In this document: piece by piece, positions 1 to 64,000 of the stretch
How positions within the stretch are numbered: position 1 is the stretch's first letter
How the letters are laid out: each line of letters opens with the position of its first letter
Assembly: GCA_009780825.1 (NCBI GenBank)
Contig: WQZH01000001.1
Span: 62,001 to 126,000, forward strand
Length of the DNA: 64,000 nt
From: Desulfobulbus sp.
Lineage (GTDB): Bacteria > Desulfobacterota > Desulfobulbia > Desulfobulbales > Desulfobulbaceae
Direction of reading: 5' to 3'
The notes under the pieces: generated by a model
Told to the model about the DNA's origin: nothing
Seen by the model: the letters and a program-made list of their open reading frames with translations, nothing else
The model's database searches: none
Translations under genes and position numbers: made by a program

Positions 1-5
1 ACCCA

Positions 6-785
6 TTGCTCACCGTCAGCGGCCTGACCATGGATTTCGGCGGCATCCGCGCCCTGGACCAGGTGGATCTGCGCATCCTGCCGGAAAAAATCGTGGCATT
101 GATCGGCCCGAACGGGGCCGGCAAGACGACCTTGTTCAACTGCCTGACCGGCATGTACCGGCCCACCGGCGGCCACATGGCGCTGACGCCGCCCGGGCTG
201 CCGGAACGGCGCCTGCACGGCCTGCCTCCCTATCGGATTACGGCGGCCGGGCTGGCCCGCACCTTTCAAAATATCCGTCTTTTCCCCAACATGACCGTGC
301 TGGAGAACGTGATGGTCGGCCGTCATTGCCGCACGACAGCCAAGGTGTTCGGGGCGATTTTCCGGCCGGCGGCGACGGTGCGAGAAGAACAGGAAACCGT
401 TGACAGGTGTCTCGCCCTGCTCGAACGGATCGGGTTGGTTGATCAGGCGAACGAATATGCCCAAAACCTGCCGTACGGCGCCCAGCGCCGGCTGGAGATT
501 GCCCGGGCCCTGGCTACAAGCCCGAAACTGCTGCTGCTCGACGAACCGGCGGCAGGGATGAATCCCCAAGAAACCGTGGAACTGGAAAATCTGATTCTCT
601 CCATCAGGGAGGACGGTCTATCCATCCTGCTGATCGAGCATGACATGAAGCTGGTGATGCGCCTGTCCGACCATATTTTTGTCATGGATTATGGCCGGAT
701 GATCGCCGAAGGGACGCCCGACGAAGTTCGGCGCCACCCAGCGGTCATCAGGGCCTATCTGGGCGAGGTGGAAGCCGATGCTTGA
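6..785 (+). CDS. livG: Branched-chain amino acid ABC transporter ATP-binding protein (LivG-like)
   Basis: Walker A GPNGAGKTTLFN, ARTFQNIRLFPNMTVLENVMVG, Walker B LLLLDEPAAGMNP; followed by a LivF-like gene with overlapping start. Confidence 0.93.
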   Translation: MLTVSGLTMDFGGIRALDQVDLRILPEKIVALIGPNGAGKTTLFNCLTGMYRPTGGHMALTPPGLPERRLHGLPPYRITAAGLARTFQNIRLFPNMTVLENVMVGRHCRTTAKVFGAIFRPAATVREEQETVDRCLALLERIGLVDQANEYAQNLPYGAQRRLEIARALATSPKLLLLDEPAAGMNPQETVELENLILSIREDGLSILLIEHDMKLVMRLSDHIFVMDYGRMIAEGTPDEVRRHPAVIRAYLGEVEADA

Positions 786-1485
786 ACTGCGTGCCATTGA
801 TGCCGCCTACGGCAACATCCAGGTGCTCCACCAGGTCAGCCTCCGGGTGGAGCATGGAGAAATCGTGGCCTTGATCGGCGCCAACGGGGCCGGCAAGACG
901 ACAACCCTGATGGCGATCAGCGGCTTGGTACCGCCCCGCCGGGGCGCGATCCTGTTCGAGGGCCGCCCCGTCAACGGCTTGCCGCCGGATGCGCTGGTCC
1001 GGCTCGGCATCTGCCAGGTGCCCGAAGGCCGTCATGTCTTTCCCGGGCTGAGCGTGGCGGAAAACCTCGACATGGGAGCCTTTCTCCGCCGGGACCGCCG
1101 CCAGGTGGCCACGGACAAAGAGCAGGTGTACAATCTCTTTCCGGCCTTGCGGCAACGGCGCCATCAGCCCGGAGGAACCTTGTCCGGCGGCGAGCAGCAG
1201 ATGCTGGCCATCTCGCGGGCGCTGATGGCCAGGCCCCGGTTGCTGCTCCTTGACGAGCCTTCCATGGGTCTGGCCCCGCTGATGACCAAACATCTTTTTG
1301 CCACCATCGTCGCCATCAACCGGGAACAGCAAACCACCATTCTTTTGGTGGAGCAAAACGCCAACGTCGCCCTGCAGGTAGCGGATCGGGGCTATGTCCT
1401 TGAAAACGGACATATCGTCATGCAGGACACCGCTGAGGCGCTCCGTCGCGCCCCTGCCGTCCAGAGCGCCTATCTCGGCATCTGA
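778..1485 (+). CDS. livF: Branched-chain amino acid ABC transporter ATP-binding protein (LivF-like)
   Basis: GANGAGKTTTLMAISGL, VPEGRHVFPGLSVAENL, LSGGEQQMLAISRALM; overlaps livG by 8 bp. Confidence 0.93.
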   Translation: MLELRAIDAAYGNIQVLHQVSLRVEHGEIVALIGANGAGKTTTLMAISGLVPPRRGAILFEGRPVNGLPPDALVRLGICQVPEGRHVFPGLSVAENLDMGAFLRRDRRQVATDKEQVYNLFPALRQRRHQPGGTLSGGEQQMLAISRALMARPRLLLLDEPSMGLAPLMTKHLFATIVAINREQQTTILLVEQNANVALQVADRGYVLENGHIVMQDTAEALRRAPAVQSAYLGI

Positions 1486-1532
1486 TTGCCGGCTTCATCC
1501 TCGGCCCGCCGGTCAAAAGGCAACGGGAGAAT

Positions 1533-1650
1533 ATGAAAAATTGTGCGCACCGGCGCGACAGGTGTTGCATATCTGGGACGTTCTCATGTTCAGCGATACG
1601 CGGCCACGGCGGATGCCGGCCTGATCGGCGCGGCCGATCCCGATCCGGTC
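1533..1650 (+). pseudogene. Frameshifted 5'-end remnant of a Gfo/Idh/MocA oxidoreductase gene
   Basis: ATGAAAAA..TTGTG...AGGTGTTG.ATATCT.GG.CGTT.TCATG..CAG..ATA.GCGGCCA.GGCGGATG...CTGATCGGCG..GCCGAT.CCGATCCGG closely matches the start of the intact gene at 3597; net 2-nt length difference breaks the frame. Confidence 0.75.
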
Positions 1651-1889
1651 ATTTTGAGTGCAAAAAAAAGAGAATACAGTATGAACAAGACACGATAGAG
1701 CTGACCGCCGTTTGGGCAATGCAATCCAAGGATGAGCTACCATCGTGCATGCACATCTTGTTCAGCGGAGAGCAGCGCTGGCCTTCGCACTTGGCGTACG
1801 CCGCGGCACCATCCCAAAACTGGTTGCCCGGATGTGCACCGGCGCATCGTTGCGTTTAACCTTCAAAAAACTCTTTCAAGGCAACACCA

Positions 1890-3472
1890 TGTATAAACGT
1901 CTTCTCTTCCCGTTCGTTGCGGCGATGGCGCTTATCTGCGCAATGACGCCGTCCGTCCACGCCAATCCGAATCCGGCCGCGGCAAAAAGCCCGCCCCTCA
2001 AAGTGACTTCCCGCTGCGACGTGGCTGCCCTCGCCCCGGATGTCGCTGTGACCGTCACCGTGCTGGTCGCTATTGATACGCCTGCAATCCAAACCGCTGA
2101 TAAACGCCCGCCCGTGGCCGTGAGCCTGGTTATCGACCGATCCGGTTCAATGGAGGATGCCAAAAAGCTCGATTACGCCAAGAAGGCCGGTAAAACTCTG
2201 ATAAAAAGCCTTGGACCGGATGATCAGTTTGCCCTCACCATCTACAATGACCGCGTGCAGGCGCTGTATCCCATGGCCAAAGTGACGGATAAGGAAAAAC
2301 TGTTCAGACTGATCGACTCCATCACGGCTGACGCCACCACCTTTTTGTCCGGAGGGCTGGAGGAGGGCATCAACCAGCTTAAAGGCATGGGCAAGGAAGG
2401 CCCTTGCCGGGTCATCCTGCTTTCCGACGGACTGGCCAATCGCGGCGTCACCCAAGCCGAGCAGGTGGCCGCCATCGGCGCGAACGCCAAAAACAAGGGC
2501 ATCACCGTCACCACCGTCGGCCTCGGGCTTGATTTCAACGAAGACCTCATGCAGCTTCTGGCGCAACGTTCCGGCGGGCAGTATTATTATGTCAAGGATT
2601 CCGAGGACCTGCCCGCCATGTTCACGCAGGAACTCAATCTCACCGCCGCCCTGTTCACCCGCAACCTGAAAGCCGTGTTCATTCCCCACGGCAAGGTCAG
2701 CGACGTCAAGGTCTACGGCTACAGCAACGCCGTCAAGGACCAGGCTACGGACATCGAGATGAGCGATCTTTCTTCCGGAGAGCAGCGCCAAATCCTGCTC
2801 AGCATGCAAGTGAAGCCGGAAGCGGCCGCCGGTGAGCAAAAATTGGGCGCCTTGCGCTTAAGCTATGTCGATCCGGCAGAGGGTGACACGAGAACCGTTG
2901 ATCTTCCCGTGGAACTCAAAATCATTGCCGATGAAAACGCCCGCAAGGAAGAGACCGCCAAACAGCGGGACGCCATCCAGCAGGTCCGTGACGAAGCCAT
3001 CCTGCTTGAGGCCGAACAGGCTCATGTGACCGCCATCAACGAACTGGAGAAAGGCAACGTGACGGCAGCCAGGAAGATCCTGTTGGAACAGAAGAGCGTT
3101 CTGGCCCAGGCCGCTCCGTCCAACAAAACCGTGGCTAGCAAGATGGAAGCCATAGACCAGGACGAGCAAAACCTTGAACAGGCCGGTCGTGATCGGTCCA
3201 TGCTCCAAAAAATGAGCAAGGCCAGCAAGTCCTCTGCCTATCAGAGTGCCCAGGGCAAATCACAGGGCCTGATGCTCCAGAAGGGCGACAAGGGCTTTAT
3301 GGTCGAAAAGCTGCAAAACGCGCTCAAGGAGAAAGGTTTTTATGCCAAGGACGTGGACGGCGTCTACAGCCAGAACGTTGAGGATGCGGTCAAGGCGTTT
3401 CAGCGGGCCAAATCCATCAATGCGGACGGCATCGCCGGACCGGCCACGCAAGATGCTTTGGGGATCAGGTAG
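1890..3472 (+). CDS. Secreted von Willebrand factor A domain protein with C-terminal peptidoglycan-binding (PG_binding_1) domain
   Basis: Signal peptide MYKRLLFPFVAAMALICAMTPSVHA; MIDAS-like VIDRSGSMEDAKKLDYAKKA; C-term GDKGFMVEKLQNALKEKGFYAKDVDGVYSQNVEDAVKAFQ. ORF is open from 1745; start chosen at the signal peptide. Confidence 0.85.
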
Positions 3473-3596
3473 TCGTTTTGCATAAACCGCATTGCCGATG
3501 CGCAGGGCAACAGCCGCCGCCAATCCAGGAGCGCTGTGCCTCTCTCGGAGCTGATTGCCGAATCGGAGCGCACCAACCACAAGAAACCAGGCGAAC

Positions 3597-4604
3597 ATGA
3601 AAAAGATTGTGAAAGCAGGCGTAATAGGTGTTGGATATCTAGGGCGTTTTCATGCCCAGAAATATGCGGCCATGGCGGATGTCGAACTGATCGGCGTAGC
3701 CGATTCCGATCCGGCGCGGGCCCGGCAGGTGGCTGATGAATGCGCCACCCAGCCTTTCAGCGACTACCATGCCCTGCTCGATCAGGTCGATGCGGTGTCG
3801 GTCGTGGTGCCGACCAGCCTGCACCACGAGGTGGCCAAAGCCTGCCTGCGGCAGCGGGTCGATGTCCTGGTGGAAAAACCCATTACCACCACTTTGGGAG
3901 AAGCCGACGATCTGATCCGGCTGGCCCATGAACAGCAATGCATTCTCCAGGTGGGGCATCTGGAACGGTTCAATCCGGCGGTGCTCGCCATGCGGCCCCT
4001 GCTCACCCATCCCCTGTTCATTGAGGCGCACCGGCTCAACGTGTTCAAGGAACGGGGCACGGATGTGGATGTGGTGCTCGATTTGATGATCCACGACATC
4101 GACATCGTGCTCTCCATCGTCAATTCGCCGATCGTCTCGATCCTCACCGCCGGCGCTCCGGTCATCACGCGCGTGACCGATATCGCCAATGCCCGCCTGA
4201 TCTTTGCCAACGGCTGCACGGCCAACATCACAGTGAGCCGCGTTGCCATGGAACCCTTACGCCGCATGCGCATCTTTCAACCCGGCCAATACCTGTCGGT
4301 TGATTTCGGCCGCAAGGAAATCATGACGGCGCGGAGGCAACCCGGTAAAGACGGCGGCACCCCGGTGCCGGAAATCGACAAGTCGGCCTTCCCGGAACAC
4401 GACGCCCTTGAGATGGAACTCAGCGATTTTGTTCACCATGTCCAAGAGCGCAGCCAACCGGACGTCAGCGGGGAAGAAGGACGGCGCGCCCTGGATGTGG
4501 CCCTGCAGGTGATTGCCCAGATCCATGACAACCGCGATCGGATCGCGCAGATTCTCCAAGACGAGGGCCGCGCCGATCTGCTGTCCTGGCTGCCGGCCAA
4601 CTGA
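3597..4604 (+). CDS. Gfo/Idh/MocA family oxidoreductase
   Basis: MKKIVKAGVIGVGYLGRFHAQKYAAMADVELIGVADSDPARA Rossmann motif; VEKPITTTLGEADDLIRLA; immediately upstream of lpxB. Confidence 0.93.
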   Translation: MKKIVKAGVIGVGYLGRFHAQKYAAMADVELIGVADSDPARARQVADECATQPFSDYHALLDQVDAVSVVVPTSLHHEVAKACLRQRVDVLVEKPITTTLGEADDLIRLAHEQQCILQVGHLERFNPAVLAMRPLLTHPLFIEAHRLNVFKERGTDVDVVLDLMIHDIDIVLSIVNSPIVSILTAGAPVITRVTDIANARLIFANGCTANITVSRVAMEPLRRMRIFQPGQYLSVDFGRKEIMTARRQPGKDGGTPVPEIDKSAFPEHDALEMELSDFVHHVQERSQPDVSGEEGRRALDVALQVIAQIHDNRDRIAQILQDEGRADLLSWLPAN

Positions 4605-4610
4605 CGACCA

Positions 4611-5798
4611 ATGATCGCCTCCGGACAGAGCGACCAACATCCAGAAGTCATGATCGTGGCCGGCGAGGCTTCGGGCGATCTGCACGGCGCCCATCTGGTC
4701 CGGGCCATGCTGGCCCTGGACCCGCGTCTGCGCTTCTGCGGCATGGGCGGCCTGGAATTGCGCTCTGTCGGGGTGGAACTGCTGGCTGATGCCGCCAAGC
4801 TGGCCGTGGTGGGAGCGGTGGAGGTGCTCAGCCATCTGGGCGATATCCTCCGGGCCCGCCGCGCCCTGATCGAACGCATGCGGGCCCGCCGACCTGACCT
4901 GCTGATCCTGATCGACTACCCGGACTTCAATCTCCTGTTGGCCAAAAAAGCCAAACAGCTCGGCATCCCGGTCTTTTATTACATCAGCCCCCAGATCTGG
5001 GCCTGGCGCACCGGCCGGATCCACTCCATCAAACGCCTGGTCGACCGGATGGCGGTGATCCTTCCCTTCGAGCCCGCCTTTTACGCCCGTCACGGCATGC
5101 AGGTCGATTTTGTCGGTCATCCGCTGCTCGATTCGGTCAAGCCGGGATTGTCCGCCGATACGTTCAAGAGCAAGCTCGGCATCGAACCGGGCCAAACCTT
5201 GGTGGGACTCCTGCCCGGCAGCCGGCGCAAAGAGATCGCGGTTCTGTTGCCAATTTTCCTGGCCGCGGCCGGCCGCATCGCCCAGAACATGGGCCAGGTC
5301 GTCTTTCTCCTGCCCCAGGCGCCCACGATCAGCCGCGCCCTGCTCGACGAACACGGCCTGGCCGCCTGGCAGGAGCGCCTCGATATCAAGGTGATAACCG
5401 AAGACCGGTACGCGGCGATGGCGGCCTGCAACGCGGCGGTGACGGCATCAGGCACGGCGGTGCTGGAACTGGGCATTCTGGGAGTGCCGACCGTGGCCGC
5501 CTACCGCATGAGCCCCCGTACCTACTGGCTGGGGCGGCTGCTGATCCAGAGGCTGCGTTTTTTTTCCCTTATCAACCTGATCGCCGAACGCGAAGTCATC
5601 CCCGAACTCCTGCAGGATGGAGCCAGTCCCGATCAGATAGGACGGGAAACGCTGAGCATTCTGCAAGACGGCACCAGGCGGCAAGCCCTACTGGAAGGCC
5701 TGGCAGAGGTACGCCGCCGTCTGGGCAGTCCGGGCGCCTCGGAGCGGACCGCTGCCGCCGCCCTGGACCTGCTCGCAACCCGAGGAGCCAATGGATGA
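4611..5798 (+). CDS. lpxB: Lipid-A-disaccharide synthase
   Basis: VAGEASGDLHGAHLVRAM, CGMGGLELRSVGVELL, YYISPQIWAWR, LLPGSRRKEI, SGTAVLELGILGVPTVAAYR. Confidence 0.96.
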   Translation: MIASGQSDQHPEVMIVAGEASGDLHGAHLVRAMLALDPRLRFCGMGGLELRSVGVELLADAAKLAVVGAVEVLSHLGDILRARRALIERMRARRPDLLILIDYPDFNLLLAKKAKQLGIPVFYYISPQIWAWRTGRIHSIKRLVDRMAVILPFEPAFYARHGMQVDFVGHPLLDSVKPGLSADTFKSKLGIEPGQTLVGLLPGSRRKEIAVLLPIFLAAAGRIAQNMGQVVFLLPQAPTISRALLDEHGLAAWQERLDIKVITEDRYAAMAACNAAVTASGTAVLELGILGVPTVAAYRMSPRTYWLGRLLIQRLRFFSLINLIAEREVIPELLQDGASPDQIGRETLSILQDGTRRQALLEGLAEVRRRLGSPGASERTAAAALDLLATRGANG

Positions 5799-6186
5799 TC
5801 TGGAACCGGTGACCCTGCCCATTGACGGCATCCTGGATCTGCACGCCTTTCACCCGGCGGACATCCGCACCCTCGTTCCGGACTACCTGGAAGAATGCCG
5901 TAAACACGGCATCCTGCGGGTGCGCATCATTCATGGCAAGGGGACCGGCACCCTGCGGCGGACAGTACATGCCGTGCTCGGCCGGTTGGACATGGTGGCC
6001 GGATTTCGTCTGGCTGACGAAACCGGCGGTTCTTGGGGGCTACGCTGGTGGTTCTTCGGCAGGAGGAGCCATCGGCTCGACCAATCCATGCTCGGCGGCC
6101 AGACTGCGCACCTGGAGCATGAAGGTGGAGGGCAGCGGCAGCTCACGGTCTTCCTGGAGGATGCCAAGGGCTCTGGCCATAAGTAA
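5791..6186 (+). CDS. Smr/MutS2-domain protein, probably with a C-terminal frameshift
   Basis: LDLHAFHPADIRTLVPDYLEECRKHGILRVRIIHGKGTGTLRRTVHAVL is a clear Smr domain; after GGSWG the expected ATLVVL tail lies in another frame, across a G run at about 6035. Confidence 0.75.
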   Translation: MDDLEPVTLPIDGILDLHAFHPADIRTLVPDYLEECRKHGILRVRIIHGKGTGTLRRTVHAVLGRLDMVAGFRLADETGGSWGLRWWFFGRRSHRLDQSMLGGQTAHLEHEGGGQRQLTVFLEDAKGSGHK

Positions 6187-6555
6187 GGAGGGCATGGAAT
6201 GGATGCCCTCCTGATTGTCGCAGATAGCCTTCATGCGCAGGGTATCGGTGAGCAACGGCACCAGCGGGGCACAGGTGACGGCGAGATCACGCAGTTCCCG
6301 TTCCACCAGTTCCCGGTTGGCCGCGCCAAAAGCCGCCACCGCCGCATCCGCCGGCAGGGTGCCGAACAGGTTGTTGATCACCGCTCCGGCCAACTGCGTA
6401 TGCTCGGGTTCTGTCCGATCGATATACCGGTCATGGATGCTCTGCCGCAGGTTCCTGAACAGCAGCATCTGCACGGTGACGATCGCCTCCCGCATCACCG
6501 GGATGAGCTTGTTGTCAACCAGGGGTTTGTCCATGGCCGCCGCGGAGCCGCTCAT
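6040..6555 (-). CDS. Conserved hypothetical protein
   Basis: Coding-like ORF from MSGSAAAMDKPLVDNKLIPVMREAIVTV; ATGA overlap with the stop of the upstream DUF493 gene indicates translational coupling. Confidence 0.65.
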   Translation of the reverse strand: MSGSAAAMDKPLVDNKLIPVMREAIVTVQMLLFRNLRQSIHDRYIDRTEPEHTQLAGAVINNLFGTLPADAAVAAFGAANRELVERELRDLAVTCAPLVPLLTDTLRMKAICDNQEGIHSMPSLLMARALGILQEDRELPLPSTFMLQVRSLAAEHGLVEPMAPPAEEPPA

Positions 6556-6818
6556 AGCACAGCCCTGACGGCCGGATCGGCGGCAAACTGCTGATACAAA
6601 CGCAACCGTTCCGCTTCGTCGGCAACCGTGGTTTCCACGGTGACGCTCAGATAGCGGCCGCCGGAACTGACGTTGCCGTCGGCAATCTCGCAGGCCGAGA
6701 TGTCCACCACCGTGCCGACTGCCGCGACCATGGCGGCCCGTTCCTCCCCGATCAGACGAAACTGCCATCGGCAGGGATAGTGAATTTCCGGCTTGCAGCC
6801 GCTGTTGCTGGTGTTCAT
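6552..6818 (-). CDS. DUF493 (YbeD-like) family protein
   Basis: IHYPCRWQFRLIGEE...GGRYLSVTVETTVADEAERLRLYQQFAADPAVRAVL. Confidence 0.8.
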   Translation of the reverse strand: MNTSNSGCKPEIHYPCRWQFRLIGEERAAMVAAVGTVVDISACEIADGNVSSGGRYLSVTVETTVADEAERLRLYQQFAADPAVRAVL

Positions 6819-6947
6819 GTTTCTGCTCCTTGCACGGCCTTATACTGCAGTCTGCCATCCCTGCCAATGAAAAGGGTGTTTCTTTCACGCTGCAATGGTA
6901 TGTTTTGTTGGCGTCTCCTCTCTCTCGTTCATCCTCGGAGCAGTGCC

Positions 6948-7862
6948 ATGAGTTCTCCTTTTCTGGTTGTCAGCCATCATCTGAACTTTGATAGCTTTTT
7001 CTCGGAATTTTCGAACTCGTTCGAGGCGACCGTGGTCAGGAGCGGTGCGGATGGGCTCGCCACCCTGGCCTTGCTCACCTCCTGGAAGGGTGTGCTCGTG
7101 GCCGCTCAATTGCCCGACATGGACGGCCTGGACCTGATTGAGCAGGCAGACTCGATTTCCAGCGCCGTTCCCCTGCTCCTGGTCCCGGACGCCCGGCTGG
7201 CCGAACTGCTGCCGCTGGCCAACAACCGCTCTGTTTTCCGGGTGATCCCGGAAAGTACACCTGCGAACATCCTGGCCACCATCCTGCTCGATACCGTGCG
7301 TCAATTCGACCTCCTCCAGCAGGAACACCGCCTGCTGGCGCGGATCGAACAGATGACGTCCACTGACCCGCTCACCGGCTGCTGCTCCAGGCAGCACATC
7401 CCCCCTCTCCTGCACCGGGAGCTGCGCCGTTCCCTCCGCTACCGCCATCCCCTCTCGATCATCCTCTGCGATCTTGACGGGCTGACAAAGATCAACGAGA
7501 CCTTCGGCCACTCGGCCGGCGACGCTATCCTCTCCGGCTTCGCCCTGGCAGCCAGTCAGGCGACCCGGCAGGATATCGATACTGTCGCCCGCTGGGGCGG
7601 TGACGAATTTCTCGTTATCCTGCCTGAGACCCCAATCAGCGGTGCGGGTATTGTCGCCACCCGGCTCAGGGAGCGGTGCATCCAACTCGGCCATGCCGCC
7701 GATGGCAATGTCATCGCGTGCAGCGCCAGTTTCGGGGTGACCGGATTCATCCCGGAAAATGCGGACCGCCACACCACCGCCGAAAATCTGCTGCAGCTCG
7801 CCGAACATTGTCTGCTCCAGGCCAAGGCCGCCGGCGGCAATCAGATTCTCTACTGTCCGTAA
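6948..7862 (+). CDS. Diguanylate cyclase (GGDEF) with degenerate N-terminal receiver-like domain
   Basis: ARWGGDEFLVILPETP; STDPLTGCCSR; N-term VLVAAQLPDMDGLDLIEQ resembles REC without the phospho-Asp. Confidence 0.88.
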   Translation: MSSPFLVVSHHLNFDSFFSEFSNSFEATVVRSGADGLATLALLTSWKGVLVAAQLPDMDGLDLIEQADSISSAVPLLLVPDARLAELLPLANNRSVFRVIPESTPANILATILLDTVRQFDLLQQEHRLLARIEQMTSTDPLTGCCSRQHIPPLLHRELRRSLRYRHPLSIILCDLDGLTKINETFGHSAGDAILSGFALAASQATRQDIDTVARWGGDEFLVILPETPISGAGIVATRLRERCIQLGHAADGNVIACSASFGVTGFIPENADRHTTAENLLQLAEHCLLQAKAAGGNQILYCP

Positions 7863-7995
7863 ACGCCTCCGCCTCGCGGGGCCGCACTCGCCATGCCCCG
7901 CAGAAACCGATCTGCGCGCTTTTGGCCGGGAATGGTTGCCTCTGCCGGAGAAAACAGGCCAAGCCATAATCGGCTGGAGTTGCGGGTGCAACGGG

Positions 7996-9039
7996 CTACG
8001 TCCAGGGCTGCTCTCCTGCGATCATTGCCTTCAACCGCGCGATGCGCGCCAGCGAAGAGCGGATACGATGCGGATCGACCCGGTTGCGGGCAAGCAGAGC
8101 CTCTATTGCCCCAATCCCCTCTCGCACGGCATGTTCGGTCGGTCTGAGATTGTTGCCGACCACCACTACATCCACTCCGGCAAGCACGGCCCGCTGCACG
8201 GCTTCCGCGTATCGCCAGCCTGTGCTGATGGCGCGCATCTGGATATCGTCGCTGAACACCACCCCGGCGAACCCGAGTTTCTGCCGCAACTGTCCCGTGA
8301 TCATCTCCGGCGACAAGGTGGCCGGCAGCCCGGACGGATCGAGCTGACGATTGATCAGATGCGCTGTCATGATCCCGTCGCAATAGCCCGCAGCCAGCAA
8401 TTCCCGGTAGGGCTCCAGCTCGACAGCTTGCCAAGTGGCGGTGGTATCGACGAAACCGAGATGGGAATCACCGCCGGCGCTGCCGTGGCCGGGAAAATGT
8501 TTAAGACAGCAACCGACACCTTGGCGATGATGGGCCTCGATGAAGATGCGGGCGTGCGCCGCCACCAGTGCCGGATCGGAACCGAAGCTCCGCTGATGGC
8601 GGCCGATGATCGGATTATCCGGATTGAGATCGAGATCGACCACCGGCGCGAAATTGAAGTTGATGCCGTATCCGGCCAGTTCCGCCGCCATGCGGTCGGC
8701 GGCGCATGCCGCGGCCGCCATGCCCTCACCGGCCAATTCCGCGGCACTGCGGGAGGGCAGGAATCCGTCCTGTGGCGTCAACCGGCAGATTTTGCCGCCT
8801 TCCTGATCAATGGCAATGAAGGGAGGGAGGGCGGCAAAATGACGCAGTTGGGCGATCAGGCGCTCAAGTTGCCGGGGCGAATCAATATTCTGCACCGACC
8901 CGTCGACATTGCGGGCAAAGAGGATCACTCCGCCCAGACGATCTTCGGATAACGCCTGGGCGAGCCAATGGTCTGCCTCGACCTCGCAGCCGCGAAACCC
9001 GACCAGAAACATCTGGCCCAGATCCAGTTCGCTCTCCAT
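7996..9039 (-). CDS. nagZ: Glycoside hydrolase family 3, beta-N-acetylhexosaminidase
   Basis: GGVILFARNVDG, FIAIDQEGGKICRL, FAPVVDLDLNPDNPIIGRHQRSFG, CLKHFPGHG, VVFSDDIQM. Confidence 0.93.
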   Translation of the reverse strand: MESELDLGQMFLVGFRGCEVEADHWLAQALSEDRLGGVILFARNVDGSVQNIDSPRQLERLIAQLRHFAALPPFIAIDQEGGKICRLTPQDGFLPSRSAAELAGEGMAAAACAADRMAAELAGYGINFNFAPVVDLDLNPDNPIIGRHQRSFGSDPALVAAHARIFIEAHHRQGVGCCLKHFPGHGSAGGDSHLGFVDTTATWQAVELEPYRELLAAGYCDGIMTAHLINRQLDPSGLPATLSPEMITGQLRQKLGFAGVVFSDDIQMRAISTGWRYAEAVQRAVLAGVDVVVVGNNLRPTEHAVREGIGAIEALLARNRVDPHRIRSSLARIARLKAMIAGEQPWT

Positions 9040-9277
9040 CGTCTCCCCCTATACCCCGCCTGCCGCCATCATCGGTCGAAAATTTGACAACAGACTGCCC
9101 GCTGCGCTCATCATCATGCAAACCGATACGGAACCATTTGTTTTTATTGAATAATACAAATTATTATATAACGGGCACAAAAATAGCTAAAACAGGCAAG
9201 GCATCGCGGTATGATGCGCTCCGTACACGAGTCTCTGTCACATCATCACCTTAATCCCTCTCCAATGTGTGACCGTT

Positions 9278-10282
9278 ATGAACGTGAAAATACTCGATGA
9301 TCAGGCTGAGGTACAGGTTGCCGCCACGATGGCAAATCTGCTGTCCGAACTGTACCACCACCAGAGGCAATCAGAAAAACTCCAGAAAATCAATACGCTC
9401 CACCAAAGAATGGCGGGGATTCTCGACCTCCCCTCCATGATCAAAACCTATTCCATCTGGCTGATGGAGGTCACTGAGCACGAGCTGATCGGCTACCACA
9501 ACGCATCCCGCCAGCGCATGCACATGTTCTGCTCCTACCACGGGCCCAAGCGGCGGGAAGCCATCCAATTGGCGCAAAGGATCATGGAACAACCGGCGGA
9601 TCAGGCGCCAGACAGCACGCAAACCATCGGCTTCAACGTCCACAAGTGGATATTTGACCATGGCGACAGTCAGGGGGTACTGGTCATCATGGGCAAGGGA
9701 GAACCTCTTGCCGAGGACGAACTGCAATTCATCGACGAGTCGCTCATTACCCTGTCGGAACCGTTCAAGCGGGCGCTGAAATACGAAGATATTTTTGCCC
9801 AGGCGCACCAGGACAGCCTAACCGGCCTGCCCAACCGTTTTGTGTTCGAGGAACGGATCGACTCCATTGTCGAACAGGCCCGCCGGCACAGCCGGCCGCT
9901 CACGCTGGCCGCGCTCGATCTGGATCGTTTTAAGGCGGTCAACGACACCATGGGTCATTTTATGGGCGATCAAGTGCTGAAACAGGTTGCCGATACCCTG
10001 CAAAAGGAAATTCGCCTCACCGACATGCTGATCCGGATGGGCGGCGACGAATTCCTCCTTGTCCTGCCCGACACCAGTATACTGGAGGCCAGATTCCTGG
10101 CCGAGCGGCTCTGTCTGGCGGTGGAGCAGCTCAACATCAACACCAATGTCGGCAAATTGGCAATCAGTATCGGCCTCTCCGAATGGCAGCCGGATATGAC
10201 CATTCCGAACTGGCTCGAACAGGCCGACGACATCCTCTACCAGGCCAAGGCCAACGGCGGAGCGCAGGTCGCTGTCAATTAA
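9278..10282 (+). CDS. Diguanylate cyclase (GGDEF) with N-terminal GAF-like region
   Basis: HQDSLTGLPNRFVFEERI, RLTD-MLIRM-GGDEF (I-site RxxD plus active site). Confidence 0.88.
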   Translation: MNVKILDDQAEVQVAATMANLLSELYHHQRQSEKLQKINTLHQRMAGILDLPSMIKTYSIWLMEVTEHELIGYHNASRQRMHMFCSYHGPKRREAIQLAQRIMEQPADQAPDSTQTIGFNVHKWIFDHGDSQGVLVIMGKGEPLAEDELQFIDESLITLSEPFKRALKYEDIFAQAHQDSLTGLPNRFVFEERIDSIVEQARRHSRPLTLAALDLDRFKAVNDTMGHFMGDQVLKQVADTLQKEIRLTDMLIRMGGDEFLLVLPDTSILEARFLAERLCLAVEQLNINTNVGKLAISIGLSEWQPDMTIPNWLEQADDILYQAKANGGAQVAVN

Positions 10283-10313
10283 TCGTCTTTCTGCACAACC
10301 ATCTCTGGCGCGC

Positions 10314-10712
10314 TTACTGCCGCGCCAGTTGTATTTTCAAAGGGATGCGGTGCAGCGAGTCTCCCTGCTGTTCGGTGTGACCGAGCTTCCAAGCCGTGCA
10401 GCTCAGCGTGCCGCCGAGAAGCTGTTCAATACCTTGTACCAGCCCCTTGATGTCGATCACCGGGTGCCGGCCGAAGACTTCCGGCAGGCCGTAGGTCAGA
10501 TTGCAGGCCAGACAACGTCCCGGCCGTTCATGCAGATTGAGGAAAAAATCAAGGGTGTTGTTCTGCGGATCATACCCTGCATAGGTCAGGGCAATATCGT
10601 AGGCCCCTTCGCTGGCATCGCCGAACAGGGCATCGAAAAAAGCATCGGAGCGCTCCGGTGGAAACAACGACCGGAGAACTTGCTCCGTAAATATTTGCTC
10701 TGGCTGTATCAT
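10314..10712 (-). CDS. Conserved hypothetical protein
   Basis: Compact ORF GAYDIALTYAGYDPQNNTLDFFLNLHERPGRCLACNLTYGLPEVFGRHPVIDI, coding-like composition. Confidence 0.65.
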   Translation of the reverse strand: MIQPEQIFTEQVLRSLFPPERSDAFFDALFGDASEGAYDIALTYAGYDPQNNTLDFFLNLHERPGRCLACNLTYGLPEVFGRHPVIDIKGLVQGIEQLLGGTLSCTAWKLGHTEQQGDSLHRIPLKIQLARQ

Positions 10713-10870
10713 TGACTGTCATCCTCTGTCAGAATTCCGTCTACACGACATAACACCTCCCATCCCCCGATTGTCGCGCATGCACCGTCACGGATGCGAC
10801 TTTACCCAGTGGCAACCATCGGTGTCAACAGACATTGCGCCTCTGCCCCTGCTGTGGTAGAAGAGTGGCT

Positions 10871-13066
10871 ATGCATTATGCCCCTTTCTCCCCGATCTCC
10901 GATCAGGCAACGCCCCCATCCCCGACTCCATTGGCCGAGCAACTCAATCGTGCGCAATACGCCGCCGTCAACCATGGCGACGGCCCCATCCTGGTCATAG
11001 CTGGAGCCGGATCAGGCAAGACCCGCACCCTGGTCTACAGGATGGCGCATCTCATCGCCCGGGGTGTGACGCCCGAATCGATTCTGCTGCTCACCTTCAC
11101 CCGCCGCGCCGCTCAGGAAATGCTCAGCCGCGCCGGTGATCTGAGTGCCGGTTCCTGCCGCCGAGTCATGGGAGGAACCTTTCACGCCACCGCCAACATC
11201 CTGCTCCGCCGCCATGGGCATCATCTGGGGCTAGGCGCCAATTTCACCATCATCGACCGGGGCGATGCCGAAGGCATCATCAACCTGCTCAAATCATCAC
11301 TGGGCATGGCCGGAGCCGGCAAACGCTTCCCCTCAAAACGGGTGGTGATGAACCTGATTTCCGGAGCAATCAACAGGGCGACCACCATCGAGCAACTCGT
11401 GCATGGTGATCATATCCACCTCATTGAATTTACAAACGATTTCTATACAATCGCCGAACATTATCGTCAGTTCAAGCTGGATCACGGCCTGATGGATTAC
11501 GACGACCTGCTCATCAACTGGAAGAGGCTGCTGGCCGAGTCGGAAGCGGCCCGGAACGAACTGTCCACCCGGTTTCAGCACATTCTGGTGGACGAATATC
11601 AGGATACCAACCTGCTGCAGGCCGAGATCGTCCGCTTGCTGGCCTTTCGCCACCACAATGTCATGGTGGTCGGCGACGATGCCCAATCGATCTACAGCTT
11701 CCGGGGAGCGGATTTTTCCAACATCATGCGGTTTCCCGAGCAATTTCCAGGCACCGCCATGGTCAAGCTCGAAGAAAATTACCGTTCCTCCGAGCCGATT
11801 CTGCAACTGACCAATGACATCATCGCCCATGCCGAAAAAAAATTCACCAAAACGCTCTTTACCAGTAAAACCGGGGGCAATAGGCCGCAACTGGTGGTAG
11901 CCCCCACCGAAGCCGCCGAGGCCCGTTTCGTGGTCGAGACAATCGAACGACACCGGCAGGAAGGCGTGCCGCTCCATGAAATCGCGGTGCTGTTCCGCTC
12001 CGGTTATCACTCGTTCAAGCTGGAAATCGAACTGGCCAGCCACGCCATCGACTTCGACAAGCGCGGCGGACTCAAGCTGACTGAATCAGCTCATGTCAAG
12101 GATTTGCTGTCTTTTTTCCGGGTGGTGATCAACCCCTGGGATAACCTGAGCTGGAACCGCATCCTGTTGCAGCTCGACCAGGTCGGCCCCAAGACAGTGC
12201 AAAAGATCCTGGCAGCCCTCAAGGCAGCGGACTCCCCCTTCGCCGCCCTGGACGCCTATCGGCCGAGTCCGAACTGGAAAGCCCAATTCGAGGTGCTGAC
12301 CGCCACCATGCGTCGGTTGCTGGAGCCAGGTTTGACCCCTTCCGATCAATTCGATCTGGTCATGCAGTATTACGGGCCGGTATTCGAAAAGATGTATTAC
12401 GATGATTACCCCAAGCGACGCCGGGAGCTTGACCAGATCAAAGTCCTGGTCACCGGATACGACAACCTGCAAGCCTTTGTCGATGACACCGCGCTCGACC
12501 CGCCCGAGGTTGGCGCTGGCGCTGATGTCTTCGCCGCCGACATGCGACTCGTGCTCTCCACCATCCATTCGGCCAAGGGGCTGGAATGGGACACGGTCTT
12601 TGTCATCGGGCTGGCCGAAGGCCGCTTTCCCCATAGCAACGCTACTCCTGGCGAACAGTGGGAGGAAGAACGGCGGCTTTTGTATGTGGCCGCGACCAGG
12701 GCCAAAAACCAACTGTACCTGAGCTATCCGCGGGAACTGGTCACCCCCGACCGGCAGCAGATACGGAGCGCGATGTCGCCTTTTCTGCGGGAGATCAGCC
12801 CCGGCCTGTACCACACCATCGACCGGGCCGGCACCAGGAGCGAACCGCTGATGAGCCAGTACCAACCTGTCCTACCCCCGACATCCGCAGCCGCAAGAGC
12901 TGCCTCCCGGCCGATTTTTTCCGAGGGGATGCGAGTCAGCCATGCCTTTTTCGGCCCCGGACGGATCGCCGCAATTCCGGGACCACGCCGGGTGGAAGTC
13001 CATTTCGACCGCCACGGCAGCAAGATTCTCCATCTCGACTACGCCAAGCTCGATCTCCTCGAATAA
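10871..13066 (+). CDS. ATP-dependent DNA helicase, UvrD/Rep family (SF1)
   Basis: LNRAQYAAVNHGDGPILVIAGAGSGKTRTLVYR, VDEYQDTN, VGDDAQSIYSFRGAD, STIHSAKGLEW, RRLLYVAATRA. Confidence 0.95.
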   Translation: MHYAPFSPISDQATPPSPTPLAEQLNRAQYAAVNHGDGPILVIAGAGSGKTRTLVYRMAHLIARGVTPESILLLTFTRRAAQEMLSRAGDLSAGSCRRVMGGTFHATANILLRRHGHHLGLGANFTIIDRGDAEGIINLLKSSLGMAGAGKRFPSKRVVMNLISGAINRATTIEQLVHGDHIHLIEFTNDFYTIAEHYRQFKLDHGLMDYDDLLINWKRLLAESEAARNELSTRFQHILVDEYQDTNLLQAEIVRLLAFRHHNVMVVGDDAQSIYSFRGADFSNIMRFPEQFPGTAMVKLEENYRSSEPILQLTNDIIAHAEKKFTKTLFTSKTGGNRPQLVVAPTEAAEARFVVETIERHRQEGVPLHEIAVLFRSGYHSFKLEIELASHAIDFDKRGGLKLTESAHVKDLLSFFRVVINPWDNLSWNRILLQLDQVGPKTVQKILAALKAADSPFAALDAYRPSPNWKAQFEVLTATMRRLLEPGLTPSDQFDLVMQYYGPVFEKMYYDDYPKRRRELDQIKVLVTGYDNLQAFVDDTALDPPEVGAGADVFAADMRLVLSTIHSAKGLEWDTVFVIGLAEGRFPHSNATPGEQWEEERRLLYVAATRAKNQLYLSYPRELVTPDRQQIRSAMSPFLREISPGLYHTIDRAGTRSEPLMSQYQPVLPPTSAAARAASRPIFSEGMRVSHAFFGPGRIAAIPGPRRVEVHFDRHGSKILHLDYAKLDLLE

Positions 13067-13084
13067 ACGAAACGGTGTTGCCCC

Positions 13085-14392
13085 ATGTCTGCGACCATGA
13101 GCACACGCCAGGCCGAAAACTGGCTGGATCAACGTCAGATGTTCACCATCAAACTTGGTCTGGACACCACCCGAGCCTTGCTTGCCGACCTGGGCAATCC
13201 CCAGGAACGGCTGCGGATCATTCATATTGCCGGCACCAACGGCAAGGGCTCGGTGGGCGCAACCCTGCTGGCGATTCTCTCGGCCGCCGGATTCCGGACC
13301 GGTTTCTACTCCTCGCCGCACCTCATCAACGTGCGGGAACGGTTCCGGATCAACCACACGATCATGGACCAAGCCGATTTTGCCGCGCTGACCTCCAGAT
13401 TGGCCGCCCTGATCGACACCCGAAACCACCAACCCACCTATTTTGAATGCACCACCTTGCTCGCCCTCATGTGGTTTGCGGAGCAGGGCGTTGATGCCGC
13501 CATCCTGGAAACCGGCATGGGCGGCCGTCTCGATGCCACCAACGTCGCCTCGCCGCAGATTGCGGTCATCACCGATATCAGCCGCGACCATGAACAGCAC
13601 CTCGGACCAACCCTGGCCGCCATTGCCGGAGAAAAGGCCGGGATCGTCAAGCCTGCCATTCCAACTGTCTTTTCCGGCAGAGCGCCCGAGACGATCCCCG
13701 TGATTGAGGCCCGATGCCGGCAGTTACACAGCCCGCTGTTCATCTTTGGCCGTGATTTTTCAGCGCATGCATCCGCAGACAACACTTTTGCGTACCGCGC
13801 CATCGCCGGCGCACCCCTCACCGCCCTGCCCCTACCCCTGCAGGGTGGCCATCAGGTGGTCAATGCCGCCTTGGTCCTGGCGGCGCTCGAAGTGCTGGCT
13901 CCGGTTTTTCCTGTCGCGCCCGGAGCGCTGACCACCGGCTTGCGGCAGGTCCGCTGGCCATGCCGCCTGGAGTTGATTCCTGTCCGGGACCGGGAAAGAA
14001 CCGTGCGCGTTCTTCTGGACGGCGCCCACAACGAGGCGGGTGTGGCCGCCCTGGTGCACGAGGTGCATACCAACTATGCCGGCTGCCGGCTGCTGTTGAT
14101 CTGGGGCAACATGGCGGACAAGGATATGGGTGCCCCTTGGTACGATCTCCTGACCCTGGCCGTGACCATCATGCTCACCCGCACCGACTCGCCGCGCTTC
14201 GCGGACCCGGAAACGCTATTGGCCCAACTGCCGTCCAAGATGCGCGCCAAGGCCCGCTGGTGTCCGTCTGTCGAGCAGGCATTGGCGATGGTGGTGGAAC
14301 AGGCAGGGCCGGATGATCTTGTCTGCGTGGCCGGATCGCTGTACCTGGCAGGACGCGCCCGCCAGGTACTGTTAGGGGGTGCCGCCGCATGA
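13085..14392 (+). CDS. folC: Bifunctional folylpolyglutamate/dihydrofolate synthase
   Basis: IAGTNGKGSVGATLLAIL, YSSPHLINVRERFRIN, FECTTLLALMWFAEQGVDAAILETGMGGRLDATN. Confidence 0.95.
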   Translation: MSATMSTRQAENWLDQRQMFTIKLGLDTTRALLADLGNPQERLRIIHIAGTNGKGSVGATLLAILSAAGFRTGFYSSPHLINVRERFRINHTIMDQADFAALTSRLAALIDTRNHQPTYFECTTLLALMWFAEQGVDAAILETGMGGRLDATNVASPQIAVITDISRDHEQHLGPTLAAIAGEKAGIVKPAIPTVFSGRAPETIPVIEARCRQLHSPLFIFGRDFSAHASADNTFAYRAIAGAPLTALPLPLQGGHQVVNAALVLAALEVLAPVFPVAPGALTTGLRQVRWPCRLELIPVRDRERTVRVLLDGAHNEAGVAALVHEVHTNYAGCRLLLIWGNMADKDMGAPWYDLLTLAVTIMLTRTDSPRFADPETLLAQLPSKMRAKARWCPSVEQALAMVVEQAGPDDLVCVAGSLYLAGRARQVLLGGAAA

Positions 14393-14688
14393 AAAAAGCA
14401 TACTATGGCTTCGCGGCCATCGACGAAGCTATGATCCGGGCCGAGCGCAACAAGGCCCGGATCCTGCGCAAAAGCCGCTGGTGGCAGCAAAAGACCGCTT
14501 CCGGCACCTGCTGGTACTGCGGCCGCCAGGTCGGCTACCACAACCTGACCATGGACCATGTCATTCCCCTGACCCGCGGCGGCCGCAGCACCAAGGACAA
14601 CCTCGTTCCCTGCTGCAAGGAGTGCAACACCAGCAAACAGTCGCTCCTGCCGGTGGAATGGGAGGATAACCCTGCTCAAAAAGAGTAG
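14389..14688 (+). CDS. HNH endonuclease
   Basis: CWYCGRQVGYHNLTMDHVIPLTRGGRSTKDNLVPCCKECNTSK; ATGA overlap with folC. Confidence 0.9.
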   Translation: MKKAYYGFAAIDEAMIRAERNKARILRKSRWWQQKTASGTCWYCGRQVGYHNLTMDHVIPLTRGGRSTKDNLVPCCKECNTSKQSLLPVEWEDNPAQKE

Positions 14689-14800
14689 CGTTGGGCCTAC
14701 CGCCCGGCTGACCGATCTGGGCAGCGGCAGAAAAAGCAACTCTAAGCTGACCTCTCTATGAACCGCAAACGCCGTCCGCCGGCTGGAAATCGTAGCAGCC

Positions 14801-17005
14801 TCAACTCTTGTTCTGATCGATGGTCACGGTGAAATCCTCCAGCTTGACCAGAGCGTCCTTGCCCTCTCCCACCAGGAAAAAGGAAAAGGATTGCCGCGGC
14901 TTGGGATTATAAAAGGAGAATTCCACCTTGCCTTCCTCCCCGGCATGAAGGATCGGAAAATTGTCGAAGGGGATGTCGTGGCTATCCGCATTCCATTCCT
15001 TGATCAGCAAATTCAGATTGATTCCCGTAACCGGCGCCTTGACTGCCTTGACCCGGACCGAGACATGCACGGTCGATTCGGCGGGAAAGTCGAGATATTG
15101 CGCTCCGATCAGACTCTCAGACCACTCGCTGCTGACCTTTTCCGGTAGTTTGCGTAGTTCGCCCTTGGCGAACCGGAACACCCTCGGTCCCGGTTGCGCC
15201 AGCAGTTTGTTGTCCAACGTCCGGGCGATGGCAAAAATCTGACGCCCATCCCCCTTACTGTCCCGATGCAAATTCGCAGGCGGCTCACCGAGGATGCTGG
15301 CGGCCTGCCCCATCCGGCAGCTGCCGTTGTCGGTGCATTCATAGCGCAGGTTGCCGCTGGTTAGCCAGCGCAGTTTGGAGGTGGTGAACGAGATCATGTC
15401 GCGGGGCTGATCGTAATCGCGGAAAAAGCTGCGGCCGATGACCGGAGAAGGAATGGCCAACCCCATGTAGTCGAGGATCGATGCGGTGATATCGACCAGA
15501 CCGTAGCCGCCTGCCTTGATCCGCGGCAACTGCTGCTTCTCCGGTGCCAGCACGATGCCCAGCCCCCAACTGCTGATCCAATCCGCCAGCTCGGAACCGT
15601 GCGACTCGTCGGAGGTGATAATCACCAGCGTATCCTTGAGCACCCCATCGCGGCGTAGCCCGTCGATGAACCGTCCCACAACCCGGTCAAGCTCGGCTAC
15701 GCTGGCGATCTTGCGCGAGGCATACCGCCCGGCGACCTCGTCGGTCACCCCGTAGGGCTGATGGGTGGCCACAGTGAGCAGGGTCAGCATCCAGGGGCCG
15801 CGCTTCTTGCGCAGACCGTTGATATACTGGCGGGCACCACGAAAGAAGACCTCGTCGATCACTCCCCATTCAAAAGGGAAGGGATTGGGTTCGGTAAACC
15901 ACTCACTGCCATGAACCCGCTGGAATCCGATGGCTTCCATGACTTTATCCTTGGCCATGAACTGAAGACCGGCGGCCTGGAGGAAATGGGTGGACCAGCC
16001 GTTGGCCGCCAGTTGCGCCGGCAGGCATTCCCCGGCCCGGAAGGGATTTTGCAGCAGTTCAAAGGCCTTGGGCGTATCGTATGAGAGCTTGCTGTAGTCG
16101 CCGCAGAGCATTGAATAAAGACCACGAATGGTCTGGTGGCTGTGCACGGCGAAATCGGGAATGAGCATCCCATCGACCGTGCTTCGGGCCAGATTGTCCA
16201 TGGTCAACTCGTCGCTCTCCACCGCCATGGCCCGGCGCATCTCAGGATGATAGAGGCCGGTGATACCCTCAAGGACGACGATCAGCACGTTTCTGGCCTG
16301 CCCTTTGGCGGCGAGAAGAGATGTGCCCTCCAGGTCGAGTTGCCGCAGCCCGACAGGCAACTCCGCCTCGGAGATCGGTTTCACCTCCTCGCGTAGCGCT
16401 GCCGACACGGCATCCTCGACAAACCAGTGCAGACCGTTGTAACGGGCGGCGACAGGCTGTTCGTCATATTGGCGGCTGACCATGCCTTGCACCAAAAACA
16501 AGCAAAGCGCCGCCGCCATGCCGCCCCCCAAGGCCCGATTCCCCCAGCGGGGAACGGGTTTGACGGCGGTCAAGAGCGCCGTGGTCAGCAGCAGGCCCGC
16601 AAGCCAGGGAGAAGAAAGCCTGAAACCATCGACGCTGGCGCTGATGAAATCAGGATCGGTCAGGTAGCTGAGATCGTGCCAGGTAGGCAGTCGCTGCATG
16701 GCGGAGAACAGCTCGACAGTCGCTGTCTGGGACAGGGCCCAGATCGCAACAAGGGGTATCCTCAGCCAGGGCGGGCTGCTCCGGGCCAGCACAAAAAAAA
16801 GGGCGGCGACGCTGAGGTCGGAAAACAAACCAATGGGTTCGGTCAGGCCGTTCCCCCAGAGGCGGCTCGCCACTGGCAGGCAACAGGCCGCCACCAGGGC
16901 AGTGGAGGACAAATATGACAGGTATTTTGTTGTTATCAATGGGAAAACTGCGATACGGGAAACTATGGGGAAAAGCCGGCTCAGGCCTCCAGAGAATTGA
17001 CGCAC
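14801..17005 (-). CDS. Membrane-anchored sulfatase / LTA synthase-like phosphoglycerol transferase
   Basis: Several N-terminal TM segments; NVLIVVLEGITGLYHPEM, HQTIRGLYSMLCGDY, VIITSDESHGSELADW. Confidence 0.85.
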   Translation of the reverse strand: MRQFSGGLSRLFPIVSRIAVFPLITTKYLSYLSSTALVAACCLPVASRLWGNGLTEPIGLFSDLSVAALFFVLARSSPPWLRIPLVAIWALSQTATVELFSAMQRLPTWHDLSYLTDPDFISASVDGFRLSSPWLAGLLLTTALLTAVKPVPRWGNRALGGGMAAALCLFLVQGMVSRQYDEQPVAARYNGLHWFVEDAVSAALREEVKPISEAELPVGLRQLDLEGTSLLAAKGQARNVLIVVLEGITGLYHPEMRRAMAVESDELTMDNLARSTVDGMLIPDFAVHSHQTIRGLYSMLCGDYSKLSYDTPKAFELLQNPFRAGECLPAQLAANGWSTHFLQAAGLQFMAKDKVMEAIGFQRVHGSEWFTEPNPFPFEWGVIDEVFFRGARQYINGLRKKRGPWMLTLLTVATHQPYGVTDEVAGRYASRKIASVAELDRVVGRFIDGLRRDGVLKDTLVIITSDESHGSELADWISSWGLGIVLAPEKQQLPRIKAGGYGLVDITASILDYMGLAIPSPVIGRSFFRDYDQPRDMISFTTSKLRWLTSGNLRYECTDNGSCRMGQAASILGEPPANLHRDSKGDGRQIFAIARTLDNKLLAQPGPRVFRFAKGELRKLPEKVSSEWSESLIGAQYLDFPAESTVHVSVRVKAVKAPVTGINLNLLIKEWNADSHDIPFDNFPILHAGEEGKVEFSFYNPKPRQSFSFFLVGEGKDALVKLEDFTVTIDQNKS

Positions 17006-17275
17006 CGGCTGGGTTATACCTACCTATTCCCCGCCAAGTTTGCTCGCAAGGCAAGGATTATGGCACCACCATAACTCTTGGAGGCTCGCGATGCACACCG
17101 CCTTGATGGAGAATTGGTATTACCAAAACCGCAGACCGGATCATCCGCGCTGTCAGCAGTGCGGCGCAATGGTGTCTGGGTCGGATGATACACGCCGGCA
17201 GAAGGGATGCAAAGCAAAAGCAGCGGCCAGGCAGACAGATCAGTGGCACATTCGGGAAAGAAAACGCGTAACTTT

Positions 17276-18976
17276 TCACAGATACGTATCGGGATATTTT
17301 CCGGCAAAAGTCTTTTCCGAGGCAGCGGTACCGACCATCAGCAGTTCATTATCCGCTTCCAGCACTTCGGAGGGGTCGGGGTTGATGCGTTGCCCCCCAC
17401 CCTGGAAGATGGCGATCACACTGCAACCGGTGCTCTCGCGGATTCCGCTGGTCAGCAGATTCTTGCCGATCAGTTGCTGAGGTATCCGACAGCGGAAAAT
17501 GTTCAACCCCTCGGTGAGCATCAATATCCGGTCAGGGGTCAGGATATTGATGATGGTATTGACGGCCATGGAGGCGTGCGACATCACCAGATCAGCTCCT
17601 GCGGCGTGGAGGAGACTGATGTTGCGATCCAGGGTCGCCCGGCTGATGATCTGGATATCCGGCCGCAATCTGCGGCAATAGATGGTGAGATAGATGTTGA
17701 CGTCGTCGTTGTGGGTAGTGATGAACACCGAAGGAGCGGTTTCGATCCCGGCCCTGATCAGAATCTGATGGTCGGCCGCGCTGCCGATCACGCAATGCTC
17801 TCCTTCCTCACTGATCCGACGATTCTTCTCGACAATGCAGTAGGCCACCCCCTGTTCCCGCAGGGCACTCACCGCTGCCCTGCCCACACGACCGCCGCCC
17901 AGAATGAGCGCCGGCGCGGCGGCGGGCGCCCCGGTCTCGCCGATATAGGCGCCATAGGAGGTCAGTTGTCTCTCCGAACCCGCCAGTACCAGCACGGTGC
18001 TCGATTCGATCACCGTTTCCGCCCGGGCCAGGGTAAAGTGGCCGCGGTTCCACAGGCCGACAATGGTGATGCCGGTGGCCTGGCGCAAATCGAGCTGCCG
18101 GATCGTCTTGCCCACCAGATGGGTCCGCATGGCCAAAGCCTCCGCGATGACCAGATCCTCGAAACGGCCGATGACGTTGGCATGGGTACGCGCCCTCAAA
18201 GTGCGCCGGGCCAATGACCGCCCCAGCATGTCCTTGAATTGGAAGACGTGGCTGCACCCGGCCAGGGTGAGGATATCCACCGAATCATCCAAATCGGCGT
18301 CGGCGACGATGGGTACAAGGGGAGTGATTTCCCGCACCGTATAGACGATGCTGGTGTTTTTCATGTCATCGTTGAGGGTCACCACCAGGGCAGCCCGCTC
18401 GACATGTGCCCGTCGATAGGTTTCCAAGTCATCCAGATCGCCCACCAACACCTTGTAGCCCTGATCGACCAGGTCGAGAGCCTGCTGCACTTCGGGCACG
18501 AGCAAGACGTATTCGTGCCCGTACTGCTTGAGCCTTTGTGCCAAGGCGATGGCAATGGGGTCGTAACAGGTGATGATGACGTGATTGTTGATCGCCGCAG
18601 GCAGATGCCTGGGAACCCGTGACCTGTTATGGGCCTCCAGCCAAGGGGCGTAAAAAAACTGGATAAAGGTGAAAGGCAGCATCACCAGCAGGAGAATGAT
18701 CCCGGACAACAGCACGACAATGGAAAACAGCTTGCCCAGGTCGCTGTGAAAGGTGATATCGCCAAATCCCAGGGTCGACATCACGGTCAGGGTCCAGTAC
18801 AGGCCGGTAATGGCTGAAAAATCGCGGCCCTCATGGAGCATGATCACATGAAAGATGTAGCTGTAGACCGCCATGATCACGACCAGGAACAGGGCGAATT
18901 TGGCCAGCGAGCCGATATTGCGACGCGCTCGCCCGTCTTGGAGCAGAAAGACAAACTGGGCGATGAGGAGTTTCAT
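17276..18976 (-). CDS. Potassium channel protein with two TrkA-N/RCK regions
   Basis: Pore STLGFGDITFHSD; NHVIITCYDPIAIALAQRL and ALILGGGRVGRAAVSALREQGVAYCIVEKN; TrkA-C-like tail. Confidence 0.9.
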   Translation of the reverse strand: MKLLIAQFVFLLQDGRARRNIGSLAKFALFLVVIMAVYSYIFHVIMLHEGRDFSAITGLYWTLTVMSTLGFGDITFHSDLGKLFSIVVLLSGIILLLVMLPFTFIQFFYAPWLEAHNRSRVPRHLPAAINNHVIITCYDPIAIALAQRLKQYGHEYVLLVPEVQQALDLVDQGYKVLVGDLDDLETYRRAHVERAALVVTLNDDMKNTSIVYTVREITPLVPIVADADLDDSVDILTLAGCSHVFQFKDMLGRSLARRTLRARTHANVIGRFEDLVIAEALAMRTHLVGKTIRQLDLRQATGITIVGLWNRGHFTLARAETVIESSTVLVLAGSERQLTSYGAYIGETGAPAAAPALILGGGRVGRAAVSALREQGVAYCIVEKNRRISEEGEHCVIGSAADHQILIRAGIETAPSVFITTHNDDVNIYLTIYCRRLRPDIQIISRATLDRNISLLHAAGADLVMSHASMAVNTIINILTPDRILMLTEGLNIFRCRIPQQLIGKNLLTSGIRESTGCSVIAIFQGGGQRINPDPSEVLEADNELLMVGTAASEKTFAGKYPDTYL

Positions 18977-19222
18977 GCCTGCCGAAGTTGTATCTGTTCG
19001 GGTTGATGGACGGGCACAAGACAACCACCTCTGCCCCGCACTGTCTGGAGCCGGACCGGCGACATCGCGGTACGGCGCCCACGGATAGTCCGCACTCCGA
19101 GAACATTGTCAGAGTGCCGATCGGCAACAGGCGGGCAGAGACTACCAGCCGGAACCGGCGACAGCATCCTCATTGTACAGCCCCGGCAATTGCACGCATG
19201 GCAGCGGCGGCGGCGGGCGGGG

Positions 19223-19732
19223 CTACCATGTCTCCCGGTGCACGCGCTCCGGCCTGGTTCTGTTGACCGGATGAAACGAGCCGGCCGGCCAGCCCACCGG
19301 GATCAGGGCGAACGGATGGATATGTTCGGGGATGGCCAGAAGCCGGCGGAACCCGGCTATGCGTTCCTCGATCGGATATATTCCCACCCAGACTGTTCCC
19401 AAACCGAGATCGCGTGCCGCCAGCAAGGCGTTTTGAGCGGCGGCGCTGCAATCCTGAACCCAGAACTCCGGCCACGCCCCACCGGCAGGGTCGCCGCAGA
19501 TGAGGATCGCCACCGGCGCTGTGTGCACCATGCCGCTGTAGGGATGAAAGGCAGGGATGGCGTTGAGCTTCTCCCGGTCCGTGATCACGATGAAATGCCA
19601 AGGCTGCTGGTTGCCGGCCGAGGGCGCCAGCATGGCTGCCTCGATGATCGTTTGGATGTGCTCGTCGGCGACCGGACGTTCCTGAAAGCGGCGGATGCTT
19701 CGCCGGGTGTTGATGGCTTCGATGAGTTCCAT
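19223..19732 (-). CDS. Nitroreductase family protein
   Basis: MELIEAINTRRSIRRFQERPVADEHIQTIIEAAMLAPSAGNQQPWHFIVI. Confidence 0.93.
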   Translation of the reverse strand: MELIEAINTRRSIRRFQERPVADEHIQTIIEAAMLAPSAGNQQPWHFIVITDREKLNAIPAFHPYSGMVHTAPVAILICGDPAGGAWPEFWVQDCSAAAQNALLAARDLGLGTVWVGIYPIEERIAGFRRLLAIPEHIHPFALIPVGWPAGSFHPVNRTRPERVHRETW

Positions 19733-19836
19733 GGATTTCTCCTGCGCGAGAGTTGCATATAATGAAACCCGGCGGCCCCAGCCGCGTCGACGGCCGCCGG
19801 GCTGGCAGATCCCTATCCGAAACAGCGCAGCGGGCC

Positions 19837-20472
19837 TCAGCGGATGAAGTTCATCCGCACCTTGCTTTCCCGCGCGGGCGGGATGATCGTGCCCTTGCCG
19901 TGTTCGACCATTCGCATCAGCCAGGCCATGTTTTTGCCCAGCGTCCGCATGATCTGGATGCCTTCCTCGTCCTTGGTGACCTCACCCGGCAGCATCCCGT
20001 GAATCACGTTCCAGTAGTTGGAGCCCGGGATCAGCATCTCGGCATAACAGAGGAAATTATTCAACTGGTTGAAGGCAGGCAGGCCGCCGGAACGGCGCAC
20101 CGCTATTACGGCGGCGCCGACCTTGTGCCGCAGCATGCTGCCATTGCAGCCAGTGACGTAAAAGACGCGATCAAGAAATGATTGCATGGTCCCGGCAACG
20201 GCCGCGAAGTGAACCGGCGAACCCAGGAGAATGCCATCCGCAGCCTTCATCAGTTGGATGCACTCGTTGACCGGGTCATCTGTCTGGATGCACCGCTCGT
20301 TCCTCATCTTGAAGCACTGACCGCAGGCCAGACAGCCCCGCACCGCCTTATTGCCGACGTGGACGATCTCGGTGGCGATTCCTTCTTTTTCCAGCTCGTC
20401 GGTGACCATCTTGAGCGCGTGCCACGTGTTCCCTGTTGCATTGGGGCTACCGTTAAATGCGACGAGTTTCAT
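19837..20472 (-). CDS. NADPH-dependent FMN reductase / flavodoxin family protein
   Basis: MKLVAFNGSPNATGNTWHALKMV, CLACGQCFKM, ADGILLGSPVHFAAVAGTMQSFLDR. Confidence 0.9.
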   Translation of the reverse strand: MKLVAFNGSPNATGNTWHALKMVTDELEKEGIATEIVHVGNKAVRGCLACGQCFKMRNERCIQTDDPVNECIQLMKAADGILLGSPVHFAAVAGTMQSFLDRVFYVTGCNGSMLRHKVGAAVIAVRRSGGLPAFNQLNNFLCYAEMLIPGSNYWNVIHGMLPGEVTKDEEGIQIMRTLGKNMAWLMRMVEHGKGTIIPPARESKVRMNFIR

Positions 20473-20783
20473 GTTCGTCCTCCTTGGGTATACATGATGA
20501 TATTTTCCCTTCCGCCGTTGTGCTGCTTATAATGCGCCATAGGCTGCGCCCCGTCAATATCGTACTGTTCCGAAAGGGCACGGCAGAACAAGAATCACCC
20601 CTTTGCTCGCGAAATAATTTCCCCATGTTTTTCATCCCTCTCCTGGTAGCTGGTTCTGGTTCGGAAGATCGCACCCATTTGCACGCGGATGTGGTAGAGT
20701 ACCCTGCATACCGCGTGTCACCAAGCCTGCGTGCGTAGACAGGTTTTCCGAAAAACGCTTGCATCGATAAACGAGGATCACCC

Positions 20784-21797
20784 ATGGCTGCCCACCCGCC
20801 TTCTTCTTCCCTCACCGCTTTCCAGGATCTGACCCCAGAGCGGATTCTGGAGGCAGCCGAAACAGCGCTGGGGACCGCCTGCACCAATCTCTGTCGGCCA
20901 TGCAACAGCTACATCAATCGGGTCTATGAATTGAAGGATTGCGAGGGAAATGGGCTGATCGCCAAATTCTACCGGCCAGGGCGGTGGCCCTTGCAGGCGA
21001 TCCGGGACGAGCATGATTTTCTGCAAGAACTGGCCGCCGAGGAGCTGCCTGTAGTTGCGCCGCTGCCCCTGCGGCAGGGGGGCACCATCGGCCGGTGCGG
21101 CGCGGTCTTTTTCGCCGTGTTTCCATGGAGGGGCGGCCGGTCCATCAATGAATTCAGCGCCGAACAGTGGCTGGCCGTCGGCCGCCTGCTCGGCCGGATG
21201 CACATGGTGGGAGCCAGGGCTCCAGCAGCGCACCGATTCCGTCTGCATCCGGCCACCACCACTGCGGCTCAGGTGGCATATATCCGATCCAGCGGCCTCA
21301 TTCCCGATGATCTGTCCGAATCCTATGCCCAGACCGCCGACCGGCTCATCGCCACCATAGCTCCCCTATTCTCTGGCCTCGAAACCATCAGGATCCATGG
21401 CGACTGCCACACCGCCAATCTGGTGTACCGCCCCGACACCTCGTTTCTCCTGATCGATTTCGACGACATGGTCGTCGGACCGCCGATACAGGATTTCTGG
21501 ATGCTTCTGCCAGGACGCCTGGGAGATGCTTTGGCAGAGGCCGACCTGCTGATTGAGGGCTACGAAACTTTCCGGCCTTTTGCCCGCAGCACGCTCCGGT
21601 TGATTGAGCCCCTGCGCGCCATGCGTTTCATCCATTATTCGGCCTGGTGCGCCCACCAGGTCGTCGAAGATGGGACAACGGCCGTAGTGCCGGATTTCGG
21701 CTCCCGTGCATACTGGCAGGCTGAAATCGACGATCTGCGTGATCAGCTGGCCCGAATCGAAGGGGCGCATCAGCCAACCGGCGATCTCTGGGGATAG
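20784..21797 (+). CDS. srkA: Serine/threonine protein kinase, SrkA/RdoA (YihE) type
   Basis: NSYINRVYELKDCEGNGLIAKFYRPGRW, RIHGDCHTANLVYRPDTSFLLIDFDDMVVGPPIQDFWMLLPG. Confidence 0.9.
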   Translation: MAAHPPSSSLTAFQDLTPERILEAAETALGTACTNLCRPCNSYINRVYELKDCEGNGLIAKFYRPGRWPLQAIRDEHDFLQELAAEELPVVAPLPLRQGGTIGRCGAVFFAVFPWRGGRSINEFSAEQWLAVGRLLGRMHMVGARAPAAHRFRLHPATTTAAQVAYIRSSGLIPDDLSESYAQTADRLIATIAPLFSGLETIRIHGDCHTANLVYRPDTSFLLIDFDDMVVGPPIQDFWMLLPGRLGDALAEADLLIEGYETFRPFARSTLRLIEPLRAMRFIHYSAWCAHQVVEDGTTAVVPDFGSRAYWQAEIDDLRDQLARIEGAHQPTGDLWG

Positions 21798-21988
21798 AAC
21801 GAAGCCACCGCGAAGGCCGGCATGAACAAGAACAGCGGAAAAGACTTTCGCAACTGACCAGTATCCAGTACATTACCTCGGCTTCCCGTAAAGCCACCGG
21901 AAGCAGGTCATCCGCCCGCGACCGCCGCTGTATGCTGCGGCGACGATACCGGGCACAGACAGCAATCATCATCGCAGGAGTACGAATC

Positions 21989-22261
21989 ATGAAGAAAGTA
22001 TGCGCCCTTGCCGCCTACGCCCTTGCCGCCTTATCCTTGGTCGGTTGCGGCGCAGCCACCATCGCCCCCAATTATCAGTCGACCAATCCCGACCTGATGC
22101 GTATCGGCGGGGATACCCCTGGGCAAAAAGAGCCGGAAATCGTCAATATGGGCTCCTATTGCCTCCAGGTGACCGACAAATGGAAAACCGACGGCAAGAC
22201 CCCTGACGGCCAGGTGATCTGGACCAAGGACAGTTTCCGTAAAGCCACTCCCTGCCGCTGA
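21989..22261 (+). CDS. Small lipoprotein, unknown function
   Basis: MKKVCALAAYALAALSLVGCGAAT lipobox; RBS-like GGAG upstream. Confidence 0.6.
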   Translation: MKKVCALAAYALAALSLVGCGAATIAPNYQSTNPDLMRIGGDTPGQKEPEIVNMGSYCLQVTDKWKTDGKTPDGQVIWTKDSFRKATPCR

Positions 22262-22339
22262 TCAGGCAACCGCGCCAGGAAAGGCAGATCCCGAAATGCC
22301 GCGGGCGGCGCTTGCGCCTCCTGCCGCGCGTTTCGGCGC

Positions 22340-22379
22340 AAAAAAAACGGGTTGTTGTTCGTCGGCACAACAACCCGTT
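22340..22379 (-). terminator. Intrinsic terminator (minus strand) after the 22536-23642 gene
   Basis: Perfect 12-bp stem AACGGGTTGTTG/CAACAACCCGTT, followed on the minus strand by a T8 run. Confidence 0.8.
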
Positions 22380-22535
22380 CCCTTTGCCCGCCAACACCGA
22401 TTGCTTACCCACTTTCCCCGAGCCGCGACCACGGCACGAAATCCGGCGGCCAGGATTTCTTTTGCTTCACGGCGCATCGACGCATGCCCGTGCCATTGCA
22501 GCCAGCCTCGGCCTGGGTGTTTGTTACCGACGACG

Positions 22536-23642
22536 TTACCGTGCCCTCCTGCTGCCGGCCAGGGCACGGAAGACGGTCGCCCCCAAAACCAGGGCCTGCA
22601 GAATGCCGACTCCCACCAGGATCAGTATGACGGTGGATTGGGTCTCGCTTTTTTCTCGCTCACCAACGGGATTGAAAAAATCCTTGAAGCTCAGATTACC
22701 CAATTCCAGATCCCGGCCTGAGGAAAGGCTGGTTGACTGAGTGACATCGTTCCGCACCCCCGACGAGCCTGTCCTGTATCCTGGCCCGCTGTCGATAGCA
22801 CTTGCGCCCGCATACCGGGAATCTCCGAAGTTCGTGGTTGCAACGGCGGTGGCGGGACTTCCAGCCTCGGCCTGGGGTCTTCTGGTTGGGGCCTTGCCCC
22901 ATAACTCTGCCTTCTCCGGTTCCTGCGCAGGGCTAGAGGAAGCAGAGTTGAGACCGAGGTCGAATCTGGGCAACGAGGGTATGGCCCATGTTGCCCTTGC
23001 CGGGTCTCCTGTGTTGCTGGGCATGGCGGCATTGGCCGTTCCTGGGACAGAGCTGCCAGCGCTCGTCGCATAGCTGTTGGAGACATAATTGTTGGAGACA
23101 GTCTCTGTTATCATGCCGCCGCCAAGAAGGACAGTATTGCCGCTGGTCCTGGCCGCGCCAGAACTCGCCACGGCACCAAAGATGGTGATGCCGCTGTCCT
23201 CATCATCGCTGTCGTTGCTCAAAGCCTGGACCCCGGCATCGCTGTCCTCCTCGGCGCCATCACCGCTTACAGCCGCCTGTTTGCTGGTCTTGTCATCCTC
23301 GGTGCCATCATCGCTTATTGCCGCCTGTTTGTTGGTCTTGCCTGCCTCGAAATAGCTCTTTACGTAGCCACCGAAGACAGGAGTGTCCATTATCGCGTCG
23401 TTCTTGCCGGCAGCGCTGTCGGAGCTTCGATTCTGCTCGCCGGGCGATGCGGGTTCACACTGCTTCCCGGAGGGGCAGCTGTCATCTTTTCTATCCGGCC
23501 CGCCAATGACGACAATTTTTCCTGCCAAGGATGGGGATGGGCCGGCAACCATCAACAAAACGGCGGCAAGAAGAGATATGCGGAAAAAAGATCCGATCCT
23601 GGGATTGTCTTTCTTGTTCATGGCGAATGGATTGAATGGCAT
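22536..23642 (-). CDS. Secreted low-complexity protein with C-terminal TM and basic tail, unknown function
   Basis: Signal peptide FFRISLLAAVLLMVAGPSPSLAG; acidic repeat TNKQAAISDDGTEDD/TSKQAAVSGDGAEED; C-term TVILILVGVGILQALVLGATVFRALAGSRRAR; own terminator. Confidence 0.65.
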   Translation of the reverse strand: MPFNPFAMNKKDNPRIGSFFRISLLAAVLLMVAGPSPSLAGKIVVIGGPDRKDDSCPSGKQCEPASPGEQNRSSDSAAGKNDAIMDTPVFGGYVKSYFEAGKTNKQAAISDDGTEDDKTSKQAAVSGDGAEEDSDAGVQALSNDSDDEDSGITIFGAVASSGAARTSGNTVLLGGGMITETVSNNYVSNSYATSAGSSVPGTANAAMPSNTGDPARATWAIPSLPRFDLGLNSASSSPAQEPEKAELWGKAPTRRPQAEAGSPATAVATTNFGDSRYAGASAIDSGPGYRTGSSGVRNDVTQSTSLSSGRDLELGNLSFKDFFNPVGEREKSETQSTVILILVGVGILQALVLGATVFRALAGSRRAR

Positions 23643-24202
23643 GTTCGTGCTCTTCTGGTCGAGAAGGGATGATGATTGTATCTAATCAGGGACAACGGGG
23701 TCGTGCTTGTCGGTCTCGCACGATTCTCCCGCCTCGCCCTGACGACTGCGCGCCTTGGCACCCGGCGACCTTCGATCCGAGGTAAACGGCAACGATACCG
23801 GCCTCCTGTTCTTGGCGGAATTGGGAAACTTCGCACCGTTTAAGGCACTGTCGTTTCAGACTGTTTGTCACAAGACTGTTCCCAAATTACTTATGTTGTT
23901 ATTTAGCTACGGAACACGCTTGTCGTCTATAAAAATCACTATCATGCCCAGCAAAAGACAACATCACCGGCCACTTTTTCCTCTTGTGGCGGCATCAGGC
24001 GTGATGGCCCGGACAGCAGCCCAACCTTGAACCAGCCTTGTCTGCGCACCGATCATCCTGCCATCCAACCGGCTGTTTCCTCCACAAAAAACGACAAGGC
24101 CTTGACGGACGCGGTGCCGTCACGTAAAAATTCATCAAAGACGCCACTGACTGAATGCGCCACGCATTGATCCTGACCCGCAACCTTTTCTCGTCCCAAT
24201 CC

Positions 24203-25555
24203 GCGATGCCAATACGCCTGACTTGCCCAATCGTCCTCCTTTCATCGGCCTTCCTCGCTCTGCCTTCCGCTCTGCTAGCCGCCGAGAATGTCGACGATGC
24301 CGTCAATCCGCTGCGTTTCTATCACAGCGCCAACGGCAGCTTTCTTCAGGCCACCCTCGGCCTCGACCTTGCATTCTTCAGTCAGGGCAACGCCTGGTAT
24401 GGCAACGACAAGGGTATCCTCAAGGGACAAACGGTCGACTCCTGGTGGGAATCGCTCATCCGCATCGGACTGGAAGGCAACTATGTACTGCCCAACACGC
24501 AAAGCCTGTACGCCAAGATCAATGTGGTCCAGGCCAACACCTTCGGCGGCATCGACGCCGACGGCACCAACGCCGGCATGGGCGACGTCAAGTGGCTGGG
24601 CATCGACAACGCCTATGTCGGCTGGCGTTCAGGCACATTGTTCAACAGCCTGGGCCAAGATTTCCTTGATCTCTCCTTTGGCCGCCAGATTTACACCGTC
24701 GGAACCGGTTTCCTCTTTGCCAGCGAGGGCGAAGCCGGATTCCAGCGGGCAGCCTACTACCTCGGCGGCCGCAATAGCGCCGACTATGCCGCCATCGCCC
24801 GCATGAAAAGCGGAGCTTGGTCCGGCGATCTGTTCTATTTCAAAGACAACAGCATCCTCCCCAGCAACACCCGGGCAGGAGGATGCTCCATGGAGTACGC
24901 TTTTACCGACATTGCCATCCTTGGCGGCAGTTTCTCGGCCATCGAATCCGACCTGTCCGACCGCGACGGCATGCAAGTGTTCAACCTGCGCGGCAGCATC
25001 AACCCCTTTGCCTTGATCAACGGCCCCATGATTCTGCGGCCGCTCACCCTCGAGGGCGAATTCGTCCGTGAACAACGCGACAACAACCTGCCCTCGGGTT
25101 TCGGCTGGTATGCAGCCGTCAGTTATCAATGGAGTGAAATGCCTTGGAAGCCTAAGCTGACCTACCGCTACGCCAGTTTCGACGAACACTACGACACCTT
25201 GTTTTACAGCTCCACCGACTGGGGTTCCTGGTTTCAAGGCGAGATCACCGGCGAGTACGACTTGTTCAACACCAACCTTGATTCGCACATGCTCCGCCTT
25301 AAGGTCCAGCCGGTAGAACCTCTGACCCTCAACCTGTTCTATTACCGTTTCAGCCTCCACAACCCTGGCTTTTTCGGAGTACAGGACAGCCACTATGCCG
25401 ACGAATGGGACCTGACCGCCGACTGGACCGTCAACCGTCATCTGACTGTAAGCCTGGTGGGAGCCCTGGCCGTTCCCGGCAGCGGCGCCATCGCCCGGCT
25501 TGGCGGCGACAGCAACTGGACCGCCACCATGGTCATGATCACGGTGCGGTATTAA
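24203..25555 (+). CDS. Outer membrane beta-barrel porin-like protein (possibly alginate-export-like family)
   Basis: Signal peptide ending LPSALLAAEN; alternating aromatic beta-strand pattern; C-terminal aromatic residue (...MVMITVRY). Confidence 0.75.
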   Translation, partial: AMPIRLTCPIVLLSSAFLALPSALLAAENVDDAVNPLRFYHSANGSFLQATLGLDLAFFSQGNAWYGNDKGILKGQTVDSWWESLIRIGLEGNYVLPNTQSLYAKINVVQANTFGGIDADGTNAGMGDVKWLGIDNAYVGWRSGTLFNSLGQDFLDLSFGRQIYTVGTGFLFASEGEAGFQRAAYYLGGRNSADYAAIARMKSGAWSGDLFYFKDNSILPSNTRAGGCSMEYAFTDIAILGGSFSAIESDLSDRDGMQVFNLRGSINPFALINGPMILRPLTLEGEFVREQRDNNLPSGFGWYAAVSYQWSEMPWKPKLTYRYASFDEHYDTLFYSSTDWGSWFQGEITGEYDLFNTNLDSHMLRLKVQPVEPLTLNLFYYRFSLHNPGFFGVQDSHYADEWDLTADWTVNRHLTVSLVGALAVPGSGAIARLGGDSNWTATMVMITVRY

Positions 25556-25814
25556 CGGAGAGAATGCCTCAGAAAGATTAAGATGCGCAAACCCTGTACC
25601 AGCGACGCATCCGCGACTGTTGCCAATATCTGCCTGCAAATCAGCGCCCGGCTGACGGGGTGAGCACAACGCACAAGGGGATGAAATGGTTGCCTCCCCC
25701 CGGCCGTTGGTGAGAGGCAGACAAGGAAGCAGAAAGAAGAGTCCTCGCTGTACCTGACGGTATCATGCGCCCAAGTAGAGAGGGTGAACAACCACCAATG
25801 GTCAGGAGGGCTCG

Positions 25815-26178
25815 GATATGCGAGGTAAACATTCCAGCGGCCCTGGAGCAGTTGGAAAAGAGGCTGCCAGCCATGGTGATCGAAGCCTTGCGGGAGCAGA
25901 TCAAGCGCACCGCTGATCTCGGGCAGGAGATTCCAAGATTGAGCGGAAGCTCACTGTCTGGAAGAATGAAGACCAAACAACCAAGAAGTTGCTGGCTATC
26001 CCCGGTGTCGGGTTGCTGCCCGCCACGGCAGCCTGGTACCGGCGGACGGGCGAAGCTGTTGGGCATCAGCAAACGGGGCGACCTATACTTGCACACCTTG
26101 TTGATTCACGGCGCCCGCTGGGCACTTCTGGCCCATGACCGGATATACCAGAGAGGTTACGTGGTCAAGGCCGCGTAA
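25815..26178 (+). pseudogene. IS110-family transposase C-terminal remnant
   Basis: IPAALEQLEKRLPAMVIEALREQIKR, then in another frame IERKLTVWKNEDQTTKKLLAIPGVGLLPATAAW, then GGRAKLLGISKRGDLYLHTLLIHGAR and WALLAHDRIYQRGYV; frame change and internal deletions. Confidence 0.8.
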
Positions 26179-26457
26179 AAGACCAACAAACCAAAAAGGG
26201 AGATGGATCGCTGAAAGGTTGCGCAGGTTGATGTGCTGATGATGGCGAGACAGGTCCGGGCCGCAGGGGAACAAACTTGAATGGCTTCCAGTCCTTCGAG
26301 GGCGCTTAGGAGATGAGGCCTTCCCCGGCAAATTCGATCAGGCCCGGCAGATTGATCCGGTCTTGCACTGCAGGCCGGATAAAACTGCAGCTCGTTCCTC
26401 AAACGCCACACATCAAATCATCCCTTGCCAGGCCGGGAAGCCTCCATATAACATGTT

Positions 26458-26913
26458 ATGCTCAAAGCAAAAGATATCATGACCCGCGAGGTGATCACCA
26501 TCAAGGAAAGCGGCACGATACGGGAGTTGGCCGCGCTTTTGCTCGCCAACAATATCAGCGGGGTTCCGGTAGTCGACGAGGACGGCCGGGTTACCGGCGT
26601 GGTCACCGAAAGCGATCTGATTTTTCAGAACAAAAAAGTGCACCTGCCTACAGCCTTTGCCCTGCTCGACGCCTTTGTCTTTCTCGAACGGCCGGGCAAG
26701 ATGGAGCAGGAGCTGAAAAAGATGGCGGGCTCCAAGGTCAGCGATATCTGCACCCGCAGCCCAATATCCGTTTCCCAGGAAACAGAACTGGATGAACTGG
26801 CCACCTTGATGGCCGAGAAGAATATTCACACCCTGCCGGTGATGGCTGAAGAGCGGTTGGTGGGCGTGATCGGCAAGTCGGATATCATCCGTACCATCGC
26901 CCAGGGGATGTAG
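26458..26913 (+). CDS. CBS-domain pair protein
   Basis: MLKAKDIMTREVITIKESGTIRELAALLLANNISGVPVVDEDGRVTGVVTESDL; second CBS follows. Confidence 0.93.
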   Translation: MLKAKDIMTREVITIKESGTIRELAALLLANNISGVPVVDEDGRVTGVVTESDLIFQNKKVHLPTAFALLDAFVFLERPGKMEQELKKMAGSKVSDICTRSPISVSQETELDELATLMAEKNIHTLPVMAEERLVGVIGKSDIIRTIAQGM

Positions 26914-26915
26914 CC

Positions 26916-28220
26916 TTATTCGGAGTAAATCTGCCAGCAGTTACGGCCTTTCTTCTTGGCCTCGTACATGGCGATATCGGCATGACGGAGCATGGTCTCG
27001 GCATCCTGGCAGTCGATGGGAAAGACCGAGATGCCGATACTGGCGCCGATGAAGCAGACGTGATCGCCCACCTCGATCGGCTCGTTGAGTGATTCGATCA
27101 CCTTCTGGGCTACCAGAATGGCGCCGTCGAGCGTCTCGGTGCTTTCCAGCAGGGTGACAAACTCGTCGCCCCCCAGCCGACACACCGAATCCGAGGCCCG
27201 CAGGACGTTACGCAGCCGTTCGGCCACCTGCATCAGGACCATGTCGCCGACTCCGTGACCGAACTGATCGTTAATCGGCTTGAACCGGTCGAGATCGACG
27301 AACAACAGACACAGGATGCGGCCGTAACGCCGGGCCAGGGAGACGGCCTGGGGCAACCGGCGCCGGAAATAGTTGCGGTTGGGAAGATTGGTGAGCGGGT
27401 CGTGATTGGCCATATAACGGATCATCTCCGCCGCTTCCTGCCGCTCGGTGACGTCCTGGAAGACCAGCACCCCGCCGATCAGCCGATTCCCCTGGAGAAT
27501 CGGCGTTGAGCGGAAATCCGCGGGAAAGCTGGTGCCGTCCTTGCGCAGCATCCTGACTTCGTCGAAGCAGGTCATGGTCTTCAAGTCCGGCTGGGTGAAA
27601 TACGGGCAACAATCTTCGAAAAAATCCTCGCTGCCGGGCAGGGAGATCTTGAACATCTCCCGGTAGTCACGCTTCCTTGCATCCTTGATGCTGCAGCCCA
27701 GCATCCTCAGGGCGGCAGGGTTGACATAGCTGATCCGCCCCTTGTCGTCGACCCCACAGATGCCGTTGGCGGCGGCGTCAAGGATCATCTCGTAGTTGCG
27801 GGACAGCAGCTCCAGTTCCTGTTTGCCCCGATGCGACCCCATAATATAACGGATGCGGTTCTTGAACACCGGCCAGCGCAACGGCTTGCGGATATAATCG
27901 GCGGCGCCGGTGCTAAAGGAACGTTCGACGCTCTGCTCGTCATCAAGGGCCGTCACCATCAGAACCGGCGGCGGATCGGCCATGGAGGAACGGATGTGTT
28001 CGCACACGCTCAGGCCATCGATGCCCGGCATGGCGATATCGAGAATCACCAAGTCGAACGACTGCTCCGCCAGCTTTTCCAAGGCCGCATGCCCATTCTC
28101 AGCTTCAACCACAGTATAGCCCTCGCCTTCGAGAAACTGGCGCATGAGCATACGGATAACCTCGTCGTCATCGACGACCAGAATGACTGGAGCAGAGCCA
28201 GCGAGCAAGGAAACCGTCAT
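26916..28220 (-). CDS. Response regulator REC-PAS-GGDEF (diguanylate cyclase)
   Basis: VVDDDEVIRMLMRQFLEGEGYTVVEAENG, DLVILDIAMPGIDG; PAS region; RASD-SVCRL-GGDEF. Confidence 0.93.
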   Translation of the reverse strand: MTVSLLAGSAPVILVVDDDEVIRMLMRQFLEGEGYTVVEAENGHAALEKLAEQSFDLVILDIAMPGIDGLSVCEHIRSSMADPPPVLMVTALDDEQSVERSFSTGAADYIRKPLRWPVFKNRIRYIMGSHRGKQELELLSRNYEMILDAAANGICGVDDKGRISYVNPAALRMLGCSIKDARKRDYREMFKISLPGSEDFFEDCCPYFTQPDLKTMTCFDEVRMLRKDGTSFPADFRSTPILQGNRLIGGVLVFQDVTERQEAAEMIRYMANHDPLTNLPNRNYFRRRLPQAVSLARRYGRILCLLFVDLDRFKPINDQFGHGVGDMVLMQVAERLRNVLRASDSVCRLGGDEFVTLLESTETLDGAILVAQKVIESLNEPIEVGDHVCFIGASIGISVFPIDCQDAETMLRHADIAMYEAKKKGRNCWQIYSE

Positions 28221-28317
28221 AAGCGAAAACGGGAAGAAGGGAGAAGGATATCGGATAGATTACATCAGATAGATCGTGGTTCTTCTCTATCTATTCTATT
28301 GTATAGATTACGGTCAA

Positions 28318-29994
28318 TCACGCAAGCAGTTCAGCAAAAAAACGTTTGACCCGGTCGGCAGCACGGATAATCTGACCGTGGAGCTGGTCGACCTGCTGCA
28401 TATTGCCGCTCTTGCTCACCTGTTCCGCCGACAGACACAGCTGTGCCAGTTCCTCGGCTCCAAATTGGCTGCTGCTGCCTCGCATCGTGTGCATTATCTT
28501 GCTGACCGCTTCGAGGTCTCTGGTGCGCACAGCCCGTTCCAGCTCGGCAAGACGCCGGTCAAGCGCATTCAGGAAGATGCTGACCGCTGGCATGATGTTG
28601 CCTACATTATCGCGCAGACGCTGTAAAACCGCTTCGTTAACAGTCATCGGCGCCGGCGCGGGCTGTTCGGTCACGGCATCCGCCCTTGCTCCCGGAACGA
28701 TGCAGTTGCGCAACTCAGGCAGCCACCGGGCAAGCACCGCCTGCAGTTTGTTGAAGTCCAGCGGCTTGACCAGATAATCCACCATCCCCACTTCCCGACA
28801 CCGTTTTTGCGCGGCCGCCGTAGCATCGGCGGTCAGGGCGACCACGGGAGGAGCCGGATATGCGTGTTGCTCCGCCTCCTCCACAATGACCCGGGTGGCG
28901 GCAAAGCCATCGAGCACCGGCATCTGACAATCCATGAAAATAAGATTGAACCGGTTGGTCCGGCAGAGGTCGACGGCCTCCTGACCATTGCAGGCTATCA
29001 CGATATCGACATCAGTCCGTTGAAAGGTCTCCGCCATGACGATACGGTTGGTTTCCTCGTCATCGACGATCATGATGCGCAGATTGCACGGAGATCCGGG
29101 AGCAGTCGGCGATGCCGCGGCTGAGGCCGTCGCATCCGCCGTTCCTGCCAGAGCCACCGGAGCGACTGTCTGGGGTCTTTGCCGTGCCACCGGCAGGGAG
29201 ACAACGAACCAGAACGTTGCGCCGTGCCCGTATTCGGACTGCACACCAAAGGTCCCCCCCATCAGCTTGATGAGTCGGGCGCAGATCGACAATCCCAGGC
29301 CGCTGCCGCCATAGAGGCGGGTCGATGAACTGCTCGCCTGGCTGAACGGCTGAAACAGTTTATCGATCGATTCGCGCGGGATGCCCATCCCCGAATCTTC
29401 CACCTCGAACCGGAGCCGCTCTCTTCTGCTATCTGCCTCTTCCCGGCTTACCCGCAGGGTAATCGTGCCCTGCTCGGTGAATTTGACCGCATTGCCGAGC
29501 AGATTGACCAGCACTTGGCGCAAGCGATAGCTGTCGCCCAGATAGTGGTGCGCAAGTCCGGAGTCGATCTCGGCGGTGACCGCCAATCCCTTGCTCCTGC
29601 CGGTCACCATATGCAACGACAGCAACTGTTCAAGCAGGGCCCGCAGATCGAAGGGTTCGATGTCCAAAGTCATCTTCTCCGCCTCAATCTTGCTGAAATC
29701 GAGCAAATTGTTGATCAGGATGAGCAGACTGGAAGCCGAAGTGCGGATCAGTTGGGCAAAATGCTTTTGCCGGGGCTGCAGTTCGGTATCGAGCAACAGC
29801 TCGGTGATCCCGATGACGCCGTTCATCGGCGTGCGGATCTCGTGGCTGATCATGGTCAGAAAATCAGACTTGGCCCTGTTGGAGGAATCGGCCTGCCGCG
29901 CCTTGAGCCGCAAGGTGCGGTTTTCCTGCTCCAGTCGTTGGACCTTGGCTTCAAGCTCTGCAATCCGGTTCTGGGCGAACATACTGTCTTCCAT
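28318..29994 (-). CDS. Hybrid histidine kinase (coiled coil-HisKA-HATPase-REC-HPt)
   Basis: [63 protein letters not shown]-term HPt [20 protein letters not shown]. Confidence 0.93.
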
Positions 29995-29997
29995 GGC

Positions 29998-32900
29998 TCA
30001 GGAAAAAAGAGAGAGTTGGCGTACCGCAGGCTTTTTCCGCTGGGCCCGCGGCTGGAGGATCGGAGAAAAGGCGTCGGCCGGGAGCTCGTCCAGAAACCGG
30101 GATGGCTGGCGGGACTCGACCGGAGTGCCATACAAGGCGCGCGATCGGCACCATGTGCAGATCAGGTTGGTGGTGGTTCTGGTGACACCCACGTAGAAAA
30201 GGCGCCGTTCCTCTTCCAGTTGGCGGCGCTGCGTTTCCGGAGATTCCGATACATGCGGCGCCAGCGGCAGCAGCCCTTCCTCGCAACCGGCGATGAAGAC
30301 CACGGGGAACTCCAACCCCTTGGCCGCATGGAGGGTCGACAGAGTCACCGCCTCGGCGCGCGGATCGTAGAGCACGGAATCGCTGAACCGGTGCAGATGG
30401 CTGGCAAAATCGGCAAGCGACCCAAAACTTAAGGCCAGTTCACGCAAGCGCTTTACGTCCGGCTGCTCGGGATCGAACCCGTACCGGGCGCAGAGGGCAA
30501 CGAGCACCTCTGCCGCCGGCGCGGTCGCCGACAGGGCGCGCATCCGCGCAAGCATCTGATGAAACGGTGCGAGTACCGCGTCAATGGGACCACCCAGAAG
30601 CGGCATCGCGCCAAACTCGTTTTCCCGTTGCCGAACCATCTGGCACAGAACGAGGCGCACCATCCGCACGGCCTGCTCGTCGATCCCCTGTTCCCGGCGG
30701 ACCAGGGCCAGCAGATGTTCCGGCTCGGCCCGGTTCGCGAGCAGCAGCAGCCAGCAATACAACAGGCGGCACTCTCCCCTGATGTAATAGGCTTCAAGGT
30801 CAACCAGCTGAAAAGGAATGCCCCGCTCCGTGAGCACCTTGCCGATCGTCTCGGCCTGGCGGCCGATACGGTACAGGATACCGATGTCGCGCAGACCAAC
30901 GGCGGCGCCGCCGGTGTGATCGAACCGTTTCAAGCTGCGATGCGAGGTGCCGCCCAGGCGGATCTCAATCTGATCGGCGATGAAGCGGGCTTCCTGGTCG
31001 GGCGCGGCACATTCCTGGCGCTGGATGGTCCCCTGCCGCGAGACGTGGGCCTGCATCGATGCCGGCGGCAGCGAGTGAACATTGTGGCTGATCAGTTGGG
31101 CGGCGGCGCCGACGATAACCGGAGCGCTGCGATAGTTGCGGACCAGGGAGTGCACCTCGGGATGCATTTCCCGGATAAATGCGTACAACCACTGCGGATC
31201 GGAACCGCGAAACCCGTAGATCGCCTGATCCGGGTCACCGATGGCAAACACGGTCGAGGTCTGCGCCAGAAGCGCGACCAAGGCGTACTGCGCCTCGTTG
31301 ACATCCTGGAATTCATCGACCAGAAGATGGCGGCCGGTGGCACCACGGATGGCGGCAGCCTCTTCGCCATCCTGGCGCAGCATCTCCACGGTACGTGGCA
31401 CCACCGCCTCGATGTCGATCAAGGATCGTTCCACCAGGGCCGCGAGGTAACGGTGCGTTTCGGCGGTATGTTCGCCGGGATTGGAGCGGCAAAACAGATC
31501 GCCAAGATCGCGGGAAAAACGCTCCCGCTTTTTGGCATTCCATCCGGGAAAGATCTCTTCGATCAAGGCGGCCCGTTCCTCTGGTCCCGCCACCTGCAGA
31601 CCGGGCGTGCAGCGCCTCAACTGGGCCAGGCAATACCCATGGAAGGTGGCGACCGTCACCGCCCCCCGAGCCGCGCCCGAGTTCTGCAAACGCTCCCTGA
31701 CCTCTTCCGCCGCCTTGTTGGTGAAGGTGATCACCGTGCAGGCCTGCTCAACCTGCGCGCTCAGCCGTCGCACCCGGCTCACCAGGGTATTGGTCTTGCC
31801 GGTGCCTGGCCCGGCCTGGACCAGAATCAGCGCGGCCGCACTGTCCACCGCCTGCTGCTGCTCGCTGTTCAGTTGCTTGAGCGTTGGTCTTGTCCCCGCA
31901 TCCTGCTTCTCCTCCCGTTGCCCCAGCCGCTGCCGTTTCTTGCCCATATTTTGGGACGGGCCGGCAACGGGGCCAAACAGGCTGGATTGTCCGCACAGTT
32001 CTGCGCGTTCTCCTTCGGAAAAAACAGTAATCACGCCGAACTCGCCATCATAGCCGGGCTTGCGGATCACCCGGTTCGATCGCACCCGCTCAATCGCCTC
32101 GGCCAACAGCGCGGACCCTTTGGCCTGGATTGCCTCCACAGGCGTCTTGAGCAGGAGCCCGAACTCGGAGCCGAAGATGTTGATCAGGCGGATATAGCCT
32201 TCCATCACCTTCTTACTCGCCGGCCCGCAATCGAGCAGCTCGGCCACAATCTCCGCCAGGGGAACGAGGCTGTGCACCTGCGGACTGCCCGGCGGCAGCA
32301 CCGGCTGCTCCCGGTCGGCCAGTTCCATGACCCGGTGGAGCACTCCGATGGTCAGGGGCTTGCCGCAAACCGGACAGAGCCCTCCAGATGCGCGGGTTGC
32401 ATGGGGTTGCAGGCAGACTTGACAGGTGCGATGCCCGTCGCAGTGGTACTTGCCTTCTTCGGGATAAAACTCGACCGTGGCGGCGAAAACCTGCTGGCCA
32501 GCCTCGTTGACCGGCATCCGTATCGCCTCGCGCATGGAGAAATAATCAAAGCCGGTGGTGAAAATATTGGCTTCGCGGCCCAATTTTGCCGGTGAATGAC
32601 AGTCCGAATTGGAAATGAGGGTAAAACGATCCAAGGCGGAGATCAGTCGATTCATCTCCGGGTCCGAAGAAAGACCGGTTTCCAAGGCAAATATGTGGGG
32701 GCTGAGAGCGCCGAAACATTCCTCGATCGAGTCGAATCCCGATTTCGAACCGAAAAGCGAAAACCAGGGTGTCCAAATGTGGGCAGGGACGAGGAAACCC
32801 TGGTGAGCCTTTTCCAGCAAAATTTCCAGAAGATCGCGGGAGTCGAGACCGAGGATCGGCCGGCCGTCAGCGGCGATGTTGCCCAAGGTGGCCAGGGTGG

Positions 32901-33285
32901 TGTTGAGGCGGCGGGCAGCGTCGAAATCCGGCACATAGAGCAGGTTATGCACCTTGCGGACCTTGCCGCCTCGCTTGTAGATGGAGCTGATCTCGGCGCT
33001 GAGGACAAAACGGATGGCGGTCAACTCCATCGCCGGCCGAATGCCCTGCGGCAGCAGATCGCCAAGCTCTCCGGCCGGATCGGCCTTCAGGCGGAAGAAT
33101 CCCGGTTCGGCCGGCTCCAGGCACTCGTAGAGATGGGCAAACCAGCCGGGATGGGTGAAATCGCCGGTGCCCACCACGCTGATGCCCTTGACCGCGGCCC
33201 AGGCGGCCAGCCCATACAGATTGCTGGCCTTGCTGGTGGCCCGGGAGTAGTGGCTGTGGACATGGAGGTCGGCGATGTAGTTCAC
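29998..33285 (-). CDS. EndoQ-like PHP endonuclease fused to UvrD/Rep SF1 helicase
   Basis: N-term VNYIADLHVHSHYSRATSKASNLYGLAAWAAVKGISVVGTGDFTHPGWF (PHP/TIGR00375 type), CQVC...CPVCGKP Zn site; C-term LNSEQQQAVDSAAALILVQAGPGTGKTNTLVSRV, AIGDPDQAIYGFRGSD, STLHAAKGLEFPVVF. GTG start overlaps the nadD stop (GTGA). Confidence 0.88.
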   Translation of the reverse strand: MNYIADLHVHSHYSRATSKASNLYGLAAWAAVKGISVVGTGDFTHPGWFAHLYECLEPAEPGFFRLKADPAGELGDLLPQGIRPAMELTAIRFVLSAEISSIYKRGGKVRKVHNLLYVPDFDAARRLNTTLATLGNIAADGRPILGLDSRDLLEILLEKAHQGFLVPAHIWTPWFSLFGSKSGFDSIEECFGALSPHIFALETGLSSDPEMNRLISALDRFTLISNSDCHSPAKLGREANIFTTGFDYFSMREAIRMPVNEAGQQVFAATVEFYPEEGKYHCDGHRTCQVCLQPHATRASGGLCPVCGKPLTIGVLHRVMELADREQPVLPPGSPQVHSLVPLAEIVAELLDCGPASKKVMEGYIRLINIFGSEFGLLLKTPVEAIQAKGSALLAEAIERVRSNRVIRKPGYDGEFGVITVFSEGERAELCGQSSLFGPVAGPSQNMGKKRQRLGQREEKQDAGTRPTLKQLNSEQQQAVDSAAALILVQAGPGTGKTNTLVSRVRRLSAQVEQACTVITFTNKAAEEVRERLQNSGAARGAVTVATFHGYCLAQLRRCTPGLQVAGPEERAALIEEIFPGWNAKKRERFSRDLGDLFCRSNPGEHTAETHRYLAALVERSLIDIEAVVPRTVEMLRQDGEEAAAIRGATGRHLLVDEFQDVNEAQYALVALLAQTSTVFAIGDPDQAIYGFRGSDPQWLYAFIREMHPEVHSLVRNYRSAPVIVGAAAQLISHNVHSLPPASMQAHVSRQGTIQRQECAAPDQEARFIADQIEIRLGGTSHRSLKRFDHTGGAAVGLRDIGILYRIGRQAETIGKVLTERGIPFQLVDLEAYYIRGECRLLYCWLLLLANRAEPEHLLALVRREQGIDEQAVRMVRLVLCQMVRQRENEFGAMPLLGGPIDAVLAPFHQMLARMRALSATAPAAEVLVALCARYGFDPEQPDVKRLRELALSFGSLADFASHLHRFSDSVLYDPRAEAVTLSTLHAAKGLEFPVVFIAGCEEGLLPLAPHVSESPETQRRQLEEERRLFYVGVTRTTTNLICTWCRSRALYGTPVESRQPSRFLDELPADAFSPILQPRAQRKKPAVRQLSLFS

Positions 33286-33962
33286 AGAGGCTCCTGCCAG
33301 CCGTAGAGACGATGGCGCCTGATGTAGGCCAGCACCGGCGGCGGCAGGAAGACCGGCGCCAACCCCCGGGCCAGTTCTTCCCGGATGGCCGAAGAAGAAA
33401 CCGGCAGCGCGATATCGTCGAGAAAAACCGCTGTTCGCCCGGCCTGGTTCTGCCACCGTTCCTGGCCAGCGTGATAGCTAAAGGGTGGATGCAGGGCGGC
33501 GAGCGCCCGGGCAACGGCCGCCGCGTCGATCGCTTCCCGTTGGATCACAATCAGGTCGATCAGGGTAAGAAGCTCCTCTATCCGGTGCCAGTGGGGCAGA
33601 TCAAGCAGCGAATCAGCACCGATAATCAGGCTGTACCGGCATGATCCTTTTTCCTGGATCAGGGCCTGCACCGTGTTGTTGGTGTAGGAGGGCTCCGGCA
33701 ACCGCGCTTCAATGCGGGAACAGCAGATACGCCCCTCGATTCCTTGGCAATCGGCCAAGGCCGCTTCGATCATGGCCGCCCGGTGGGCAAAGGATGCCAT
33801 GGGTTGTTGTTTGTGCGGCGGCAACAGAGCCGGGATGAACAGCAATCCGTCGAGACGACAACGGATAACCACGTGAAGCGCCAGATCAATATGGCCCTGG
33901 TGGACGGGATCGAAGGTCCCGCCGAACAGCCCGACCCTCAGTTCTTCGTCTGGAGCAACCAC
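33282..33962 (-). CDS. nadD: Nicotinate-nucleotide adenylyltransferase
   Basis: RVGLFGGTFDPVHQGHIDLAL, FIPALLPPHK, SLIIGADSLLDLPHWHRIEEL, PVSSSAIREEL. Confidence 0.95.
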   Translation of the reverse strand: MVAPDEELRVGLFGGTFDPVHQGHIDLALHVVIRCRLDGLLFIPALLPPHKQQPMASFAHRAAMIEAALADCQGIEGRICCSRIEARLPEPSYTNNTVQALIQEKGSCRYSLIIGADSLLDLPHWHRIEELLTLIDLIVIQREAIDAAAVARALAALHPPFSYHAGQERWQNQAGRTAVFLDDIALPVSSSAIREELARGLAPVFLPPPVLAYIRRHRLYGWQEPL

Positions 33963-33965
33963 GTC

Positions 33966-35234
33966 TCAGGACCGGGTCTCTCCGGCACCGTAGACGATGA
34001 ACTTCTGCGTGGTCAACTCCTTCAACCCCATGGGACCATACGCGTGCAGCTTGGTGGTGGAGATGCCGATCTCGGCGCCCAGGCCGAACTGGCCGCCGTC
34101 GTTGAACCGGGTGGAAGCGTTGACCATCACCGCCGAGGCGTCGATCTCACGCAAAAACCGCTGGCTGTGCGCATAGGAACGGGTGATGATGACCTCGGTG
34201 TGCCTGGAACCGTATCGGTCGATGTAATCCATGGCCTCGTCGATGCCCGACACCACCTTGACCGTCAGGGCCAGGCCAAGGAATTCGGTGCCCCAGTCGC
34301 TGTCCGTTGCCGGCTCGATCATGTCGGTGCAGATCTGACAGCTCAAGCGGCAACCGAGCAGGCGCACCCCCTCATTTTTCAGGGCCAGGCTGACTTTGGG
34401 CAGGAACTCTCCGGCGATTTCCCGATGAATGAGTAACCCCTCAAGGGCGTTGCAAGCACTCGGCCGCTGCACCTTGGCGTTGACAATGATCGGAATGGCC
34501 ATTGCCTGGTCGGCGTCGGCATCGACAAAACAGTGACACACGCCCTTGTAATGCTTGAGCACCGGGATCCGCGATTTCTCGGTGACCGCCCGGATCAACC
34601 CCTCGCCGCCGCGCGGAATGACCAGATCGATATACGCCTCCTGCTGGAGCAGGATGTCGACCCCTTCCCGATCGGTGAAGCCCAGTACCTGGGCCACGGC
34701 GGGATCGATTTCGTGTTTGACCAGCACCTTCTGCAGAACCTTGGCCAGGGCCAGGTTGGAATGGATGGCCTCGGAGCCGCCCCGGAGGATGACGGCGTTA
34801 CCGGCCTTGAGGCATAGTGCCGCCGAATCGATGGTCACATTGGGCCGTGACTCGTAAATCGTCAGGATAACGCCGAGCGGCACCCGCATCCGACCGACGA
34901 CGATGCCGCTGGGCCGGCGGCGCATCTCGCCGACCTCGCCCACCGGATCTGCCAGGGCGGCCACCTCGCGCAAACCCTGGACCATGTCTTGGATACCCTT
35001 TTCGCTGATCCGCAACCGTTCGAGCATGGCGGCGGACAGTCCTTTCTCCTCGCCGGCGAGCATATCCTTGTGATTTTCCCCGAGGATATACGGCTGCTGC
35101 GCGATCAGCTCCGCGCCGACATCAAGCAGGACAGCATTTTTCAAAGCGGTCGGCATGGCGCTGAGACTCCGGGCCGCTCCCCTGGCTTTCTGCACCATAT
35201 CAAGGACTGTTGCTTCGATCTGTGCCCGTTCCAT
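33966..35234 (-). CDS. proA: Gamma-glutamyl phosphate reductase
   Basis: RVPLGVILTIYESRPNVTIDSAALCLKAGNAVILRGGSEA, IPRGGEGLIRAV, FGLGAEIGISTTKLHAYGPMGLKELTTQKFIVYG. Confidence 0.96.
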   Translation of the reverse strand: MERAQIEATVLDMVQKARGAARSLSAMPTALKNAVLLDVGAELIAQQPYILGENHKDMLAGEEKGLSAAMLERLRISEKGIQDMVQGLREVAALADPVGEVGEMRRRPSGIVVGRMRVPLGVILTIYESRPNVTIDSAALCLKAGNAVILRGGSEAIHSNLALAKVLQKVLVKHEIDPAVAQVLGFTDREGVDILLQQEAYIDLVIPRGGEGLIRAVTEKSRIPVLKHYKGVCHCFVDADADQAMAIPIIVNAKVQRPSACNALEGLLIHREIAGEFLPKVSLALKNEGVRLLGCRLSCQICTDMIEPATDSDWGTEFLGLALTVKVVSGIDEAMDYIDRYGSRHTEVIITRSYAHSQRFLREIDASAVMVNASTRFNDGGQFGLGAEIGISTTKLHAYGPMGLKELTTQKFIVYGAGETRS

Positions 35235-35326
35235 ATCGGTTATGCCCTCCTGTCGCCTGCAAACATGATTCCCGCTCCAACCGCCTGTTCCACTATGCCG
35301 CGAAGCGGCGGCGTTGTAAAGCGGCG

Positions 35327-37634
<2,308 letters not shown>

Positions 37635-37898
37635 TCAGTCCTGCTCGACGGGATAAACGGAAACGCGCTTGCGCTCCTTGCCGAAATCCTCAAATTTGAC
37701 GGTCCCGTCAATCTTGGCGAACAGGGTGTAATCGCGACCGCAACCAACATTGGCGCCGGGGTGGATCACCGTGCCCAACTGCCGCACCAGAATATTGCCG
37801 GCCTTGACGACCTGACCGCCGAACCGCTTAACCCCGCGCCGTTGCCCGGCGCTGTCGCGACCGTTGCGAGAACTGCCGCCTGCTTTCTTATGTGCCAT
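37635..37898 (-). CDS. rpmA: 50S ribosomal protein L27
   Basis: [43 protein letters not shown]. Confidence 0.98.
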
Positions 37899-37925
37899 GG
37901 TATGCCCTCCGGATGTACGTGTTGC

Positions 37926-38237
37926 TTATGCCGAAATCGTCTCGATGTTCAGGGCGGTGTACATTTGCCGGTGGCCTTTTTTGACCTGATAGCCCTTACG
38001 CCGCTTTTTCTTGAAAACGATAACCTTCTTATGCCGGCCCTGCTCCACAATCTTGGCCACCACCTTGGCGCCATCGACCACGGGCTGGCCGATCTTGACA
38101 GCCTCGCCGTCAGCCAGCAGCAGAACATCCGACAACTCAACCATATCGCCCACTTCGCCCTCCAGCTTCTCCACACGAAGTGTATCACCGGCCTCTACCT
38201 GATACTGCTTGCCGCCGGTGCGGATTATTGCATACAT
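37926..38237 (-). CDS. rplU: 50S ribosomal protein L21
   Basis: MYAIIRTGGKQYQVEAGDTLRVEKLEGEVG...KRRKGYQVKKGHRQ. Confidence 0.98.
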   Translation of the reverse strand: MYAIIRTGGKQYQVEAGDTLRVEKLEGEVGDMVELSDVLLLADGEAVKIGQPVVDGAKVVAKIVEQGRHKKVIVFKKKRRKGYQVKKGHRQMYTALNIETISA

Positions 38238-38604
38238 GCGACTCCTCCTCTCTCTCCTCAACTAGAACGCCGTGCAGTGGAAATAATTAGTCGTAGAACT
38301 TTGTATTTAACTCGAAGATGCCCAAGATTGTCAAGAGTTATATTTGCCGGCAGACCTTTTCCCCAATCCCGCCGGAATTCCTCCCGCTTGCATCCCGAAT
38401 TGAAAGGAGCGTCCACCGGTTGAGAACGTGCCACAACGCAGGGGATTTTTCCTGCCAGGCATGGTTTTTCTTGTCGCAACATGGAAAAAATTATACTGTG
38501 CGACCGATGAGACGGTCATCTCCGTCCATTCTTCTTCAGAAGGCCGACGGAAGCGTACATCGACCGGTATCTTTATTATCTTTTATCTCGTAAGGAGAAG
38601 CTCC

Positions 38605-38763
38605 ATGCAGAAGATGGAATGTCCCTGTGGGTATATTTACGATCCGGTTGAAGGCGATTATGAACACGGCGTGGCTCCGGGCACACCTTTTGCCGGCCTG
38701 CCGGATGATTGGGTCTGCCCAACGTGCGGCGCGGAAAAAGAATATTTTTACGCCGTCGATTGA
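38605..38763 (+). CDS. Rubredoxin
   Basis: [48 protein letters not shown]; CxxC x2. Confidence 0.95.
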
Positions 38764-38876
38764 ATGTTTGCGTCGCTCACTGACCATTTTCTTGTGCAAA
38801 AAAGATCGATGCAATAGCATCACCCGCTCCGGGAGAAAGAAACGCTTCCCTGTTGACCCAGAAGGTTGCCGTCATG

Positions 38877-39578
38877 TGTATTCCCCATCGCTCTTTTCTG
38901 CTTGCAGTAGCCCTCATTCTTGCCACGGTTTTTTTCCATGTCCCGGCCAGGGCCGACGATTACAGCGGCCCCGCCGAACTGGTGGACCGGGCGACCTCGG
39001 TGTACAAAAGGTTCTTGGCCGACCCCAACATGCAATGGTTCCGGAACAACGTCGGTAGCGCTCGCGGCATTCTCATTGTGCCGCAGATGCTGCGCGGCGG
39101 TTTTATCATCGGCGGTTCCGGAGGCCAGGGCCTGCTCGTCGCCCAAGATCCCGCCACCAACAAATGGAGCGCGCCGGCTTTCTACCGCATGGGCTCAGTT
39201 TCCCTGGGTTTTCAAATCGGAGCCGATGTCTCGGAGATCATTTTGCTGATCATGACCGACCGAGGACTCAACGCCATGCTGTCCACCGATTTCAAACTCG
39301 GCGCCGACGTGGCCATCGCCGCCGGACCGATCGGCGGCTCGGCCAAGGCTCAGACCGCCGACATCCTCGCCTTTGGTCGTTCGCAGGGCGCCTACGGCGG
39401 GATCAGTCTCGAAGGTGCCGCCATCTCCCCACTAGACGACTGGAACGCGCGCTATTACGGTCAATCGGTGCGGATCTTCGACATTCTCATCGACCTGAAA
39501 TGGAACAACCCGCAGGCCGATGCCCTGCGCCGGCTTCTGCCCAAACCGGGCCCCAACGTGCAACCGATCGGCAGGTGA
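38877..39578 (+). CDS. SYLF/YSC84-type lipid-binding protein, exported
   Basis: Signal peptide; RGILIVPQMLRGGFIIGGSGGQGLLVA, DFKLGADVAIAAGPIGGSA, GGISLEGAAISP. Confidence 0.88.
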   Translation, partial: CIPHRSFLLAVALILATVFFHVPARADDYSGPAELVDRATSVYKRFLADPNMQWFRNNVGSARGILIVPQMLRGGFIIGGSGGQGLLVAQDPATNKWSAPAFYRMGSVSLGFQIGADVSEIILLIMTDRGLNAMLSTDFKLGADVAIAAGPIGGSAKAQTADILAFGRSQGAYGGISLEGAAISPLDDWNARYYGQSVRIFDILIDLKWNNPQADALRRLLPKPGPNVQPIGR

Positions 39579-39591
39579 GCGGGCCATCCCC

Positions 39592-40740
39592 ATGCACATG
39601 GAGCCTCGCCGCAACCCCAATTCCATGGATCGCCCGCCGGCTTTTACCCTCCAGCGGCCTCTGCCCGGAGAGCTCACCATCGTATTGAGCGGGGCCTGGA
39701 CTCTGCACGCCCATCCCCCGCCGCCGGCCGACCTGCTCGCCGCCCTCGACAAGACCGTCCGTTGTCTGCGTTTTACCTGCGACGCCCTCGAAACCTGGGA
39801 TACCCGGTTGCTCGTTTTCCTGAAAACAATCTTGGAAACCGCCGAACAACGGCACATCGACGTGGACCGCACCGGTCTGCCCCCAGGCGTGCTGCGCCTG
39901 TTGACGCTTTCGGAAGCGGTTCCCGAACAGGTCACCTACAGCCAGCCGGACCGGGAGTTCCTGGTGACCCGCATCGGTCGTCAGGTCCTGACCCTGGTCG
40001 GGCAGGCGTGCGAACTAGCCACCTTCACCGGCGAAATCCTGCTGGCCCTGCTGCACCTGCTGACCGGGAAAAAACCGTTCAAGCCCCGAGACTTCCTGTA
40101 CTTCATCCAAAATTGCGGCGTCGGCTCCCTGCCGATCGTCTCCCTGATCGCCGTCCTGGTGGGAGTCATCCTCTCGTTCGTCGGCGCGGTGCAATTGCAG
40201 ATGTTCGGCGCCCAGATCTATGTGGCCAACTTGGTCGGCCTGGGCATGGTGTTGGAAATGGGCGCCCTGATGAGCGGCGTGATCATTGCCGGTCGCATCG
40301 GCGCCTCCTATGCGGCGCAACTGGGGACCATGCAGGTGAACGAAGAGATCGACGCCCTGCGGACCATGGGCATCTCACCGGTGGGCTTCCTCGTATTGCC
40401 CCGGATATTGGCCCTGATGCTCATGCTGCCCCTGCTCTGCGTCTATGCCGACATCATGGGCATTCTGGGCGGCTCGCTGATCGGCGTGACCATGCTCGAC
40501 CTCTCCCTGGTGGAATATCTGGAACAAACCCGGAAAACAATTCAGCTCAGTCAATTCGGTCAGGGCATCATGAAGGCGTCGATCTTCGGCATCCTCATCG
40601 GCTTTGCCGGCTGTTTGCGCGGCATGCAGTGCGGCCGTAGCGCCCTGGCAGTAGGCGAAGCCACCACCTCGGCGGTGGTCACCTCGATCGTGCTGATCGT
40701 GGTTTCGGATTCATTCATCACCTATCTCCTCTACCGGTGA
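39592..40740 (+). CDS. mlaE: MlaE-family ABC transporter permease with N-terminal STAS-like region
   Basis: FIQNCGVGSLPIVSLIAVLVGVILSF, VNEEIDALRTMGISPVGFLVLPRI; followed by MlaF- and MlaD-like genes. Confidence 0.92.
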   Translation: MHMEPRRNPNSMDRPPAFTLQRPLPGELTIVLSGAWTLHAHPPPPADLLAALDKTVRCLRFTCDALETWDTRLLVFLKTILETAEQRHIDVDRTGLPPGVLRLLTLSEAVPEQVTYSQPDREFLVTRIGRQVLTLVGQACELATFTGEILLALLHLLTGKKPFKPRDFLYFIQNCGVGSLPIVSLIAVLVGVILSFVGAVQLQMFGAQIYVANLVGLGMVLEMGALMSGVIIAGRIGASYAAQLGTMQVNEEIDALRTMGISPVGFLVLPRILALMLMLPLLCVYADIMGILGGSLIGVTMLDLSLVEYLEQTRKTIQLSQFGQGIMKASIFGILIGFAGCLRGMQCGRSALAVGEATTSAVVTSIVLIVVSDSFITYLLYR

Positions 40741-40747
40741 TGCCGCC

Positions 40748-41524
40748 ATGACGCATCCTGTTCCCGCCATCACCGTCAAAGGGCTGACCATGGCCTACGG
40801 CAGTTACGTGCTCCAGCGGGATCTCGATTTCGCCATCAACCGGGGCGATATTTTCGTTATCATGGGCGGGTCGGGCTGCGGCAAGTCCACTCTGCTGCGG
40901 CACATGGTCGGCCTCAAGCAGCCGGCCTCCGGATCGATCAGCTACGGCGATGCAGATTTCTGGACCCTGGCCGAGGACGACCGGGCGACGATCATTCGCC
41001 GGGCCGGCGTCCTGTACCAATCCGGCGCACTGTGGAGTTCGATGACCCTGGCCGAGAACGTGGCTCTGCCCCTGCAGCACTACACCGACCTGAGGCCGGA
41101 GGTGATCGCCGAGCTGGTCTCCTTCAAACTGTCGCTGGTCGGGCTTGCCGGCTTCGAGGCCTTTTATCCGGCCGAGCTGTCGGGCGGCATGCGCAAGCGG
41201 GCGGCGCTGGCCCGGGCCATTGCCCTTGATCCAGATTTTCTCTTTTTTGACGAACCCTCCGCCGGACTCGACCCGATCAGCGCCCGCAACCTCGACCAAC
41301 TGATCCTGGAATTACGGGAAAGTCTGGGGGCCACCGTGATCATCGTCACCCACGAACTGGCCTCGATCTATGCCATCGCCACCAACTCAGTCTTCCTTGA
41401 CAGCGAGACCCGGACCATGCTGGCCACCGGCGATCCCAAAATCCTGTTGAGGGAATGCGCCGATCCCACGGTGCTCAACTTTCTCACCCGGGGGACCGGG
41501 CAACGGGAGGTTCGAACGGTTTGA
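40748..41524 (+). CDS. mlaF: MlaF-type ABC transporter ATP-binding protein
   Basis: MGGSGCGKSTLLRHMVGLKQPASG, LSGGMRKRAALARAIALDPDFLFFDEPSAGLDPISA. Confidence 0.93.
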   Translation: MTHPVPAITVKGLTMAYGSYVLQRDLDFAINRGDIFVIMGGSGCGKSTLLRHMVGLKQPASGSISYGDADFWTLAEDDRATIIRRAGVLYQSGALWSSMTLAENVALPLQHYTDLRPEVIAELVSFKLSLVGLAGFEAFYPAELSGGMRKRAALARAIALDPDFLFFDEPSAGLDPISARNLDQLILELRESLGATVIIVTHELASIYAIATNSVFLDSETRTMLATGDPKILLRECADPTVLNFLTRGTGQREVRTV

Positions 41525-42531
41525 GCAAAAAAGCCAATCCCACTCTGGTCGGCGCCTTCGTGCTGGTTGCCCTGGTCTTGACCCTGGCTGCGGTCATCAT
41601 CCTGGGCAAGATCAAATTCAAGGACGACCGGCTCCGCTGCGTCGCGTACTTCACAGGCTCACTCTACGGCCTCGACGTCGGCGCGCCGGTGACCTTCCGC
41701 GGGGTGACCATCGGTCGGGTCACCGCCGTCCAGATCAGCTTCAACGAGGAGCACAACAACTACATTATTCCGGTGTATCTGGACATCCAGCAACAACCCG
41801 ATTTTTCCGGTGGGCAGAAGGCTGACCAGGATCCGGAAGAACTCCGCGCCCTGCTCCGGCAGATGATCAGCCAGGGTATGCGCGCCCAACTGAAGATCAC
41901 CAGCCTCCTGACCAGCAAGCTCTACATCGATCTCGCCTTTTTCCCTGAGACGCAACCGCCTCCGTATGCCAAGGACGGCTCCCTGCTTGAAATCCCCACT
42001 CAGCCCTCCGGTCTGGAGCAGATCGCCCAGAAACTGGAAAGCCTGCCGCTCACCGACATTCTCAACAAAACCGCCTCGGCCCTCGACGGTATCAACACCA
42101 TCATCAATTCCAAGGAAACCCATAACATACTGGGGGCGCTGAGTTCCACTTTAGACAGGATCAACGGTCTGCTTACCCGTGCCGATGCGGAATTTCCTCT
42201 CCTGGCCGCTGACCTGAAAAGAGCCCTCGCCAATTTCACCACTCTCTCGGCCGCCGCCACCACCTTTCTCCGCACTGCGGACAAAGAAGTTCCGGAGACG
42301 AGCGCCGAATTGAAACGCCTGCTATCCGGGTTGAATGCCACGGCCGGGGCGCTGACCAAAGCCCTCAACAACATCGAGCAGCTGACCGCAAAGGATTCCA
42401 TGCTCGCCTATCAGGTGACCGCCTCCTTGCGGGAGATCGAACGCGCTGCCGCCTCGGCCCGACAGCTGTCCGACTACCTCCAGCAGCGTCCCAATGCCCT
42501 GATCTTCGGTCCGCAAGAGGACAAACCATGA
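41521..42531 (+). CDS. mlaD: MCE/MlaD-family protein
   Basis: TTG start overlapping the mlaF stop; NPTLVGAFVLVALVLTLAAVIIL, YGLDVGAPVTFRGVTIGRV. Confidence 0.9.
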   Translation: MSKKANPTLVGAFVLVALVLTLAAVIILGKIKFKDDRLRCVAYFTGSLYGLDVGAPVTFRGVTIGRVTAVQISFNEEHNNYIIPVYLDIQQQPDFSGGQKADQDPEELRALLRQMISQGMRAQLKITSLLTSKLYIDLAFFPETQPPPYAKDGSLLEIPTQPSGLEQIAQKLESLPLTDILNKTASALDGINTIINSKETHNILGALSSTLDRINGLLTRADAEFPLLAADLKRALANFTTLSAAATTFLRTADKEVPETSAELKRLLSGLNATAGALTKALNNIEQLTAKDSMLAYQVTASLREIERAAASARQLSDYLQQRPNALIFGPQEDKP

Positions 42532-43148
42532 ACAGCCACGACCTTTGCCCGCGCTCCCTGTGCCTGGCCGCGCTCTGCGCCTTGCTGCTCAGCGCCTGCC
42601 TGACTCCGGCCACCACCCTCCATACCCTGCAACCCGTCCGCCAACAGCCGTTGAGGCAGGATTTCGCCAATTTTTCCGCATTGATCCTGCTGATGCCGGT
42701 GCAGCTTGCGCCCCACCTGCAGGCACGCGGCCTGATCGACAGGCTGCCCGACGGCGCAGCCCATACTTCGACCACCCACCTCTGGGCCGGTCCGCTGGAC
42801 GAGCAGATCGGCCAGCAGATGGTCAACGACCTCAGAGACCTGCTGGCCACCGACCATATCGGGCTCTACCCAGGCCCACGCTTCGGGGATATCCGTTATC
42901 AACTGGAGGTTGAGATGAGTGAGTTCAGCGGCGACGGTCATGCCTTCACCATCGTTGCCGTCTACACCATCAGCGACAGCGCCGCCAAGACCATCCTCAC
43001 CAGAAAGGCCTTCCGCCAGACCCGAACTATCGCCACGCCTGACTATTCCGGTTATGTTGCCAGCGCCTCCCAGGCCATTGCCGATCTGAGCAAGGAAACG
43101 GCCTCAGCCCTTTTGGCCGCGCATCGTTCCCAACCAACAGCCAAGTAA
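42528..43148 (+). CDS. ABC-type transport auxiliary lipoprotein
   Basis: Lipobox LCALLLSACL; ATGA overlap with the MCE gene; LWAGPLDEQIGQQMVNDLRDLL. Confidence 0.8.
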   Translation: MNSHDLCPRSLCLAALCALLLSACLTPATTLHTLQPVRQQPLRQDFANFSALILLMPVQLAPHLQARGLIDRLPDGAAHTSTTHLWAGPLDEQIGQQMVNDLRDLLATDHIGLYPGPRFGDIRYQLEVEMSEFSGDGHAFTIVAVYTISDSAAKTILTRKAFRQTRTIATPDYSGYVASASQAIADLSKETASALLAAHRSQPTAK

Positions 43149-43376
43149 GCCAGTGTTTCTCCGACGTATTGCTCCGATCCCGCTGTTTCTGCTGCAAGCG
43201 AGCGGCCCGGCGCCGGCTCGGCCATCGCATCGGTGATCGACACCCAGATGCAACCGGGTATGGCCTGCATTGCCATTGGTCGGACGCTCAAAAAGATCCC
43301 GGCCTGTTGACGCACGATGTCCTACCAAGAAACAACCGAAAAAAGAGACCATCACATTGCCCTGACAAGGATCGAT

Positions 43377-44189
43377 ATGGCCCGTTTCTACCGACTCCTG
43401 CTGCCGCTGGCAGCCATTCTCATCCTGACTGGCTGCGCCTTCATCAACTCGAACAACCTGCCCGATGCGCCCATGCCGGCTAATGTCCTCAGGGTGGGCA
43501 CTGTCAACGATGCACCGCCGCTCGCCTACGCCAAAAACGACGCGATTACCGGATTGGAGTCCCTCTTCGCCGCCGGCCTGGCCGATTCCATGAACCGCCG
43601 CCTGGAGTTAGTGCCTCTGCCCAAGGAAGAGCTGTTCCTGGCTCTGCGGGAGCAAAAAATCGATATCATCATGGCCGGAATGACCACCACCGAGGCGCAA
43701 CGCTCCAGGCTCGCCACCACCAGCCCCTATCTCTCCTCTGGCCTGAACACCCTGGTACGGCTCGGCGGTTACGACCGGCTGGGCAACGGCGTTCGGTACC
43801 TGACCGCGCCCTCAATCCGGCTGGGCGTAGTCGCTGGCAGCGCCGCCGACGTATGGCTCAAGGGGCTCCGCCCCCAGGGCGCAGTCAGCCGTTTTCCCAC
43901 GGCTCCGGAAGGGGTGCAAGCCCTGATAAAGGAAAGCATCGATGTCTTCATCGCCAACCAGACCACCAATTACTATTACGCCTCCCTCTATATCGACCAA
44001 GGACTCACCCCCGGTAACATCCTGCTCACCAGGGATGAGCTGGCCTGGGTAGTACGGCCCGGCAGCGACGACCTGCGCGAGGCGGCCAACAAATACTTGG
44101 CCGCCATCAAGCAAAGTGGTGCCCTGCAGCAGATGCTGGACCAGACCATCCCTTTCTACCGCGGCACGGCCTACAGTCCGGCGCAATAG
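43377..44189 (+). CDS. Transporter substrate-binding lipoprotein (SBP family 3)
   Basis: MARFYRLLLPLAAILILTGCAF lipobox; LRVGTVNDAPPLAYAKNDAITGLESLFAAGLADSMNRRLELVPL. Confidence 0.85.
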   Translation: MARFYRLLLPLAAILILTGCAFINSNNLPDAPMPANVLRVGTVNDAPPLAYAKNDAITGLESLFAAGLADSMNRRLELVPLPKEELFLALREQKIDIIMAGMTTTEAQRSRLATTSPYLSSGLNTLVRLGGYDRLGNGVRYLTAPSIRLGVVAGSAADVWLKGLRPQGAVSRFPTAPEGVQALIKESIDVFIANQTTNYYYASLYIDQGLTPGNILLTRDELAWVVRPGSDDLREAANKYLAAIKQSGALQQMLDQTIPFYRGTAYSPAQ

Positions 44190-44245
44190 CGGTTCGCTCT
44201 GTCTGTTCCTGCGTGCGGCCCGGTGGTCAAAGTGCTGTGTGCTGA

Positions 44246-46315
44246 TCAATAATGATAGGCCAAACCAACGTAGAAGTTACGGCCGGGCATGGGGTAGTCC
44301 ATGACGTAGGCGTAGTCCTGATTGAACAGGTTGTTGATTGCGGCGCGCAGGCTCATGGTGCCTTTGTCTTTAAAATCAACCAGCTTTTGTTCAAGACTTA
44401 GGTTCACCACGGTGAATCCGCCGTAATAAATGTACTTTGTCTCGTAGGTCGGGTTGGTCGTCACATTCCAATCGTTCTGATAAGATTTGCCGAAGTAGGT
44501 GAGGTTCAGGTTGGCCGACAGGCCCAGGTCCGGATGATTGAAATCCAGACCGTATGAGGCCGTCATTTTCGGCACATAGGGCAGGGTGCCCGGATCCTGA
44601 GGCACGTAGTTGGTCTGGTCGCCGTTATCGCGCTGCGTCATGAGCGTGATATTGACATAGGGGCGCAGTTTGAATCGCTGCTTCATGGCCTTGCCCAAGT
44701 CCGCTCCAAAAGACAGCTCAAAGCCGGCGTAGACTGAGTCACCCGCCAAGTTGCCATAGATGTAGTTGGGTTGGGGGTAGGGCAAACCAGACGGCAGACC
44801 CGCGATTTTGTCTTTGTAGTTGGTATGGAAATAGGTCAGGCCGGCATTGATGCACTTCCATGACACGTCGGCGCCCACTTCGGCCCCCTGGCTCGTTTCA
44901 GGCTTTAGGCCAGGGCTGGGCGCATAGTAATACGAATCGCCGACCATCTGGGCGGGAGTGGGCATGTGAAAGCCTTCGGCATAATTGGCCCTGAGCTTGA
45001 GAAAATTGACCGGCAGCCAGGCCAGGCCTATCGAAGGTGAAAAATTGCTGTCGCTGAGGTTTTTTCCGCCCACTTCGTCCGTGTTTTCGTACGAGTCGTA
45101 CCGTCCGCCGGCCGACACAATCACTTTCTCGTCAAACAGCCGGAGCTTGCCCAAAAGATAGCCGGCGTAGTCAACAGACTTGGCCTTGGAAGAATTGTAG
45201 CTGTTATCCGCATCCAGGTCGTACTTGATGGCGTCGAACCCGGCGGTCAGCATCAACAGCTTGTTGTCGAACGTGACCCGGGCCTGCCCCTGCTGAAGAT
45301 CGGTGGTGGTAGCGCTCCGATAGTTGGGTACGGGATAGACGGGAGCGCCATAGGTATACGGGTAGTTCTGATCGTAGTAGGAAAGCGATTTGCTTTCGTA
45401 TTGTCCGAAGGTGTAGTCGGCTGCCCAACTGAACATCTTGTCTCCGGTGTGCCCTTCATAGCTGAGGGTGGTGTTGTAGGCAGTGTTGTCGTAGTTGTCG
45501 AAATTATCCGGCCAGACTGAGGTATCCGGCCAGCCGCCGCCGGGCAGTTCGCCATCGCTCATCTTGAAATAATTGAAATGCGCACCGATCCGATGATTTT
45601 CCGAAAAGGTGTATCCGGCATCCAGGTCGAGTCCCAGGCGGTCGCCGACGCTGGTGTGTTTCCAGGTGGCACCGGTTCCGGTTCTGTAATCATCCACCTT
45701 GGAATTGGTGATGGCCCCGGCAAAGTCAAACCCATTTTTGGCCCCGGACATGCTCAGTTTCTGGTTAAAGCCGCTATAGCTCCCCATCCCCACTTCGGCG
45801 TCGACGGTATAGCCTTCCTCTCCACGCTTGGTGATGATGTTGACCACCCCGCCCATGGACGAGGTTCCATACTGTACGGCCGCCGGACCACGGATGATCT
45901 CAATGCGTTCCACGTTGCCCAAGTCTTTGAGATTCAACAAACTGGTGCCGGTACGGTGCCCATTGAGCAAAATCAGGGTGCTCCCTTCCAGTTCATTGCT
46001 CAATGACGAATTGCCGATACCGCGAATGTAGAGGGCGGTGCTGCCGCTCCCATTGCCGCTGGTGGCGTAGGTCTGAAAGCCGTTTTGGTTCAAGAGTTGC
46101 CCCAGGTCGCTGGCCGTGGATTTTTTGATATCCTCTTCCGTGATCACGGTGATGTTGGACGTGACTTCTTTCTTGGCTTCCTTGGCGCTGCTGGCCGTGA
46201 CCACCATCTCGTCCAGTGAGGTCGAAGTTGTCGTGGTTTCGGCCCGAAGCCCTGGAGCGCCCATGAGGGTCAGGCCGAGAAGAGCCGAGGTACATCGAAG
46301 GTAATTGCCGGTCAT
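44246..46315 (-). CDS. TonB-dependent outer membrane receptor (BtuB-like)
   Basis: Plug LDEMVVTASSAKEAKKEVTSNITVITEEDIKKSTASDLGQLLNQ, VERIEIIRGPAAVQYGTSSMGGVVNIITKRG; C-term NNLFNQDYAYVMDYPMPGRNFYVGLAYHY. Confidence 0.93.
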   Translation of the reverse strand: MTGNYLRCTSALLGLTLMGAPGLRAETTTTSTSLDEMVVTASSAKEAKKEVTSNITVITEEDIKKSTASDLGQLLNQNGFQTYATSGNGSGSTALYIRGIGNSSLSNELEGSTLILLNGHRTGTSLLNLKDLGNVERIEIIRGPAAVQYGTSSMGGVVNIITKRGEEGYTVDAEVGMGSYSGFNQKLSMSGAKNGFDFAGAITNSKVDDYRTGTGATWKHTSVGDRLGLDLDAGYTFSENHRIGAHFNYFKMSDGELPGGGWPDTSVWPDNFDNYDNTAYNTTLSYEGHTGDKMFSWAADYTFGQYESKSLSYYDQNYPYTYGAPVYPVPNYRSATTTDLQQGQARVTFDNKLLMLTAGFDAIKYDLDADNSYNSSKAKSVDYAGYLLGKLRLFDEKVIVSAGGRYDSYENTDEVGGKNLSDSNFSPSIGLAWLPVNFLKLRANYAEGFHMPTPAQMVGDSYYYAPSPGLKPETSQGAEVGADVSWKCINAGLTYFHTNYKDKIAGLPSGLPYPQPNYIYGNLAGDSVYAGFELSFGADLGKAMKQRFKLRPYVNITLMTQRDNGDQTNYVPQDPGTLPYVPKMTASYGLDFNHPDLGLSANLNLTYFGKSYQNDWNVTTNPTYETKYIYYGGFTVVNLSLEQKLVDFKDKGTMSLRAAINNLFNQDYAYVMDYPMPGRNFYVGLAYHY

Positions 46316-46444
46316 AGGTTGTCCTCCTCGTGTGATGAGAGCCGATGGATGTTAGGCCCATCGGCGGGTTACCCTGCCGCCTCCGGTTGGCAAGGCGCTT
46401 GACGGTCACATCCGGCCTTCTTCCCAAAGGCCGGACCGCCAAAA

Positions 46445-47212
46445 TCAGGAAAGTGAAACGACCGCGCCATAGGCCACGCTGAACTGCGGCTCGGCCGTCA
46501 CATGAATATCCGTCAGCATTTCGTCTTCCAGCGCTTCCACCAGCCCCCGGTTTTGGGCCGGCCCGCCGTCCAAAAACACGGCCCCCTCCGATTGGCGGCG
46601 CCCCAGAATCCCAGCCACCCGACGGGCCACCGAGGCGTTGAGCGCCCAGATGATCTCCTCTCGTCCGACGCCCTGAGCCAAAAGCGAGATAATTTCACTT
46701 TCGGCGAAGACTGCGCAGGTGCTGTTCAATTCCACATGATTTTTCGCCCGCCGGGCCAGTTCGCCGAAATCTTCCAAAGGCGTATCCAGAAGCCGGGCAG
46801 CCAGTTCAAAGAAGCGGCCAGTACCGGCGGCGCATTTGTCGTTCATCCTGAAATCGGCCACCCGGCCTTTTTCGTCCAAAGTCAGCACCTTCACATCCTG
46901 ACCGCCGATGTTGATGATCGTGCGGGCCTGACCGCCGCTCAGACGGAAGAGCCCCAAGGCGTTGGCGCTGATTTCGTCTATTTGCCGGTCGGTAGCGGCA
47001 AAGAGATTCTTGCCGTAGCCAGTGGCCACCAGGCTGCCGATTTGCTCTTCCGGCAGCGCCAGATTGTGCCGTCCTTTCTGTATCAAACCCATAGCCAATG
47101 CTTCCTGCCCCGGTACGGTGGCCGTCTGGCCTCGCCAAAGAATTTTTTCGTTTTCGACAAAGACCACCTTGATGGCCGTGCTCCCCAGATCCAAACCGAT
47201 ATCGACACGCAT
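46445..47212 (-). CDS. BadF/BadG/HgdC-type acyl-CoA dehydratase activator ATPase
   Basis: MRVDIGLDLGSTAIKVVFVENEKIL, TIINIGGQDVKVLTLDEKGRVADFRMNDKCAAGTGRFFELAARLL. Confidence 0.93.
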   Translation of the reverse strand: MRVDIGLDLGSTAIKVVFVENEKILWRGQTATVPGQEALAMGLIQKGRHNLALPEEQIGSLVATGYGKNLFAATDRQIDEISANALGLFRLSGGQARTIINIGGQDVKVLTLDEKGRVADFRMNDKCAAGTGRFFELAARLLDTPLEDFGELARRAKNHVELNSTCAVFAESEIISLLAQGVGREEIIWALNASVARRVAGILGRRQSEGAVFLDGGPAQNRGLVEALEDEMLTDIHVTAEPQFSVAYGAVVSLS

Positions 47213-47213
47213 T

Positions 47214-48455
47214 TCAGAGATTCTCCAAGTTGTTGCCGAAAGCCTCCAGACGGGTCAGAAGATTTCTGCCATCTTCGGCCGCATAGTCTGTTTCCAGCCT
47301 GATGAACTTCAAGCCGGCCCGCTTCAGCGGCTCCTCTAAGGTCAGGCTTTCCAGATCATACGGATGACAACCCTTCAACACGTGGAGAATCACCCCCTTG
47401 ATCGTCGTGCCCAATACCGCTCCCCGGATATTGTTGAGGCGGCGTCCGTTGTCGCCGAAAGTCGGGCACAAGCAGCCCTGGTGATAGCTTTCGGCCAGAG
47501 CCCGTAACAGCCCGAAATCCGTAGGGTCGTCCATGGTCACCTGGGCGGGAAGGAGCCGTTCCGACGAGCAAAGATCATCGCCTGTGACCGTCAGGCCGGC
47601 CACTTCCAGCAAATGAAGCAGCTTGAAGTTGGGAAAATAGATCGGCGAACCCGCCAAAAACACCAACCCCGCCGCCTTGGCCTGGGTTTGAAATGTTGGC
47701 AGGGCCGCGTCCAAGGCCGCTGTCCAGCGTTCAATGCGATCCAGAAAAAACGAATTGGCTATCAAAAAGAACCACACTGCCGGGACCCGACCAGCCCGCC
47801 GCGCTTCGATCAAACGGCTGAAAGTCTGCCTGGCCTGCTGGAAGGTGGTCAGAGAGTCTAAAAGCATTTTTCGGGTCGGTTTACGCCCCGACAGCCCGGC
47901 CAAAAAATCTTTCAGTCCCGCGACTTCGGCCAGCCAGCGCTCCCCGGCCCGGGCCGAATTCTTCAGATGCGGCAGCTCCAGCCAATGCAGTGGCGTGGAC
48001 ATGTCCAGGCCGCACAGACCCATCATTTCCCGAAATTTCACCACTCAGTCGCAGGTGGTGGGCAAAACCCACGGATGGCCAGAATCTGCCGCTGCCTCCG
48101 ATTCCAAGGCGCCCAGAACTGATCTAAGCATGGGGCACATCAAGGCCGGGAGCTTGGGAGCCGCGATCTGGCCAGCGGCCAGGGAACCGCTGGAAAATTT
48201 ATAAGGATGCAGACCACAGGCCAAAAAAAGCTCCAGCGGCGCCTGCAGACACAAAAGATTCACCACCGGACGATCCACCCGCCGAGCCACCGACGCTGGC
48301 GAAAATCCAGTCCGGAAAAGATCCAGGAAATATGCCAACTCTGGACGATAGTCGTCACGGGCAACAAGCATGTCCAATTCGCGAGCCAATTCCATCTGGC
48401 ATTTTTCTTCCAGCCGAAGTTTCAACCTGCTCTGCCGATCCATATTGCCGGTCAT
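47214..48455 (-). CDS. 2-hydroxyacyl-CoA dehydratase / double-cubane-cluster-type protein, interrupted by one in-frame TGA (48047..48045)
   Basis: ORFs 48045-48563 and 47214-48044 are contiguous in one frame, ...HPWVLPTTCD-[TGA]-VVKFREMMGLCGLDMSTPLHWLELPHLKN...; HgdB-family architecture; paired with activator; ATGA overlap with the upstream gene. Confidence 0.8.
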
Positions 48456-49390
48456 AATTTTTTCCCCACCAGTCTCAAGGCCAGCCGCCGGGACGATGAA
48501 AAGAGACGGCGCCCGAACCAATTGAAATGCAGGGCCCCGTCGACCGGGCAAGATTCCAGGCAACGGCCGCAGTTCAGGCAGGTTCCGGCTTGGACATCGG
48601 TCTGTTCCTGTTCTTGGTAGACTTCTTCAATATCCATTGGGCAAACCCGTCGGCAGGTGCCGCAGCCGTGACACAACTGCGGCGTCTTGACCAGGCGCAG
48701 GGCGGTTAGAGGTTTCAAGAGGCGAATCAAAGCCAAGAGAGGACAGAATAGGCAAAAGAAACGGTCCTTGAGAAACATGCCCACCAACATGCCACCGGCG
48801 ATCAAGAGGGACAGAGCGGTGAAGCCCAACGTGACCGCGTTAGTGCAGTCCAGCGACAAGTATTGAGGTTGGCCGGCCAGGAGCGGTAACAGCGGCTTGG
48901 CTGGGCAGATATTGCAAAATGGCAGTTTGAAATCGGGATGGAGCCAGCCAACTGTCACCAAGGGTGGAACCAGGATCAGATAAGCCAAAAGACCGTATTT
49001 GATCCAACCCAGCCGAACCATGGTGGAGGCGGCAATCAGGGCTTCCCGCCAGCCTAAGCGCCGGCGCAGGGCGCTGAGCCAATCATGCACCAGGCCGAAA
49101 GGACACAGCCAGCCACACCAGGCCTTACCCAGCAGCACCACCGACCCGGCAAAGATCAAAAACCAGATCAGGACCCGCCAGCCATCGAAACCGGACAACG
49201 CCGTCCAGGAAAGGCCAAAGCCGATATAGCCCTGCAGGCCCATCAAGTAACAGTGGCCGCCGCAACCGACCACATAGGGGCAGGCAAAACACGGCAAGGC
49301 CGGCCCTAGATTGACGCCGAAGCGCCCGCCATACATCAAAACGATAAAGCCCAGGTGTTGGACGAGAAAGCGGAGGGAGGTCAGGCGCAT
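48452..49390 (-). CDS. NapH/NosR-like membrane 4Fe-4S polyferredoxin
   Basis: Multiple TMs; GKAWCGWLCPFGLVHDW, FFCLFCPLLALIRLL, CHGCGTCRRVCPMDI and CLNCGRCLESCPVDGAL. Confidence 0.9.
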   Translation of the reverse strand: MRLTSLRFLVQHLGFIVLMYGGRFGVNLGPALPCFACPYVVGCGGHCYLMGLQGYIGFGLSWTALSGFDGWRVLIWFLIFAGSVVLLGKAWCGWLCPFGLVHDWLSALRRRLGWREALIAASTMVRLGWIKYGLLAYLILVPPLVTVGWLHPDFKLPFCNICPAKPLLPLLAGQPQYLSLDCTNAVTLGFTALSLLIAGGMLVGMFLKDRFFCLFCPLLALIRLLKPLTALRLVKTPQLCHGCGTCRRVCPMDIEEVYQEQEQTDVQAGTCLNCGRCLESCPVDGALHFNWFGRRLFSSSRRLALRLVGKKL

Positions 49391-50274
49391 ATTCCGAATT
49401 TCCGACGGGTCAGCCAGGCCAGCATGCCGCTGACCAAAGCGCCAGCGGCGAACACCCACAGGCCGGCGGACAAATTCCAGCCAGCCCTGCGGGAACGGTG
49501 GACGAAAAGCGTGAAGGCGACCGAATCGCCGTCGCCACTGTGGACGACGAAAACCAGGGGCTTGGAAGCTAAATCGCCGGCACGGTCGAGGATGGGGTCA
49601 TGCTCGGGTCGGTATCGGAAACCTGCCGCTCCGGGTTTCACCTCGGCCACTTGGCGACCATTATCCCACACGGCCAGGTTTTTGGCCGACGTACCTCCGC
49701 TCCTCTCAATCTTCAAGGTAAATTCCTGACCGGTTTGAGGCCAATAGAGCGGGCCATCGGAACTGACCAAAAATTCCGGCCAGTCTGGTGCCTGGGGCAA
49801 GCGGTTCGGCTCTGGAAAAGCGCCGGCTCCTGAACCGCCATACAGATTGAAGGCTGTTTGCGCATAGTGAAGGCGGCCCCCGATCTCCACCCGGGCGAAA
49901 ATTGAGGCACGTCCATATTCTCCGCTGAAAATGACGATTTTCAGTCCGGCCGTGGACCGCTCCCAACTCAGGCTATGGATTCCAGCGCCTTCAGGAGCGG
50001 TGGTTTCGTTAAAATGTTCCAGCCTGGTCAACCGGTAAAAAACGACCGGATTGCCCAACAAGACCCCGGGGCTGGAACTTTCCAAGGCCAAAATCAACTT
50101 GACCCTGCTATCGGCCAACCGCTCAATCGAAGCGGACGACCATTGCATAAATGCCCCCGCCGCCGGATTCAGTGTCTCGCCAGACGCACCCGAATTTGCG
50201 GTCAGAAATAGCAAACAGACAAAAAAAAAGATGAGCACGATATCGTTCTCACACCAAAATATACAAGGCGCCAC
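49381..50274 (-). CDS. Exported protein with C-terminal TM, DUF4198-like (tentative)
   Basis: N-terminal hydrophobic segment; beta-rich region (FYRLTRLEHFNETTAPEGAG; FTLKIERSGGTSAKNLAVWDNGRQVAEVKPGAAGFRYRP); C-term TM LSAGLWVFAAGALVSGMLAWLTRRK; overlaps the NapH-like gene. Confidence 0.6.
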   Translation of the reverse strand: MAPCIFWCENDIVLIFFFVCLLFLTANSGASGETLNPAAGAFMQWSSASIERLADSRVKLILALESSSPGVLLGNPVVFYRLTRLEHFNETTAPEGAGIHSLSWERSTAGLKIVIFSGEYGRASIFARVEIGGRLHYAQTAFNLYGGSGAGAFPEPNRLPQAPDWPEFLVSSDGPLYWPQTGQEFTLKIERSGGTSAKNLAVWDNGRQVAEVKPGAAGFRYRPEHDPILDRAGDLASKPLVFVVHSGDGDSVAFTLFVHRSRRAGWNLSAGLWVFAAGALVSGMLAWLTRRKFGICA

Positions 50275-50329
50275 ACCGACCTAGGATTCCTCGTTATCCT
50301 GAAGCAATGCCAGGGAGACAATTGATGCG

Positions 50330-50840
50330 GCCGAATTTTCTGACTCGTCTCGTTTCCTCCCCCTTCCTCAACGAAGGTGGTGGCCGGCATGGTGAAAACG
50401 GCTCCAGCCATTTGCAGCATACAACTCTCGGTCAACGGGCCCGCCCCGACTCATATCAGCCCGGACAATCGTCACCCCTTTTTTGCAGAAACCAAGGTTT
50501 TCCCCTGGGCAACACTCGGGTCAAAGGTCAACATTCTGACCTGACCGCTCGCACCGGGCAAGGAGGCGAGAAGGCCCGATGCGAACGACGTCTGGTCAGA
50601 ATCCATGATGTGCGCCGCCCAAGTTAAACAACAACCGCGTTGCAGGCTATGGCAGACGCCCCAAGCCGCTCAGGCCATCCAGAGTACCAAGTTGGCGGGG
50701 CGGGAAGCAAGCAAACCGCTGCCAGATGAACCACCGCCGCAAGAGTGAAAAGCGCAAGACACCCCCTCGCTTATCCGTTCACAGGCTCGCCAAGAGTGCC
50801 AGGCTGCGCAGCGCTCCGGCCAGTTGAACAGGGGAGTGAT
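50330..50840 (-). pseudogene. Possible decayed molybdopterin-oxidoreductase-like coding remnant
   Basis: Minus-strand frames with stops: LAGALRSLALLASL*, LGTLDGLSGLGRLP, and LTESCMLQMAGAVFTMPATTFVEEGG, resembling the LTETAxxADVVLPAxTFxE motif. Confidence 0.3.
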
Positions 50841-50857
50841 TGCCGATCAGCATCTGT

Positions 50858-51580
50858 TCACCCTTCCAGTTTAAAGGTAACGGTTTGCTCCACCAGAGCC
50901 TTGACCGCCATACCGTTGACCGTGCCCGGTTTGAACCGCCAGTGGCTAACACACTGCAGTACGCTCTGTTCGAAAATGCCTTTGGGCTCAGCCGCCAGCA
51001 CCGAGATCTGCCCCACTTGGCCGTGTTCGTCGACCACGAATTTGACCTTGATCCAGCCTTCGATGTTCTGCCGTTTGGCGGCCGGAGGATAGGCTGGAGG
51101 CGTTCTGGCCAGCGCTGTCAGCGGCCCGTCGAGCTGACCGATGCTGAAGATGCCGCTGCTGTTGCCGCGCGTCTGGCTGGCCCCGGATCTTTGAGCCGAA
51201 GCGGGGGGGTCCGAGGACACCGGCGCACTGTCCGGTGACGCCGGGGCGTCCGCACCGGTGGTGACCGGAACCGTCTCCACCGACGGCGTCTCTTTGGCCG
51301 CAGACGGCAAAGATTTCCGGATGACCGTTTGTGGCGGCGGCGATTTTTTTCTGAGCGCCGGCTTGGGCGGCACCTTCTTTTCAACCATAGGAGGAGGCGG
51401 GGAGGCCGATTCCATCTTCGCAACCGCCTCCGCTGGTCCAGTTGATGCGAGGATGGAAAAATCAAGCAGGACCGGCGGTTGAATCAATTGGCTATGCTGC
51501 TTCAGGGTAACAACCGCCCCACATACCAACAGCGCATGCAACAGCAGAGATACACAGGCGGCTTTCGCTTGTCGATTCAT
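50858..51580 (-). CDS. tonB: Energy transducer TonB
   Basis: N-term TM, Pro/Lys-rich linker (PPPPMVEKKVPPKPALRKKSPPPQ), C-term PPAYPPAAKRQNIEGWIKVKFVVDEHGQVGQISVLAAEPKGIFEQSVLQCVSHWRFKPGTV. Confidence 0.95.
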   Translation of the reverse strand: MNRQAKAACVSLLLHALLVCGAVVTLKQHSQLIQPPVLLDFSILASTGPAEAVAKMESASPPPPMVEKKVPPKPALRKKSPPPQTVIRKSLPSAAKETPSVETVPVTTGADAPASPDSAPVSSDPPASAQRSGASQTRGNSSGIFSIGQLDGPLTALARTPPAYPPAAKRQNIEGWIKVKFVVDEHGQVGQISVLAAEPKGIFEQSVLQCVSHWRFKPGTVNGMAVKALVEQTVTFKLEG

Positions 51581-51960
51581 GGCTGCTGTTCGGTTTGCAG
51601 GATTAACGTGATGAAACCGAGCCGTTTGATCGTTTCGTACAGATCGACGAACTGTTGCAGCGCGATGTCCTTGTCCGCCCTGATGGTGAGCGGCGTGGTC
51701 CGGTCCACAGCCGCCAAGGCCGATCCCAGTTCAGTCAGCGGTGTTTCGGTGGTTTCGACCCAGACTTTCCCTTCCTTGGTGATGGTGATGTTTAAGGGGT
51801 GCTGCGCTGCCGCCTCCCGGCTGGCTGCGGCTTGGGGCAGCTCGACCTTGATGCCGCCGATGGCGATGAAAGTCGAGGTGGTGAGAACGATAGTCAGCAA
51901 CACCAGCATCACATCGACCAGAGGGATGACATTGAGATAATCAAATTCCTTTTCGTCCAT
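51577..51960 (-). CDS. exbD: Biopolymer transporter ExbD
   Basis: MDEKEFDYLNVIPLVDVMLVLLTIVLTTSTFIAIGGIKVELPQA; ATGA overlap with tonB. Confidence 0.95.
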   Translation of the reverse strand: MDEKEFDYLNVIPLVDVMLVLLTIVLTTSTFIAIGGIKVELPQAAASREAAAQHPLNITITKEGKVWVETTETPLTELGSALAAVDRTTPLTIRADKDIALQQFVDLYETIKRLGFITLILQTEQQP

Positions 51961-52372
51961 GGCGGATATCCCACTGGATGAGGAGAACCTTGCAGCGGCG
52001 GAGCAGGAAGTTGTAGAAGGTGATCGCCGGAATGGCCACCAGCAGGCCAAGCGCGGTGGCCTTGAGCGCCAGTGCCAGCTCGGTCATGATCTTGGTGGTG
52101 TCAAAGCCGCTGGCGCCAATGTCGTAGAAAGTGAGCATGATGCCGAGTACGGTGCCGAGCAGACCAATATAGGGGGCATTGGCGCCGATGGTAGCAATCA
52201 GGTGAAGTTTATGGCTCAGATGCAGTTCAAGTTCCTTGCGGTCAGTGAATTGCTTGATGTCGGTCGAACGGTAAACCAGCCAACGTTCGATAGCCGTGGC
52301 AATGGCGATGACGCTCAACACCAGGAGCAAGCCGAGCACACCGTAATCGATCAGGGAATGCAAATGTTCCAT
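51941..52372 (-). CDS. exbB: Biopolymer transporter ExbB/TolQ-like
   Basis: MEHLHSLIDYGVLGLLLVLSVIAIATAIERWL, NAPYIGLLGTVLGIMLTFYDIGASG, ALKATALGLLVAIPAITFYNFLLRR. Confidence 0.94.
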   Translation of the reverse strand: MEHLHSLIDYGVLGLLLVLSVIAIATAIERWLVYRSTDIKQFTDRKELELHLSHKLHLIATIGANAPYIGLLGTVLGIMLTFYDIGASGFDTTKIMTELALALKATALGLLVAIPAITFYNFLLRRCKVLLIQWDIRHGRKGI

Positions 52373-52630
52373 GAGGGTCCTTGAAGGCGGCGCAATAGTG
52401 GCGCATGAAAAACGGACGCATCGTTTACCGCGGGCAGAACGGATGCGCAGGCGACCGACGGCGCGGTGACAACCCGGAAACGGCGCAGGAGACAACGCGC
52501 CGTTTTCAACAGGCGTTGCGGTCGTTGCGGTGCAATGACAGGGGAAAAAGAGGCATCCTTTGCATGGTTCTCCGCATGATACGCAAGCAGCGTCGACAAT
52601 GAAGGATGGCCGGGAACCTGCGGAGGGGAC

Positions 52631-52666
52631 AAAAAAAATCCCGGATCGAACAAATCGATCCGGGAT
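52631..52666 (-). terminator. Intrinsic terminator between the cobalamin riboswitch and exbB
   Basis: Perfect 11-bp stem ATCCCGGATCG-N7-CGATCCGGGAT followed on the minus strand by T8. Confidence 0.88.
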
Positions 52667-52735
52667 AGCCCTATTTATCCACAGAAATGATGAAACCGGT
52701 ACGATGCCGTCCTCGCAGTCGTCTCCTCTATCCGT

Positions 52736-52897
52736 CCAGGCAGGTCTTCTGACTTACGGTTCATCCCTACTGGCTGCGTCTTCCCAACCCTTTGGTCAGT
52801 GACATGGTGCAGCGTTCGTCCCCGAATACAGCGGCGGGCCCATCCCTGATTCACACAGGGTTCCCGATTAAGTTCTTGCGAACACCTGAACTGTCGA
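52736..52897 (-). promoter_or_regulatory. Cobalamin (B12) riboswitch
   Basis: Minus strand: CAGGTGTTCGCAAGAACTTAATCGGGAACCCTGTGTGAATCAGGGATGGGCCCGCCGCTGTATTCGGGGACGA...CACCATGTCACTG...GGGTTGGGAAGACGCAGCCAGTAGGGATGAACCGTAAGTCAGAAGACCTGCC; core and B12 box recognisable. Confidence 0.93.
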
Positions 52898-53053
52898 AAA
52901 ATAGAATCCATGCGCCATGGATTGTCAAGCAGAAAATTTTTTCCGTTGGGCGCGCGATACGCACACTCTCTCTGCCCACGCATGCTGGCCATGCCCCGCC
53001 AAGCGGTTATCTGCCTGCCGCTGTTCTATCTCTTCTGCATATCCCCATCGCGC

Positions 53054-54844
53054 TCACTTCCCATCCAAGCGCACCAAGTCCCGGTACACACCCCCTTGGC
53101 CCATCAGCTCGTCGTGGCTGCCCTGCTCGACGATCCGCCCTTGATCCAGGACAACGATCCGGTCAACCCGTCTGATGGTGGACAGCCGGTGAGCGATCAC
53201 CAACGAGGTGCGGTCGCGGAAACCAGCGGCGACTGCCTGCTCCAGCATATTTTCCGATTCGGTGTCGATGGAGGCGGTGGCCTCGTCGAGCACCAGGATG
53301 GCCGGGTCACGATATAAGGCCCGGACGAAAGAGAGTAGTTGCTTCTCGCCCAGACTGAGATTGAGTGCCCCCTCCCCGATACGGGTATCCATTCCCTTGG
53401 GCAGCCGGTCGACAAATGCCTGGAGGCCGGTCTGGTCAAGGATGGCGGCCAGCCGCTCCTCGTCCGGTTCTTGGTCGAGGATGATATTGGCCCGCACCGT
53501 GTCCGGCAGGATAAAAATGTCCTGCATGATCAGACCGACCCGTTGCCGCAGGATGTCCAGGGGCAGCGTGCGAATATCCTCGCCGTCGATCAGCACCTGT
53601 CCGGCCACCGGATCGTAGAAGCGGACCAGCAGGGAAATCAGGGTCGATTTGCCGGCGCCGGTGGTCCCGACCAGGGCCACGGTCTCGCCGGGTCGAATGG
53701 TCAGGTCGATCCCATGCAGAATCGACTGACCCGGTTCGTAGCCGAATTCCACGCCCTTGAATTCGACCAAGCCCATAACCGCTCGCGTCCCAGTGGTCAA
53801 TGGCCGGACAGGCACCGTCATGACAGGACGGGTATCAAGCGTCTGAAAAATACGCTCCGCCGAGGCCATGGCCGCCTGGACAATGGAATATTTCTGGGAA
53901 AGTTCGCGCAGAGGCTGAAAAAAAAGCCGCATGTACGAAATAAAGGCGGCGAGTTCGCCGATGGTCAAGTGGCGGCGGATGACCTCGCCGCCGCCGTACC
54001 AAATGATCAAGGCGATGGCGACCGAACTCATCAGATCGATCAGGGGCATAAACAGACCAAATAGCTTGATCTGGTCAAAGGAGTGCACCAGGTATTCCCT
54101 GGTCAACTCGCCGTGCCTGCGGCTGCTTCGTTCCTGGCCGCCGAAGCACTGGATCACCGCTACTCCGGCCAGGGACTCGGCCAAGAAGCTGTTGATCCGG
54201 GCCAACTGCGAACGGATGGCACGGAATTGCTCCCGGGCGAAACGGGAAAACAGCATGGTGCTGATCGCGGCCAACGGGATAAAAACTGCCATCACCAGGG
54301 CCAGCCGCCCGTTCATCAGGAACAAGAACCAGAAGATACCCGCCAACTTGAGGCCGTCATTGAACAGAGTGACCATCACCGAGGTGAACATCTCGTGCAT
54401 GTTTTCGATGTCGTTGGTCAGTCTGGTCACCAGGCGGCCGGCGGGATGGCCGTGAAAATAGTGCAGATCAAGGGTGAGGAGATGGGAAAAAAGATGCTGC
54501 CGCAGACGGTGCATGATCGACTGGCCGACCCATTCCAGCACCACCACCTGCAAAAAGGTGGTCAGAAAAACCACCCCAACCAGCAAGCCGTACAACAGCG
54601 CGACCCGGCCGAGTCCGGCAATGCGCTCGGACCGGCTGATCCCTTCGGCGACAATGGAGGTGTCGATGCCCATCTGCATCAGCCGCGGCAGAGCCAAAGA
54701 GGCCACGGTGATGACCAGCGCCAGGCCGACGGCCCCGGTCAGGGCCAGCCCATGCCCACGGCAGTAACCGAGAATCCGCCGCCAGAGCCGGACATCGCCT
54801 ATCGTGCCGGGATGCCCATCTTCCGCATACCCGAAATTATGCAT
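53054..54844 (-). CDS. ABC transporter ATP-binding/permease protein (exporter, MsbA/MdlB-like)
   Basis: TM domain; VALVGTTGAGKSTLISLLVRFYDP, LSLGEKQLLSFVRALYRDPAILVLDEATASID. Start set at MHNFGYAEDG, overlapping the end of the upstream partner. Confidence 0.92.
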   Translation of the reverse strand: MHNFGYAEDGHPGTIGDVRLWRRILGYCRGHGLALTGAVGLALVITVASLALPRLMQMGIDTSIVAEGISRSERIAGLGRVALLYGLLVGVVFLTTFLQVVVLEWVGQSIMHRLRQHLFSHLLTLDLHYFHGHPAGRLVTRLTNDIENMHEMFTSVMVTLFNDGLKLAGIFWFLFLMNGRLALVMAVFIPLAAISTMLFSRFAREQFRAIRSQLARINSFLAESLAGVAVIQCFGGQERSSRRHGELTREYLVHSFDQIKLFGLFMPLIDLMSSVAIALIIWYGGGEVIRRHLTIGELAAFISYMRLFFQPLRELSQKYSIVQAAMASAERIFQTLDTRPVMTVPVRPLTTGTRAVMGLVEFKGVEFGYEPGQSILHGIDLTIRPGETVALVGTTGAGKSTLISLLVRFYDPVAGQVLIDGEDIRTLPLDILRQRVGLIMQDIFILPDTVRANIILDQEPDEERLAAILDQTGLQAFVDRLPKGMDTRIGEGALNLSLGEKQLLSFVRALYRDPAILVLDEATASIDTESENMLEQAVAAGFRDRTSLVIAHRLSTIRRVDRIVVLDQGRIVEQGSHDELMGQGGVYRDLVRLDGK

Positions 54845-56684
54845 GGCTCTGCTGCTTCTCCGCCATGGCGCGATACAATGGGTTGGCAAGCAGGGTCTGG
54901 TGTCGACCCTCGGCAACGATGCGCCCGTCGTCGAGGATGACGATCCGCTCGGCATGGCGCAGGACATTGACCCGGTGGGAGACGAGCAACACAGACCTGC
55001 CGCGCAAATGGTCCAGCAGGCCGCGCAGCACCTGTTGTTCCGTCTCGACGTCAATGGCGGACAGGGCATCGTCGATGATCAGCATCGGCCGGTCGCAGAG
55101 CAGTGCCCGGGCCAGCGCCAACCGCTGCCGCTGGCCGCCGGAAAGTTTCACCCCCCGTTCGCCGATCACCGCCTGGTATCCTCCGACAAAATCCTGGATC
55201 TCGCCGTCGATGGCTGCGGCCCTGGCCGCAGCCACGATTTCGTCCATGGTGGCGCCGGGGCGGCCAAAGGCGATATTGGCAGCCACGGTATCGGCAAAGA
55301 CCACCGGTTCCTGGCCGACATAGGCGATGCAATCGCGGATATCCGCCTGACTGAGCCGGTTGACATCGATCCCCCGGAAAAAGAGCATGCCGTCGGCCAC
55401 TGGATACATCCTGAGCAGCAGTCTGCACAGGGTGGACTTGCCCGAACCGGTACGGCCGGTCATGCCCACCAAGCCTGGTCCGATCGTCAGGTCAATTCCG
55501 GCCAGCGCCGGCCGCGTACCCGACGGATAGGTGAAAGAGAGCCCTTGACACGCATAGGTGGTCGGCATGGCGGAAGGCAGAGTTTGAAGAAAGCTGCCGG
55601 CATTGACCACCGGCCGTTGCGCCAACAGGCGATGGATGCGGCGCAGGCTGGTCATTCCCCGTTGAGTGAGGTTGGCTACCCATCCCAGCGCCATCATCGG
55701 CCAGATAAGCATATACAGATAGCTGACAAAAGCGACGAAAGCGCCGATGCTGATTTGGCCGTCGATCGTCAGGATGCCGCCGTAATAGAGAACAAGCAGC
55801 ATACCGACATTGCCGACCAGGGTGGCGATGGGAAAAAGCAACCCCTGAATGGCCGCCACCTTGAGATTGCTCCGCACATACGTCTCGCCCAGGTTCCGGA
55901 ACCGCTCCTCTTGGAACCGTTCCAAAGTATAGGATTTGATCAGCCGGATCGAGACCAGGGTGGCGCGGGTGAACTCGGTGAGCAGGGCGAACTGTTCCTG
56001 AACCAGGTTGAAGCGATGATGGAGGCGGCCAGACAGGATGCGGGTGCCCACGATCAGCACCGGCATGGGTAACAGGGCCACCAGGGTCAGCTTGATGTTG
56101 ATCGCCAGCATGAACCCCAGGGCCGCCGCCGACATCACCAGGGAGTCCACCGCCGCCACCAGCCCCATGCCGCAGGCCATTTGGATGGTGGCCAGGTCGT
56201 TGCTGGCGTGGGCCATGAGATCCCCGATGGTCCAGCGCTCGAAAAAGGGTTGATCCATGCGCAGCACATGCTCGAACAGGCGGTCGCGCAGCTTTTTTTC
56301 CAAAATGCGGGAAAAGCCGATGATCAGATAGCGCCAGACAAAGCGGAGAGCGGCCACCACCACAGCCACCGCCAGGACGTACACACTCAATTCGATCAGG
56401 CGGGCCGGAATAGCCGCCTGCACCGCCAGGACGTACACACTCAATTCGATCAGGCGGGCCGGAATAGCCGCCTGCACCGCCAGTCCGTCCACCGCCGACT
56501 TGACGAAGCGGGGGATGACCAGTTGCAGGAAGTCGACCGCCACCAGGGCAAAAAAACCGATGGTCAAACGTGGCCAGTGGCTGCGAAAGATGGGGACGAG
56601 CAACTTCAGCAGGGAAGCGGGGGGTGCCTCCTGACTGCCCGCGGCGCCTTGTCCGGTCCCGGAGCCGGTAGCTGAGACGGTCAT
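54837..56684 (-). CDS. ABC transporter ATP-binding/permease protein (exporter, MdlA-like) with an 18-aa tandem duplication
   Basis: GMTGRTGSGKSTLCRLLLRMYPV, LSGGQRQRLALARALLCDRPMLIIDDALSAID; repeated LAVQAAIPARLIELSVYV. Confidence 0.92.
   Translation of the reverse strand: MTVSATGSGTGQGAAGSQEAPPASLLKLLVPIFRSHWPRLTIGFFALVAVDFLQLVIPRFVKSAVDGLAVQAAIPARLIELSVYVLAVQAAIPARLIELSVYVLAVAVVVAALRFVWRYLIIGFSRILEKKLRDRLFEHVLRMDQPFFERWTIGDLMAHASNDLATIQMACGMGLVAAVDSLVMSAAALGFMLAINIKLTLVALLPMPVLIVGTRILSGRLHHRFNLVQEQFALLTEFTRATLVSIRLIKSYTLERFQEERFRNLGETYVRSNLKVAAIQGLLFPIATLVGNVGMLLVLYYGGILTIDGQISIGAFVAFVSYLYMLIWPMMALGWVANLTQRGMTSLRRIHRLLAQRPVVNAGSFLQTLPSAMPTTYACQGLSFTYPSGTRPALAGIDLTIGPGLVGMTGRTGSGKSTLCRLLLRMYPVADGMLFFRGIDVNRLSQADIRDCIAYVGQEPVVFADTVAANIAFGRPGATMDEIVAAARAAAIDGEIQDFVGGYQAVIGERGVKLSGGQRQRLALARALLCDRPMLIIDDALSAIDVETEQQVLRGLLDHLRGRSVLLVSHRVNVLRHAERIVILDDGRIVAEGRHQTLLANPLYRAMAEKQQSHA
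56367..56483. repeat. Perfect 54-bp direct tandem repeat (2 full copies plus 9 bp)
   Basis: CACCGCCAGGACGTACACACTCAATTCGATCAGGCGGGCCGGAATAGCCGCCTG occurs at 56367 and 56421. Confidence 0.97.
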
Positions 56685-57703
56685 CGCAGCGATGGCGCCA
56701 GCTCTTCGTAGGCCGCAGTCAGACGGATGAACTGTTCGCTGTCGCCGCCCTTGTCTGGATGCAGCTCATGGGCTTTTTGCCGGTAGAGACGGATCAGATC
56801 CCGTTTCCGCATCGTTGCCAGCTGTTCGGCATTGAGCCCGAAGATGGCGAAGGCCTGGCTGCGGGATACGGTTTCCGAAGGGGCCGTCGGCCGCCGATGA
56901 AAACGCCTGGAACGGAACCCATGGCCGAAGTTGGCCCAGGACACCGGCTCATCGGGAAGGGTGTCGAAATACATGATCAGATACCGGATCAGCGGATACG
57001 GCAGACGATTGCCACGGGGAAAACCTTGCCAGAACCGCTCGTCTGCCGCCACCCGGCATATTTCCCCGACCAAGACCGCATCAAGCCGCTTTCGGTCAAG
57101 GGCCTGGGGGATGGAACGGGCGTAACTTTCGTGGAAAAATCGCTGCAAATCGAAAATGGTGAACAGGTAGCTCTGGTATTCACGGGGCAGCAGCGCCTGT
57201 TCCTGTTCCAAAATCATCTGCTCGATCTCGTCACGGCTCTTATCGAGCAGCACGGTGTACATGGGCAGGGTCTTGTCAACGGTTTCCGCCGAGGTGCGGC
57301 CCATGCGCAAAAAATGGATGCGGCGCCGGTCCAGACCGTGCGTCTCCGCCATGATTCGCGCCAGCAGGCTCTCGGTTGCCGGCTGCCAGTTGCGGTAACT
57401 GTGCCGCTGGCGAAACGGTCGCAACCGGTTCTTGATGTACGGATCGACAAAAGGAAAGAGCAGATCCTCCAACTCGGAGTACGAGGCGCTCACTCCCTGC
57501 TCACGCAGACTGCGGAGAAGATTCTCATCAAGCTGGAAGGAGGAGTCATCGGTGTACACGATAGCGCGGCTGGGATCTGCTCCCAGTTCCGCCACTTCAC
57601 GCGAGCAAAGGATACCGCCGCTGCGGTAGGATTCCCGGAGCACATACTGATACTGCCTGAAGCCGGTCTCCTTTCTGGCTAAATACATACGATCCACACA
57701 CAT
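56681..57703 (-). CDS. Protein with C-terminal DnaJ (J) domain
   Basis: C-term AFAIFGLNAEQLATMRKRDLIRLYRQKAHELHPDKGGDSEQFIRLTAAYEEL with HPD; start set at MCVDRMYLARKETG. Confidence 0.85.
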   Translation of the reverse strand: MCVDRMYLARKETGFRQYQYVLRESYRSGGILCSREVAELGADPSRAIVYTDDSSFQLDENLLRSLREQGVSASYSELEDLLFPFVDPYIKNRLRPFRQRHSYRNWQPATESLLARIMAETHGLDRRRIHFLRMGRTSAETVDKTLPMYTVLLDKSRDEIEQMILEQEQALLPREYQSYLFTIFDLQRFFHESYARSIPQALDRKRLDAVLVGEICRVAADERFWQGFPRGNRLPYPLIRYLIMYFDTLPDEPVSWANFGHGFRSRRFHRRPTAPSETVSRSQAFAIFGLNAEQLATMRKRDLIRLYRQKAHELHPDKGGDSEQFIRLTAAYEELAPSLR

Positions 57704-57749
57704 GAAACGGGGAGCGAGAACGGCAAAGCCACCTCGTTTCCCTCGCAAT

Positions 57750-59711
57750 TCAAAGAAAACGATCCACCAGTCCCTCGACCGTGTCGATGGAAAACGGTTT
57801 GACCAGGGCAGCGGCGAAATGGTGGGCGTCGTAGTAGCGCATGACCTCGTCGGTGCCGCTGTCACTGACGGCCACCAACGCGGCCTCGGGGTCCATCGCC
57901 GCGATTTCGCGGGCGGCTGCCAAGCCACGACCACCATCCGCCGACAGGTCCAACAGGGCTAAATCAAACCGTCCACCCTTGGCAAGCTGCTGCTGGTACA
58001 ACTCGACCGCCTCTTCACTGCCGCTGGCCAGAGTGACCGTGCAACCGAAATGCTCGAACATCTTTTTGTTGATCAGTCGCATGACCTCCTCGCTGTCCAC
58101 GACCAGAATCCGCCGCCCAGCCCCCTTCTGAACCCGACTCTGGAGATCGGTCGCCACCGCCACTTGGGACGGCAGATACATTCTGACCGCGCAGCCCCCA
58201 TCGGGAGGCGTCTCGATCCAGACTGTGCCGCCGTGCTTCTTGATGATGGCATGGGCAATCGTCAATCCCAACCCCATCCCTTTCTGTGCGCCCTTCTGCT
58301 TGGTCGAAAAATAGGGATCGAAAACCTGATCAAGCAAAGCCGGGGCAACACCAGGCCCGGAATCGAAAAACACGATCCGTACCAGTTCGCCACTCGGCAG
58401 CGGGCGACTGGTTTTCGCCGCCTCTTCGTCACCGTTGACCCGGGCAATCACCACCTCGATCCGGCCGCTTCCCTCCATGGCGGCGACAGCGTTGCTTGCC
58501 AGATTGCTAAAAACTTGACCGACGAGGATGGGATCGACAGGAATCGCCGCTCCATCGTCGCTGCATGCCACATGGAATTCGATCCCGGTGGAGGCCAGTT
58601 CCTTCTCCAGAACCGCTTCGATGAGGGAGCACAACCGTACCTGCGATCTCTGGGGCAGATAATTGTCGGAAAAGGCGGTGAATTGACGAATCAGCTGGGT
58701 GGTCAGGTTGATCGCCTTACCGGCCTCGCGCAGCAGGTGGTTGACGTTCTCGTCCCGGCTGACATGATGGGCCATTTCGATATTGCCGCTGATAATGGTC
58801 ATCAGGTTGTTGAAATCATGCGAGATACCACTGGCCATCACCGACATGGCCTCCAGCTTGCGGATCCGTTGCAACTCCTTTTCCAGATGGCGCTGACGCT
58901 GCTCCAGCATCTTGCGGCGGGTGACATCCTGCAAAATGCCAATGATGAAGAAGGTTCCCCCTTCCTCCACCGGCACCAGATCGTAGGTCACCTGTCGCTC
59001 TCCCATCCAGACCGGATCGTCGTAGGGAAAAGACAGAGGGCCAAATCCTGTTGACAGGCCGGTCTGTTGTATCCAGGCCTCAATCCTGTCGCTGGCTGGT
59101 TGAGGCACCAGAGAGGCGAGACGGCGCCCCAGTATGCGGGCCTCGGGCTCACCAAACAGGGAGATGGCGACATCGTTGGCCATCACGATCCGCCCCTCAT
59201 GGTTGAGTTCGACCACGCCTTCGGTCATCCGGGCCAGGATCACCTCGCGATGCTTCTTGCTCACCAGTAGTTCACTGGTGACTTCGCGCGGATAGAGCCC
59301 TTCCATCCCTTGAATGATTCCGGTTCCGCCCCGATGGTTGGCATGAAAGCGCTCCAGAACCTCCTTGACGTGCACCTTCATGGTCGGAGTCGGTCCCTTG
59401 GCGATGCAGACATCGGCCTTGAGCCGCTTGACGATGTCGTCATCCTCCAAGGCAACGCCGGACAGGACCACCAGGAATATCTCTTCGAACTCCTTAGTGT
59501 TCCGGATGATGTAGCTGAGTTTCTCGCCGTCGATCTCGGGCATGATCAGATCGGTGAAGATGATGTCGGGGCGCTGTTCCGCTATGCGGTCCAGGGCTTC
59601 CAACCCATTTCCGGCCGTTCGCACGGAACAGCCCTCGGTCACCAGGATATATTCCAGAATCCGGCGAATAACGGGACTGTTGTCGACAACCAGTGCTTGA
59701 ATCCTATTCAT
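57750..59711 (-). CDS. Hybrid histidine kinase (REC-PAS-HisKA-HATPase-REC)
   Basis: VVDNSPVIRRILEYILVTEGCSVRTAGNG; ASGISHDFNNLMTIISGNIEMAHH; GMGLGLTIAHAIIKKHGGTVWIET; second REC ILVVDSEEVMRLI. Confidence 0.93.
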   Translation of the reverse strand: MNRIQALVVDNSPVIRRILEYILVTEGCSVRTAGNGLEALDRIAEQRPDIIFTDLIMPEIDGEKLSYIIRNTKEFEEIFLVVLSGVALEDDDIVKRLKADVCIAKGPTPTMKVHVKEVLERFHANHRGGTGIIQGMEGLYPREVTSELLVSKKHREVILARMTEGVVELNHEGRIVMANDVAISLFGEPEARILGRRLASLVPQPASDRIEAWIQQTGLSTGFGPLSFPYDDPVWMGERQVTYDLVPVEEGGTFFIIGILQDVTRRKMLEQRQRHLEKELQRIRKLEAMSVMASGISHDFNNLMTIISGNIEMAHHVSRDENVNHLLREAGKAINLTTQLIRQFTAFSDNYLPQRSQVRLCSLIEAVLEKELASTGIEFHVACSDDGAAIPVDPILVGQVFSNLASNAVAAMEGSGRIEVVIARVNGDEEAAKTSRPLPSGELVRIVFFDSGPGVAPALLDQVFDPYFSTKQKGAQKGMGLGLTIAHAIIKKHGGTVWIETPPDGGCAVRMYLPSQVAVATDLQSRVQKGAGRRILVVDSEEVMRLINKKMFEHFGCTVTLASGSEEAVELYQQQLAKGGRFDLALLDLSADGGRGLAAAREIAAMDPEAALVAVSDSGTDEVMRYYDAHHFAAALVKPFSIDTVEGLVDRFL

Positions 59712-60072
59712 GGCTGAGCAGCTCCTTCACCGCTTCGGCAAGTTCGCGCACATCAAATGGCTTGCTGAACACCTTGTCAGCCCCCAATTCCCGGGCCGCC
59801 GGCAGATATGCCTCGGGCCCGATACGCCCTCCCCCTGAAATGGCGATGATCTTGAGATGAGGACATTCCTTTTTGAGCAGACTGATGGTTTCCAGCCCTT
59901 CCTGCTCGGGCATGATCAAATCGGTAATCACCAGGTCGGCTGTCTGCTTGCGGCATTTCTGTACCCCTTCCCGGCCGTTGCAGGCCTCAATCACCTCATA
60001 ACCGCTCCATTCCATCACCTGGCGCAATAAAGTTCGAATCTGATCGTCGTCGTCAATAACCAAAATTCTCAT
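59704..60072 (-). CDS. Single-domain response regulator
   Basis: MRILVIDDDDQIRTLLRQVMEWSGYEVIEACNGREG...DLVITDLIMPEQEGLETI. Confidence 0.94.
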   Translation of the reverse strand: MRILVIDDDDQIRTLLRQVMEWSGYEVIEACNGREGVQKCRKQTADLVITDLIMPEQEGLETISLLKKECPHLKIIAISGGGRIGPEAYLPAARELGADKVFSKPFDVRELAEAVKELLSHE

Positions 60073-60686
60073 GAGCTCCCCTCTCAGTAGAATTTTCCCA
60101 ATGGCAAACGCAATCGCCGCATGACTATCGGCTTGACCAGAAGCCGGCACCCCCACCTCATATTGTCGGGCTTTCTGCCATAGCCAATAGTTTATTGTAG
60201 CCCGAGCAGAGGGTAATGGGCAAGTCCAGATGCAACGTATGGGGCCGATGCTGCCCCTATAAGCCGGTCATCTTCAGCAGGACACGAGCGGCAATCAGCA
60301 GATTATTGCCGCTCGGAACAAAACGCCCTGGGGGGTGTAAGGTTTCGCGGTATAACGCATCATGATCGAAGGCGTTGGCGCCCCTGCTCCGGCTCATCCG
60401 GCCCGACCATGAAGTCAGCCCCTCCCCCGGCCAACGGCTTGTCTCCCTCAAGACAACTTTGCGCACTGCCTCCGGAACTACGCAATGGCGGGCGAAATTT
60501 CCGGACGTCCCTGCTGAAGCGCAGGCAGTAAACCTCAAGTATATTTTCAGCGACAACACATCATCGAACCGAAACTTCTCTCTCTTTCTCACCACATCGC
60601 CTGTGCATCGCCAACCAGGGGCGTGGCCCGAAATGTATTTTCCATTATCGATTGTCAGCAACCCGCAGATGGTAATCGAGAAATAT

Positions 60687-63038
60687 TCACCCAACCGCTC
60701 CGGAAAACGAGAGGGCACGCTGACGAAAGACACGTTCCCGGAAAAAATCGATGGTTCTGCGTCTGCGGGCAACAAGCTTGACCTGTTCAGGAATCAGATC
60801 GGAGACGGTGGTGCGCATGATGGACATCTTGTAGTCTATATTGGCCGCAAAACGATTATCCAGATACCAGGCATAAAAGAGGCCAAAAAAGAGGCCGGGG
60901 GGCGTGAATCCCTCGCCGGGATTGATCACCCTGGTATAGATATGGCCATCCGGCCGCAGTCTGTGCATCCGGGACAGCCTCAGGTAGTTGTCGATATCGT
61001 CTGGTTGCAGAAAACTCACCAGCTGTTCTTCATTTCTGACCTGCAGCCGATATGTTCGCCCCACCACCTCGTTGCCGCAGACCAGATCCTCCATCCGCTT
61101 CTCCTGGGTATAGTTGCCCAGAAGCGATTGTCCCAAGGCCACCAGAAAAATCATCTCGAAGCGATTGAGATTGCCGACCTGATCCTGGCAGATCTTGATG
61201 CGCTGATCGACAGGGTCGTAAAATGAGTAGATGTTGTCCCATTCCTGGCAACGCTTCCACGATTCCGGCTCCACCAGGGCGATGCCGCGGATGAATTGCA
61301 GATGATCCAGCGAGATGTCAGGATGCTGGAAAATGATTTCCACCATCCGGTCCAAGAGCCATTTCCTTTCCGTCTCCGTCATCTTGACCAGCTGCAACGA
61401 GCCAGCGACGATCAGCTCGGTGCTGAGGTATTGCATCAGTGACCTGATTTTTTCGTAACGCAGACAAGGAACCGGTTTGGCCGCATAATCGTCTGGGATG
61501 ACAATCTCGGCGGTCGGCAGCGCTTCCTTGCGTTCGGGCTGCCGGCTATAACCAGCCTGCTGCAATGCCCAGAGTACCTTGACAGCCTGGGCCAGGGCAT
61601 CGGGATCGTGCTGAATCGCTCCCCGCTGCCGCAGCAGATCATTGTTGAAGATCCTGGCTTCCACCAAACCGAATCCCAAGGACTGTACCCGATCGCGGTC
61701 GATGTAGATCGGTTCCTTGTCTTCCAGAGCGTATCGCTGGAGGGTCGAACCCGGGATATCGCTCATATCGAGGGCAATTACATGGGAAAAGAGGTCGTGC
61801 ACCCCGTTGGGAATATTGCGGTGATAGGCCCGGATCAGATCGGAGACGTAAAACTTCCGGTCCGGTGCCTCGTGAATGGCGTCGGTCTCCCCTTTCTGGA
61901 CCCAGATATTGGCGATGAGCACCTTGAGGGCGGCCGTATTGGTACGGATAGCTTCGGCCAGACCGGAAACTTGAAGGATGGGAATAATCGAGGTGTACAG
62001 ACTGCCCGGAGCAAACAGGATGATGTCTGCCTGTTGCACCAGCCGAACCACTTCCGGCGGGAGAAAAGGTGGGCGGCTGAATTCGACCAGCACCCTGTCG
62101 ACCGGGTAGCCGCGCCGGGCCTTGCTCGACTTGTATTCGCTGGTGACCAGCACGCCGTTGTCATAGAGCATCTGCAACTGGGACAAGGTGGTGGTGCATG
62201 GCAGCACCGCATGCTGCCGCGCCCCGATACAGGCCGAGATCTCACCCAGACCGCGGATTGTCGCTGTTCGGACCACCTGGTGCGAGGCGAGCAATTCGGT
62301 GGCGGTCAAGGCGGGATCCATCTGACGATAGATGGCGGCGGCCAGCAGCAGATTGCCCAGGCATTGGGGTCGGTACAGGGTCGGGATGAGTCGAGGATCC
62401 TGGGTGAGCAGCCTGGCCAGTTCCTTGAGATAGGTCAGGATCGGCTCGGGCAGGTCGGCCAGAGGCGCGCCGGTGTCGCGGAGCAACTCCTCTGCAGAGG
62501 CAGGCGGCGAGATAAAACGGTAATTGAACACCGAGTAGAGGGCAGCGGCGCAACGAAGGGTTCCCGCACGATCCAGGCCATAGGCCCGGATCAGATTTTC
62601 CTGACGGATCGAAGAAATAAGCACATGCCGGATATCGCCCAAGGCGATCAGCGGCACATCCTTCTGCAACTCGCCGGTGGAACCGCCGTCGTCGGTGACG
62701 CAAACCACAGAACTGACCTGAGGAAAGATCGCCTTCAAGCCGCCGAAGGGATGCCTCGCCCATCCCAGCCGGCGGGAATCGCCCCCGATGATATTGGAGA
62801 GCCCGGTTCCGCCTCCGAAAACCACCACTCTGACCGAACTGATATCGTGCCGTTCTATCTTTTGCTTCAGCTTGGCAAAAAGAGAGGCGATAACCGGAGG
62901 CAAGCCGCCAGCGGTGCTGCCGAGGACAATGGAGGTTACCTTTTCCTCCAAGGTCGCCTCCGGAAGGACATCAAGGATGGAAAATCCTTCCGAGGCCAGG
63001 AATTGCAAATGGTTCTTAAGCTGTTGCTGCCCAGCCAT
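60687..63038 (-). CDS. CofD/YvcK-family protein with long C-terminal extension
   Basis: VVVFGGGTGLSNIIGGDSRRLGW, VVCVTDDGGSTGELQKDVPLIALGDIRHVLISS, DIILFAPGSLYTSIIPILQVSGLAEAI; about 350 aa beyond the family core. Confidence 0.85.
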   Translation of the reverse strand: MAGQQQLKNHLQFLASEGFSILDVLPEATLEEKVTSIVLGSTAGGLPPVIASLFAKLKQKIERHDISSVRVVVFGGGTGLSNIIGGDSRRLGWARHPFGGLKAIFPQVSSVVCVTDDGGSTGELQKDVPLIALGDIRHVLISSIRQENLIRAYGLDRAGTLRCAAALYSVFNYRFISPPASAEELLRDTGAPLADLPEPILTYLKELARLLTQDPRLIPTLYRPQCLGNLLLAAAIYRQMDPALTATELLASHQVVRTATIRGLGEISACIGARQHAVLPCTTTLSQLQMLYDNGVLVTSEYKSSKARRGYPVDRVLVEFSRPPFLPPEVVRLVQQADIILFAPGSLYTSIIPILQVSGLAEAIRTNTAALKVLIANIWVQKGETDAIHEAPDRKFYVSDLIRAYHRNIPNGVHDLFSHVIALDMSDIPGSTLQRYALEDKEPIYIDRDRVQSLGFGLVEARIFNNDLLRQRGAIQHDPDALAQAVKVLWALQQAGYSRQPERKEALPTAEIVIPDDYAAKPVPCLRYEKIRSLMQYLSTELIVAGSLQLVKMTETERKWLLDRMVEIIFQHPDISLDHLQFIRGIALVEPESWKRCQEWDNIYSFYDPVDQRIKICQDQVGNLNRFEMIFLVALGQSLLGNYTQEKRMEDLVCGNEVVGRTYRLQVRNEEQLVSFLQPDDIDNYLRLSRMHRLRPDGHIYTRVINPGEGFTPPGLFFGLFYAWYLDNRFAANIDYKMSIMRTTVSDLIPEQVKLVARRRRTIDFFRERVFRQRALSFSGAVG

Positions 63039-63080
63039 AACCGCTCGCTTCAGGAAAAGGAAAAAAGGCGGTTTCCACCC

Positions 63081-63845
63081 CTATACCGCTTGCTTCCGGA
63101 GCAACTGTTCCACCCGCAGCAGATCCTGAGGGGTATCGACCTCCACCGAATCGTGGCTGGTCAGCACCACCCGGATCGTATACCCGAATTCCAGGGCGCG
63201 CAACTGTTCCAGTTTTTCAAATCGTTCCCACTGTCCCTCGGGCAGACCGACAAAGGTGAGCAGGAATCCTTTACGGTAGGCGTAAAAACCCAGGTGTCGG
63301 TAATAGGTCGGCTGTTGCGGTTCTCCTGAATCGCGCTGGAAGGGGATCGGCGCCCGTGAGAAATAGAGGGCGTTGCCGTGGCAATCGAACACCGCCTTGA
63401 CATGGTTGGGATTGGTGATCTCCTCGGGCCGGACGATCTTGTAGACCAGAGTGGCCATCGGCAGGGAAGGGTCGGCGATCAGCGGCCCGGCCACCTGGTC
63501 GACAATGGCCGGAGGAAAGAGGGGCTGATCGCCCTGAATATTGACAATCACGTCCTGATCCGCAATGCCGACAAGCTGCGCCGCCTCTGCCAATCGATCG
63601 GTGCCGGTGGCATGGCCGCGCCGGGTCATCACCCACAAGCCGCCAAACCCCTCCACCACCTTGGCGATCCGCTCGTCGTCCGTGGCCACCACCACTCGGG
63701 AGAGCGACGGAACCCGCCACGCCCGCTCAACCACATGCTGGATCATCGGCTTCCCCTGAATCAGGGCCAGAGGCTTGCCCTCAAAACGATTGGAGTGGTA
63801 ACGGGCCGGGATAATAGCGACTATTTTCGGTTCAACCATGCTCAT
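63081..63845 (-). CDS. kdsB: 3-deoxy-manno-octulosonate cytidylyltransferase
   Basis: KIVAIIPARYHSNRFEGKPLALIQGKPMIQHV, VVATDDERI, NIQGDQPLFPPAIVDQV, YYRHLGFYAYRKGFL. Confidence 0.97.
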   Translation of the reverse strand: MSMVEPKIVAIIPARYHSNRFEGKPLALIQGKPMIQHVVERAWRVPSLSRVVVATDDERIAKVVEGFGGLWVMTRRGHATGTDRLAEAAQLVGIADQDVIVNIQGDQPLFPPAIVDQVAGPLIADPSLPMATLVYKIVRPEEITNPNHVKAVFDCHGNALYFSRAPIPFQRDSGEPQQPTYYRHLGFYAYRKGFLLTFVGLPEGQWERFEKLEQLRALEFGYTIRVVLTSHDSVEVDTPQDLLRVEQLLRKQAV

Positions 63846-64000
63846 CAGCTCTTCTGGGGTTCTATAAGCAAACAGGCCCCATCACAGGGATGCCCAAGGA
63901 TGTCTGCCCGACTGGTCGCCCCTGGACGCAGGGTCCGGGAAGTTACCGACATTGATTTGCTTTTTGTTATTTATTCATGATACAGTGTGCGCACTCAAAA

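Follow-up and report, generated by a model that had tools for sequence, protein, structure and literature searches.

A conserved EndoQ-UvrD fusion protein with two putative beta-clamp-binding motifs in Desulfobulbus and other bacteria

The endonuclease Q (EndoQ) proteins of P. furiosus, T. kodakarensis, M. acetivorans and B. pumilus nick DNA 5′ of dU, dI and AP sites (PMC4357722, PMC6202378), and the cut leaves a 3′-OH and a 5′-phosphate at the lesion (PMC4357722). The step after the nick is an open question; helicase-assisted removal has been proposed, drawn as one option (PMC4357722). One gene in a 64,000-nucleotide stretch of a Desulfobulbus sp. genome (GCA_009780825.1, contig WQZH01000001.1, positions 62,001–126,000, hereafter the window) encodes an EndoQ-like nuclease and a UvrD-like helicase in a single chain.

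The gene had been described from its sequence, before any database search (the sequence-only reading), as an uninterrupted open reading frame of about 1096 codons. Its coordinates were exact; the frame comprises 1095 codons and a stop, from GTG at 33285–33283 to TGA at 30000–29998 without interruption, on the minus strand, which the sequence-only reading had left unstated (Table 1). It is complete in its own contig (100% identical, 0 internal stops) and lies in an obgE-proB-proA-nadD run, beginning 4 nt within nadD. A scan of genome contigs recovered 80 loci, the majority of them carrying the entire fusion in one frame, in Desulfobulbaceae, Geobacteraceae, other families of the phylum, several Bacillota, Latescibacterota, Lentisphaerota, Treponema and others, so that the survey of its distribution proposed earlier revealed a widespread bacterial protein of several phyla and not a one-off. 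A frameshift joining two genes, which the sequence-only reading had named as a danger, and an assembly artefact are both ruled out, as dozens of assemblies made independently, and spread over several phyla, contain the identical arrangement in one frame, and the contig copy is intact.

Table 1 Features of the fusion gene and its immediate neighbours in the window.
Feature	Position	Strand	Description or basis
EndoQ-UvrD fusion gene	29998..33285	-	1095 aa, GTG start, TGA stop; single open frame
Shine-Dalgarno-like AGGAG	33291..33295	-	5 nt ahead of GTG start; from sequence
nadD	33282..33962	-	stop codon shares 4 nt with fusion start (GTGA)
Hybrid histidine kinase gene	28318..29994	-	begins 3 nt past fusion stop
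EndoQ part: PHP nuclease and zinc ribbon	31996..33285	-	PfuEndoQ phmmer, fold match, invariant metal ligands
Internal beta-clamp-binding motif QSSLF, aa 433-437 (putative)	31975..31989	-	QxxLF there in 45/55 fused relatives
Disordered linker, aa 438-467, often Lys/Arg/Pro/Ala-rich	31885..31974	-	pLDDT; composition in relatives
UvrD/PcrA-like SF1A helicase part, aa 468-1082	30040..31884	-	profile, sequence, UvrD 2is6 fold match, invariant motifs
C-terminal beta-clamp-binding motif QLSLF, aa 1090-1094 (putative)	30004..30018	-	motif conservation; disordered tail

By sequence comparison, residues 1–430 are an EndoQ homologue, matching PfuEndoQ along its length (phmmer E 5.7e-51). The PHP motifs and the CxxC...CxxC zinc site claimed for this part are present in the translation (DLHVHSHYSRATSK, VVGTGDFTHPGWF, VRKVHNLLYVPDF and CQVC...CPVC), and the PHP metal-binding set of EndoQ (HxH, D, E, H, H, DxH) is complete. 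Alignment of ~120 EndoQ parts (84 fused and about 36 unfused), in which a loss of the metal ligands was looked for, showed that they are kept, with H8, H10, D42, E98, H113, H169, D228 and H230 invariant; D228 is the counterpart of Pfu D193, a residue replaced by Asn in the deposited chains that are bound to DNA. The zinc ribbon carries CPxCG as CPVCG at 304–308, and of its cysteines C288, C304 and C307 are found in 55/55 fused relatives and C291 is Cys in only 41/55. An AlphaFold2 model built from 55 fused homologues (pLDDT 86.1, pTM 0.70), the structure prediction suggested by the sequence-only reading, recovered the EndoQ fold, with Foldseek matches to 5zb8 (TMt 0.88–0.90, rmsd 2.4–2.5) and to the dU-DNA complex 7k30 (TMt 0.88).

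The sequence-only reading had placed this part in the TIGR00375/EndoQ family. Homology to EndoQ stands, but membership of TIGR00375 does not, the profile score being 142.3 bits against a curated cut-off of 326.6 bits, a cut-off exceeded in 0 of the 395 genomes of the window's phylum. Because this cut-off is not reached and Pfam reports no PHP domain for the fusion protein, the EndoQ half is probably missed by routine annotation and such genes are probably named only as helicases, though EndoQ relatives are common in the phylum (255/395 genomes). The shortfall, together with the large distance from archaeal EndoQ (about 32% identity in the fold alignment), would fit an EndoQ part that has drifted to another lesion or structure (a mismatch, an oxidised pyrimidine, an RNA primer or AP sites only) within a MutL/UvrD-like post-replicative pathway, and PfuEndoQ also cuts 5-hydroxyuracil and dihydrouracil (PMC11354406). 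We nevertheless consider such a change of substrate improbable, given that neither the active-site motifs nor those around them vary among fused and unfused members, and that archaeal EndoQ specificity is retained as far afield as B. pumilus.

The C-terminal half is a UvrD/PcrA-like SF1A helicase. The complete set of SF1 motifs claimed for it is present (AGPGTGKT, DEFQD, GDPDQAIYGFRG, NYRS, TLHAAKGLEF and EERRLFYVGVTR) and invariant in 55 fusions, residues 468–1089 match PcrA with E 3e-61, the TIGR01073 PcrA profile matches with E 1.6e-78, and the modelled part retains a complete UvrD fold (match to UvrD 2is6, E 3.7e-38). The curated PcrA/UvrD equivalog cut-offs are not reached (264.8 bits for PcrA, with 911.2 required), and similarity to PcrA 1pjr reaches only as far as residue 662 of 724; the fused helicase therefore lacks the C-terminal Tudor-like extension, the rest of its tail is predicted to be disordered, and a clamp-type motif sits where that extension would be. 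Fused and split helicase halves form one clade (98*) apart from paralogous UvrD/PcrA genes, and on these comparisons the fused helicase is a lineage of its own, distinct from the housekeeping UvrD/PcrA paralogue that its host genomes also encode. One of these paralogues, a second UvrD/PcrA-like helicase of 743 aa encoded elsewhere in the window (10835–13066, plus strand), has the C-terminal extension missing in the fused helicase and is probably the housekeeping copy.

Two putative beta-clamp-binding motifs, overlooked in the sequence-only reading, are the strongest clue to mechanism. QL[S/D]LF or QxxLF is the published bacterial clamp-binding consensus, and QLSLF, the pentapeptide at the C terminus of the fusion, is identical to PolC's own clamp motif (PMC12309361). 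QxxLF occurs between the two enzymes in 45 of the 55 fused proteins (0.55 expected from shuffled segments), within the last 15 residues in 49 (0.6 expected) and at both sites together in 42, the 55 sequences being related and not independent. At the internal site Q433 is conserved in 54/55 and F437 in 50/55, and QxxLF is kept across phyla at 37–40% identity with variable flanking residues. Both sites lie at the edge of or inside stretches of predicted disorder (AlphaFold2 pLDDT <50 over aa 434–468 and 1083–1095), as expected of short linear motifs.

The internal QSSLF, at the end of the EndoQ part, has the position of the EndoQ-type C-terminal clamp motif. A C-terminal PIP box attaches archaeal EndoQ to PCNA (KD 55 nM), which stimulates the enzyme, and bacterial EndoQ homologues have already been noted to carry beta-clamp motifs (PMC4858679). 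A motif of this kind (QLKLF, QMSLF, QQSLF and others) closes most standalone bacterial EndoQs, and in two unfused neighbouring pairs (L057 and L060) each of the two genes has a clamp-type motif at its end; the fused protein thus resembles a head-to-tail union of two clamp-binding proteins. Neither the second clamp motif nor the helicase is described in the papers found by our literature search, which found no paper on an EndoQ-UvrD fusion; most subscription papers lay beyond its reach.

In the EndoQ tree, a starred branch separates 17 standalone proteins from the other 103 rows, of which 84 are fused, 6 are divided between adjacent genes and 13 stand alone, some being truncated at a contig end. 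The EndoQ and helicase trees share their main groups and broadly match; both are quick trees without bootstrap, in which the deep order is uncertain. These sequence trees are most simply read as a single ancestral pairing, after which the helicase was lost or split off in places and some copies passed from one phylum to another. Three members inside the fused clade (L061, L070 and L105) have no helicase sequence nearby, indicating that the helicase can be lost while EndoQ stays. Among the best 150 places listed for the 395 genomes of the phylum, a list biased by E-value, 116 frames are of standalone size and 34 of fused size, and no helicase was seen within about 5 kb of standalone EndoQ. Some departures from the common architecture were also observed. 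Four fused proteins (L116, L117, L127 and L131) are just 960–1038 aa long, with a shorter and weaker-scoring helicase part that is possibly trimmed or inactive; L127 ends in TASLF, without Gln. The 671-aa frame of L130 (4923–6935, minus strand) matches EndoQ and carries QMSLF at its C terminus; it has no helicase match and contains roughly 240 extra residues.

In some 35 Desulfobulbaceae-type loci, every flank of sufficient length preserves the gene order obgE-proB-proA-nadD-fusion-kinase. The gene has different neighbours in a few family members (e.g. the cable-bacteria MAGs L015 and L018) and in other lineages, so the fusion cannot be put down to the chance make-up of a single operon. Directly downstream in the window lie a hybrid histidine kinase and a PAS-GGDEF response regulator (26916–29994, minus strand), and the proximity of the kinase to the fusion is conserved across Desulfobulbaceae. 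In a distant relative (L128) the fusion (2405–4894, minus strand) lies near an RdgC homologue, dnaN (beta clamp) and a gyrB-like gene, the last identified by eye only; an RdgC homologue also adjoins the fusion in L115. In Geobacter MAGs, a NUDIX (MutT-like) gene (L040, 3567–4001, plus strand) overlaps the start of the fusion, which comes after it.

A PHP nuclease with a UvrD helicase is a plausible layout for defence, and the helicase half matches GajB models (best 7.8e-68), which would suit a Gabija-like nuclease-helicase system directed against invading DNA such as uracil- or modified-base phage DNA. The GajB matches, however, reflect general UvrD similarity, being weaker than the match to TIGR01073 PcrA; there is no GajA and no OLD ATPase or TOPRIM in the fusion, and its neighbours are nadD, proA, proB, obgE and a histidine kinase, in an operon conserved across Desulfobulbaceae. 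The fusion is chromosomally inherited and broadly distributed in the phylum, its trees mostly track lineages, and the phage, viral and plasmid collections that were searched yielded no copy; the clamp motifs point to host replication or repair. We reject defence as the best reading on operon context and the lack of phage, viral and plasmid copies, and regard it as very improbable.

The fusion is a real, conserved and functionally coherent variant of EndoQ. We propose, with a probability of roughly 0.7, that it is a single-chain, clamp-tethered alternative excision repair enzyme for deaminated bases or AP sites. The idea of a lesion-nicking and unwinding enzyme, put forward in the sequence-only reading, is plausible and gains independent support from the putative clamp motifs. 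UvrD moves 3′-to-5′ and removes the nicked strand in mismatch and nucleotide excision repair. We infer substrate, polarity, clamp binding and order of events as follows. The EndoQ part would flip out uracil or hypoxanthine (or xanthine or an AP site) and nick immediately 5′ of the lesion, leaving a 3′-OH and a 5′-phosphate on the damaged nucleotide. The UvrD-like part, on its flexible linker, would then enter at the nick and move 3′-to-5′ on the intact strand, peeling off the damaged strand as a 5′ flap, a displacement expected from the known polarity of UvrD. A flap or single-strand nuclease would clear this flap while a polymerase extended the 3′-OH.

The beta clamp is dimeric and has two identical pockets (PMC12309361), and the two QxxLF motifs could hold one or both of them. 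Such a tether would station the protein behind forks or at clamps that stay on DNA, and would allow the 3′ end to be handed to a polymerase bound on the same clamp. We suggest more tentatively that one protein may grip both pockets of a single clamp through its nuclease and helicase ends, incising deaminated bases just behind the fork and unwinding the lesion strand in a glycosylase-free and MutSL-free patch repair, a pathway unreported in the papers searched.

Several observations weigh against the repair reading: the helicase is dispensable in some lineages (L061, L070 and L105), C291 is variable, and the EndoQ part lies far under the TIGR00375 cut-off. The same losses of helicase with retention of EndoQ would be accommodated if EndoQ were the only module active on deaminated bases, with the helicase mainly clearing proteins, extending single-stranded DNA or licensing the scanning of single-stranded gaps behind forks, instead of peeling the nicked strand away. 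EndoQs cut dU and dI in single-stranded as well as double-stranded DNA (PMC6202378), and the clamp motifs suggest a place at replication. Such a division of labour is nonetheless unlikely in our view, since the full SF1 motif set and complete UvrD fold are strongly conserved and a UvrD-like helicase fits the removal of a nicked strand.

Against the repair reading, too, the window's genome contains a UDG-superfamily gene, so uracil repair is not unique to the fusion protein; the lack of EndoV in the window's genome speaks for it. EndoV is also absent from four same-genus genomes. EndoV was found in 9/34 genomes with fused-size and 54/116 with standalone-size frames (Fisher p 0.048, phylogeny ignored and the list E-value-limited). 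Simple replacement of EndoV by the fusion is weakly suggested by this difference and was rejected, as EndoV and fused EndoQ coexist in 9 of the 34 listed genomes.

With clamp motifs on both of its halves, the EndoQ-UvrD fusion names a candidate for the next actor after the EndoQ nick and for the platform on which it would work, and makes the post-nick pathway testable with one protein. It shares with the EndoQs of P. furiosus, T. kodakarensis and Bacillus pumilus the fold, the PHP metal ligands, the zinc ribbon and the clamp-type motif that ends the EndoQ part; the characterised EndoQs, however, are single proteins of about 420 aa (PfuEndoQ, 424 aa), to which the window protein adds a C-terminal helicase and a second clamp-type motif. 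With PcrA, UvrD and Rep it has in common the SF1A motifs and a complete UvrD-like fold, but the fused helicase falls in a separate clade, under the equivalog cut-offs and without the Tudor-like extension. In Gabija GajAB and in AddA/RecB a nuclease and a UvrD-like helicase also cooperate, but their nucleases have other folds (TOPRIM/OLD and PD-(D/E)xK), with no PHP/EndoQ part, and we know of no paired clamp motifs in them. The logic of nicking, clamp-guided placement and unwinding by UvrD is shared with mismatch repair by MutL, UvrD and the beta clamp, whereas in the fusion the nuclease, the helicase and the putative clamp hooks are parts of one chain and the nuclease itself is proposed to recognise the base lesion.

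Follow-up and report, generated by a model that had tools for sequence, protein, structure and literature searches.

The question raised by this locus is how to read a single in-frame TGA that interrupts a gene for an HGD-D/double-cubane-type reductase: as an inactivating mutation, as an error in the assembly, as a leaky or recoded codon, or as the border between two genuine polypeptides. The window (the 64,000-nucleotide stretch of Desulfobulbus sp. DNA that we analysed) contains two minus-strand open reading frames, 48045-48563 and 47214-48044, which share one frame and are separated solely by the TGA at 48047-48045. At that point the sequence is ACC ACC TGC GAC TGA GTG GTG AAA (translation TTCD*VVK), i.e., the stop falls just past a predicted cluster-ligand Cys. 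When the stop is read through, the joined frame matches the HGD-D profile PF06050 (E 1.1e-56; 193.3 bits against a gathering score of 28.4) over profile positions 1-341 of 342. A near-full domain of this kind means that the two frames are halves of one gene and no chance arrangement, which bears out an earlier, sequence-only reading that same-frame ORFs abut here at an in-frame stop. The 5' end of the upstream frame, at 48563, is a mechanical boundary; translation probably starts at the ATG at 48455, because this codon and the stop codon of the adjoining NapH-like gene overlap by four bases as ATGA. Counting from that start places the TGA at codon 137 and leaves fragments of 136 and 276 residues (Table 1).

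Table 1. The interrupted gene, its predicted fragments and its neighbours, in window coordinates.
Feature	Position	Strand	Remark
HGD-D/double-cubane-type reductase gene, one in-frame TGA	47214..48455	-	414 codons including both TGAs
In-frame TGA, codon 137	48045..48047	-	invariant Trp (TGG) position in homologues
N-terminal fragment, 136 aa	48048..48455	-	3 of 6 predicted cluster-ligand Cys
Ligand Cys codons in N-terminal fragment	48251-48249, 48137-48135, 48053-48051	-	by BzdN numbering (PMC11971306)
C-terminal fragment, 276 aa if restarted at GTG 48044	47214..48044	-	other 3 of 6 ligand Cys
Ligand Cys codons in C-terminal fragment	47570-47568, 47468-47466, 47369-47367	-	by BzdN numbering
Weak hairpin stretch past the stop	48000..48044	-	indistinguishable from background
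Activase, BcrAD/BadFG ATPase family, intact	46445..47212	-	PF01869, TIGR00241
NapH-like membrane polyferredoxin, intact	48452..49459	-	partner in 51 of 54 loci
Probable periplasmic protein, no family assigned	49381..50274	-	partner in 27 of 54 loci
TonB-dependent receptor	44246..46315	-	linked to cassette in 21 of 54 loci

The residue that relatives carry at the stop position proved the most instructive evidence. We searched 73 genomes of the same family, 257 of the same class and GTDB genome contigs, and so obtained about 90 related loci. In the subfamily of the window protein (38-56% identity), TGG, encoding Trp, occupies this position in 52/52 alignable loci; two further loci that do not align over the site were left out, and L041/L102 and L042/L109 are pairs of identical gene sequences, so the 52 represent 50 distinct genes. 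To judge from record titles, these come from Desulfobacterota, Synergistaceae, Sporomusa, Accumulibacter, Acidobacteriota, Planctomycetaceae and Spirochaetaceae. Outside the subfamily, the site is held by Gln (17), Ala (12), Gly (8) or Trp (2). Neither Cys nor TGA was found there in any of the 52 subfamily loci or the wider-family relatives, no homologue among those found is split at this point, and whole-genome searches of family and class in which stops were read through revealed no internal stop in any relative. Nor were there homologues in viral contigs. One of our contig-search patterns, TTCD[WC][TV]VK, required Trp or Cys at the site, the second being distant from it; loci with the flanks IVN, IVK, SVK and VAK do not fit the first pattern and must have been recovered through the second, and these all have Trp as well. 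A TGA-containing homologue that also lacked the second pattern could have been missed by the pattern search; the stop-tolerant whole-genome searches had no such limit. Thus, of the substitutions that had been suggested from the sequence, a change (or sequencing error) from TGG to TGA is supported, and one from GGA is very unlikely, since every close relative has TGG. A separate observation concerns locus L108, where the coding sequence of the HGD-D homologue (470-1803) shifts near residue 228 from one frame to another; this is either another broken copy or an assembly error.

A second line of evidence concerns the predicted cluster ligands. The [8Fe-9S] ligands of BzdN are Cys36, Cys73, Cys100, Cys263, Cys293 and Cys327 (PMC11971306), and these align with Cys105, Cys143, Cys171, Cys332, Cys366 and Cys399 of the read-through frame (P0001 numbering), Cys171 having been placed by inspection of a gapped stretch of the alignment. 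All six are invariant in the subfamily, their role as ligands being assigned by alignment. The stop divides them evenly: 105, 143 and 171 precede it, and 332, 366 and 399 follow. Neither fragment alone, therefore, can be expected to hold the cluster.

We favor the reading that this is a real, ordinary and recent nonsense change at an invariant Trp codon, with a probability of roughly two in three. A single G-to-A change would have converted TGG (codon 137) to TGA in what is the only HGD-D gene of this genome (2.75 Mb, 56 contigs, 100% complete). The product would then end at residue 136, with half of the Fe-S ligands still to come, and no working enzyme would be made; the intact activase gene just downstream would retain its own start. 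The locus has the hallmarks of single-nonsense pseudogenes, i.e., one in-frame stop, absent from homologues and one base away from the sense codon TGG, in a frame that is otherwise intact. We infer both that the base is real, and no consensus error, and that function has been lost. The remainder of the gene is undamaged (the TGA is the only lesion in 414 codons), which suggests that the change is recent: if indels make up 10% of mutations and transitions are given a weight of 4 to 1, a neutrally decaying gene should, with 95% probability, have gained another stop or frameshift by the time it has taken up about 24 mutations (about 2% divergence). On these simple assumptions, any neutral decay would have gone no further than roughly 2% divergence. 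A leave-one-out analysis found that the window protein departs from its homologues at 1/57 near-invariant sites (0/13 upstream and 1/44 downstream of the stop), a figure typical of intact homologues. Constraint in both halves is equally to be expected of a gene that is read through or otherwise functional, or of a sequencing error, and to that extent it also counts against the nonsense reading.

The main rival is a base-call or consensus error, in which case the true codon would be TGG and the gene intact; we consider this unlikely. It is consistent with the lack of any other lesion and with constraint that is unrelaxed on either side of the stop, with the draft state of the assembly (56 contigs), and with the intact condition of the cassette neighbours: the frames of the activase and the NapH-like protein are both open, and they depart from near-invariant sites at 3/73 (rank 44 of 46) and 2/60 (rank 38 of 48) positions, respectively. 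Against it, the change is a plain substitution and no homopolymer indel, and we saw no positive sign of error. When the window was scanned for other genes interrupted in frame, most of the candidates appeared to be antisense frames or the borders between genes.

Could some full-length enzyme still be made, through leaky or suppressor insertion of Trp or another residue at the UGA? UGA is the leakiest stop codon in bacteria, and the constraint that is apparent in both halves would suit such a process. However, the sole tRNA-Trp found has the anticodon CCA, and the sole tRNA with a TCA anticodon is tRNA-Sec; two weak tRNA-like matches were unconfirmed by ARAGORN. The code itself looks standard, as TGA also terminates the HGD-D gene just before the activase ATG. 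Among the tRNAs found, then, there is no candidate to suppress or reassign TGA, and we regard read-through as very unlikely.

Fainter still is the prospect of selenocysteine, whereby SelB would recode the UGA and place Sec beside a cluster-ligand Cys in lieu of the invariant Trp. The question is a reasonable one to pose, given that the genome encodes the full Sec machinery: a tRNA-Sec (72.7 bits; anticodon TCA by ARAGORN), together with profile matches to SelA (608.8 bits), SelB (355.7 bits) and SelD (367.8 bits). The search for sel genes that the sequence-only reading had called for thus returned the complete set. Moreover, SelD is itself likely to be a Sec-containing protein: its gene (L018, around 1531 of contig C2) has one in-frame TGA (AAGUAAKLG) followed by a strong hairpin. 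That UGA is probably read as Sec elsewhere in the genome makes recoding biochemically feasible, and this counts against the nonsense reading. The residue in homologues nevertheless speaks against Sec: in the subfamily it is always Trp, never Cys or TGA. We found no relevant report of the HGD-D/double-cubane family as selenoproteins, and a term search of two selenoprotein reviews gave no mention of it.

The hairpin downstream of the stop carries no weight in either direction. As quoted in PMC13188914, a bacterial SECIS model comprises a 3-9 nt loop with G in one of its first two positions, a 4-16 bp stem, a spacing of 16-37 nt and a folding energy of -7.5 kcal/mol or lower. The hairpin past our stop satisfies this loose model (28 nt; -11.8 kcal/mol). 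In its minimal form, it has the loop UGUGC and a five-pair stem with two G-U pairs; the SECIS-like distance and the wobble pairs that had been described earlier are therefore present, and the GG-containing loop is not, there being a G in the second position only. The same model is also satisfied by 21/68 ordinary TGG codons in genes of the window (31%), eight of these being at least as stable, whereas the SelD element (-23.4 kcal/mol) is equalled by 0/68. Among dinucleotide shuffles of the window stretch, 161/200 fold at least as well as the original (z 0.83), compared with a z of -2.49 for SelD. The hairpin is thus at background level. SelD and the interrupted gene are alike in having an in-frame TGA in a Sec-decoding genome; they differ in that the latter lacks both a homologue with Cys or Sec and a hairpin that rises above background. 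On the strength of the Trp column and the background-level hairpin, we reject selenocysteine. If true, it would have meant a selenoprotein whose Sec codon descended from one for Trp instead of Cys, within a family in which we found no selenoprotein on record.

Least likely of all is a genuine split gene, earlier raised as a stop-restart option, in which translation would resume at GTG 48044 to give two polypeptides that assemble: the GTG GTG directly 3' of the stop invites this idea, but no Shine-Dalgarno-like sequence was found before GTG 48044, homologues are never split there, the residue lost is an invariant Trp, and a 3+3 parting of the ligand Cys would hardly yield a working enzyme.

Two characterized systems are closest to the protein that an intact gene would encode. 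The double-cubane cluster protein, DCCP (PDB: 6eno, 7yyl; NF040772), is a sequence homologue over 98-443 (E 6.6e-26) with conserved Cys at the ligand positions and an ATP-dependent activase partner. On the other hand, the read-through protein scores far under the cut-off of the NF040772 double_cubane profile (179.5 vs 350 bits), the solved protein has Gly after TTCD (TTCDGKK) where the window subfamily has Trp, and the window gene is linked to a NapH-like polyferredoxin and, in many loci, a TonB receptor. BzdN, from class I benzoyl-CoA reductase (PDB: 8s02), is also a homologue (E 6.7e-18), with the six ligand Cys matched as described above. In contrast to that system, the window's genome has no BzdO-like partner subunit.

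The gene is part of a cassette (44246-50274, minus strand) that is conserved and apparently horizontally spread, and that may constitute a reductase system driven by ATP and as yet uncharacterised. Its counterparts (loci L061-L112), which bear the HGD-D signature PTTCDWVVK, occur across numerous phyla, and many of them come from metagenome-assembled genomes. Across 54 loci, the flanks of which are often incomplete, the HGD-D gene is accompanied by the NapH-like gene in 51, the activase in 49, the counterpart of the 49381 protein in 27 and the TonB receptor in 21. Among the genomes searched, there were no relatives of the same subfamily in the window's own genus, the best two being 32-33% identical and belonging to another subfamily; the HGD-D gene may therefore have been acquired horizontally. 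Our literature search returned nothing relevant on the cassette. We also considered whether NapH-like homologues are selenoproteins, and rejected this: their in-frame stops lie upstream of the start, or, in one case (L108), at the very end.

Several observations relate to what surrounds the cassette. Just upstream of it in the window (50858-56684, minus strand) are genes for TonB, ExbD, ExbB and two half transporters of the ABC exporter type, an arrangement fitting an uptake locus. One of the ABC transporter genes (54837-56684) contains a perfect 54-bp tandem repeat of 2.2 copies (56367-56483), so that a stretch of 18 residues within the membrane region (LAVQAAIPARLIELSVYV) is duplicated; this may reflect either a recent event or faulty assembly. 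Elsewhere, CobN-family (PF02514) genes are found near the cassette at eight loci (L100, L099, L106, L066, L071, L097, L083 and L092), one of which served as the query locus, and CbiK-type genes at L100, L106 and, more weakly, L075; no CobN-family protein was found in the window's genome. A CobN-like protein, HmuS, removes iron from heme in gut anaerobes, according to PMC12583661. From gene linkage we would guess that the cassette helps to process an imported tetrapyrrole, or some other metal complex, under anaerobic conditions.

Taken as a nonsense codon, the TGA has little weight beyond annotation. There it does matter: automatic annotation would yield two short proteins or a false selenoprotein call. 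The locus also offers a caution, namely that the presence of sel genes, even together with a hairpin that passes as SECIS-like, is weak evidence where the DNA is G+C-rich, and that it is the residue in homologues that decides. The cassette around the interrupted gene may merit study in its own right.
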